Shown here piece after piece: positions 1 through 64,000 of a stretch of DNA of 64,000 nt. The stretch is from Diprion similis (Eukaryota; Arthropoda; Insecta; Hymenoptera; Diprionidae). The DNA lies in assembly GCF_021155765.1 (NCBI RefSeq), contig NC_060106.1:10051501-10115500 (forward strand). The letters run 5' to 3'. How positions within the stretch are numbered: position 1 is the first letter of the stretch; each line of letters starts with the position of its first letter. The notes beneath the pieces were generated by a model. The model was given only the letters and a program-made list of their open reading frames with translations. It made no database searches and was not told the origin of the DNA. The position numbers were made by a program, and so were the translations under genes.

Positions 1-1918
1 TTTTTTTGGCATACAAAGTGTTACGTATTCATTATGCGGACACTATTACAGTACTCATAACTTGTCCTTGCGTCAAGAAATCGCAAGAACCTATCAATTG
101 GAACCGTTTGAAAATCTTCGTCTGACCCACTGAAATTGCAATATTTTTCAAATCAGAATTTTGCGCCACTTTAGATGGAGTTTTCTGTCAACTGACTAGC
201 AAAACTTGTGATTTCTCTTAGTCGCCGTTGAGTATTCACAAATTCACCTCGTGTCAGGGTTGACATTTAACTCCACAGGGTCATTCTAGCGGTCTCGGGT
301 TTGTCGGTTAAACAAATAGGTACTGCAAGCATAATGAATCGAGGACACTTCTCGATATTCTAACATAAATTTCAAGCTCGGACTTTGCTTGGAACGACTC
401 AAGTAGAGGGTTGCTAGCTATCGTTGCAACTACCAAATTCTAAACAGTGGAAAGATACAATGGTGAAGACTTGATAAGTAATACATTCGGAAGTGATGAA
501 ACACACGATAGAATTGGATACATTATTTATCATTACAGATCTCCTACCGTTAAGAATTGTTACAAAATAAACAAATTGCAAAATGGACTCCACACATTTT
601 GTGGCAACATTTTTATTTCTTTAATTTTGCTGACGAATCCCAAATGACATATATTCGATAAGTGATCTTTAAATTTCTTGCTGCTAATTTTAAAATTTAT
701 TTTTAAAAATATGGGGAGTATTGTGCAAAAAACGATGGCTGGGTGATTTATTTTGTCACAGAGACGTACGTGGGAGAAATATTCTGTAAAATAGAAAAAA
801 AGGAGCGCTATTCTTTTACTGTTATCATGACTTCGACATGCAGGAAAATACTAATCAATTGTGTCACGGATACTCAAACGTTATTTCTTTCTTTTACTAA
901 TGCTTGTTTAATTTTAGCACAATACAAATGGAGAAATCCACAACCAGTTGCTTGTATACAAGCGTTTGTTAATTCCGTAATATGTAGTATATCTTGGCAC
1001 AGTAAATCCTGGTCAAATATACGAGCTAGTGGATCAAGTTTACTGGTAAAGACCCTCCAATAAGTTTCCTAGAATGTCTGAAGGACATCTACCCAGTTGG
1101 CCGTGTGGCTTTACACTTTATAGAGCGTATACGATCTAACTGAACCACTCTGAACGAACAGGTATGCATTATCTTCCCCTGGATAAATAGCTGTAGTAAC
1201 ACTTGTCATGCGTAAATCGAAACTGTTTCAACTTTCATTAAGGTCGTCGCGATGCAAAATTTATTCTGCACTAATAACACGACATATCTCCAAGATAATT
1301 TTCTTTCCTAGCCTTACACCTGAACGAATAGAATATTTATAAGCGTAGTACGCTGTGTACAGATAGATTCTGTACACCATGAATGCTAACTGCTGTTATG
1401 ACTACATAATAAAATGACGTGGAATTATCGGGTTCTCATTCTATTTAGTCTCACCATATCCCACGAAAGCTGTACTTGCGGAATAACAATTCCGGAAATA
1501 TTGTTTGCTCGCTCTTTTCATGTCGCATAAAATTTTTTATTCCAAATCACTATCAGATGCACATTTTATAGGCAAAAATGTATTGTAAGTTGTAATGAAT
1601 ATATGTACATTGCCTACAATCAGGCGTTGCTTTCACTATTCAAATTTGAAGAATTCAAATGCACGACTGCGATCAGATGTTCGATATCAGATCGTAAATT
1701 CAAAAGCATTTAGAAATCCTAAAGAACTGCATACTTGTATTCATATACGGACTTCAGCGATCACTGCTTTGAACGATAATTGAAGGGCAGAACTGTATAC
1801 AAGAGATGTTACATCTATGAGTAGCTAGCTGATTTAGCAGGTAAAAATTGAATGAAATAATACGCTATAGATTTGTATTTTACAAATTTTTATTGGCCTT
1901 TCGTTAAGATTTTAAAAT
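1..1918. other. Region without a supportable gene, left edge
   Basis: I see no convincing coding sequence here. The open frames present are at most about 106 codons, lack family-like motifs and have no matching splice partners. The sequence is AT-rich and non-repetitive. Its last bases are the 3' untranslated region of RpL32. A minus-strand polyadenylation signal AATAAA (TTTATT on the plus strand) lies at 1888-1893, about 30 bases past the RpL32 stop. Confidence 0.6.
1888..1893 (-). terminator. Polyadenylation signal of RpL32
   Basis: AATAAA on the minus strand, about 26 bases beyond the RpL32 stop codon. This is the normal spacing for a short ribosomal-protein 3' UTR. Assignment is by motif and position only. 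Confidence 0.6.
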
Positions 1919-2837
1919 TTATTCATTCTCTTCAGAGCGTAGACGAGCGTTGGCATTCGTTACGCGAATAGAGAGTTGCTGCGCACGTTCAACAATAGCT
2001 TTGCGTTTCTTGCTACTGACAGCATGAGCTATTTCTGCGCAGAATTTGCGGTTCTGCATCATCAGGACTTCCAACTCCTGCCGAACAAATGAAACTTATG
2101 TATTTATCTATAATAAATATGATTTAACAAACAATTGAAACAACTCAATATTATGTCAAGTAAACTATCATTAGTATTTCATATATTCGTTTGTATGCAT
2201 AATATTTCCAGACAAGATAGTCTAGTTTCAGTTAGAAAACAACGTTGAATTACCTTAACGTTGTGGACGAGGACTTTGCGGAATCCAGTAGGCAGCATAT
2301 GACGGGTCTTCTTGTTTGATCCGTAACCAATATTTGGCATGAGATACTGTCCCTTAAAACGCCTACGAACTCTGTTGTCAATACCCTTAGGTTTACGCCA
2401 GTTACGCTGAATGGGGAAAAAGGGCATATTAAGGCACGTGCGAAACATTTATCATTCAACTATCAGTGATTTGGAAAGAAGAATTGACTAAGACGGGATT
2501 GACTGTAGAATATTGATCATTAACAAGCACATTTCAAAAGAATTTCCCAACAGATGTAACGCTAGCATTGAATGGAGAACGGCAAAATTGTAGCCTGTTT
2601 CTGAATTCAGACCTAGAACATTGATTAATTGAATTGAAGGTACTTAGGTTGAAGAAAAATCAGTGCATTAACTGCATTTGGAAAATGACATGACTTAAGC
2701 TGTAGATTAATTGAGCAGAACAATATCGATTGAGGTTATGATACCTTGAGCTTGTCATAGCGATCACTTTGATGCCTTATGAACTTCTTCGTCCTCTTCT
2801 TAACGATGGTCGGCCTGTAGACAGGGCGGATCGACAT
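1919..2837 (-). CDS. RpL32: 60S ribosomal protein L32 (eL32)
   Basis: Structural protein of the large cytoplasmic ribosomal subunit. The coding exons, read on the minus strand, are 2837-2745, 2406-2254 and 2077-1919. Both introns are phase 0 with GT-AG ends, and the product is 134 residues, the usual insect length. Recognisable stretches are the N-terminus [19 protein letters not shown], the central [17 protein letters not shown] and the C-terminal [17 protein letters not shown] followed by a tail ending SEENE. A 3' splice site at 2858-2859 shows that the 5' leader is interrupted, leaving 20 untranslated bases before the ATG. A likely first non-coding exon lies near 3305-3331 and begins with a pyrimidine-rich CTTTCTGT that resembles a 5' TOP start. 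The gene is divergent from PUS3. Confidence 0.98.
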
Positions 2838-3465
2838 GCTGCTTGTTTGTACAGCAACTAAAAAGAAATATTATGTGAATTACAATACCTCAACAACACA
2901 AGACCACATTGTCTCTGCCGGACCGTCAACAAACGGTCATTTCTTTCAGGCCGAATATTTTGTGAAAGAATCACAAATTTCGAAAAAATAACAGTATACG
3001 GATAATCTTTATTTTATACACTATACTTCTGTAACAATAAAATACACTTTCAATCTGCGATTACTAAGGAATTATCGGATTCCGAAAGTACCTACCGTTC
3101 CCTTAGAAATATACGATAAAGAGGCAAACTTCAAAGAGCTGGGATTTGTCGAGATGTTCCCATCAATACTGACCGAGTCACAAAAGTATCTGTATGTACA
3201 CAATTTCGAAAACTTACAAAAATATGGAACTATTGCGTGTATAGATTGAAAAACTATCACAAATTTTGAAACCCAATCCTCCTGTATTCGAAAATTCATT
3301 ATACCCAGGCATATTTCGCGGTTACAGAAAGATTTGTTGTGTTTTTGATTGTCGTCTTAACTAGCGTGGTACTTGTCACTTTTACAGGTTCTCGCGCTCT
3401 AGTTTGAGACTTGAGTCAAGAAGAAAAACCGCAGATTTTCATTCTCAACTTTTCAATTTAATCTT
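2838..3465. promoter_or_regulatory. Divergent promoter region RpL32 / PUS3
   Basis: The two start codons are 628 bases apart in opposite directions. On the minus strand a probable RpL32 leader exon (about 3305-3331, donor GTAT) begins with a TOP-like CTTTCTGT. This leaves only about 135 bases between that start and the PUS3 ATG. No TATA box is evident at the expected distance. The leader exon and the start site are inferred from motifs, not demonstrated. Confidence 0.5.
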
Positions 3466-5219
3466 ATGCTGATAATTATGACTGAAGTTAAGTTAGTTAA
3501 AAATAAAATCAAAAAACTCTCTACCAGGGAAGAATTGAAGACTTTCTCGAACGAGGTAATAGGGTAATACTGGACTATACGAAATGTAACCTGTGCTAAC
3601 CTATATTAATGTCATGTTTCAGGCGTTAATAGATAGAGTCTTACAGCTGGAAGCACATAATTTGCAATTAAAAAATATAATCACGAAACAGATGCACGAT
3701 GATAGCATGCAAAATTCAGATTGCCCTAAGAGCGGCAAGGGATTTGACTTTTCCAAGTGAGTATGCGTTTTATGCTGGCAACTGATTAATACTGATAATT
3801 TTTTAGTTTTCTCTAAACATAAACCACAAAAAATTTTCTAGAAGTCACAAAAGGCATATTCTTCTCAAATTCTACTATTTGGGCTGGGACTATCAAGGAT
3901 TCGCCACCCAGGAAGACACGATAAATACAATTGAGCACCATTTGTTTGCGGCTTTGAAGAAAAGTTGCTTAATACAAAATCGAGAAGAATCAAACTATCA
4001 TCGTTGTGGTAGAACAGACAAGGGTGTTAGTGCGTTTTCTCAGGTCATTTCGTTGGACGTGAGAAGTAAATTGAGTCAAGAAAATCAAAATAATCTACAA
4101 GAAGAGTTACCATATTGCAAAATATTGAATAGGCTACTGCCACAGAACATTAGATGCATTTGCTGGTCTCCAGCTGCTGCTGATATTTCTGCAAGATTTA
4201 ATTGCAAACAAAGACAATATAAGTATTTTTTTCCAAGGGGCAACTTGAACATAAACGATATGAACACAGCAGTCAGATATACCATTGGCACCCATGACTT
4301 TAGAAATATATGCAAGATGGATGTTGCTAACGGAGTTGTGTCTTTTATAAGAGCTGTTTCAGCCGCTGAAATTTCGTTATGCACCAAAAGTTCTGAGCAA
4401 GTAGAAGCCTCAGGTAAATTTACAAAAGATCAAAAATAATCAAATTTCTACAAATACAGCAGTACAATCATTTAAAAATAGTATTCCAGGGTATGACATG
4501 TGCCAGCTGACTCTGACTGGCCAGGCTTTTCTGTGGCATCAAATTCGATGCTTGATGGGAATTCTGCTACTAGTAGGTCAAGGAAAAGAAAGGCCAGAAG
4601 TAATTCTGGAACTACTGAACGTAGAGAAATATCCCAGGAAACCTCAGTATAGCATGGCCTGTGAAATACCATTAAATTTATTTCACACTGATTTTGAAAT
4701 CACTGAATGGATATTTGACCAAGATGAATTAGTCCAAGTCATAAAAACCTTACAATCAGATTGGGCTTCAAATGCCATCAAGTAAGTTGCATAAAATATT
4801 TAAATTCAGATGTATTCATCAGCCATTTAGCAACCTTATAACTGAACTATTAATTTCAGATCTGCGATGACTAGAGATATGCTAACAGACATGCAATCGA
4901 AATTAGCAAATGATACAGAACTAAATTTCCAGAGCGATTGTCTATTGACAGGTGTCAAATCAAAAGTTTATCAACCTCTGTTGCAACGAACAACCTGTGG
5001 TGTGTATATATTTAAACGTCTCAATTATCCAATAAACGAAGTACGATTTTGTAACTAATCTCTAACAGTACAAATCGATAATTTTCGAATTATCTTTCAG
5101 AAACCCTGGAAAACAGAATCGAACATTACGTGAAGAAACGAAGACTGGAAGTTAAGCAATATGAACAAGTAGACGAATCCATCTCACAAGATTCTGAAAG
5201 CTCCATTAAATACTGTTGA
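3466..5219 (+). CDS. PUS3: tRNA pseudouridine synthase 3 (Deg1/TruA family)
   Basis: PUS3 converts U38/U39 in the anticodon stem of tRNAs to pseudouridine. The exons are 3466-3555, 3623-3756, 3842-4413, 4490-4781, 4860-4999 and 5101-5219, giving 448 residues, in the range of animal PUS3. The N-terminus carries the short leucine-rich coiled segment typical of PUS3 (EALIDRVLQLEAHNLQLKN), then the TruA core starting at RHILLKFYYLGWDYQGFA. The catalytic motif GRTDKGVSAFSQVISLDVRS contains the active-site aspartate at about residue 134. The RNA-binding motif FLWHQIRCLMGILLLVGQG is in exon 4. The C-terminus ends with a basic helix (ENRIEHYVKKRRLEVK). The first of two close in-frame ATGs is used (3466; the other is 3478). 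All junctions keep the frame. Confidence 0.97.
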
Positions 5220-5775
5220 AAGAATCAAATGATATGATGTATTTTTATTTGTAATGAAATAGATAACGACTATTTTACGAATCGTTATAATTATACACAT
5301 AGTAGATCTATTCCTTCTAAAGTAATATACCGTCTGCGAGCGATCGGTTTCAGCTAAATATTTAACATTCACCCGGTGGGTACGTAGGTTTCCTATCAGA
5401 CAAAATCATACGTTTATGATACGAACACGTAGTTCACGGTAGTCTCACGATGTGAAACACGTGCGGCGCTAGCACACGTGGCTAGTGGCGCGTAGATGAC
5501 AAACCACCAGAATCCTCTGAGTTGATGCGGCCTTTGTTGATTAACGGTAGTTTTCGGTGCTGGACCGTAAACGTTGTTGAAAAGAACGTAATTAACCGAT
5601 CCTAAAAATTCCAACTGCATGTGGTACAATCGTAATGGGTTTGAAAGGAGTGTCGTGTCCCTTTGTATCCGCGTACAGGTTAATTTACGTGTGATAAAGA
5701 ATGTTGATGTAAATATAACCAGAGTTTATCTATTCTAATTAACGACGACCGTAAACCGAGTGAAATTGAAATAAA
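5220..5775. other. PUS3 3' UTR and ATRIP 5' region
   Basis: This is a 556-base gap between two genes on the same strand. I see no coding signal. It must hold the end of PUS3 and the promoter and leader of ATRIP, but no unambiguous AATAAA for PUS3 is present. The ATRIP start codon follows the sequence AATAAA, probably by chance. Confidence 0.5.
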
Positions 5776-8700
5776 ATGTCGAAACGTTACGGCAAAGCTC
5801 ACGATACCCCCTCGAAAAGGGCCAAACTGGATATAACCATAACTGCCTCCCAGCAACTCACTCGAGAGAACAAACCCTCATCAGCATCGAAGAATGAAGC
5901 AGACGATGATGATCCATGGGGTGCAGACTTCAACGATGAAGATATCGAGGAAATGGATATCGTCGCTTCTCAAGTGAGCTCAAGGGTTTTGTAATCATAC
6001 ATTTCAATTACTTAGAATTCAGCTATCCACAGCCGACAGTGTTCAAGAATCTCTATCTGCCTCACTTTTAATGTAGACCATATTTCTTTCATGTTACAGT
6101 CAATTCATATTGAAAACAACGTTACAGAAGCAAAACTGCAATCAGCTCCCGCAAAGCTACCACAGTATCCGTCATATGCCAATTCCAAACCATCTACTAG
6201 CAGATCCAATACAGCTGCAAGCAGTACAGAACGAAAGAAATTCGAACCTAAGGTTCCATCTAAGCTTGGTTTGCAGCCAAAGGAATCTGGCCCAATGAAC
6301 AATAATTATCGTGGCAACCACTTACAAACAAGCACATCATATAAAGATAGCCAAAGACAACCGCAAATGTCTCAGAGAATATCGTCCTCTGATAATCACA
6401 AAGAAATGTTCAGGGACGACAAGAGCATTATATTCGATGATTTTGCAGACCGGTTGCTGAAAGTCAATAATCACAACTCAACTTTTCAATCGCAAATTAC
6501 AGGCAGGGCAGTCAATGCTGCTAATAATTCTAGAGCTCCAAATGTTCCTGGTACTAATGATGCGATTAACATTTCAGGTGAACTTTGCAAATAATACTTT
6601 TCACCATTAAATTGATTTTTTGTGTAATTGGTTCATTCGAAGATTATAATTTATTGAATATAATTTATTAAAGAACACTCCAAAGTGAATTCACTGTCAC
6701 TATGTGGAGATCTGTGATCCATAAATTATATTTGGAGTTTAAAAGTCTCATACAGTCTTATACTGTATATTTTTCAGACGATTCTATTTTGAGGCAACTG
6801 GAAAAACTGAAGTTCGAGAATCAAAAGTTGTTAGCAGATTGTCTAACAAAAGAAGGAGAAGCATTATTTCTTCGCAATCAACTACAACAGACACAAACTC
6901 GAGCTGAACATGAGAAACTTGAAAAAGCACGGCAGATTGAAGAACAAGCAAATCAATACCGATCTGAACTTGATCAGGTTATCAAGAAAGAAGAGGTTTT
7001 AAAAACCCAATTGGACTTCCAGGTTCGGTTGCCACAAATTTTTACAATCCTTTTATCTTAATTCGTTTTTTGTGGAACAAATTCTCTAAGCATTTTATTC
7101 CCTACTTGAAGTATAGATTTTTTCAGCACTATTAATCCATACAGATTAAATCATTTCATGTTCGTATAGAATCAGTATTCCAGACTACACAGTGGGTGCC
7201 CTCTTTCTCTAAAAGTATCCCATTTTATTTTCTTCCCCTATGAGCACTCTAAAACTGAAGGTTTTCCCTAAATGTGTACCCTAAAGCAGTCAATTTCCCC
7301 CTAAAACCCCCATTTTGTTACCAGCTGGTTACCTTTTTTTTTCATAAATTGAAATGGACTGGAAAAATCAATTTGATGTTTAAGAACAATGTTTATACTT
7401 CCAACTTAACGTGGGAACAAAAAAAAAACATTGAATTTCAAAACTCATATTTCATAAAACCATAGTTTTTACAATTTAATTGATTGTGAGTGGACTTGTC
7501 TATGGAATACGTGTGCTCATCCAAAATTCTTTTGGTCCTACATTTAATTGGAAATATAAACATTGTTCTCAAACATTAAATCCACTTTAGTTTATGAAAA
7601 AAAAATTATTAAAAAACTTTGAAAATTTCGAGTTATTTTACATTTTAAATTTCAATCGCCCCCTGGCACGTGTTAATATTATCCGATAATTGTTACATTT
7701 ACAAGGGAATTGTTTTTCTATGATATGGACATATTTTTGGGGTGCAACTGAAATAATTCCAAAACGACAAAAATAACCTACACAGTAGTGTATATCAAAT
7801 TAAATTATAGGGGGGAAATATTTGCACCCTAATACCCCCTTATTTTCACAAAGCTTTCCCCTATTTCCTCTAAATTTGAGCATTATGAGGCCTGGTATTC
7901 TGATTGAAGATATTTTTTCCCAGTCTCTGCAGCTCAATAATTTGAAGGAAAGGTGTAAATTACTGGAGTCCGGTTCTGTTAAATTTACCCAACCACACAC
8001 TGCAAGTCTTGATTCAGAGTGTAGAAACAGATTGAATACAACGTTGAATAGGTACAGCAATTGATGTATCACTAAAATGAAAAAAATAAATAAATAAAAT
8101 AGAATGATAATAATAAGCTTAATCCAATATGCATGATTTCAGATCATCACCAGCTGTCAAAAGTGTTCACGTCAGAGAAAGTGGAATGCAAACTGTAAAT
8201 ATTAATTTTAGAAATACTCACACGCTCAAAAACTCAATAGAACGTAAGTACAAAGTACTTTTTTTACTCTTCATTGTTGGAAAAAGGATAGCAGTAGTAT
8301 AATTTTAAGCCATATTTACTTATTCTCCACAGTGTTTCCTCTCAGCTGCATACCACAATCGATTTTTGAATCATCACAATCTGAACCACCAGTAGTTGAA
8401 ATTCAGATAATTGAAAAAGTGGGGACAAAAAATTTACCGATTTTACAGGATGAAGAAAGCGTCAGAATATTTGGTACATGCAATGTTTTTCTGACATACT
8501 ATTATTGCAACTTCCTAAAACACATGTTCATTGGTTTAATGATTTTTCATCAAATTTGTTTCTGCCACCTGATAAGTAGACTCTAAAATTGCAGTACCAG
8601 CACAATTCTTGTACAATAAATTAATAGTCGATAAATTTGTTTCTTCTAGAAAATCCAGACTTAGTAAAACCAGTAGTCACAATGGTGAATGATCGCAAGT

Positions 8701-11023
8701 TGAACATAGAATTCTGTTTACCAGACGTAGCCACTTTAATGAAGAAAACAGATGCAGAAATCAATTCCTACAACACACTACCCATGATTAATAAGGTAGA
8801 AAAACTGAAATTATATTTCCTGCTTATCCATGTTGGAATAATCAAATGATATTTATAACAGTGTTTACATGAACATCCAATTATTATCTAACACACTAAA
8901 TATTTTTTACAGTTCGTAGCTGTAACCCGGGAATTGTTACTCAACACAACGCTGATCCTGCAGAGAATCTCTAAAGTGATGAGAAACGATGACATAAGGG
9001 ACATGAATGATGTATACTTTTCGGATTTTTACAAAATACATGTGGATTCCACTAAATCAATTTGTGATTCAAATGCATGGCATGACAGGGAAAGAGGTAT
9101 CGAAGCCAGGCGATCCCTTGCTATCCTAGCTTATACCGCATTAGTATCAAACTATTTAAGTGAACATGTAGCAGGAAAGATACCTCTAAGCTTTTTCAAC
9201 GATTCCAACTACGAAAATTATATCAAACAAATGAACAGTTACAACAAATGGCCAAACAAAGGCTGTGAATTTGAGATGCTTGTACTACTTCTGGAATTTG
9301 TTTCAACAGTTGGTTACGTGGTATGTGTCAATATAAAATCCAAATAATTAAAATATTTTCGTCCATTATATGCCATTTTGAACTTTGCCAAAAAATATGT
9401 ACCTAATTTAACAGAGGCTCAAAAGAAACACTATTATATTCGCGAACCAAATTTAGAAAAAAATGTATTACATTATGCCTGCTAAATTACTACTTTGTAA
9501 TTACCGCTAATTGTTGCAGAGAAGATCACACCAGTTCAGTGGACTCATAATAGCTATCACCAAGCTTTTAATCAATATAAAAGAGAAACTCATCCATAAT
9601 GAAAGAGGCATAGAATATACCTTCAAAATCTTGAAAGAAATAATTTTTTCGCGGCCTCTTCTGATCTGCTATAAATACATAACTGAACTTCTGATGACAT
9701 TCAGTCGATGCACAGAATTTTGCAGAAAACTTTGCTCTGGTACAAGTAGGTAAAATATTCTTTATAATTCATTTGCTCAATTTTTTGCTGCATAAGTAAA
9801 TCAAAAGTCCATTATAAATTCAAAACAGGCCTCTCATGATTGAATCCTAATCACACAATGATATGTTGCAGGCAAGACAGCAGTTACAGTTTGGAAAGAT
9901 GAGCTGCATTTTACTTCAGGTATAGTATTTAGCTTCGCAATTAATAAAAATAGTAATGCAAAAGTAGATAACATTTCACGTTTAACTTTACTTATGACTT
10001 TCTGACACAATTGCACACTGCATACTGATGTTACTCCTATTTCTATATCATACTATTTCAGATGCCTGCATCATGCAAATATACACCGCACAGCTAGAGG
10101 TTTCGCAGCCTGATTCTATTTCTATGGTTGACATTACCTATGCACTGGTTAGTTTTGTATACAATATCCTGTCTTTAAATGACATACCATGGATTTGTCA
10201 ACCAGGATATGCATGTAAGTGTTCAATGAAACTATTTGAGTTGACCCTCAATTTTTTATGTAAATGCTCAAAAGTGAATCTTGACGAACCAGTACAAAGA
10301 CAGAATTATAATTACATCGCTAGTTTCAAAGACCCATCCAACGGGTTTTATTTGAGTAGCGAAACTAGCCAAGCTGCAGCTCACAATACCAAAAGTTGTT
10401 CAACCACAATATGTTCCAACTCGGAACAATTAGACAAAAACATCAAGATCCAATCCAAACATAAGCAACTGATCGCAATGCGAAAAGGTATTATGTTTCT
10501 GTGCTTCTTATCCACCCGAGACCCAGATTTCATTATTAGATTATCCGAAATTCAAGACTCTTTCAACCTGTTTATGCGGCAAATCGAATCTTTTGATGAT
10601 CTGCAACTCAACGAGACAGAACGTAAGTAAATTTATATTTTTATTGAACTTTTATTACATTCAGATTTTGGAAAAATCACGGTATCGTATAGATATAATG
10701 GTGTTACTAAATTTTTCTATAGTAGGGCAATCTTCTTTTTAGAAGCTGCTTTGATGACTGTGAAATCAACCTTTGTCTATGATAAAACTACATCTTTTGA
10801 AGGACGCATTGACAAGACTCCAAAATTCGAAGGGTTCAAAACACATTTTGAACTGAGAGAAAAACTTTCTTGTATGAATACACAACAAGCTGTAAAGTTA
10901 TTTGATAATAGTGTATCAACTAATCAGGGAAAGCCTAATAATTCTTCATGGCTGTCAGAAGTTATTTCCAAAAAGCAGACAATCAGTAGGTCAATTTTCG
11001 AGGGCAGACATACTGCAAAATAG
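5776..11023 (+). CDS. ATRIP: ATR-interacting protein (ATRIP / mus304 homolog)
   Basis: ATRIP is the obligate partner of the checkpoint kinase ATR and brings it to RPA-coated single-stranded DNA. There are twelve exons: 5776-5973, 6100-6577, 6778-7022, 7924-8051, 8143-8243, 8333-8473, 8650-8795, 8913-9320, 9520-9745, 9872-9919, 10062-10622 and 10743-11023. All join in frame to give about 986 residues. The acidic N-terminal motif DFNDEDIEEMDIVASQ matches the RPA70-binding checkpoint-recruitment motif of ATRIP. Exons 3-4 encode the coiled coil (ENQKLLADCLTKEGEALFLR and onward) used for oligomerisation. The helical remainder is poorly conserved, as usual for the family. The exon 3 donor (GTTCGG) is weak. 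Exon 9 is taken to end at 9745, because the next GT at 9750 would create a stop. Exon 10 is only 48 bases. Confidence 0.9.
7167..7905. repeat. Inverted-repeat (MITE-like) element in ATRIP intron 3
   Basis: The two sides of this 0.9 kb intron form imperfect inverted repeats. TTTAAGAACAATGTTTATAC near 7378 pairs with ATAAACATTGTTCTCAAA near 7555. CATAAATTGAAATGGACT near 7342 pairs with the AAATCCACTTTAGTTTATG block near 7578. The possible outer ends are AATCAGTATTCCAG near 7170 and CTGGTATTCTGATT near 7890. The arms include runs of C/T-rich sequence. No open reading frame of a transposase is present. Exact ends are uncertain. Confidence 0.5.
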
Positions 11024-11733
11024 AGTGGCATGTCATAAGTCATATTTTCAATCAGTTTCAAAATCAGAGGTCGTGACAAGAAGGTAAGAAAAATACTGGT
11101 AATTAATTGAGGTTTCTTTAGATTTACTTGTTCCAAATAGGTAATTGTAAGATCTATGTGGTTCCCCAAGAAAGTCATGGGAACCTGTGATTAGGTCATT
11201 TCTGCTTACATAGGAAATGAATAAACGAGGAATTTGTAAGAACTTATATTTGTGCAAAGAATAAACACTTGTAATTACAATGTCAGTCATAGATTATTGG
11301 CATTTATTTACATTAAATAATCGATATTATTACTTAAAATTCAGCAACGAATGTGACGCTCCGTAGGTTCTCACACTTGCATATAATTTGATGCTATTGT
11401 TATTGAAATTTTTAAAACTTGGTAGAACTATAGTTGTTTTAAGCAATTTTAGCATGTGCATAATATTTCTTATTATGATTTACCAATTACTTACTGGTGA
11501 CAGTATGACAGTTTTAAAGGCATGGGTCACCCGAAAGCGACATCCAAAATGAGATGAGGCAAGTGGTGCTTGTGTCTGGAAATGTACATAGAACAAAATC
11601 ATAGTATATTTTATTATAATATAGAATAATGTTTTGTACTTTGAAAATTTTGAGTTCAATTTTATAACATAACTCGTTTTTAAAATAAAATATTTTAGGT
11701 ATATCTATTTCCAATCGAATGTCATTTTCATTC
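11024..11733. other. Convergent 3' region, ATRIP / ZCRB1
   Basis: 710 bases between two converging stop codons. A plus-strand AATAAA at 11260-11265 could serve ATRIP. A minus-strand AATAAA at 11610-11615 could serve ZCRB1. No gene is visible. Confidence 0.55.
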
Positions 11734-12846
11734 TCAATCACTCAATTCTTCTTCATCACTAAAGTAGTTATTTTTTTTAAAACGTTTTTTAGGTTTCGAA
11801 GATTCCGGTCTTGGCTCTTCGTACTGTCCAGTTGCAACTTGGTACCTATACTTTGCAAGTTCCTCTTGTTCTTGCTGAAATAAAATCATCAAATAAAATA
11901 AGAATCTGACAAATTTATTCAAGATCATAAACTTTTCAGATGACAATTCCCTACCTCGTGGTGTATGGCAGCGCTTAAAGTTTCTAAATCTGGTTCAGCC
12001 ACTGCATTGTCATATACTATCTCAGAGTCCCCAACACCACCTGGTTTTCTCAAGCCTTCGTCACTATCACTATCATAATATGAGGTATCGCCTTTTGGTT
12101 GATCTTTATTTTTGTTTCTAATTCTGACTTTTTTTGGTGGTGGATCTCTGGGGCCCAATGTATTTTGAGAGCATTGGTACGACAGATGCCCTTCTTCACC
12201 GCACTCGTAACACTGAGATTTGTCTGGATAATCCTTTCGACGAATGAATTCAGTACTGCGTCCATTATCCACCGCTATGGAGCTTTTTACAGTCCGGCCA
12301 CCAATCTGAGAATAGGAAATTTTCTTCATTTTGCGTAAGACATATATCCATTATTAAAATAAGTTATGATAGTAAGACAAACATATGATATTGATATATA
12401 ATTTACCTCAGTATTATTTAAAGTCTTTGCACAAGTAATAGCATCTTCACGTGTGAGAAATAAGACGAATGCAACACCCTTGCTGCGCCTCGTCGTCTTG
12501 TCTTTTAACACAGTAACTCTGCAATGCATAAAATTACGTTTTGACAACTGTCTAATTGTAAGTTAGCTACCATTCTAGGTTGAATACGTTAGATAAGGTA
12601 TAATATATTTTTCTCTGGGTATAGATAAAAGAGAAGAGTGAATGCATGTACGAGAATGACGAAATGCTGATATTTTAAAAGTTTATCAAACAGTTAAGAA
12701 ATTGCATCATCAATTTTCGAAGAGATCACTCACTTGACGATCTTTCCGTACGTTTCGAGAAGCTTGTGTATGTCATTATTAGTCAAAGAAAAGGGTAAGT
12801 TAGAAACGTAAACCGTTGATTTACTCGGAGCAACACCTCCGCTCAT
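11734..12846 (-). CDS. ZCRB1: ZCRB1, U11/U12 snRNP 31K protein (RRM plus CCHC)
   Basis: ZCRB1 is a component of the minor (U12-type) spliceosome. The minus-strand exons are 12846-12734, 12518-12407, 12305-11955 and 11874-11734, giving 238 residues (human about 217). The N-terminus [20 protein letters not shown] opens an RRM. Its RNP1-like block SKGVAFVLF is in exon 2. A single CCHC zinc knuckle ([14 protein letters not shown]) follows at about residues 108-121. The C-terminal half is charged, with acidic runs (YYDSDSDEG and SDEEELSD at the end). All junctions are in frame. The gene is divergent from DCAF1 and convergent with ATRIP. I did not notice a U12-type intron in this or the neighbouring genes. 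Confidence 0.96.
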
Positions 12847-14077
12847 CGCTCTGAATTATTTTTTAGTATAAACCGTATGAACACAGTGTAAATTTGAAAT
12901 ATACACGGTGTAGGTTATGTTCTTGTCGCATATTTTAAGGTTATGTTTCACTTTGACGCAGAAGCATAATCTCAAATTTCTTCATTCATGATTCGTCTAT
13001 TTAGATCACGTGGATGTCGTTCTTTGTTCTCATTGGCGTAAAAGTTCTGCCAGGTCAGATCATTGGGGCGCGAAATGTCAAAAAAAATTTCCAAAAATTG
13101 AATAATTGATGAGAAATATTTTGGTCTTTCTAGTTTAATATCACGCAGTGATCATTTTCCCTCTAAAGCCTGACGTGAGTGACGATGGCTCGTCATCACG
13201 ATATTACCTACAAACTACTACAAACACATTGATCTGAATTTGACCTTCCGGACGCAAACGAATCGTGTGCATGAATCATATATTTGGCCATGTGCAGACC
13301 GCGTTCGGCAGTCGAAGCTTGTGTTCGGTGGCGACAGCTTTGTAGGTCCATTTTAACAAAATATTTTGGGTAATTAGAAGGAACATAGGTTGTTTGCTAT
13401 CGAAAAACGTTGATTAAACTTTTCTGGTCATTTAACATCGATAAGGTACGATTTTGAAAGCTGTCATAGTCATTGGTACTTGGAAAACTTATTGTTCTAA
13501 CCTAACCTAACCTATACATCTGGCAACATTTCTGTACAAGATTTAAGAGGCACAGATATGTCATGTACTTGTCGCATCGCTCCCTGTAACAAATAGGAGT
13601 TATATCTTGCGGTACCTGTAATATGTGTAGTAGAGTAAATAATTTTATTACGCTTTGGTAGACCATACTTTTATACTTGTCCCGGAATTTTGTTATTTAA
13701 GGTTAGAGTCTTCGATGTTATGTTCGTTTTTTCGAGTTGTGGAACCTTCCGTTACAAAACTGTACATTTTTGCAAATTATCTACATGGCTTATTCCTTTC
13801 CTTAAAATTGACAATTCGTATTTATTGTTAGCAGATTCTTCAAAGACTTTACTTCAAAATGAAAATTAATCATGGTTTAGCAACATTTTGTTAAGAGGTT
13901 GTTTGTTAGATTTTAATAACTATTTACAAATATCAATCATTTCGTGGTTTGTAATTACAACGAATTTTATTCACTTGAAAGTCTCAATGGCTTATATGAG
14001 TAAAGGCTAATTGTTTATAATTTAGTCAATTCACCTTGAATTTTTACTTATATCTTTATTTTGATAGAACAAAAGTC
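12847..14077. promoter_or_regulatory. Divergent promoter region ZCRB1 / DCAF1
   Basis: 1.2 kb between opposite start codons with no coding signal. It contains the pentamer run TAACCTAACCTAACCTA at 13499-13515. The ATG of DCAF1 is preceded by a possible 3' splice site (TTTTGATAG, ending 14067), so the DCAF1 leader may be spliced from an upstream non-coding exon. The start sites cannot be placed from sequence alone. Confidence 0.45.
13499..13515. repeat. Short (CCTAA)n tract
   Basis: Three consecutive CCTAA units, the complement of the ancestral insect telomere repeat TTAGG. They sit in the divergent promoter region. Three units are too few to argue for a former telomere. Short tracts of this kind also occur near insect promoters. 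Confidence 0.5.
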
Positions 14078-17000
14078 ATGGCGACAGTAGAATCACTTGC
14101 GGAAGTAACAGATGTTGTTCAAATACTGCGTCAGTGGGAAGAAGACCACGTTTCACCTACATACGATCCGATACCAACATTGCAACGTTTGGCTGAAATT
14201 ATAGAAATAGAGACAGAGAATTACTTAAAAATGGATCCAGATCCGTTTGACGAAAGGCACCCTTCACGCACTGATCCAGAATGTAATTTTGGACACATTT
14301 TGAAAGTTTTGTTTAGAAAGGACAACTTCATGACAAAGGTAGTACCTTCTTGCATATTAATTTTGTAATCATTCAAAGTGAATGAAAATAGCATTGAAAC
14401 CATACCAACTCCAATAATTTCTCATTTCTAATGCAAGTAATCAAATCAGAGTCAATTCAAACTTACCTGTCTCAAACATGAGCTTTCAACGATTGTTGAG
14501 TTTTTAACCAAAATATATTTTCCTTCGGACCTTTGATTCTTTGGAAGTATTCAATTCAATATTTTGTTTTACAGCTAATAAATGATTATCTGAGAGACAC
14601 GTATTGGACACGTTCAGGTATTAGCGGTCGTGATGTGCGAAAGTTGAATATTGCAGCCTGCCGTTTGATGTTAGACATATTGCCAGGTTTAGAAACGTCA
14701 GCAGTGTTTCAGCCTGATATGGATGGACTCATCCATAGGCTTTTTTCTTGGGCTGAAAAAAGTATAGAGCCTTTACAAAGTTATGCCACGGGTTTGTTAG
14801 CTGCTGCGATGGAAGTTCAAGACATTGCTACAGGATTTAGAGAACAGAATGGTAAAATGGTGCCTTTGATGCTACAAAGATTACACAAGCTGCAAGAAAA
14901 AGCTTCGGAAAATCGTCATGCAACAGTAAACACAAGACCGTTTGCACATTTTGGTCAGAATAGAAATAGCCTGGTTGATACTGAACACAAAGGTACTCCT
15001 GGTAAACGAAAAGTGAGAGAGAAGAAACATGAAAATGGAACAGCGAAAAGCCCTACGCACTCAATTTTTTGCTCAGATGAAGAAGACTCGATTCAAAGCT
15101 CAGATGAAATGCCACCAAGCAAAAAACTCAAGTCTCAAAATAATGCGGAAAATGCTGTTTTAACACCTGTTAAATCTAACGATAACACCAGAGATTCCTA
15201 CCCCGAGATTATGTCCCCACCGTTATCTATTCCTCGTATAACTACCTATTCAACTTTACAAGTTACACCAGCGAAGAATCAAAACACTCGTGTAACACCT
15301 CCAAGACCTGTCAACATATTGACACCTGTTAGATCTAGTTTGTCTAGACCTCAAACTCAAGTAACCAACCCGCCTTCGTTGCTTCTAGAAGGCAATTCAA
15401 ATTCGTCCTGGGCTGAAATGGAGTCTTACGTTATTGGCAATGTTCAAATACATCCACCCACTTTGGCCACTCGTCAGATGCTGATTTTGAGGTACCTCAC
15501 ACCAATGGGAGAATACCAAGAATTTCTTGGGCATGTATTCGAGCAAAATGCTTTGGAATTGATATTAAACTACATAAATGTGCGGGAAACAAAGGATAGT
15601 CGCTTAGCTTTTGAAGCTTTAAAATACTTAGCATCTTTACTGTGTCATAAAAAATTTTCTATCGAGTTCCTAAGTATGGGTGGATTGCAAAAACTCTTAG
15701 ATGTACCAAGACCTAGTGTCGCGGCAACTGGTGTCTCTATTTGTTTGTATTATCTTGCATATTGTGAGGATGCTATGGAAAGAGTTTGTCTCTTACCGAA
15801 ACATATAATAACCGATTTAGTGAAATATGCATTGTGGTTACTGGAGAGAAGCCACGATTCTGGTAGATGTCATGCAACAATGTTCTTTGGATTTTCATTT
15901 CCTTTCAAAGTTATTCTTGAAGAATTTGATCTCCAGGATGGACTTAGGAAATTATACAATGTCGTGAGTATATCAACTTAATATCATACTGGAGTGTTTT
16001 GCGAGTCCTAACAAAGACATTCTATGCAAACCAGTAATTTGAAAGAGAAAAAAAATGATATTTTAATTCCAAAACTAGAACAATCAGTAATTTCAATCAT
16101 ATCTGTGATTCTGAAAATGTATGTTGCATTAATTTTGGGTTTGCAGTTTGAAAAGATTATATTTTAGTTGCTAGACTTTATTATTATTATCATTATTATT
16201 AAGATATACATTTTCTGGTTTACATTAGATATCTACATTACCTATTCTAAACATTGATGATGACCCGGCTTTGAATGATGATGAAGAATGTGCGTCAAGA
16301 CAAATAGTAAGACATGTGGCTGTAGCACTGAAGAGGTACATGGAAGTACATCTATATGTAAAAGCGGAACAACTACAACGAGCTGAAAATGCCAGAACAG
16401 AAAGAGATACCTGGCAACCGTCTCTACCTCCATATAAGGTAAAATTTCTTGCTAATTTATAAAATTTTATGGTTTTCTTATCAATGATTCAATCCCACAC
16501 ATTTGCTTTACTCTACCTTGATTTAATATATTACTGGTGAAATCGTGCAAAGTAAATGAAACTGACTAACAAATAGCATCCTGTAACTCGTTATGGTACT
16601 AATGCGTTTTGCTACAGCATTTTACTGATTACGACGTTGGTTATTCAATACCTTTCTTTGTAGGCTTGCAAATTAAGCAGTGAAGAAGTACAAGCAAAAG
16701 TTGAAGTTCTACAGGAACTGATGTCCGTTAGAGCGTTGTGGCCTCCTGTAGAAGAACTTTACAGACTTGGTGGTATCACATTGTTATTGCAAATTATTGC
16801 CTTTGCTAGGGAATGGAATTACAGTGGACGGTAAGACATATCAGGTTAAATTTTGGTAATAACTCTCACGAATATCTAATTGACTAACTGCAATGTAATT
16901 TTGTGCAGCGTTCACACAACTTCTAGTGCCGAAACTGTTCGCTCATGTTTAGAGGTTGTTGCTATTTGTTCCGTGGTACCAAAAGTCATGCTTTTACTGT

Positions 17001-20000
17001 GCGAGAGAGTAGACATGCCTGACATGTCAATGACCATGGCCATTAACCTTTTACTAGCAGCAGCGGAATGTGAAATTATTGCAGATGCTGACGTCCAGAG
17101 AGCTGCTTTAAGAGCTGTAGTCAACTGTGTCTGCGCACCTATCAACAGAGTTTGTTATCTTATTCTTTATTAATAGGATATAATTTTATTACTGTCTTAT
17201 ATTTTGCAGAACAGATAAATATTACTATCTTTTATCGAATTGAATTGCAATATTAAAAGTACATTATGTATCAACATGCTTAAAGTTACAATAAAATCTT
17301 TTCCAGGTTGGTGGAAATGTGGCAAGATTTTCATTAACTGGCTCAGCTAAGAAGAAAACTAATAATCACAACAGTGAAGAACTTATACAGAAAGTGTGGG
17401 AAAGTGTGAGATCTAATAATGGAATAATGGTAAGTAGCTTAAATTATGCTTCTATGTACTGTGGTCGACTCCATTGATTAAAGCTTATTAATAATATCTG
17501 AATATAGGTTCTTCTACAATTAATGATGGTCAAAACTCCGATCACTGATGCAGATAGTATCCGTGCACTGGCATGTCGAGCACTAGCTGGTCTAGCACGC
17601 AGTGAGAAAGTGAGACAAATTATCAGTAAACTGCGTATGTTCACTGATGGTCAAATACAAGTCTTGATGAAAGACCCCATATTACAAGAAAAAAGGCAAG
17701 AACATGTCATGTTCCAAAAATATGCTCTTGAGTTAATGGAGAGGGTTTCTGGCAAAGCAAAACCAACTGGAAGTGAATACGAAATTTCTTTGGCAAGTTT
17801 ACATAGGGTAAGTGTACAAATTCTTTCACATACAAATATTCTTATTTGATTAAAAATAACGAGATAAAAATTTCCAAAGAGTGATTCACAAATTCATTCC
17901 ATTCAACTTTGCAGGCAAATGTCGTGGCACAAACAAGAATACAGTATAATGAACAGCAACTGATGCAACTTATGCATCAGCATCTTCTCGCAAGAGGATT
18001 TAATGAAACAGCTGCAACCCTACAAAAAGAAGCTAGTCTTGATTCATCAGCTATCATGAAACCTGCCACTTCCCATCAAGCATTTCACTACAGAAGTCCT
18101 GCTGCAACCGGAGTGAGTAACAACTGTTGAAAATAAGTAGATGCATTGCTTCATTCCAGTCATGGTATAACGTATTCTGATATTTTTTCTTAAAATTTAT
18201 ATCTAGACAAGGATAGGATTCTCACCCGTTGCACCAGTCAACTTATACAATACCAGCAGAGGCAGTCAAAGAGATGTTACTGCACGAACTGGAAGTACCC
18301 CAACTTCTGGGTCGGCTCGTTTCATATCGCATACTGGTTCATGTTCCAGCACTTCACCTCTTCCTAACAATACACCTATCAGGATAAAGCTAGCAGATGC
18401 ACTTGGACCAACCCCAATCAACACCAACATCAACCAGCCAATCAAATTACAGATAAATCCAAAGTACGTCTTCTGTTTATTATTTTCACTTTCTTAGAGC
18501 AAGCATAAAAAATAAGATTCATTGTTTACATGAATAGAATATGACTGATGTATTCAAATTTTTTTTTAGAAAATGTCAGGTGGATAGACAATCAACAACA
18601 GCCACTACTATTTGTCAGACAATTTCACAACCACAAAGTGGCATCTGTAGATCACTTCAAAAACAGATATCAAGTGATCCTGGAGGCCCAGGCCTTGAAG
18701 TGGCTACCACTTCTAATATTGCTACTGTAACCTTGGACTCCATTATTACCGAATACTTAACTAACCAGCATGCATTGTGCAAAAACCCCATGGTCACCTG
18801 TCCACAATTCAATCTTTTAGAGTGAGTAAAACTATGTATTTGTCATTCTCGTATAAGAAAATTAGAAATGAGGAATTTATGCGACATATTCAAGTTTTAT
18901 TAACGTAATGTGTGCAGAAATGCAATATCAATCAACAAATACGTATGTGGTGATGAATAATTTCAGACCAACATGATGGTATCTTTAAGTGACTAATGCC
19001 AAGTTTTTAATTTATTTTCGTATTATTGTCGCTCAAACTGTGATCTGTAAAAAATTGGTATACTAAAGCTAGCGCAAATTATTGCGATATAAGCAAATGA
19101 ATAACAATATTTAGACATTTGATATATTTACACAGCGAAGAATACAGCAAAGAACAGCGGAAGAATACAATAAAATTTCACTTCTGGTTTCAATACTTAC
19201 GATACTCATCTTATAGCTTATATACTTCAGGGCATTCTACATAAACGCATTTCTCTTTCTCCCGTACTGTCTATACTTGAAAATATAATACACATTATTC
19301 ATTTATAGACCACACAAATGTCCAGATCCACGTGCAAAGAACTCATCTCCGACAAATTTAGCAGTCAGACTCACCAGAAGATCGTTAGGAATGGACAGTA
19401 GACGACTGGATAGAAGATACATTTATAGTCGATTCTGCCCTGTCAAAACTTTCAAGCCCACAGATATCGATGGCACGTTTAGTTGCTGTACATTTTCGGT
19501 ATGTATATCTTCCGTTCTTACATATGTAGGATGAATACGAATGTCGGATATGCAAATGTCCAAGTGACATTCTACAATGAGTAAACGATATTCATGATAT
19601 ATCCAACAAAAAAGTTAAATATGTGTGTAAAACTCAAATGTGTAATCTCACTTTATAGTCATGTCAGCAGTACTTGATGCTCGGTACTCAAACAGGAGAA
19701 GTGAAGATGTTCAATGCTCATACTGGTACCGAAGAAGCAACGTATCAATGTCACGAGTCGTACGTCTCACACATGGAGTGTAGTCAGAAAGGTAATCTCT
19801 TGTTAACATCCACAACCTGGAGAAGACGAATGTCTACTCTTTGGAGTATTGGTACCTTTTTTGACATGAAATTATCTCTTGACAACGAGGACTATGCGGA
19901 ATTCGGAAAGTTACAGGAGCGAATTATCGGTACTCAAGGAGAAAGTGCTACAGTGAGTCAAATACAAATGGTTTCAATCTATTTTCATATGTACTCCCAA

Positions 20001-21131
20001 TTTACTCATCTTGTATATTTATGTGTTTCAGATATACGACATAGCAACTGGTAAGCTCCTCTTGACTTTGACACCTTCGATTTCCAACCAGTATACCAGG
20101 AACCGAGCAACATTCAGTATGAATGACGAACTGGTTTTAAGCGACGGTATTCTATGGGATGTGAATTCTGGCAAAGAAATCCATAAGTTTGATAAGCTTA
20201 ATCAAACTTTGAATGGTGTATTTCATCCTAATGGAACTGAAGTTGTTTCAAATACCGAAGTTTGGGATCTTAGGACATTTCATTTACTGAAAACAGTCGT
20301 GACGTTGGATCAGATGGATGTTATCTTTTCACCAGTCAATAATATCATTTATGCAGTTGCTCTGGATCAGGACAACGAAGATGAAACCAATTACGTTACA
20401 TCATTTAAAACTTTAGATGCCTTGGACTACAAGAGTATCGGTAAGTTATTGTAATTAAAACTAATAACAGTTAATAAAATGTATTTCTAAACACACATTG
20501 GATTCTGGTTTGTCAATTGTCTTGTTAATTTTTAGCTACGTGTGACGTAAAGAGAGGTATATTTGATTTGGCTTGCAACAAACACGACACACAAATTGCA
20601 ATCGTAGAAAATCAGGGTGATTTCGGTACCATTCAAGAATCTTGCGTCAGGCTATACGATGTTGGGAGGCGAAGAGATGACGAAGATGAGGCCGAAGAAG
20701 ACGATGATGAAGATGATATTGATGCGAGTGATGATGATGGCTCAAACTCCGCTTCTGACGACAACAATGCTGATGGTGATATACATTATTATATTGTACA
20801 TGAAAATATATTTTATAAGATGGGCCTCAATCCTGAAATACCTTTGAAACCTATAAATCTCTTTATTTCTTAGTTGCTAATATTGATGCAATGACAAAAA
20901 TTTGGTCATTGACGTTTCACAGATGGTGATAATGGCGATGCTGCCGGTGATGACAATGCAGATGACAATGGCCGAAACGATGGAGACGATAACGACGATG
21001 ATGGTGCAGAGGGTGATAATTCGGGTGATGACAGTGCGGACTATGACCCTAATGATGATATTAATGGTTCTGATCTCTCTGATGATTTCTCAATTTCAGA
21101 TATGGATGATCTTGAGATATTGTTCTCCTGA
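14078..21131 (+). CDS. DCAF1: DCAF1 / VprBP (mahjong), CRL4 substrate receptor
   Basis: DCAF1 is the substrate receptor of the CUL4-DDB1 ubiquitin ligase. It also scaffolds the EDVP ligase and is called mahjong in flies. Fifteen exons run 14078-14338, 14575-15963, 16229-16438, 16664-16830, 16909-17149, 17307-17429, 17508-17807, 17915-18112, 18207-18463, 18570-18821, 19309-19498, 19659-19952, 20032-20440, 20536-20775 and 20923-21131. They encode about 1579 residues (human 1507). The N-terminal two thirds are armadillo-like helices. A LisH motif ([20 protein letters not shown]) sits near residues 910-935. WD40 repeats fill about 1133-1480 and include the DDB1-contact motif [11 protein letters not shown]. 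An Asp-rich tail of about 100 residues ends the protein. The exon 5 donor (GTTTGT) is weak but gives the expected frame. Confidence 0.97.
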
Positions 21132-23240
21132 ACATAATCAAAAAATCTCTTGATGTATTTACAGACTTGTTTATTCGTTGTTTCGTGCCAAGAGGTACTC
21201 GTAAAACAGTGCAGTTTTAACAGGGTTACCTACTTTCTCTCGAGATGCCAATTTCATAGATCCGGATTAAACTCGCGGCCAGTCGGTATAAAAACTTTTA
21301 CTTTCGTACCAAAAGCGTGGTAGTTTTTTACGTGCACCACACTCGAAAAATTTCGAGTACTTATTGAGAGTTGTAATATTTTTATAAAATGCACAATGTG
21401 AGTGGTTAAAGTTAACATATTCACAATTAATCTTGAATGTACATGAAAATAACTAGCTACAACACCGACTTGGAAGTTATAAAGGTGAGAATTAGAGACC
21501 AACTTCCAGTGGTCTTGATTCTGCTGCTAGGAAGTTATCTTATTCAATCCTCTAATTTTTTTTCTACCCATCAATCTAGGGTTACTTTTCACTTGAATTA
21601 TAAATTATTGTCATTATAACGAAATGAACTTAGCTCATTTATTTTGCGTAAAGCCTTTGAAAATAATAGGTACACTTGAAATCAGCAATCGAAAGGCTAA
21701 AAACTTTTACCAAATATTACTTGCGCAAGTTAAAGCATAACAACTAATTGCCCCAATGGCAGAAATGTACAGAACTAAACTTGGAATTAAACTGTATTGT
21801 GAATTATAAATATAAGCAATGTGTTCGAATATATCATAAATACCTGCTAGACTTGATACGCTTTATTCGAATTTTGGTACAGATTCTTATTGTATTTGTC
21901 AAGTGATGTGGTGTAAAGAATCTAAACCATTAATTCTTACAAAATACTGGTCTGCTCTGATTTCTATACTATCGGTTATTTGTATAATATTGTGTAATTA
22001 AATATGGTTTGGGTGAAGCGGTCGAAATTGTAAATTGAAAAGCAGATGAATAAATATTAGACACCTAAAAGTATTAGAGGTGAGTTAAGTCATTGTTCTC
22101 TGTCAACTCAATTTGCTCAGCGCAAGTATTTACAAAATAGCAAAGCACGGAGTATTTCTCTTATTCGGTGTACATACATGGGCCTACAGTTTTGATCGCA
22201 AATAAACTGTCATACGCACGGGCTTATATCATTACTTAAACTATGTATGTTGAAAAAAATATTGTTGGACCATAGACTAACAATATAAAGTAAATACAAC
22301 AAGAGATTTCTGCATTTCTTTTCAGCTTTGTATAAATGATTTTTGAATTATTTTGCGTTATTGTACGTATCTTTACTAGTATGAATGAAACTGGTACATG
22401 CCTATAGTTAGTATGATTGTGAAATAACTACTTACTGCAAGTGATTGAATGATTACTATGAGTATAATAATTATTATTAACAAATATTAATGTATAGGTA
22501 TATAAAGTAAAATTAAAAAAATCAAAAATAATATGTTCCTCATTGGTATGCGTATATCAAGTTGCAAAAATGTATGAAGGTAAATTTAGTTAAGGCTTGT
22601 ATTCTAGTGGTCGATATCAGAAAGTATTTAAACATTCGTTTCGTTAAAAAGTGGCAGTTTTCGGAGTGCCAGAAGATTTTGATCGCCCACATGAATTCGG
22701 ATGTAAACAACAATTGCAGATTAGATTTGCAACGTGATTTGTAGCGTGATTGTCGTCACTGGTTCCATGCATTTCTGTCGAAGCTGTACCTATAGCGAAA
22801 ATCTGCAGATTGCTATTCTTGCGAGAGAACGTTACTTGCTGTCAGCTTGAGGGAATCTAGTGCAGATGGAGACACCGTCTCTGCGATGCGCCGTATTGGT
22901 AAAAACAAGTGGCTGTAGTGACTGTATACAATATGGCGGCTTGGCTCGAAAATCGCAGGCATATCGTGGATATAAACACGGTTTACTCAAGTTTCCGTGA
23001 AAACATTAACTGTTGAGTGATAGAGGAAGATAAGGGACATGTGCGAGGATGGGATATTTCGTAGAGCAGTGGGCAGTTCCTCGACACCTAGTTGTATGAG
23101 GTGAAACAGTGAAAATGTGACGTGAAGTGGGCGGCGAGGCTCGGCGAGGAAGAGTGTCGCGCGGCAGTTGTGCGAGCGGCGCCGAGTGCGCGGGTTCCCT
23201 GGGTGGTGCTTTGTGAAAAATCAGTGAGAAAATTCGGAAA
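21132..23240. other. DCAF1 3' UTR and promoter/leader of the ZAD zinc-finger gene
   Basis: No coding signal. The left part is AT-rich and probably DCAF1 3' UTR, with an AATAAA at 22049-22054 among several candidates. From about 22,850 the sequence becomes more GC- and CpG-rich and is likely the leader of the next gene. The boundary between the two is not determinable here. Confidence 0.5.
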
Positions 23241-26200
23241 ATGGAGTCCAAGGAACGCTACACCGAGCTCTGCAGGCTTTGCGCTTCCTACGATGCTATA
23301 AAAATGGACATTTTTGGTAAAGAGGGACGGAGTCGGCAGCTTGTCGACAAAATTCAGACCTGCCTTCCCTTCAAGGTAAGTCCCAGACATGTTCGTTAAC
23401 ACCTACGCCATCGAGGCCATGCCAGGGTCGTCGCTACGGCATCGTTGTATGTTATACGCGTCTATTTATCCTCGTTCTTGACTATTCAACCACGTTCGCA
23501 TCTCCTCCGGTTCGCGACAAGCGGTATCGTAACGTAACGACTTCCTCGTCGACGCCCAGAGATTCTTTCTTTTTCGCAGCTTCAACGCGACGTCTACGAA
23601 GCTAGGGATCGGGCGACATTTTGCGCATTGGAGCTCGACGTGTAAGATCCCGTCGTCATCGGGACGACAGTAGTTTAACCGTGTTGGTCGCGTATACGAC
23701 AAAGTCTTCAGCCAAACTTATGCTCGATCATTCGTTGTCTACGGATGTCTAATGATTCATTTGAAGCAATGGCAATCTTTGCAACGTATAGTAACGATTT
23801 ATCGTTTATTAAAATTGAAAACAAAAAATGTTATCAATAATTATAATGCTAAAATGATTGTCGATTTTTTCTGTGATCGCACAAGCTTGCACGTAGTACC
23901 CACAGCATGTATTTTGTTTATATTTACAATAGTCGAACAATAAGTACTAATACCAAACAGGGTATACATTAATTTTACACATTTTTTTTTCCATTATTAT
24001 TTTGCTTTTATGAATCTGACAGCTATTCATCGTCAGCCAATAATTTTCAAGGTTAATTTAATCGCTTCGTTCAACTTCCACGTGTTGATTTATTCTTCGT
24101 TACTTTCACACATGGTTATTCTGATAATATAATCATCTTCAATATGGAATTCTTTCTAACTCCAATAACCGACTCTATTAATCTACTCAAGTTGTGGTCA
24201 GCAATGTGGTTCAACTGTAACTTCCAATCAAGTACGTTACACGAATTTACGGTAGGCTCAAACGCGTGTTTACATTCGATTACACCCTTATACCCTTGCG
24301 CACGCTATCTCCCATGCATTCATCAAACACGTTCGTCAGTCCATACATTAGATACTACATAAATCATAAAAATTAATGCGATTGAAATAATGTGTTCGAT
24401 ATACGATCTAAAAAGAGAATAATAAAACAATATTTATTTGCTCACTAATTAAATCTCAATCTTACTGGTAATTGTTTTTACTCTGAAAAAAAAAAAAATT
24501 TACTCCAATCTTTCGATCCATATTATAATACACGCTGCATTAACGTTTCGAGTTTGCAGCAAGTTACTCCATGAATACACACGTATCTTGTATCAAAATT
24601 ATAAGAGCATTGAAGGAATCGAACTTGAAGGTCTTTGTATAATAACATCATTAGTGGCATGCTACGTAAGTCGAGGATACTCGTAGTATATTTTTTATTA
24701 TCTCGCGTCCACGGCTGCTCGGTTCTCAGAGCAGTAGGTATGTCGGGTCGGGTGCGGTTGTTGGCTACGTGGAAGACGCGCCGTGTCCCGGTGCTTCGGT
24801 TCCCCTCTTTTTCTCTTTCCCTGGTCTCTGCCTGCCCTCTCCTCCGCAGAAGTTGGCCGTCTCCTAGCGCGACGACAGCGAACCCCGGGTCCCCGGGTGG
24901 GTCGGGTCGGGTCGGTTCGAGAGCTCGGCTCTGCGTTTAGCCTCCCTCCGGCCTCCTGAGCCCTGACGCATCCTCCTAAGCGATAAATGCTCTCGGCAGG
25001 TTTCGCCCAAGTGATCCGCTGCATTTCGCTTTGTTACTTGTACACATCGCGAATTTCGCTGCTTTCTTCGCGTTATTTTGTTTTATTCCTAGGAATATTC
25101 GACGCCTGTTATCGCAGGTTCTTTGACGCAATCGTTGAAAATTGACGCTCGCAGATGAATAACATGTACATCTTTTCAACACACGGCTTCGAATTTTCCG
25201 GAATACAAACGGACACGCGACAAAAGGTTTTACAGGCAACAAGAAGCCTGTAATTATTTACTCAAACTCACCTCGACTCATTTGACAAACTCAACTCCGA
25301 CTCAAATGTTACGATCTTATCGGTAGATTCTGCGCAGCGATAATTTTCAAACAGCATGCTTCCTCTCTGCCGGTACAACTGAACGTATCTCGACGAAGCG
25401 TTATATGCAAGAAAAAAAATCGAATATTCTCATTTAGATTCATGAAATTTTCATTACGGTGTGGAATCGTAAATAACGTTTGCAAATTTTTCACACTTCG
25501 AGAAGAGTCGAGACAAATTGTTCAAGAAATTAGTCAAATTGAGACCGTACAATATTGAGATATTTTCAAATACATTTTTCGTGCATTGCCGTATAGCTAT
25601 TGACGAGTATCTACAGCTAGAAAATATTGATTGCCAGTCTAGTGCGAAAATGTCGAGAAAATCATTGAGGGACAGGAAAGGGGGAAAAATAGGTTCATCT
25701 CGACCCAATTTTATTTCGCATATTCCGTCGCCGTGAGAACGTATCGAGATCCATTCCGAAATCCGAAGCCTTCTGTGCAATTCACCTGCTTCGAGCAGCC
25801 ATGCAAGAACGTCAGCTCGCGCAGCTGCACAACTGGCTTCGGACGTACCGAGCTTGTCGTCTTGTCTGCTGCTCAAGACGGCTGCGTAATCTTACTGCAC
25901 GGCTATGTGTGCATTCGACTCTTCCGGCATACATACTATGTGTTTATACATGTATGTCCATTACTGGTGCATTGTTTTCTCTACATACCTATTTCAATAA
26001 GTAACGAGTATATCATGTAACACACATAATAACGCATTAAATACTCACGTTCGACTGTTGCAACCGTCAGGCGGGCATTATTGCATACCTACCCCGAAGA
26101 CACTTTCAGGTCGTGTATGACCCGCTGGACTTCCCCATTGACAGTACCGTTAGGTTAAAATAAAACCTGGCCTGACCTTAAGTACCTGCCTTTAAAGACT

Positions 26201-29200
26201 AAGGACTTGTTCGCCCTTATGAAAATAGGGACAGATTTCTGCGGAATTATGTAGTCGCAAACCTAACGTACTTTGTTTTATACTGACATGAATATAAGAT
26301 TTATTGCAATATATTGTACGGCGGATATAGTGAGATACGTATTTTACAGTAAAACATTTCCTCTTTTAAGATTCATTTATTTCCCTCGCTTCTTGAATCA
26401 CTCACAAACGCGACGAGTCCTTTGACTTTTGGAAGTTTTAATTTTAAAGTTGTTCAAATCAATGTAAATCTTTCCATAATACTTTACATTATATTTGCCA
26501 CAGTGAATATAGTACGAATATATATTTACGGATCACGGTTGCAGTTAACTTCACATCGATCGTTGCGTTATCTGTATGTAAGATAATTACATCGCATTTG
26601 ATGTTATTTACATAGATCTCATATGCGTATAGTGATACACGTTTTAAAAGTGTGTGTGCGAATGACCACACTGCATCTTTGATAGAGTAAATGAATAATT
26701 TTATGACGTTGACACTAGCAGGTAATTAATCAGCGGGTAACACACGCGGAAGGGTTACAGGGAGTGACCAAACGATGGGCCGGGCTTGAAATTCCGAATT
26801 TGAAAAGTTCCGAAAGCGCCAAATTGAAAATTACTTGGTGACTAAACTTAAAGTAAAGGAATCAAACTCTGACCAAACATCAAGGTTTCGAATACCGGGT
26901 TTCCGAAACCCAACGCTCACAGTTATGGAAGCGCAAAATTCCGAACGGACAAAATGCCGAAAGGGCATAACTTCGAAAAGTCAAAGTTCCGAAAGTGCGA
27001 AAATGAGGAAATTTAAAAATCTGAATTATCAAAACTTCTGATCTATCGAAACTTCATTTTTCGGAACTTTGCTCTATCTTAACTTGAATTTTCAGAATAT
27101 TGCATTACGAAACTTTGAGCCGTCGGGTTGCCAACCATTTAGAACTTTGTTGTTTCGTAAAAGTTTGATCTCTTTATTTCAAGTTTCGCCATCAAATAAT
27201 TCGAGATTAGGCGTTTTCGGAACTTCAACCCCCCACCCCGAAACAATGAAACTTAGCAAGATTATTCAGGGAACTCCTTCGAATATATTTAATAGTTTTA
27301 TATCATTTGCTCATTCCCTGAAAGCCTTTTAGACGTTTTACCTGCTGCATATTACCTGATAGTTTCACGAAGCTGAAGTTAGTAATGTTACTGTAACGAA
27401 ACATCGGGGAAAACTTCATTAGGTATTATTTAATCTTAGAATGACTTTCAATGATTTGGCTTTTCAAAATATGAATGTGTTTTATTTAGTGTGGTTTACT
27501 CAATTTCATACAATGCCGAATCTGTGAAGTAACAATCTTTCCTAAATACGCATCATAAAAATAAAATTATTAACTTCAAGCCTATCTAGTTTCAGCGTCA
27601 CAATAATTTTACGTTTTTTTTTTTAATAATTATACGATTGTTCCGATTATACTCCGCGCCTGATGCAGATTAATCGTTTAATCGTATTTCCAACGTTACT
27701 AGAACATTTAATATTAATAGTAATCTTTCTACGACCGAATAAAAGAGGCCGGTGGACGATGTGAATTTCAGCGATTACACGAGAGTCGATTACACACGAG
27801 TTACACGTCTGTGCTAAGTTACAGTAATTTTTCTAAGTTCCTTCAATAACGTATTGCGAAATCTCACTTCCGTACACACCGAAATGCGGTGATGGATAGC
27901 TAGGACAATAGTCATAAAATATCATAATTGAGATATCGGTGTCCCTGCTTTGCATATGGAATGCGTTTTAAATTTGATTTCCAGGTAGCTTAATCGAGAG
28001 CCAAAGTTAAAAGTCCCGTTATATATCGATACTCACAGTTTTCATTTATCTTCGTTAACTCAGTATAAGCTAGTTCAAGTTATGATTGAAATTTTTCAAA
28101 CTATTCGCACTGAGAGCAAAAGTAAAGTGATCATGCCAGTCTAGACATCGGGAGAAAGTAAAAGAAGTCACGTGCGGGTCGCTGACTCAAGGTAATTCGT
28201 GTATTCGGATTTCGGGAATATATACATATATTTCCGACCAATCTACGTTATTTCTGATTATAGCATATTTTGAACAAATTTGCAGTATGATGTTCATACT
28301 ATTATCCATGTCCAATAATTTTTTTTTTTTTTTTCTTTACATTAATAAACAAGACCGTCAATTATGAACGTTCTATACTTTTTTGTCAATAGTTCTATTA
28401 TTGTCTAATATTTAATATTTGTAATCTAAAATGTCCAATTCTGAATTTTTATTTGTATATAATTTCTTAACGTCATGAAATTGGATAATGGGTAAAGTTA
28501 TTTGGATGCACCACTGGTTGTTCTTGACACAGTTGAATGCATGTAAGAGTTGTTTTAAAAATGCACTGAACCAAGGATAATGAACCCATGTGCGTAGTAA
28601 TTCAATGTCTCCTTAATATGTGCTTTATTCAATTCTTCTGCTTGTTACTTGATCAATTCATCCGAGAGTGCAATACCTTGACCTACATAGTAAATAGTAA
28701 AGTAAAACTTTCTCTTCTATCCTTTAATGAATGAATTTGGGCTCAGGGAGTTTTTACTACTATCAATCCAGTTGTTTCTTATTAATTTCCAACCTGCCCA
28801 TCTGCTTGTACTGACTTTTTTTTAATATATAGATGAAAAATTCAAACGAAAAACTTTTGCATAATATGTTTGATCTTCCTTGTATGCACAGGTAAAAAAT
28901 GCAAAATTGTGTAGGGTAAAGTCGTTGATTAATTATTTTTTATTTAATTTTTCAGATTGCAGAAAATGACAGGCTACCGAAATGTGTTTGCTATCGGTGC
29001 ATGTATAATTTGGAAAATTTTTACGACTTCAGAACAGCATGCGTCAACGCAGTGGCCCTTCTTGAGAGGTGCCTGCCACCCCACCACGGTGATGTAAGTT
29101 TCTTCTTTTTCTTTTGATTTAAATTAGAAACTTATGTATAAATCACGGTGTAGTAGGTAATAAATTGACAAAGAGATGTAATAATCAATCCAACAATGCT

Positions 29201-32200
29201 TTTTATACTGCGCAACTAAGATCGGGGATGGAACACAAAACCACGGCCATCAGTTTACTCAGCTGCGTTCAGAACTCCTCAAGGAAAAAGAAAACATGCC
29301 AATACTCATTCCAGAAGCACCCATAGTAAACCCCAACGGTGCTTTAGGAACTCCGCCAAGATTGAATTCGGATGGAGAAGCAGATCATGAAATTGAAGAG
29401 ATCCTTGATCACGGTGCCAGTGATGATGGTGAGTAAATTTAATTATCAACTAAACGATTCTGGCTGCATTGCTCTCATTGAGTATATGGCTAATTGCGTT
29501 GTACTGAAATAGGTGCTGATGATCACGATGACCAAAAATCAGAAGAGTATGAAATGGATATGGAAACAAACCCAAGTGACTTTTTAGAACTGACGTCCAT
29601 GGTCACTGATGATGTGGACGAAGGTGACTCGCTCAATGTTCCAGGGACTAATAATGAATCTGGTATATTTCAACATACCTCAGAACAACACGAAGTTTAT
29701 GTCTGTTCTTTATGCAACAAAGCGTTTAGTTCGAAAGGACACTTGTCACTGCATGCTAGAATCCATGTTGGAGCAGGTGATATAGTTGGAGAAAAGGTCA
29801 TCACTGACGATCATACATCATACAAAAGGCCATATCAATGCGATTTATGCAACAAATCATACTCCACTGCGAAACATAGGTGGGGTCATGTATCTACTAC
29901 CCACAGGTGAGCTAATTGCCTGATCCATGTGAACACTGGCGTAGAAATAGTTTTGTATTCATACAATTTGCTCATTATCTGAAATATTTTTGTGGATTAG
30001 AGGAGAATTTTCCTCAACTGTAAATTAACATTCATTTCTCAGTCATTACTTTGTAATCTTTGGATCATTTCAAATCGTTATTATAATCATGTCATTTTAT
30101 TTACCCTAGAGGACATCCAGCAGTGACTTGCAGGTACTGTTCACGGATTTACTCGACAAGAACAAATTTGGAAGAACATATAAAGTCGCGGCACGCAGGC
30201 TTACCTCCACCTCCTGAGTTGCCGTTACCCTATGTTCAACAAGATAATAAATTTCAGTGCAAATCATGTCCAAAAATGTACACAAATGTGACAGATCTAA
30301 ACAAGCACAGTCGAATATGCGCTGGTGAACGAAAGAAAGAAACTTCCAACAAGATTTCTATGCAAAAAATGACCAAGACTGTTATCGACACATCTGACTT
30401 GTCAAGTTTAGATTCTGACGACGAAGGCAAAGATTATAGGGATGCAAAAGCAAAACTGGCAAAAAATCCCCAGTTAACAATTCTTAAACAAGCCTTGACA
30501 AAAAAGGAGAATTTCAAACGAGATTTTGACGAACCAAGAACAAACCAAAAACCGAAGAAAATATGTAGAACAGGTAAATTTGTCAAAAACGTAACATATT
30601 AGTTCGTTTCAATTTCTTTTCATTTCTTATCCCAATTCTCGTACCCTTTAATGTATTGTCTTCTGTTTTAATATTAATCACATTTTCAACTTGTCATATA
30701 TGATATAATAGTAAAAAGTTAACAGCAAAATTATATTACCTAACAGATAGCAGTGAAACAGACGGACAGAAGAGGTGGTATTGTGAGACATGTCCTCAGA
30801 GCTTTACATCTGTGGATAGTCTTAAAGAACATGAACTCACTCACGATGCTGACAAACCCTTTATTTGTATTTTGTGTGAAAAAGATTTTTCATTGAAGTC
30901 ATCACTAAGTAGGCACATTGTGGCATCTCACGGCGTTGATCCCAGTCCAATAATTGATAGTGATAAATGCCTGAAAAGATCTGCTGCTTTACAGATGTCC
31001 AACAAACCAAAAGAAACAGTAACCAATGAGCGCAGTAGGGATATTTCAGATTCCTCATTGTCCCCTCAGGTATATTATAGATGTATTGAAGTTCATTTAC
31101 TTAATTGCAGCTAAATGTAGCTTTAGAAGTCGATGAAATTCACATTTTGTCGATGTTTATTTAATACTTCGCATGAACTTTTACAACTTTTTACATTCTT
31201 TGTCGTTGTTCAATCCTTTTTGATACTTGGTAGATAATAGTGTTTACAATTATATTCCTATGATTTATTTATCGAATTATTACAGGGTAACCCTGAAAAT
31301 GAATCTGAACATGAAAGTAGTCCAGAGAACATGATTGAAATTGAAACTGTTTTCGTCTGTGAAATCTGTACTCGTGATTTCAATGATCGTGCTTCACTGT
31401 GGTTGCATATTCGAGCAACTCACAAAGAATATGCAGCATTTGCATGTGGCGTGTGTTTAAAAATTTGCTCTGATAATACTCAGCTGCTCAATCACGTCAA
31501 TATGTACCATGGAGGATCTAAGTTACAAGTTTCTGAACAACGAAGGTATGATTCTTTTTTTATTTAACTTTAAAGTACTATCTAACTGAATATGTGCATT
31601 GCTTCTTTCAGGTACAGTTGTACAATTTGCGGCAGGCAACATGATTCAAGAAAAAAATTGATAACACATGTCTCAATACACAGCGTTGACCCTAGCTATG
31701 ACCCAGCCAGTTTTGTTCAGCTCAATAGTAATTACTATAATGAAAATTTCAACAGTAACGAAGCAAATGATCAGACAGTAGAGTTTGATGGTGACGAAGG
31801 TGAAAGAATGGATTGCTATATTTGTTACAAGTCATTTCCTAGTGAAGATCATCTTATACGCCATCAAAGAAATGCTCACAAGGTAAAATTGTATGGTATG
31901 AAACTATGAAATATGAACAAAGTTATTTTTCGACTTTTGCAATGCTGATTGACGAACAAAGTTTATTCAGCATCTATTATAAAGTCAAGATTATCAATCA
32001 AGTTATTTCAAGGGTAATACATTAATTTCTTGGGAATTGTAAGTTATACAAGGTGACCCAGGACTATCCTCCCATAGGCTACCAATGTATTCCGCGTGAA
32101 TGAAAATTTGCGACTAAAACATTTCTCATAGGAAGATTGTCTTCTGAGAATTACAGCTGTTTGAAATTAGCTAATCTAGTAGCATCTTGTGGTAAAGAAC

Positions 32201-35200
32201 AGAACGAAAACAGGGTTGATGGATTGTTGTTTGACCGTTATGTACTCTGCCGCTGTCCTAAGCTATCAGATGATACGGCATTGGCCAATTTCAAACGGCT
32301 GTAATTCGCAAATAAAAAATATTTTATCAAAAGTAAAAAACGTTTCTGTCGCAGATTTTCATGAGAACACAGTTGTAGCCTTTGGGAAGGTAGTCCTGGG
32401 TCAGCCTGTATACGTGAATCTACCATAGTCATAAAAATTATCGGAACTAGTTGGGCACAAGCTTTGTCATCAAATTTGCACTTTGCTAAGATCGATAAAG
32501 CACTACTAAAACTTGTGATATCAATGTGATCAAATAAAATAACTGTACTTTGTAAAGAGCATTGATTCTATTGAGTGGTATGACCAATACCAGTTCGTTA
32601 TCGTTTTATGAACTTGTCAAGTAGTTTTTCAGAAACATCACTTTTTAAGAATCATACCATTCACGATAGCATAATTTTACAATATCGTTTTTTATTTTTG
32701 TGAATTATTCGGTTCATATTTATCAGTTGGGATACTGATTCCGATATACGTTTACATCAGTGAAATTGGAAACGATTAAACTTTTCACTTCTTCTTTCAG
32801 TCTGAACCACTGGCACCAATTGGAGAAAATGCTGGCAATGGAAGCGGGACTGGTTCTGTGAGTGGTAATGGAAATCGAGCACAGTATCATTTATTTTTCG
32901 TATGTGAATTATGTGGTAGTTCTCACCCAAGCAAATGGGAACGCTGGCTTCATGTCAGTAGTATTCACAGCAATGAGCCTGCTATTAGAGTAAGTTTTTA
33001 GTTTATCATGTGTTTCTTCTCTTATGGCATAGTATTCATTTTCAAATAAGTTCACGTTTTGTTTTTTATTTCATATTATCTTGAATATGGATGTTGGATT
33101 TGCAGATAAGATTTATTGAAAACAAAAGTGTAGACAATTTTGATAACATAATTACAGGCAGGTTTCTATTTTTTAACACAGTAGGCTCGTGAAAATTTGT
33201 TTGAGAAATAAATTTATTATATTCGGTTTAGTTTACTTTAAAAATGTGATGGAAATATTATTTTTTATAGCAGAAACGAAATCATGGTACTAATTCAAAC
33301 GTTTTCTCTTGCGTTTAGTGTGAACGGGACACCTGTGGCAAAATTTTCGCTACTAGATCATTGCGCAATGAACATGTGCAACATCATTCTGCTCAAGGCG
33401 CTTCTCCGAACACTTGTGAAATATGCGGAAAACTTTGGGGTAGCCGAGTCGATTATTGGAAACATGTGATGGGCGTTCATTCGGATACCGTGCCTTTAAT
33501 TTGTGGTGTTTGTCTGAAGGTTTTCCCTGACGTGATTCAACTAAGTGCCCATGTAAAAGCTAAGCATTGGCCTCTGACAAACGGAGATTTTAGTTGCGAT
33601 ATTTGTGGCAGACCATATTCGAACAAGTCGAAAATGTCCAGACACAGAAAAATTCATGGGCTGGATGTAGATAGTTATATAAATAGCAATGTTCTTGAGT
33701 CAATTACCGACGCCACCAGGATTGATTACATCATTCCTGATCCAAATTTGAGCTGTGAAATGTGTTCTAATTTGAAATTTGCAGATTTAAAAGAATTATG
33801 TTCTCACAGACGAAATATTCACGGCTTGTTCCCGTGTGATTTATGTAACAAATATTACGGACGGACATCTCACTTATGGAAACATGTTAATCGCGTGCAT
33901 AAAGGACATGAGGATGTAACATGCAGGTACTGTTCGAAGACAAGTGCATCCAAGGAACATTTAGCTGCCCATATTGCAAAGATTCACAGGTATGAACCCG
34001 AGACTAAAAAAGAAACACGGGAATCGATGAGTGTCAAATCACCAAATCCAGATGACGAAACTCCTCATCATTGCGAAAAATGTAACAAAGGGTTTCATAA
34101 ACGGTATCTGTTACGTCGTCATATGAAAGGCTGTCAGAACTACCGAAAAGATCCTGGGGCGCTACTAACTCGATGCAGAGCTTGTGAAAGGATATTCAAG
34201 GATCGTGCCAGTTTGCAAAAGCACATAGAAAACCATCATAGTACATACACGTGTCACCTCTGCAATGAAGAAGTAACATCAAAGTTAGGTATTATGACTC
34301 ACAACAGAGTTCATCATATGAACCATCCTGACTTGACTTGCGATCATACCAACTGCAAGAAATTATTCAGAACCAGGGAAGATCTGGAATCTCATAAAAA
34401 GGATCACAAATATCACAATACACCAAATGTCTGTGATTTTTGTGGTGACACCGTGGAAAATAAGCTCAAATTAAAAATGCACATTTTATCCCTACATAGA
34501 AACGAAATCGGTGTTTCTTGTGGAGTTTGTTTGATTCCGATGAAGGATCCCAAGGAATTAAAGAGACATGTAGAGGACGTTCATAATCATATTTTATCAA
34601 AGCCAAATACTTGCAAAGTATGTGGCAAACAGTATGCTTCTAAGTGGAAGGCTTTCGATCATACGAAAAAGTGTCATGGAAAAGTATTCCGGACTTGTAA
34701 ACAATGTCTTGCTGTCTTTACCAAAGATGAGGCACTGAGAAACCATTACGCCAATGTTCACAATGTTCCAAAAGACCAGTTATCTGGCTTCAATTATCGA
34801 TTAGAGGCGTTGAGTGGAAAACCAGAAGACTATGAACCAGCAAACTTACTTGTTAAAGAAGAACCGGAAGATTTAGACTTTGAAGAAGATGCATGCGATG
34901 AAGATTCTAGCGAGTTGAAAAGAAAGAGACCTTTAAGTGACACGTTTGATTGCGATCTATGTCACGAGATATTTTTAAATGATGAAACACTGACCCAACA
35001 TTGTCAAAATGTCCATAACATGAATCCTCTTAGGAATTCAAAAAAAACGAAAACTGATTGTGTAGGTGCTAAAAGAAAAATGAGGGAGAGAGAAAACTTT
35101 GAATGCAAGAATTGCGGGAAACAGTTCTGTACAAAAACTTTGTTTTGGAACCATATCAATGTTTGCACAAAACGTAATAGTGTAAACAAAGATAGTAATA

Positions 35201-37437
35201 ATAGTTTTCCAACCTCAATTCTTGAAGCGCATTTGAAAAATAACAATCAAATAAAAAAAGAAGAACCTGACCCTATTCTGAACGAATCAAATTTGAATAT
35301 ACCAGACTTCAATTTATTTGAGGACATAAACATGCAACTTTCAGCTCAAAAACCTATTCCTGACCTAATGCCCATATCTTCGGTAAAAGGAAATTCAAAT
35401 AGTAAGTACCCACGTAAGGATTCTAGAAAAGTTTACGATGAATCAACAAATACGGAGTGCGCATGTGAAGTTTGTGGAAAACAGTGGCCAGCGAAGAAAC
35501 ATTTATGGCAGCATCTGATTCGTTTTCACAGAGCAGAAGCAGCCGTTACCTGTGGCGTTTGCTTAAAACTTTGTCAGACTTACGAGGAATTAGCAAATCA
35601 CTTGACAGCAACACATGCAGCGATTCTGACTGGTGAAGGAAACAACTTCACATGTAAAATATGTGGGAGATATCACAATGCAAGAAGTAAATTGTGGTTG
35701 CACATGAGTATTCATATCAATTATCATGGTATCGAGTGGTGTCAGAATTGCCAACAAGGATTCGAGGACAGAGAAAAATTGACTGAGCATTTGGAAAATT
35801 GTACAGGAAGACAAATTGAATTTGATGATCATAGTAATGACATAGATGTAAGTGTACAAAATGAAAATGATAATGAAGATAAGGGCAGTCTGATAGATGA
35901 AGATAATTCATTAATGGAAGAAACAGAAGAGTTAGATTTTGAGTCTGAGGCAGAAGATCATGTAGCAGAAAATCACGAGGACAGTAACACTGATGTTTCA
36001 GACAGTGATGCTAGCACCGGAAATACAAGCGACGAGGTAGAAGACGACATTGACAACGAAGAAGACGAAGATGATGGCGAGGAGGTAAATGAAATAGATG
36101 ATGAATCTGGCACACAGAGTAGAGTCACGGAAGATCTCAGTAGTGATTCACACAGCGAAGACGAGGATTCTGAGCATTCGGCTGATGATGTATCTGAGCA
36201 TAGTGATAATGATTTAAATGACAAAGAACCGAATAATGTGAGTCTTCTGAGTGATAGTGATGACACAAACGTCATGGATACTGAAGATTGTGACGAAAAT
36301 AAACTTCAGGAACAAGAAAAAATTGTTGATGTAATTAAAAATCCAAAAAACAAAACAGAGAATGAAGAGGGAGATTACAATTCTCAAAAAGTCGAAGAGA
36401 GATTGCAATCACACAATGTTGATGAAAGAGAATTTGAAGAAAGACCTTGCGAACTACAGAATCAAGCACTTTTAAAAGAAGAGCCTGGAGATTATTTAGA
36501 CGATGAGGGTCCGCCTATTTTAAGTCCAATGGTACCATTACCTGTAAAGACTGATATGGAAGATGAGGAAACAAATCAGTCGGATACAGTGCAGCATAAG
36601 TTGAGTCCAATAGTAGTAACAGCTGCAAGTTCTGAAAGCCCCACAATGGTGGGTGAACTGGACCAAATTAGAGATGAAATAGAAAAACGTGAATCGTCAT
36701 GGCCAGCTCCTAATTCGATAGAAGATGAAGATGATGCCAGTACAATGGAAAATACGAATATATCTACGAATAATTTGGCAGAAATTTTGGAATTAAACTC
36801 TGATAATGATCAAGAAAGTGCGGAACTCCAAGCTGAAGATGAAGGTGCAGAGGTTGAGGATGAAGTTTCTGAAAATGAGGAGGATTCTGGAAATGAAGAG
36901 GCTACCTTGAATGATGTAGAAGACAGATCAGATAGTGAAGACCATAATGAAGAAACAGTAGAACATAGTAATGAGCACCAGGAAGATAATTTGGCAATGC
37001 CAAGTGCAGTTGACATTACAGAGGATGTATGTGATGAAAATTCAAACGAGGAAAGTGCTGATATGGAAGTAGTAGATAATGCAAACACTGTGCAAATACC
37101 CGATTTAGATGGAACTGTACTTATGGTTGCAAATGATGCTGATGGTAATCAGATTCTAATACAGCGTAATGTTTCTGATTTTCCCAATGAAGATTCGAAT
37201 CCCGAAGTGACAGAATACATTTTACAAGAAGATAACGAGTATGAAATAGATAACTATGATGTATCTTTAAACGAGGAGGATGAAACGCAACAGTCTGACG
37301 ATAGTTCCAAGGTCTCGGAAGAAGAGAAGAATATTGAATGCGAAGAGAATTGTATGGAAACTGAAGATAATACAGAAGCAGTAGAAGACGGTCCGATATC
37401 TATCATCAGTGCCAAAAGAAAAGTGTCAAGGACGTAA
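23241..37437 (+). CDS. Large ZAD-domain protein with about 32 C2H2 zinc fingers and an acidic tail
   Basis: Predicted nuclear DNA-binding protein. I do not recognise a specific ortholog. The exons are 23241-23375, 28956-29093, 29221-29428, 29513-29906, 30110-30573, 30747-31069, 31286-31545, 31612-31882, 32801-32989 and 33319-37437, all in frame, giving about 2166 residues. Exons 1-2 form a ZAD (zinc-finger-associated, dimerising) domain with paired cysteines CRLC and CVCYRC, residues about 10-85. Fingers 1-11 are spread over exons 4-9. Fingers 12-32 lie in the single 4.1 kb last exon. Several fingers carry a CGVCLK signature, and multi-finger blocks are repeated within the protein. After about residue 1620 the chain is mostly Asp, Glu, Ser and Asn to the end. 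Intron 1 is 5.6 kb. AATAAA follows the stop at 37451-37456. Confidence 0.93.
24700..24960. promoter_or_regulatory. GC/CpG-rich island with G-quadruplex motif, intron 1
   Basis: About 260 bases much richer in G, C and CpG than anything nearby. At 24887-24911 five GGG runs are separated by 1-5 bases (GGG-tcccc-GGG-t-GGG-tc-GGG-tc-GGG), which fits the canonical G-quadruplex pattern on the plus strand. It may be an alternative promoter or enhancer of the host gene. The motif is seen; the function is inferred. Confidence 0.4.
26776..27235. repeat. Fold-back repeat built on TTCCGAA / TTCGGAA
   Basis: The left half carries several copies of forms like AAAGTTCCGAAAG. The right half carries their complements, such as TTTTCGGAACTTTG. 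The outer arms match: AAAAGTTCCGAAAGCGCC near 26803 against GGCGTTTTCGGAACTTC near 27209. The whole block therefore reads as one large imperfect palindrome of about 460 bases. No coding capacity is seen. Confidence 0.55.
32045..32412. mobile_element. MITE-like non-autonomous DNA transposon in intron 8 of the ZAD gene
   Basis: About 368 bases with long terminal inverted repeats. The left end TATACAAGGTGACCCAGGAC matches the right end read backwards, TATACAGGCTGACCCAGGAC, and similarity continues for roughly 65 bases. Inner segments also pair (CAGCTGTTTGAAATTAG with CCAATTTCAAACGGCTG). A TA dinucleotide at each edge suggests a TA target site of the Tc1/mariner type, which is an inference. There is no transposase frame. 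Confidence 0.75.
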
Positions 37438-38398
37438 CTTACTTTGTACAAATAAATTTAAGAAATTAATCAACTATTATACTAATCCAAAACAAAGTTA
37501 TTTTTTAACAAACCACGATTTTCTGGCTTAGGTGAAACTGTTTGCCAGGAATTATTCATGATACGAAAGATTCTGTGGGCATTAAACCACACTGAGTTTT
37601 ATACAAGCATAAAGTATTACCAAAAATATTTCATTGAAATAAAGCCAGTTGTCTTACGGGCCAACATAGACTCATTATTCAAAACAAGTATCTACATATT
37701 ATACGTTCTTATTTTAGGGTACATTTTAGTGTACCAATGCCTCAAAATTAACAATAAAAATAAGTCGACATTTTTTGGGTACCAAACTTGAGCACAAGTG
37801 GTAAAGTACAATTGAGCAATCCTTTTATTTTCATCTCAACCCTATATATATATAGTTACATATAATTGTGGAAATAAACGATTCAAAACTCAGGGCTTAA
37901 ATATTTAGTGGCACAGGCACGGTCATGCTTTTTGTGCTATGAATATCCGAAATGCTACAGATTAATGTACAATATCCGCAATGTCGAGTTAAGGCCATAT
38001 CAAGATGGAAATGTTATATGATACAAGTGAAATAACTTTTTAAGTTTCAATAAATCTGGTAAAATTGTAAATTTGCGTGAAGAGCACAAACTTGTTAAAT
38101 GGTTATACGTATAATAATGGTTACTGACCATTCCCTCCTGTACCCCACACAAGCTATTAGTTGCTCGTGGAGGATATACCCTTTCAGGAATAGCGGGTTT
38201 GTAAGTAATTACTGTTATTATTATTATTGTAACATTCATAGTTCCGAACTAAATTGTTATTTGTATAATATCGTGTTATGAGGTAATTCGAATAATTTTG
38301 GTAATTTTCGGTGAACTTTCGTTGCTACGTATCAATTTCTTGATTAATCAGTAATTCTGATAATAGGACGATACGTCATCAAATACGTCCGTATTTAT

Positions 38399-38452
38399 TT
38401 GCCATATATACATATACACACACATATACACACACATATACATATATTATAT
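38399..38452. repeat. CA/TA-rich microsatellite
   Basis: Interrupted runs of CACACATATA and ATATACATA units. Simple sequence with no other feature. Confidence 0.7.
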
Positions 38453-39930
38453 TTGACATATCAGTGTTACAGGCAGATTGGATAATCTGGAATATTCACA
38501 AAATACTGGTATTGTCATTAGGTCGTATGAAATTGTACACGTGTTACATATTCTATATGAATTCAAGATATTCCAGGATCCGGGTGAGTGAAACGTATTC
38601 CATCAGCAAATTGTTTTACGCCCGCAAACGTAATCTATAGATTTATTACTTTATGACTTTTCCGTTGTTTGAGTCTGTCAGTAGATCCAGTGATTCATAA
38701 TGAAGTAGAATCGCAACATATTCTCTACTAGTGAGTCTACTAAACTAGTCATAGATTATCTATTCCGCCTGAAACATCAATATTATTTATTGTATTCATT
38801 CCAAAATAATTATTGAATAGTATGACAGTTTATCTACGTATTCAAATTACATAATTAGTTGACTACGAATGACAAAAATTGAATGGTTGTGTTTACCTGC
38901 CGATTTTCTACTTTGCTTATAAGAATTCTACAAATCTTAATTTTGTTTGTGCTGATTCTCAACTTTTCTTAAAATATTTTAAACATGCTACACACACCTT
39001 GAATACTGCAAAAAACGGGTCACAATGTGAAAATATAAAGTGGTCTAGAAAATGTTTTCTGGATATTTTCTCTGTAAATATTGTAGCATATTGCTGTCAT
39101 TTAGGCAAGTAACTATAAAATTAAATTTTAAGTTGTGATAAAATGAAAAACAGTCATACTATATTTTCTATTTTATAATGACACTTTGTTTCGTTTAGAC
39201 TTAAAATTTCATATATAAGGAAATGTATATTGTGATAAGTCGATCACTTGTATAAAAAAATTAACAAACCATTTACTTAAGTTCAACAATAATACAAAGC
39301 ATATGAATGAAGTTGGTTTAATTATTAGTTAATTAAAATTGGATTAATTGATCATTTCAACAGGTAAAATTATATCACTAGAATTTGCTAATATAACAGT
39401 TATATAAGATGAAAACCTTTTGAAATAAATGCCTAAAGTTAATTTGCATAATATTGCGTTCGATTCAACTCTTGATTACCTAGTGGATGCAAAATCTGAA
39501 TCTCTTAAATGACGCAGTTGCAAGTCAAATCTTAATCAAATAAAAACAAAATTGTGAAATTAAACTGAATCAATTAGAATAATATTGCTGAATGTGGTTG
39601 AAGTTCAGTTATAAGTATTGGTTTTTCTTTGATTATATCACAGTTGCGCTCTATCATAGTTAATCGACAATTACGTATAATAATTCACTTCGTTTCTTCC
39701 CTGATCTTTCAGATCAGTCACGGTGTCCAACGACACGGGACTTGAAATCATTGTATAAAATTTCCTGGACATTCATAACATTTTGAACTGCATAATCACT
39801 GAATATCAGTAGTTTGAAACAGTAATCTTTAAATACAAATGATACTTAAATAATATGGTCATCGATAAATGTAAAGTTCCGAATTAGTTGAATTTCTCAA
39901 AAAAAGGATTGAAAATCCCTATGCTCTGCT

Positions 39931-40297
39931 TAAGGTGGTGCCCTAGTCGACTTCGACGTTGACACACAGATCCAAATCTCAATGTCCACGTATCTCAAAT
40001 GCGATAAAGTGCTTAACATCTCCATTCTATGCACAATTCTGAACAGCAACACTTCAGTTCTTTTTCATTTGATGTAAAAATAAATAAATGGCATGAATTC
40101 TACCAAGTTACTATTGCGATTTCGTAGAATCCACGCCATTTGTTTTATTTCTACATCAAATGAAAGTGTGGAAATTAATGTGTTCAGAATTGTGTGTAAA
40201 ATCGGGCTGTTGAGCCTTTTTTGCGTTTCAGATACCTGGACTTCAATATTTGTATATAAATACGTGAACGTCACAATCGACCGGGGCACCCCCGTGG
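39931..40297. mobile_element. Fold-back MITE-like repeat
   Basis: A nearly complete hairpin of about 365 bases. TTTCATTTGATGTAAAAATA near 40068 pairs with TATTTCTACATCAAATGAAA near 40146. GCACAATTCTGAAC near 40030 pairs with GTTCAGAATTGTGTG near 40182. The outer ends GGTGCCCTAGTCGA and TCGACCGGGGCACC also match as inverted repeats. The loop lies around 40,110-40,125. No coding capacity is seen. Confidence 0.7.
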
Positions 40298-40571
40298 AAT
40301 GAGTTGAGTAAGGCTCTCATTATTAGACCTAGGTCGAAATTTAATGCCAGTTCAATTTGATGGATAAATCCCCGTACATATGACGTATTTTCAAGGGTAC
40401 TTTCAGACTTTCGATGTATTGTTAAAATAATTGTATCTACGTCTGTCTATTTAAAATCCTTTTCTTATGACCAAATGAAGAATAAAGATGAGCTGGGGGT
40501 ATTTTATTATCAGGCTAGAAGTAAGGTAAAAAATGAGATAATCCAGGTTTCACTTTTTTTTTGTTTTTTTT

Positions 40572-40577
40572 TTTATT
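40572..40577 (-). terminator. Polyadenylation signal of RpL11
   Basis: AATAAA on the minus strand about 36 bases past the RpL11 stop codon, within an A-rich (minus-strand) tract. Assigned by motif and position. Confidence 0.6.
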
Positions 40578-40612
40578 AGAGTAGTTCAAAAGCAAAATAC
40601 AGAAAAAGTAAG

Positions 40613-42299
<1,687 letters not shown>

Positions 42300-42499
42300 G
42301 ATGGAGAGAAAAAAGGTTAAGGAACAGCGACTAGGGGACCTCTTCTGGCAGCCTCGTGTCTCGACGGCAATTGCTGACTGCGATCACTTTCACTTCCGGT
42401 TCCGGCGTTCAGATCTAAACAACACTGACTATCATTTGCTTTATTCAAACGTCAAACTTGATATTAACGTTTTTCAATATCGTGTCAAATCTTGTATCG
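42300..42499. promoter_or_regulatory. Compact bidirectional promoter RpL11 / DRC1
   Basis: Only 200 bases separate the two opposite start codons. The RpL11 side has a TOP-like CCTTTTTTCTCTCC at 42316-42303 on the minus strand. I looked for an RFX X-box of the kind expected for a ciliary gene and did not find a clear one. No TATA box is evident. Confidence 0.65.
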
Positions 42500-45400
42500 A
42501 TGGCTGAAAAGAATCCCCTAGAAGACTACGACGACCCGGAAGAACCTTTGGTTACCTCCGCTGACCCTAACGAGCGAAAATTAGCACGAAGACTTCGCAT
42601 TCAGCGAAGATTAGAGGCTCTCAAGAGGTCTGTGTAATAGTGCTTTCAACTTTCCGTAGCAACCAATTCATTTGACGTATTGATTTATTATTATATATTG
42701 TTATACATATAACAATCACGTTTTAACAACGAGTGTCCACAATAATTATGTTGCACTGTTACTTGCTGTTCCTATTATTTTTTCGGCATAATCTTAGAAG
42801 ATTGTGTTCTCAAATATTTTAAAACCCTTGATTAACATCAACAAATCAAATAACATTGTAAGATACAAGCATTTACACTATAAATTGTTTAGCTGCTAAA
42901 AAATTGTTCAGATTTTTCTCCCTTCAGCAGTTCTCTATGATTGTATTACCAAATAATAATAAATTTATTTCAGGCAAGATGGGGAGGAAGAGGAAGTTGT
43001 TGTTGATAAATCATCGTCTGAGAAGCAAATCGACGCCAGTGCTGATCTGCTAGAGAAATTAATATTAGAAGGTGAAGAGGCTGTAAGTTTTCTTAATGAT
43101 GAAATGTTATCTTAATACAAAATGGTTCCTCAAATATATATGATGAATGAATCATCAATATATGAGCAATTAAATTGTTGCATATAATAATGACTATTCG
43201 TAGAGGATTACATAGACCCATTTTTTTTCAGATATTGAATGTAAAAATCGCAAATGATGCTAGAGAAGTGCATAGGAGAAATGAAGAAAGTCAGATCCGA
43301 AAAACATTATTATGCCAGCTGGAAGAAGAGGCGAAGCAAAGTATGGAGAAATATTATATTATAAATGAAAAATGGACAAGCATTTTAGCCTCAAAGGATC
43401 CTCTTGACATTCACTGCGAAATGAACACGCAAAATGTCAAATGCCTTGAAATTCTTGCGGAAAAAGAGCGATTGATTGCTAAGCTGAAACAAGAGTTAGA
43501 AGAGACCAATTTAAAGTTTACCACAGATCAGCAAAAGCAAAATGATGATATTAATCTATTAATGGAGCGAATCGATAATCAAGTTAGTCCGTCATTCAGA
43601 ACTTATAGTGAAATTTTATTCTTGAATGACGATAACGAACATGAAACCTAGTTGAATCTTATATCACAATGCCTTTTAAAGAAAAAGCTTCTTATACAAA
43701 AATAAAATTCAGACATGTTTGTGTTCTTTTTTTGTTGGTAGATTAATACAATATCGAAGGCTTATCGACGTGAGCTGGTCCTTATTGATAAAGCTATTGA
43801 ATCAGAACGTAAGCTGCTGTTAGCTACTAACTCAAAGAAATGGGAACAATTATACAAACAACGTAATCAGGATGAAATAAATGGGGTTGAAACTAGGAAA
43901 CAAATAATGCGTGACTATGATGTCGAGATGAAAAAAGTTATAATTGAACATCAGGAAGAGTATAGAGCTCAGAAAATTTGGTTTGAAACTGAGTACCAAA
44001 AGTTACAACAAGAACTTCAACAAATGAAATCCATGTGTCTAATGAACATTGAAAAGTTAGATTATAGTTACTCTGTACTAAAACGCAGAGAAGATGAAAA
44101 TACCATAATTAAGAATCAACAAAAGCGAAGAATAAATAAGTAAGTCTTTGTTTACTTTGGGTATAAACATCCCAAATCATGTCCACAAGCTTTCGAATAT
44201 TTCAATTTTTGTTAGGTCTCTTCAATTTTGTGTATTATAATATTATTGTGAAAATATTTAAAATAATGGTAATTTACGTAAGATTATGCTGAACTGTAGT
44301 ATTTCTACATTTTTAGACTGCAAGACATAGTTAATGGGTTGAAGAAAACTTATGTAGAGTTGGAGGAAAACAGTACACTTGAAATACAAAGACTTACGGA
44401 ACAAGTAATTAAGACTCATAAAAGTATTCTAGAATTGGAGCAGAAGTCCAATCATTTTACAGCAATTAATGAAAAACAATATCTACAAATTTGGGATATG
44501 AATGCAAATATTGTTGGTGAACTCGCTAACAAAGTATGTTTTTTCAATATATAGAAAGTCTTTAGTAGTTTAAGTTTTAAATGAGACTGTTTTCGGTTCT
44601 GTTTATTTTTACAGATTCTGACAGTGGATCGTATTATCTATGAAAATACATTGGGATTAGAATGGGAACCTCCTGAAAAACCGTTGTTGCTTAAGGAAGA
44701 CTTGCCTTCGTATTGTGGAGTTATCCGTCAAATTAATCAAAGTATTTTTTTATACTAACGTAGTTACAAAATCTATTATGCAGGCACTCTAGGATGCTGC
44801 AGTACAGACTTCTATATGATTTCATAATAATATCGATAGTCAAGTATCAATAAGAGTTGATACTTTCCAGAAAAAGCAGAGGCGAAAGAACGACTGACAA
44901 TTTCTGATCCATACATAGCTGCTACTTCATTGCCTGAAATAAATGCAGAGAGACGGCTATTACACAAAATTTTGAGTCAGATATCAGATCATACCGGATT
45001 TTTAATTGAAGACCGGCTTCGAGAACTACTTACTCCATACACAGTTGATGACAAAAATATCATTCGGCTTGATAGTGTGTTTCAAGTATGCTTTTTGCTA
45101 TAACTTAATACAATAATTATTGCAATCCAAAACCATTTTAGATCCCTTCTAAATCTAGTATGTTTGTAATGTAATCTATAGTAACAATTTAAAAGGACTT
45201 TCACCTGAATAATATTAAACTGAGTTTTGTTATAACACTTTTTTGACAAAACAGATTTACAGTACTTTTGAAAAATAACCAACGAAACATCCTCAGAATG
45301 CTAATGATAATTACGATTGATTTCAGGCATTATCAATCAAATCTGAGGCCGACATAAACATGATGATGAATTTCTTTTTACCTTATACGTACTGCGCTAC

Positions 45401-46343
45401 ATGTACAACTGTTCCATTGATCGACAAAGAATCTAGTGAAACATCGATAGCAAGGAAGTTGTGTGACAGGTGATTATGCGTTTCTGTAGTTTACTGTAAC
45501 TATATTCTAATGAAGCTATATAAATTTAATAGTGATCACTATGCCAAAACGTGTGAGGAAGATGAAGAAATGACTAATATACCACATCAAGAGACAGACA
45601 CGTCCTCTAGATTTGAATCATCGGTTAGCAGAGATTTGAATGTCAAGCGGAGTTGTTATTGCATTGTACCTACAAACGCAGACTCTGAAAATGAAGGTTC
45701 GTTCTAAAAATGATTTACACTAATTATCTAGCGCTATATTCTAGTTGTGTATAAAACAAAAAAAAAAAAAAATTCTTATAATCAGTGGTTTGCGGTATTG
45801 TAATATTTGTATCTTGCAGTTGATGTTATTCAAAAGAGAGCTGTGGTTTGTGAAAAGAGTCATCCTCTTATGACTCAATCTGATTTTGTGTTACGTGCAT
45901 TACGAGAATTTTTGAGTAAATTTCATAATGCTAAACGTGGTGAAGTCCCTCTAACGTTTAAACAAAAGTTAAGTCATCAAGATCTGACTGTGTCACGCAA
46001 TTTGTCAGTCGAAGATGTGACAGAGTTTTGGAGACGTTACAGAGATATTTTTCCTACGAAGAAGGAAAAACTCTGGGATGGGCTCCTGATAGGATTACAC
46101 AAGTATCATGAAGTACTCAAAGAACGCCATAAGCTGAATACTGAAACTAACACGCTACGTAGACAAAATTCTGAACTGCGTAGACTGCTGGAGACTTACA
46201 TGCACAAGGTAGAAATATGAAGTGACATTGCAAACAAACGTACAATAAAATTTATTACAATTTTTGTTACTAACTTATTTCAGCCGGAAAATGGTTTTAG
46301 CTTACCACCACTTGAACTGGGATCAAATAGCAGTATTGAGTAA
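42500..46343 (+). CDS. DRC1: Dynein regulatory complex protein 1 (DRC1/CCDC164)
   Basis: Core coiled-coil subunit of the nexin-dynein regulatory complex, which links outer doublets and controls dynein in motile cilia and sperm flagella. Eleven exons: 42500-42627, 42974-43082, 43232-43582, 43742-44139, 44317-44533, 44615-44741, 44871-45085, 45327-45469, 45533-45696, 45820-46208 and 46284-46343. They give 766 residues (human 740). The protein is almost entirely heptad-like helix. Family landmarks are KAYRRELVLIDKAIESER, the QYLQIWDMN block, DRIIYENTLGLEWEPP, and the C-terminal FWRRYRDIFPTKKEKLWDGL followed by LHKYHEVLKERHKL. Its neighbour across a 200-base promoter is a ribosomal protein gene, which is unexpected for a tissue-restricted ciliary gene. 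Confidence 0.96.
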
Positions 46344-46893
46344 ATGAATTTGGTAATTAATTGTCAGATATCTAGTAAATATATTTACTTTTGGAGTAAC
46401 AAATTTTCTTAAATTAAGCTTAAATAACTTGGAAAGTTATGTTTATAGAATACCACAATCATACCTAATATCATGAATTTTCTATCCGCCTAAATTGAAA
46501 TTAATTGGTCGCATAAAATTTGGTACATTAAAATGTTACATTTATCTACATTCATTGAATTATATAATAACAACAAATCGATACTGCTAATTTTTTCTAA
46601 TACATCGTTCATCATTCAACCATATCTTTTTATTATGATTACCAAATCGATGAAAAAAATGTTCACGTAATCAGTTAGAAAAACATGTATTCTGTATATT
46701 TGAATCTCGATTTTATTAGTCTAGTTTTTATGGGACGGGGCATGATCTAAAAAAAAAGAAAAAAAAAACGCTGATTAAACTATTAAAGTAGTGATGTTTT
46801 ATGACTACGAATCACGTTCGCAATATCATGAACTCTTAACTGAAAAAACTCGTGTCAACTGGTAACAAAAATTTGTATAATCATTAATAGAAC
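46344..46893. other. Convergent 3' region DRC1 / U1-type zinc-finger gene
   Basis: 550 AT-rich bases between converging stop codons, with an A-rich tract near 46,750. No gene is visible. Confidence 0.55.
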
Positions 46894-49255
46894 TTATGTA
46901 TAATTTTCATAGCCATCTGGAATAAAATTGTTTGATAGCGATTTCATGTAAGACAGAGAATTATCACGGCTCCTTTGTTTTTTTCTGTAGGGAACAAACC
47001 GCTTGTTTCCATGGCTCTTTGTATTGTTCAGTTTTGCGCAATGCTTTTTTGACAGTAGGTGCTGAAAAAAGATTTAATCAAAAAATTGAAATTCTAATAT
47101 TATAAGTTACTTAATTAACACATTATACTGCAAAGTACCTCGTCATATTGGCCCTGAGAGTTGAATAACTTGTTGCAAATATCACATGTCAGGAAGGTAC
47201 TTTTTGTTGGCAAGATGGGTCCTGTGGCAATCGGTGGTGTTATAAAACTGGCAAGTGATGCCTCTCTCTCATTCCACCCACCTAAGCATCAATGTAAGGT
47301 CAACACTATCTATCTATCACAACCGTGTATACACAGTGTTATGTGATAATAAATTAGCTTGAGCGCTACATTCATGCCACAAAAACAGTACAATTATATA
47401 TACATTTATTTTCATTCTTATTCTCGAAAATCCCTAATTGTAAGATGTTATAGTCTTAACTATAACGCATCATGTTTGAGTACTTAAATGTGAGAAATGG
47501 AACAGGTATATGAACTACCATGATCTGATTAGTAAATTGCTTTAGAAATGAATTTAAAGCACTTCATAAAGATTTTCATTTCGAATAATTCTTGGAGGAC
47601 ATTGTATGCAATAGTTACATAATATACAATACTAATCTTGATAAAAATGTTTGAATCGAGAAATTTCACATTAAATGTAGCCCTAAAGTTGAAAGGAACT
47701 CTACAATATGGAAAGATTGTGTATGGCTTATGTGGCTCAGTTTAATTGTACAAATGGTATTTGCATAAAAAATCTATAAGTTCAGTAGTAAATTTCTTGC
47801 TAATCTGTCATTTTATTTTGTTTTGCATCAAATTTCTTTCCATCTATCTAAATATTGATATCTTACTGTCATGAGAGTTATAAATAGCAGTTTAAATCAA
47901 CGATTATATACAGTCTTTTCCTTAAAGCTAGACATGCATGCAAAAGCATTATTAAACGAAGCAACGAATAGTAAAAAAAAAAAAAAAAAAAAATACAATA
48001 TTAACATAGCAGGTAACAGTGCAATAAATAAAGATTAATCTCTATTGAGTAACTATTGTTGAGCAGTGTACAATAAAGAGTTAATCAACGAAGAACTAAA
48101 AGTGTATAGAAGAATACGTAACAGCAACAATAACAACGTAAGAGGAAACAGTGCATTAAATAAATGTTAATAAATAATATCAAACAGCAGCGTTTGATTA
48201 GTGTTGAGCAGTGTACAATAAAGGACTAAAAGTGTCTATTAGAATATTCTATAGAAACAATAACAATGTACAAAGTAACAGTGCATTAGAGAAATATTAA
48301 TAAATAAGATTAAATAAGATCGTGGGATTATTGTTGAACAGTGTACAATAACGTGTTAATTAATGAAGGACCAAAAGCGTCAATTAGAATATACCATGCT
48401 CTTACATAAGTAAAAAACGAACGTGATCAAGAAAAGAAAGCAAGCAATAACGAAAGTAGTCGAGCTGAACACAATAATTGTGACATTTCGCTCTTCCACT
48501 TTGTCCATGTAAAGCAATCGCTTACATCGAAAACTATCAGGCTTGGAATTTTTCTGCGAATGTGGTTTATTACCTTTTGCAGCCTTTTTCTTGTGACGGT
48601 TGCCTATGAAACAAAATTAAAAATATTTAGTACGTTGGAGAAATTATATTGTGCCACTAATAACAGAGCACTCTACCTAGGGAACTATATACAATTCCAA
48701 ATTGCTATATGTTATATGTACCACTATATACTCGCTACTTTTTTATATTTGAACTAATTATTTTCAATATGGTATGATTCATTGTTGAATTAGGATTTTT
48801 CAAGCAAGATGAAAAACTAAATATTTATATACCATTCAGATGAGTCTGTAGTTGCTGGATTGAATTCAAGGAAACATTGCACACGTTGCACCTCAGCCCA
48901 TTGGTTTCTTGATCCTTAGTGAAAGCAACTTTGGTATTATCCAAGGTGGCCATGATAGCCTTTGATTTTACCTACAATATTGGGAATGTTTAATAAATTA
49001 TTATTGACTATTTTGGATGACTTACATAGACTAAAGCTATGTTCGAGTGAAAAATTATAGGTGAACCTGCTTGGCATGTCGGGCACCCTGAAGATGTGCA
49101 TCCAGAACTGTTTGGCTGGTGAATGAGAGGTCACAGTCTTCACAGCGGACATGTGGTTTCTTTGTAGGTAAATTTCCCATTATGTTATCTACCACTGCTT
49201 TCGTTACCGGATCACTAATGGGTGTATTTATTACATTTTCTGTAGGTACTGCCAT
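46894..49255 (-). CDS. Three-finger U1/matrin-type zinc-finger protein (ZNF346/ZNF385-like)
   Basis: Probably an RNA-binding nuclear protein of the JAZ type, judged from its fingers. The minus-strand exons are 49255-49067, 48971-48833, 48603-48574, 47281-47139 and 47061-46894, giving 222 residues. Three fingers of the C-x2-C-x12-H-x5-H form are visible: CEDCDLSFTSQTVLDAHLQG then ARH, CNVCNVSLNSIQQLQTHLNG then NRH, and CDICNKLFNSQGQYDEHLLS then KKH. Exon 3 is a 30-base microexon that supplies the last histidine of finger 2. An ATG at 49279 is in frame, but 49255 has the better context (AAG before it, G after it). Reading the last exon with one extra A gives an early stop; the actual seven-A run carries the frame on to 46894. 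The exact ortholog is uncertain. Confidence 0.82.
48011..48405. repeat. Three tandem copies of a ~131-base unit in an intron
   Basis: The landmark ACAGTGCA recurs at 48016, 48148 and 48278 (spacing 132 and 130). In each copy GAGCAGTGTACAATAA or a close form follows 50-70 bases later, then an ACTAAAAGTGT-like stretch. The copies are diverged. They lie in the intron between exons 3 and 4 of the U1-type zinc-finger gene. Confidence 0.75.
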
Positions 49256-51473
49256 CTTGAAAATGCCTTTTATGTGCATGTAAAGTAAGATCTGTAATGA
49301 AGTGCGAATTCAGAATGAACATCAACAGGTGAATGTCTCTTTTATTCAAAACAAAATAAATAGCTGACGAAAATGCTGTGAAATGGATTCTGTTTAGAAT
49401 TATCTGTGGTATATCATAATTCTGAAGGAAATTGAGTACAAAAATAAAAATCAGTTTTTCTGTATTCAAAATATAATAAGAGATTCATGACCGAATCAAA
49501 GCAAAATTAAGAGCATCAGCTTTTTATGAATCATAGTGTGCGTGAACACGTAGGCAAAGACATCTTCAATTGCAATGTGCACAATTTGTGCGCATCATTT
49601 TTTTCCAACATTTATAATACACATATAATCACAAAATCCATGTTTTGTGTATTCCAGCTAACCTTCTAGTTTGGGATTTCGGTTGATATATTCAATTTTT
49701 TGAGAGAGATGAATGCAATAGAACAACAGTTGGAGCGTAGATTTGAGCGTAGAGTTCATCGTAAGAAAAATATATCTTATTGTACTTATTGCTCACATGT
49801 TGCATTTATTGTTAGGTGAGGGTAAACATAATTTTCGAGGGAAATCTAACTGTCATGGCATTTTGCAATTATATTGTCGCAATACCAGAGCTATGGTGAA
49901 ATGATTTTGGAAAACGATGAGCACTTGGTATAACGAATAACCTAAAATAATTTGATTATGAATTGAATGGATTTAAAAATTGAGGGGGTACACGTTTTGG
50001 TTTTCCAATGTCGTGGAGAATATTGGTTAAAAGTTTACTGTGAGACATGATACATTGGTTTATACACTTTATTGCGCGGTTTGAACGAATTTCATTACTT
50101 GTGCATACTTATTTCTAGGATGATGCCTCCGTCCATTCAGGGTACTATAGGGTGCTGCCTAGTACCTACTACATCAATACCTACCGCAAAACAAAAATTC
50201 AAACGTATGGTTGTACACACGGGTTGTACGCAATGTTGTACGTGTGTGTACGGCGTTGTATTCAGCGTCAATGGATCCAGTAAAATTTCATTCGGCTGAA
50301 GCGTTGGGTTGAGTGCCATAGACTCTACGTTGAGTGTCATGTCCACAAAAATCTACTGGACAAATTAGAATCTAATATTTTTTCGCAATCGTTCAACTTT
50401 TTCGTTCCGATTGGTGAAGCGATCGTACGATAGTTAAAGGCTCGTTCACAATATAATCGCTGGCAAACTTAAAAATATGTTAATATTACGGTTAGAACGA
50501 TTTTGAATGAATGCCTAATTACGCTGTTTGAAAGGAAATTTAAAAAATGAAAAGTGGAGTGTAAATTTGAAAAATGTAATTTTTCTAACTGTATTTTTAC
50601 TCCCAAAGTGCCGGATACTGGACGAGGTATACGGCCACTACGGCTGCATCGGACTCCCACAGACATCCGGTTTTTTCGTCTAGTTAGCTGATAAAAATTA
50701 CATCCCAAAAGACAATAAAGAGTATGTAAACTGGCAGTATATTACTGAAATTCATGTAAGCTTATTTCATGCAAATATAGCCAATAATTGTGGCTCTGTA
50801 TACTGCTGTTATTAATCAGCAGTGTTCAATGAGGCCGTACGGGATAGGATCGACCAATCAGAATATTCGGTGGGTACACACTCGATTTGCATTTGCATAT
50901 AGCTATAGTTGGCTGTGGAAAGATATAGTAGCAGCCATCTTATATTTTGTGTTGAAGAAAAACATTATTTAAACAAATGTTTCGCGATATTCCGTGAATC
51001 AGATAAATGACAGGCGTGCGCTAGATGAAGCGTAACTTTTTTACCACTAGCCTGGATCACCACATTAGCAAAGGTTGGTCCGAGACCGTTTAGTTTTTGT
51101 TGAGCATTGAACCCCCGCCGTGATCCGCGGAAGAGAATCCGGTTTTAGCGTCAAAATAATCTGCCGCCTCTTGTGCCGTTTTAAAAAATAGTTTGCGGCA
51201 CGTTGAGTGACAGTTTCTGGACAGATGCAGAAATTTAATGTAATAATATATCATTGCGATAGTTTTCTCGTGAAAAAGTTATTATGCAATCAGCTGTTCA
51301 CTTAGTTCTCTTCTGTCACTTGTCAAAAATAAATGTCAAACTATTAGATCTAACCTGATGTGTCTTTTACACCGTTGCCATATCTGCTGAGTGTCTTATA
51401 AAACGTCGCTAATTTTCATCACTTCCTACTAACATCGATAGTCTCACCATATCCTTGCGTATATTTAATTCAG
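49256..51473. other. Divergent intergenic region and upstream part of the polyQ zinc-finger gene
   Basis: 2.2 kb with no supportable coding exon. It ends in a strong 3' splice site: TACTAAC, a perfect branch-point consensus, at about 51427, then ATTTAATTCAG ending at 51473. The transcript of the next gene therefore has at least one upstream exon, which I could not place. A small hairpin (GGTACTA...TAGTACC) is present near 50,141-50,166. Confidence 0.5.
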
Positions 51474-51485
51474 CTGCGTCGTATC

Positions 51486-51818
51486 ATGCAGGTGGATTGG
51501 TACGTGGGATATGAGCAGCTTGTCAAGCGCAACCTGACTCTGCTCCCCCATCAGCAAACCGCCCAGCAACCGCAGCCCCAGCAGCAGCAACAGCAGCAGC
51601 AGCTGGTTCACCCCCAACAAGCTGACATCATGACATCGATGTTCGAACAACAAATTAAAAGCGAGCCAATGGGATTTTATTCGGTTGCCTCAAGCCGTTC
51701 AGATGGTTCAAATTCAATGGTCAATTTGTCGGATGACCGAGAAGAGCTTTCTCAGCAAGAAGCTCACTTGCAGCCTCAACAGCAACAGACTCTGCAACAA
51801 ACGCTGCAACAACATCAA

Positions 51819-51892
<74 letters not shown>

Positions 51893-52736
51893 GCAAGGTC
51901 AGCCGGGACCTCAGGTTCAGCAAGGTCAAGGAGTACCGCAGACAGCTCCGACGCGTCAGTCAACGGGCCAACAAACAGTGAAGGAGGGATCGCGTTCTAA
52001 ACCGCAAGCCTGTAAGGTCTGTGGAAAAGTCTTATCTTCAGCATCGTCGTACTACGTTCACATGAAGCTTCATTCGGGAAATAAACCTTACCATTGTACC
52101 GTTTGCGAGGCAAGTTTCTGTCGCAAACCGTACTTAGAAGTACACATGCGAACCCATACAGGCGAACGGCCGTTTCAATGCGAATTGTGCCTAAAACGAT
52201 TCACCCAAAAAAGCAGCTTGAATACCCATAAACGGGTTCATACCGGGGAACGACCTTATGCCTGCGATATATGCCAAAAACGTTTTGCTGTCAAGAGCTA
52301 CGTTACTGCTCATCGCTGGAGTCATGTAGCAGAAAAACCTCTGGTGTGCGATCGATGCTCACTTACGTTTACATCTAAGAGCCAATTTGCGATCCATATT
52401 CGTACTCATACTGCGAGTACTACGTACGAATGCAATATATGTGGTCGCACTTTTGTACGTGATAGTTATCTTATTCGGCATCAGAATAGAGTACACCGCG
52501 ATTTGAATCAGGGCAGCTCGAACCACAATCCGACGACTCCCCAAAGTACCGGTGGCGGAGGCTCTACGGCTGGATTTGAAAGTCCTGTCTGTGATCTGCG
52601 CTACAGCGAAGGTCCATCGTCTTTGGATCCGTTGGGGGGAACAAAGGGTGGCATCGCCGCCGAAATCGCTAGCCTAACCAAGCAAAATAGCTTACAGCTA
52701 CCTCTTCCTCTACTTCACCCGCAGACAACCAACTAG
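51486..52736 (+). CDS. PolyQ C2H2 zinc-finger transcription factor (possibly datilografo-type)
   Basis: Predicted sequence-specific transcription factor of 416 residues in one exon, starting at ATG 51486. The N-terminus MQVDWYVGYEQLVKRNLTLL is followed by a glutamine-rich half with 27 consecutive Gln. Six regular C2H2 fingers occupy about residues 174-339. The first two are distinctive: ACKVCGKVLSSASSYYVHMK, then YHCTVCEASFCRKPYLEVHM. From memory this array resembles fly datilografo (dati), but I cannot confirm orthology. The frame is open back to the 3' splice site at 51473, so the true start may be in an earlier exon. The UAG stop at 52734 is followed in the same frame by 118 codons of protein-like sequence. 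Confidence 0.9.
51816..51896. repeat. CAG/CAA microsatellite encoding Gln27
   Basis: 27 consecutive CAG or CAA codons. The CAA interruptions should limit length instability. Long leucine and alanine frames on the other strand and in other frames are by-products of this repeat. Confidence 0.9.
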
Positions 52737-53093
52737 TGTTTAGATACCAGCGCGTCTCAGCCCTTGCAATTGCAACAACCTCCACAGCAAGTAGCGTGTT
52801 CTGCCTCGGCGTGTACGCCGTTTACACTTAACCCGCCACTGTCGCACGAGCACACCACACCACAGAGTGTCTACCAAACGACGGGACTTGCTACTATGGA
52901 TACGGCGAGCTCTCGCTTCTATTCCCATATTCCTTTAACTCCTTCGGAATCGCATCATCACACGCATCATTCGCATCAGCTCCATAGACCTATTCCTCCA
53001 CCTGGTCTTCATCCTGCGCTTTATCTCTATGCCCAATATAGCAATACCAGTGGTCCTTTGGCATATCCTGAGTATACCCAACCCAGCAATTGA
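52737..53093 (+). CDS. In-frame C-terminal extension after UAG (readthrough or alternative-splice candidate)
   Basis: Directly after the UAG at 52734-52736 the same frame stays open for 118 codons and ends with TGA at 53091. The encoded sequence is rich in Pro, His, Ser and Gln, like a transcription-factor tail. Examples are LQLQQPPQQV, IPLTPSESHHHTHHSHQL and LHPALYLYAQYSNTSG. Base composition matches the upstream coding exon and not the AT-rich DNA beyond 53,400. Two explanations are open: programmed stop-codon readthrough, known for many insect genes, or an alternative 3' splice site. A pyrimidine-rich CCTCTTCCTCTACTTC tract with CAG and TTTAG acceptor-like ends surrounds the stop. Confidence 0.6.
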   Translation, partial: CLDTSASQPLQLQQPPQQVACSASACTPFTLNPPLSHEHTTPQSVYQTTGLATMDTASSRFYSHIPLTPSESHHHTHHSHQLHRPIPPPGLHPALYLYAQYSNTSGPLAYPEYTQPSN

Positions 53094-53115
53094 AATTGAG
53101 TTTATGCTAGCATTA

Positions 53116-53382
53116 TACAATGCCACCTCGTTATATCGCGGGCTTCGGGGCTATGGAGGAGTAGAACCACAATATAAATAATTTCCCTACTTCGTGCTGC
53201 GCTGTAGCCATAGGCTGGCCCACTGCTCACTAGCGCACAGTCGCGTAGTATGGGTTGGGCTGCATAGTAATCAAGTAAATGAAATAGCGTAATGCGCACG
53301 AGCGGTTGGTAAGGGAATAAGCTTGGAGGAATATTTACCAACCGCGATATACCAAGGCGCGATATATCGAGGTGGCATTGTA
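53116..53382. mobile_element. MITE-like element, 267 bases, TA-flanked
   Basis: The left end TACAATGCCACCTCGTTATA and the right end read backwards, TACAATGCCACCTCGATATA, are almost identical over about 27 bases. They begin and end at TA. The interior has no open frame and only weak internal pairing. It starts just past the last stop codon of the polyQ zinc-finger gene. Confidence 0.7.
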
Positions 53383-56300
53383 CTCAATTCTGATGTTGTT
53401 AGTTGATGCCAATCATGTTCTCAAAAATATTATTCTTGTTTAGATTTTTTTTATTGGGCAGCTACGTTGTTTGGAAGAAATAGATTTGCAACAGACTATA
53501 CAAAACTGACTTCCTAATTTTTCAAGTATACTTTAGCAATCTGCGATTAAATTTAAACAAAGGGTAACGTGTAAATAAAAAAGTAGTCATTTTTTTTATA
53601 TCATACTACGAGATCTACGAATAAGGCCTTATTATAATAATTGTTAATGTTTCAAGAAATTTTTTTTTCTTTAAATACAACTCTTGTTCAAAGTCAAATT
53701 GTTATTACGGAAATTTTGTATAGAAACCTTAACTTCGGAATACTTTTATCAGCTCGACTCTTACATGCTTAAGAATTTTAAAAGTTCCTCTTATTAATTT
53801 TCCACTTATTGAATGGATTGAGCAGTGTATCAGAGTAATATGGTCAAAACTTTGTAGTCAGATTTAAACTTGTCAAAAATTCTACTCTATTTTTAAGATG
53901 TAAGAAATCGATAAGAGAAATTAACAATGACTATAGATTGCTTTATTATTTTGTATAAGTGTCGGATAGTCTAGTAAATTTTATTAGACTTTACTCGCAC
54001 TGCTTTTGCGTTTTGCGACATTATCTCCATAGCACCTATAAACAACTTGGATACAGAAGTTTTACTTGTTGAAAGTATCATATAGATATATTTGGAATAC
54101 ATTCAGTTAACCAACTGTTTAGCCTTAAAGTTAATTTTCTACACACATACATATTTTGTACATTGCACTGCTTAAGGTCGTCAATAATTTTATCCAAAAC
54201 GTGAAACGTATCTTTCACAAAATAATGGGCTAAATTTTATCTTGAAAACGTAATGTCCCCATTATATATTTGAACACATTTATATCTTTATAGTTCCAGA
54301 TATTTTCGTGTTGGTCAAAGATGGTCGAATATTTTAGTTCCTATGGAATCAACTGTCGACAAAAACTGCAACAGTGAAAATCAATATTATGATTTATGAA
54401 AAATAAATAATAATATCATTGATAACAACAGTTGATAAATAAGTATTAAAATATGTAAGCACGCTCGAATAATATCAGTGAATAAAAGTCAAGCTAAATA
54501 TAATTATTTCGAAATTTTCTTTACATGTGTCCATGTCAAAAAAAGAATATCCAAAACGACTCATTTTTTGCCTGATTATTCAATATTTGATTTAAGTAAT
54601 ATATTTCTTTAATATTAATATGATATAAATTTGAAAAGATTTTTTGAATGCTAGCATAAACTGACTTAAAAAAGAACTGGTCGCTTCCATAACGTCAGCA
54701 CGCTTCTTTTAACTTTCCCTTAACATACCACATCTGCGACTACATAATAAAAATATCATCATACATATTTATATTATATTCTTAAAGAGTTTTAGTCACT
54801 TGAATCTGTGATATAGATAGTAATTATTGTCTACAAGATTGAAACATTGGTTTACTATTTTAATGTCAAAAAGAAAATGAATTTCATGAAGCGGTGTAGC
54901 TAATCGACCAAGCAAGAATTTTTGGTCTCTACCGAAGGTGTTTGGTAGACACCCTACTATTACTTTTAAACACACAAACGAACACACGTTCATTCAGTAG
55001 CATACTTGACACTTCTATACTAGTGGGGCTGATGTACACAGAGTAGTCATGGTTTCTTTAGCTTTAGACGCTTCATGGGCTCTCTTTGTGCACACTGTGG
55101 GTATACAATATTTTTCGCAAAACGAAAAGGATATTCCTATAAGGAAATAAAGTTAGCTTGGTATACCACGACTTTGAACTTTCATTCTGTCCCATAGGCG
55201 TACTTATTTTCTACATATCGAAGCTTGTTGTAAAGAAAATATGTATATAAAATCAATTAATGAGGATGTTATGGCGGGGCTGTTAATTTGAACACTATTA
55301 GACTTAGTTTAATAACTAACACGGCTTAAAACAAGCAGAGGAGCCATGACAATCGCGAGAATGCCCGTAAATATTAATCGCGGTTAATTGGGTAGTGAGT
55401 TGGTACAATAACTTGTTACTATTTATCAATAAGTAATTTTGAGTAACTATAAAAAAAATTTGTATTAGTGTGCCTCGAACAATTAGGTCTGTTTCGGCAA
55501 TTTAGTTGCAAACTGCGTGTGTATGGCCAAGGCTTTCAATTCCATGAGAGATGGAGTCATCTGGCAAGACTGATTACTGGATCATAAAATTTGCAAAAGT
55601 AAGAATATGAATATAGAAAGAAGATGAATGATCTTTATATTGGCTAGTCAATGTGCAGCTCTATAAGACAAAGTACTACTATGCTGTGATTAAAGCCTAT
55701 ATGGACATGCCCACGCAGACCCTAGCTAGTGATATACGTTATAATCTATTATTAATATGTAGCTAGTAGTAGAACTACCTAAATTTTCATATTAATTGGT
55801 CGGATCTGAAAATGTTTTAGGTAACACGTTTATCTAATTACATCCAAAACACACACATCGTGGTTGGAAGATATTTGGTAATACTGATCATTTTAATAAT
55901 AAATCTCTAGGAATCTTTATTCTGGCAAACATCAAAATAATATGTATTTTTAATAAAAAAAAAAGAAAAGATAAGGTCCTTTCTTATAAAGAGCACTCGG
56001 ACCAAGAAATTCTGAAAGGCTTTTAAAGCTATATCTGAAGGTCAAGATTAGTATGTTGGAGATTTTGTTAATAGAAGAACAATTATTTATTTTTAACTAT
56101 TTGCTCTGTGAAATATAAATATTTTATTTAATATACTTGCTTCTAATGAGTTTTTAAGTCGCTGTAAGCTTTTTAAAGTATCGCAGAAGCAAGAAAGGCA
56201 AAAAATTCAACTTTCCAACCGTGAAAGCTAAGTTTGTACATAGTTTACATCCGAAGTGAAATAACAAGATATTTACAAAGTTTTATTTAAAGCAATACAT

Positions 56301-57715
56301 TGTCAACAATAATACGACACAACTATATGGCAACTGAGATACTAAAAACATGTAACAGCTGTTTTCTAGTCAAAGCAAGGTGTAAGGAGGCATCGTATGA
56401 AAAAATAATGATGGAAAATCTTAGAGTTTAAACCTCACCTGGATATCAATATGAGGAAATATGGGAGTTTGAAACTTCCCAAGTCAAAATGTGATATATG
56501 CTATTTGTTTTTCCTTCTTTCTCTTTGACTTCTAGACCTTTTTTATGACACGGATCTTGAGCTTCATCATTGATATAAAATAAACATAAAACCTATTAGA
56601 AATATTTTTAAGGAGGTTCAACTGGTGTGAAATACATATGCTTGTATAATTCAATTAATTTGAAAGAATACTTCAATTCAAACACCTCAGAAAATTTCTC
56701 CAACTAAAAAGTCAACATTTTTTTATTCCAGAAAATCATTTTTAAGTGGGTAATAAACAAAAACATGACCAAATATGATGACAAAACTATCGACCAAATC
56801 GCACAAAATATAATCAATTATATAAGATCGCTCCAAAAACGCTGCAGTTACAAAAATCTGGAAATTAAGGAGGAGCTTATTCAACTGTAACTTAAGTTTC
56901 TAAACTTTTTGAAAACGTTGGAGTTACCTTCACCAAAGTGTTAGAGCCTCCTTAAAATGAATCTTTCTATTAGTCGATACACCCTAGTTTTTTGTAAACT
57001 AATCGAAGAAAAATAAATTATATATCGAAACATGAAAAAGGAGTAAAAAAAAAATTTTTTTACAACTACGACCTCCTGGAACTTGAGAGAAAACGACTGT
57101 TACTTGTGCCTCGTATATAGTGTCCAGTATTGGTTTATACACAGTGGCCACTCACAGATGTCCATGAATTCCTATACTTCCCGGCAGAAAAGCTTTGTCT
57201 CCCAAACACATTGATCATAATTAAAAATTGGGCGATTCTCACAATTTGTAGGTTCGCCCTATCCATAAAATCGACAAACGCATAACTATCCCAATGACTA
57301 CCTGCTACGTAACTAAGTGAAAGTATAGAGACAGATACTACATGCCATCCAGACAGAGATTACACGAAGAGAATTCCGTGTGCAGCGTTATAAGTATAGA
57401 AACACTACAATACTTTTGTTAGAGAGAAGATAAGAAACGAAAGGAAATAATATGAGGATAGATTAGTCGCGTCGCTCGATGTTGTGTGTGTACTATTTTG
57501 CTTCTTTAACAGAGTACAATGCCATTTATTTTTGTAATATGTTTACGTAGGATAGTTGTTATTTTTATAGAGCTTTACCATGCTTACCGTAAGATTTATG
57601 TAGGCCTGCATAGAGTAGCACTAGAGAGATTCAATACGAGCCAGGGTGCCATGAGCTTGCATACCCTCGAGCGACGCTGCAACCGATGAACAAACGACAC
57701 CATCAACCAGCCGCA

Positions 57716-57790
57716 GTATCATATATACAAATATATGTATATATACATATATGTATATATATATATACATATATACATGAACATATATAT
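57716..57790. repeat. AT-rich microsatellite (TATATA/TATATG)
   Basis: Alternating TATATA, TACATATA and TATGTATA units forming an AT palindrome-rich block. Confidence 0.75.
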
Positions 57791-60784
57791 TAATAACCAA
57801 TCTATAATTGTAATAAAAAAAATAGTATCATTAAAACTGTCTAAAAAATAATCTATCTAATTAATAATGACAATGAGTAAGTAGATAGGTACCATAACTG
57901 ATAACGAGTATCAATATAAGAAACGAGTAAATTTTATATAGCAGTAAAGTGATGCTTGAAATAGTTTCACAGTACATATCCTGGCTAACACACATCCTTA
58001 CGTACATACTGCAGAGGTATGTATATATCTGGGTTGATATATACATATTATAAATAGTTATTTTATGTGTAAACAATAATATTATACATATAAATATTAT
58101 GATCACATTATGATCAAAGGTACCATTTCAAAGATGGTACAACTGAGGCAAGTATGTACTGTACATAGCTGTCACTCGCTCCTTACCCACCATAATAAAT
58201 ACTATACATACACCCCTTATATTATAACACATTAACCATTGTTGTACTAATTATCAATTATTATGATTATCACATTATTATTACAATTTAATAATAATAT
58301 AGCATATACTTTTACTTAGGAAGCTAAGCTTACTATTACGAAAGTTCCCTCACTTTTGGCACGTTCAAAAAAGAAAAAAAAGAAACGAAAAGAAATTTTA
58401 TTCTTTAAATTGGACTCTACCTCAACTTTACAATAATACTACATCGCATCCTCTCGTTAAAGTTTCAGAATTAATGGAAAATATCGTTTGAAAAATTAGC
58501 AAAATGTTAGCCTGCAGCGACCTCACCCTGTGATAATTATAAAGAATATTATTTAATCTAAGATTTGTTGTTTTAAGTTGAATGCGTAGAAGTTTTTAAG
58601 ACTTCATGCAGTGGCAATATAGTAAATGTTAATAACGGACTATTACGTGAGTCATTTTTATCGCACCGTATTGATCTGAATATAGAGGTTTTTGCTAACC
58701 GATTTTTTTCTCAAAATTCGTACTCGACTTTTTTGAAAATTTGCTTTGTCGACTACAAAAACTTCTTTATGGATTAATTGTAAAATTTGCCAATAAAATC
58801 ATAAATCTTCAAAACTCAAACTACAATTTTTTCGAATAGCATCAGTCTGAGGTATAAACAAATTAAAACCGAGATATTTACACAATATGCTCAAATTTTA
58901 TTGGTATGCAAAAAATGCAATATTAATTAACAAATACGCCTGTGATAACAGATGATTGTCTCATAATATTCGACTTATATATGGCTTATAAGAAAAATCC
59001 CTGAATTGAAATCTTAAAATTGAAGGTCGACTTATATTCAGACAAATACGATAATTTCACCTGCCTAGGCATTAAACATGTTCTATTTGAATTATTGATC
59101 AACACTATATGATTCCATCGACATTTTTATATACCATTTGCTTATGACTTTATTATTCAAACGCACAAAAAGATTATATCATTAATGTATTCTTCAAACG
59201 CTCTCTGTTGAAACATGACCGTGTGTTATCGAGCAAGAATCTATTCTAAAGCAGTGCTTCTTATATCATTGGATTTATGTAATATCTCAACGAATTTTTG
59301 ATATTTATAAATATATGTATTATTGTAGCTTGGAGCCACTTTAAAAATTTTTATTACGTCAGTCTGTATTGTAAAGTATATAAACAGACACCAATATAAG
59401 AGCTGCCATAATTTGGACCTTTACCTTTTTTGTGTTTATATATTTTTTTAAATTGAGTTAAAATAATTACCTCATTGAATAATTTCATATAATCGGATAA
59501 ACGGAATTTAGACTGTTCAATCGGGTTCAGAATCTGATTTAAAATAAACGATTTTGAATTCAAAATGAAACATGTTCCAGGCTTCGGTGAGGAGGCTCCT
59601 GTTATAGTAGACTTTGCTTGAATATATGAGAATAAAATGGCCTTGACAAGGTTTTCGAAATGAGATGAAATGATACAGTTTTAATCAAATTAGACACGAA
59701 GTGCTACGCGTGAAGCAGGAACTTTTATCTTTTCTCGCATGTTTTACTTCAATACAATGATTTGCAATGCCACTGCATACGGAAGTTCTTCCACAAGAGC
59801 GTTATATGGCTGTGAATTAAGCTGATTTAATGTGTTTAAAAATCTGAAAGTCACGCACGAATTCAATAAGTCATGGTAGTATGAGTTTACCACTTCGTCA
59901 TGTAACGCTTTTAATATTTATTAATGTAACTACATTTTTTTTTAATTTGTCTCAACTAATTTTTCTTTCGTGAAGTACCTTCAACTATATAGATTGTCTA
60001 ATATGGTAGCAAATGTGAAGAATCGGCTCCTTATACAATTTTACTGCTAGAATAATTGATATAAGGATATTGAACATGTAGCATTGCTATAGAAAGCCTA
60101 GTGGGCCTGATATTTTCAGTATATTACATTGTGATGTTAGGATAAGCTGTGGACCTAGGTTGGAGAGTTACACTGAGGCCGCTGTAGGTGAACTAATGCT
60201 AGTGTGAGGGATAACTTTCACAATTTTTACTAGGCCACCTAAATCACTATAAACTGATATAATTATCTCCAAAAACAAAATAAAAAAATAGTTGCATAAT
60301 TGTCTTTGGAAGGTGAAGTCCAAGCGAAAATGTAAATTGTGATAGGTGAACAAGCTACAATGTAGTTTGTTCGAAATATCTTGAGTGAAAGAAACGTGTA
60401 ATAAAGTAGAAATCCATAGACAAATGATTGCCCCCTCCCCCCTCTATATTACCCAACTTTTACTCAAGTACTATAAACTCTCAACTGAGTTCGATCGGCT
60501 TCTGTTATTAATCTTGGAGAGGACCGAGGACAACACCACTGTGTATTCTTTACTGCGTAAGATTCAAGTGACGTAACTGTACCTTTGATTTGTTTCAATT
60601 ATTTTTTATAAAAAAAAATGTTAATTTAGCTGTAAAGTATCATGGGTGTTTAAAATATTTATTATGATCAGAAATTTTGCGGCTATACCTACACTACGCA
60701 GTACATAAAATTTGTATAATCTTCTCAAAACAGTGTGAGGAAGAATTTTCATGCATTTTAAATCTATAATTGAACATGGTTTTT

Positions 60785-60790
60785 TTTATT
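60785..60790 (-). terminator. Polyadenylation signal of Arp5
   Basis: AATAAA on the minus strand about 130 bases past the Arp5 stop codon. Assigned by motif and position. Confidence 0.5.
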
Positions 60791-60921
60791 AAATAGTTCA
60801 AATTTAAAATCACAAAAGTATAAATAACACACTTCCTGTGAAAGTTCACTTCGAATTGCAAACTACAATTTCAGTTGTGTCTTTTAATTACTAATGTGTA
60901 ACAGATTTATAAGGGTCCCTC

Positions 60922-63866
60922 TCATTCCATCTCAACATCGACTATAGCTTCTTCTACGACAATCTGCCCAGCAATTGGTGGAATTTGAATTGGAAGAGGA
61001 TCAGGTGACCGAGTGTATGTATTACTTGCAGAGTGCTCTTTCAAGTACTCACCTCCCTTTTCATCGTAATCTTTACGGTTCACCAAATACTCAGAAAGGT
61101 TACCATTTAATGAAAAATCCCTTGCACCATACCACGCATCTAAGCTAGTATTCTTTGCTATGTTTACTTGAAAACTAGACTTGAAAGGCCTGATCTCTCT
61201 CAATTCTCGCTTCAATCTTTCAAGAAGACCTGGAAAAGTTGCTGATCCTCCAGTGAGGAATATATTAGCAACCAAAAATTTCTGTTTTTCTTCTGAATAA
61301 TTTCTCAGGACAAATTCAATAGTTTCGGCTATACCAGCCTCTACAGATCCAATCATGGATGGCTGGAACAATAGTTCTGGAGCTCTCAATCGCTCCACAC
61401 CAATGTGAAGCTGATGTGTCTCTCCAGGTACCAACGGGATAGAAGACCCGGCACCATCAAACTCGGGGTCGTGGTGTCTCAGGACATCTTCGAGTTCAAG
61501 AAGTTTTTCCTGTTCCAACTCGGAGTCAGAATCGCCTCCTTCCTGAAAATGGCTTCCATATCAATTTCACATTTTAAAAAAAGAAAGGGAATAATGGATA
61601 ATTACGTAGTATTATCATTCAAATTGTATGAAAATGAAGAAGTGCTATGTTAAATGACCATTTTTTATCATCCCAACTTCTGCAATTACATTAATTACAA
61701 TTCAGGAATTGAATATAGCAATGTTGTAGAGTTAAAACTACAAGAAAAGTGTAACTCACTACGTGTAAAGTATCTTTTAAAACTCACTCGATTAATGGCT
61801 TTGTATACATCCCAGTCTTCATCCCTCATACCAAAATCGTCATCACGTTTCTCCTTCCTTGCTAACTGACTAATTATTCTCATTCTTTCTTGTGCCGCAG
61901 CGGTCCTTCGTTTTGCCATATCTTGCCTTCGCTGTCGTTTAGCGAGTCGTTTGTCTAATATATCTTGCCTACAATAATAAAAAGCAAGAAGGTGTTATTG
62001 TTCACCTGTTACAGATAATTATTTTTTGATGAAAGCAACTATTTTAAAAATACCTTTTCTTTCTAACACCAGTGATCCATTCATCAAAATCTTGCTGATC
62101 TTTGGGTTGAAGAATTGATTTTACTTTTGGCTTTGGCTCTTCAATGACAATATTTTCTTCATGAGAGTTAGCTGCTACTATTTTCTGTCTAGTTCTTTCA
62201 ACTTTAGCCTGTAAGTTATTTATCATTTTACTCAAATCAGCTTCATTCGATAGAGAATACGATTTTAGTGCTTCTTCAAATTCATCAGTTTCCCCTTCTT
62301 CAAGGAGATCTTGAACAGCCATTAGCTGGTTCAGCTGTTCCTCATCCTCAGCTAACTGAAAGATAACACAGCTAATAAATTTAAGATAATGCAATATTAA
62401 CTGTTTCCATAAATTATCTATGAAGCATGTGTACACCAAATTTTCTAGGAATTTGATTTTCTCAGTAACGTTAGCTCTGACATTCCAATACACGGTCTCC
62501 TGTACAATACAGATATGTATCCTACCCTTTCCTCCCGTTTGCGAGCATTGATTTCCATCAATCGTCGAGCAAGTTCTCGTTTCCTTTCTTTTTGCTGTTC
62601 TACAGTTAGACCAGGTGTGCTCGTTGGAGCCACATATGGTAATTGTACTCTGAGTACATTCATGTCATAATAATCTGGCTCTGCCCATTTTGATATTTCC
62701 TCTTGATATGCCAAAGCAATTACTGAGTGGTCACGAATAAGCTCCTAGAAGTCCCAAGTTACTGAATGATTAAAATTATAGATGAAATTTATACTAATGT
62801 GAGCTCAAAGAATCAGCCTCCAAGCATTTATGCCTAACAACATATCATCTTAAAATCACATTTCCTGAAATTTGTCAATATTTCATGAGTCAATTAATAA
62901 CTTTTAACAACTTTAACTGAAACATGGTATCTCAGTGAGTCAATTCTATCAGCAGAATACTGCATTATGGGCGCAGGGGTTAAGAAGAATAATGGGAATA
63001 ACTTCCACTGATTTCTCTAATTGACGTACTTCTGCTCTGCTTGGCGTTATTGCATTGACATGCACCGGGTACTTGAGTTGAAGTAATCTGTGCATGTAAG
63101 AAGTGATATGATAACCACCAATGTTGATTCTCCTCGCTTTAATAGGATCGACTTTTCCATCAAGTACTGGAATGATGTGAGTCGTGTGATAGCCAATACT
63201 GACGATTAGACCATCTGGTGGACAGTTATTATGGTGATACGAAAAGAGACAATCAACTCCATAGGATATAGCAGGTACTCCATAGCATTCGAATAAAAGC
63301 TCTGCCATCACTGGAACAAATTTCGTGACATTTGTAAGCCTGACTGATAAATTATGAAAAATAACTGTCATTTGGCGCTTACAATTTCTCGAGTAATTGG
63401 GATTTAGAAAGGCTTCGGTGAGGACAATTGGATGTTCCACAGAACCTTCGGTATCAATTCCCATGTGAGTAAATGTGTAGTCAAATATCTGCTCCTGTGC
63501 CTCAAAATGTGTTACGATGTTACGATCGAATTGGGTTTTCAGTTGAAAACGAACTGCTTCAATATTTACTATGTCATTGCCCACTTGCAATTCACCATCT
63601 TTTTTACCACGTTCCTTGCGCGGTTTCGCTATTAAATTTTTGAAGATCAACTGTGGTTCCTTTTCTGTTGCCCAGCCAACTCGGCAATTGTACGAACCTA
63701 CGATAATAAAGTGTAGTAACAAAAAGAGTCCGATCGTTTGGGATATTAATAGTATGTATCTACCATTGTCTATGATCAGTGGCGTTGAATCGTTCTTTAC
63801 TTTCGCCGAATATTCGTAAACTAGATCAGGTACGGTCTTCACATCTTTCAATTCCAATATTTCCAT
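60922..63866 (-). CDS. Arp5: Actin-related protein 5 (INO80 complex)
   Basis: Arp5 (ACTR5) is an INO80 chromatin-remodeller subunit that couples ATP hydrolysis to nucleosome sliding. The minus-strand exons are 63866-63764, 63697-63030, 62744-62526, 62355-62054, 61968-61788 and 61542-60922, giving 697 residues (human 607). The actin fold starts at [20 protein letters not shown]. It includes the nucleotide-binding region [20 protein letters not shown] and the C-terminal [18 protein letters not shown] and [10 protein letters not shown] blocks. A long charged insertion in the middle (about residues 280-490, including [15 protein letters not shown]) interrupts the fold, as is characteristic of Arp5. 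Exon 2 ends at GAA before GTACGT, not at the end of the longer open frame, so that SRAE joins ELIRDHS. Confidence 0.96.
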
Positions 63867-64000
63867 TGTCTCTCAATTGAATTGTCTATTTATTTGTTCC
63901 CTGATGCGGCAGGCGGAGAAACGGAAACAATATTCCGAAAAATTTAATCTAAGACCCAATCCTTTGCGCGACGCGCATGTTTGCTCAAGATCAGTTCTCA
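63867..64000. promoter_or_regulatory. 5' region of Arp5, right edge
   Basis: 134 bases upstream of the Arp5 start, more CpG-rich than average (GCGCGACGCGC near 63967). It is presumably leader and promoter. No specific element is identified. Confidence 0.35.

Follow-up and report, generated by a model that had tools for sequence, protein, structure and literature searches.

Stop codon readthrough in insects

Hundreds of insect genes are known to undergo translational readthrough of their stop codons. The closest described case is the Drosophila dfr/vvl gene, which codes for an intronless transcription factor reported to be extended by UAG readthrough, with insertion of Gln at the stop, to carry a disordered tail of 286 amino acids; the same account gives 75 out of 703 fly transcription factors as predicted to be read through (PMC8417969). 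The dfr/vvl stop is described as UAG-C and a stem-loop as promoting its readthrough (PMC13170385). In bumblebees, 851 readthrough candidates are reported, of which at least 306 are estimated to be functional (PMC7826183).

A gene of Diprion similis coding for a zinc-finger protein, found in a stretch of 64,000 nucleotides that was analysed as a whole (the window), is a new candidate for this already known phenomenon. Like dfr/vvl as published, it codes for a transcription factor with a UAG stop followed by a long in-frame tail rich in Gln, His, Ser and Pro, with no intron seen between the two open reading frames (ORFs). The two differ in the DNA-binding domain (POU in dfr/vvl, C2H2 fingers here), in the length of the tail (286 versus 118 residues) and in the surroundings of the stop, UAG-C with a stem-loop in the fly gene and UAG-U with no predicted stable structure in D. 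similis. Readthrough of dfr/vvl is described as proven by antibodies and peptides, whereas the present case is known from its DNA sequence. The candidates reported from Anopheles and Drosophila (PMC5100048) and from bumblebees (PMC7826183) share with it a coding-like second ORF in frame 0 in which no good 3' splice site was found and whose coding character ends at the second stop. Those candidates are presented with multi-species codon-substitution evidence and a conserved stop, in contrast to the one genome compared here.

Organization of the locus

The plus-strand ORF at positions 51402-52736 has its first ATG at 51486 and is closed by the TAG at 52734-52736. The ORF list and Pfam describe its product (51486-52733) as a protein of 416 amino acids in which a Gln-rich part precedes six C2H2 zinc fingers. 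The assignment to the C2H2 finger class comes from zf-C2H2 (PF00096), matched in six stretches with E=7.4e-28. A CAG tandem repeat occupies positions 51819-51895 inside the coding sequence. Upstream, the segment 51427-51485 contains, as seen by eye, a TACTAAC followed by a T-rich tract and a CAG whose last base is 51473, 12 nt upstream of the ATG, and is probably the acceptor of an intron in the 5' UTR. Viral contigs gave no homologue of the whole first ORF, of the tail, of the finger block or of an Arp5-like gene, and a collection of genome contigs gave none of the finger block; these negative results carry little weight, as neither collection is expected to include insect genomes. Two finger peptides gave no match in a full-text literature search.

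Other finger-like sequences are found in the window. The segment 33319-37434 is an uninterrupted ORF of 1372 codons coding for numerous C2H2 fingers and, after them, a very acidic region rich in Glu and Asp. ORFs with zinc-finger-like Cys/His motifs, recognised by eye, lie on the minus strand upstream of the gene (48825-49309). Apart from these, a unit of 130 bp is present in two tandem copies with 78% matches at 48091-48351.

The TAG, presumed leaky, stands on the plus strand in the context AAC TAG TGT. The second ORF follows in the same frame (52737-53090, 118 codons) and, according to the ORF list and the coding models, is presumed to code for a carboxyl-terminal extension. It ends at the TGA 53091-53093, with a further in-frame stop one codon after it. 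The coordinates and codon counts given for this arrangement in the preliminary description are exact. The predicted tail is rich in Pro, Ser, Thr, Leu, Gln and His and devoid of Lys. Its sequence had no match in Pfam up to E=1, and the single match in the PDB, with E=4.2, is taken as chance. The GC content of the tail is 0.51, close to the 0.55 of the 204 nt before the stop, in agreement with the base composition like that of the upstream exon noted previously; it is only 0.27 at 53385-53740.

A transposon-like element begins 22 nt past the second stop, in the presumed 3' UTR (53116-53382). It has inverted ends of 25 nt that are 96% complementary and a TA at both outer edges, and may be a MITE whose insertion duplicated a TA target. 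The first AATAAA after the second stop is found on the plus strand at 53574-53579 and is a possible polyadenylation signal.

Coding character of the tail

Gaps between stops that reach 118 codons are absent among the 2197 gaps of six stretches taken as noncoding, in which the longest has 98 codons, and only one of 2000 shuffles of the segment 53094-54500 opens with 118 open codons. The open length alone is nevertheless moderate evidence for coding, because the tail is C-rich and its frame stays open in 103 of 5000 dinucleotide shuffles.

Coding character was scored with a 3-periodic order-2 model. Of 13 other exon stretches listed in the window, 11 were used to train it and two were excluded, as their translations terminated in a stop. 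When each training stretch was left out in turn, its true frame scored 0.03-0.29 bits/codon and was the best of the six frames in all 11 cases. For the tail, the score of the claimed frame is +0.10 bits/codon, against -0.27 and -0.36 for the two remaining forward frames. No noncoding window of 354 nt matches this score (0/4256), these windows being poorer in GC than the tail. Among dinucleotide shuffles of the tail itself, none of 2000 reaches its coding score and two of 2000 reach its frame contrast. The three codon positions are strongly distinct, C making up 0.40 of the first, 0.41 of the second and only 0.19 of the third positions, where T amounts to 0.40. These results, together with the amino acid composition, bear out the earlier view of a protein-like, Pro/His/Ser/Gln-rich tail. 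The loss of coding character beyond the TGA that was then perceived is also found, the tail frame scoring -0.70 at 53094-53450, a segment partly within the transposon-like element, and -0.68 at 53385-53740.

A plain codon-usage model had low power, scoring the zinc-finger core at only -0.02, and was superseded by the 3-periodic model. Its score for the sense frame of the tail (0.080) is reached by none of 5000 shuffles and is below those of two reverse frames, 0.149 and 0.166, which carry 10 and 5 stops, respectively. With the 3-periodic model, one antisense frame of the second half of the tail, interrupted by one stop, reaches 0.39 versus 0.10 in sense, which we interpret as a shadow of CAT and CCN codons. 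In this one genome the coding nature of the tail is well supported by its sequence.

Coding character is already present close to the TAG. The segment from the TAG to the sole in-frame ATG of the tail (52737-52895) scores 0.10, which 32 of 2000 shuffles equal or exceed. Over the first 17 codons the score is 0.24 (reached by 76/2000) and the frame contrast is weak (reached by 162/2000). Separate translation from a downstream in-frame start was rejected as an explanation of the tail since coding character precedes the ATG. The early onset argues only moderately against a late splice acceptor.

Sequence context of the stop codon

The stop context favoured in readthrough is TGA-C, which is enriched among such genes and not required. 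The stop found here is TAG-T, without a C after it. No stable RNA structure is predicted in the 100 nt after the stop (z=+1.03, the stability being equalled or exceeded in 175 of 200 shuffles), and the segment 52634-53093 likewise folds less stably than most shuffles (z=+1.08). The sequence CAGCAGCA is absent from the interval that begins 250 nt upstream of the TAG and extends to the second stop, its nearest copy ending at 51895. Context, structure and CAGCAGCA thus lend readthrough no extra support. Searches with Rfam at the gathering threshold gave no match in the window. Incorporation of selenocysteine, which uses UGA, was discarded at this stop as the codon is UAG. Among the Anopheles candidates, 9% are reported to have RNA structure and about 23% to have CAGCAGCA, both being described as enriched and not required (PMC5100048).

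Splicing and other alternative explanations

The preliminary description considered that a 3' splice site in the pyrimidine-rich stretch just before the stop might bypass the TAG. Such an acceptor-like stretch exists on the plus strand at 52674-52724, composed of a CTAAC (52674-52678, by eye), a pyrimidine tract and a CAG ending at 52724. With approximate insect-like matrices, the exon start at 52725 scores 3.22, a value reached by 4.6% of the AGs in the window. It lies upstream of the TAG, however, so that splicing to it in frame (phase 0) retains the stop, and either of the remaining phases leads into another frame that stops early; the bypass fails as originally formulated. Alternative splicing from a donor in the same or an upstream exon to an acceptor past the TAG, which would leave the stop out of that mRNA, could share the CTAAC and pyrimidine tract through a later AG and could draw on a donor in an exon farther upstream. 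Against it, the best acceptors listed between the TAG and 53000 score 0.24 (52980) and -0.75 (52866), the AG of the TAG itself is below the listing cut of -6, and no donor from 51400 to 52740 exceeds 2.53. Of 227 in-frame GT-AG pairs that would splice out the TAG, the best has a sum of 1.4, which is matched or beaten at 90 of 100 control points within an uninterrupted ORF of 4.1 kb. Elsewhere in the window, pairs of neighbouring ORFs have best sums of 4.7-11.6 in 8 of 11 cases and of 1.3-2.4 in the other three, which are perhaps not adjacent exons. Among same-frame ORF pairs parted by a stop or a short gap, the TAG pair ranks 16th of 19, with a sum of 1.0 in that search, and two pairs resemble exons around an intron (9998-10627 with 10631-11020, sum 10.2; 31241-31564 with 31586-31906, sum 10.4). 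In the former only a TAA separates the ORFs, with strong splice sites on either side, and this stop probably lies in an ordinary intron, a useful contrast to the TAG pair. By the approximate matrices, convincing splice sites to skip the TAG are absent, and we regard splicing past it as improbable.

The main rival to readthrough is that the tail belongs to an ordinary protein of ~535 amino acids and that the TAG arose through an error of one base in sequencing or assembly, or else represents a nonsense allele, recent or still segregating, of the individual sequenced. A single interrupted ORF is expected to leave a tail that is coding-like in exactly the upstream frame, as observed; many sense codons lie one base from TAG, and the usual readthrough features are missing at the stop. 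Other long ORFs of the window are nevertheless intact, as exemplified by the one of 1372 codons at 33319-37434, and the published prediction of readthrough for 75/703 fly transcription factors (PMC8417969) gives this explanation the better base rate in an insect. The choice between the two rests on such base rates because the comparison is limited to one genome, and an error or nonsense allele is judged the less likely origin of the TAG. A-to-I editing of the UAG to UGG (Trp) in part of the mRNA is also conceivable in principle, the target A being found in a U-A-G triplet, a context favoured by ADAR enzymes. No strong duplex is predicted at A52735, however, whose pairing probability is 0.08-0.30 in five folding windows, and editing is reported to have had no part in the testable readthrough events of fly cells and embryos (PMC3840789); it is given very little credence. 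Equally little is given to a noncoding tail that is open by chance. A C-rich sequence has few stops, as the shuffles that stay open illustrate, the plain codon-usage model is weak and an antisense frame beats the sense frame in the second half of the tail, but the coding score attained by no shuffle and the strongly unlike codon positions oppose this explanation.

Proposed readthrough and its implications

It is thus fairly probable that the 118 codons beyond the TAG code for protein and that the TAG acts as a leaky terminator. The preliminary description proposed such readthrough, and it stands as the best single explanation, with the coordinates, the open tail and its protein-like character correctly recognised; readthrough itself is inferred from this arrangement, and the features usual at such stops are absent. 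Most ribosomes would terminate at the UAG to yield the factor of 416 amino acids, while some would insert an amino acid at this codon (Gln where this was measured in the fly) and continue as far as the TGA, adding the 118-residue Pro/Ser/Thr/Gln/His-rich tail. The DNA-binding fingers would be common to the two isoforms, and the long one would gain an additional activation-type or partner-binding tail, which is probably disordered. The sequence of this one genome shows the open frame, its coding character and its end at the TGA; passage of ribosomes over the UAG, its maintenance by selection and the function of the tail are inferred. A more tentative proposal is that this UAG readthrough is conserved and regulated although neither the favoured following base nor a nearby stem-loop is present, so that the leakiness would stem from another signal, be it the nascent peptide, a structure farther away or a factor acting in trans.

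If the extension is real, an annotation that stops with the first ORF lacks 118 of the ~535 residues of the long isoform, more than one-fifth of it, and with them an apparent activation-type tail. The gene would then be a case of transcription-factor readthrough without the usual cis-signals, useful for asking what else makes stop codons leaky.
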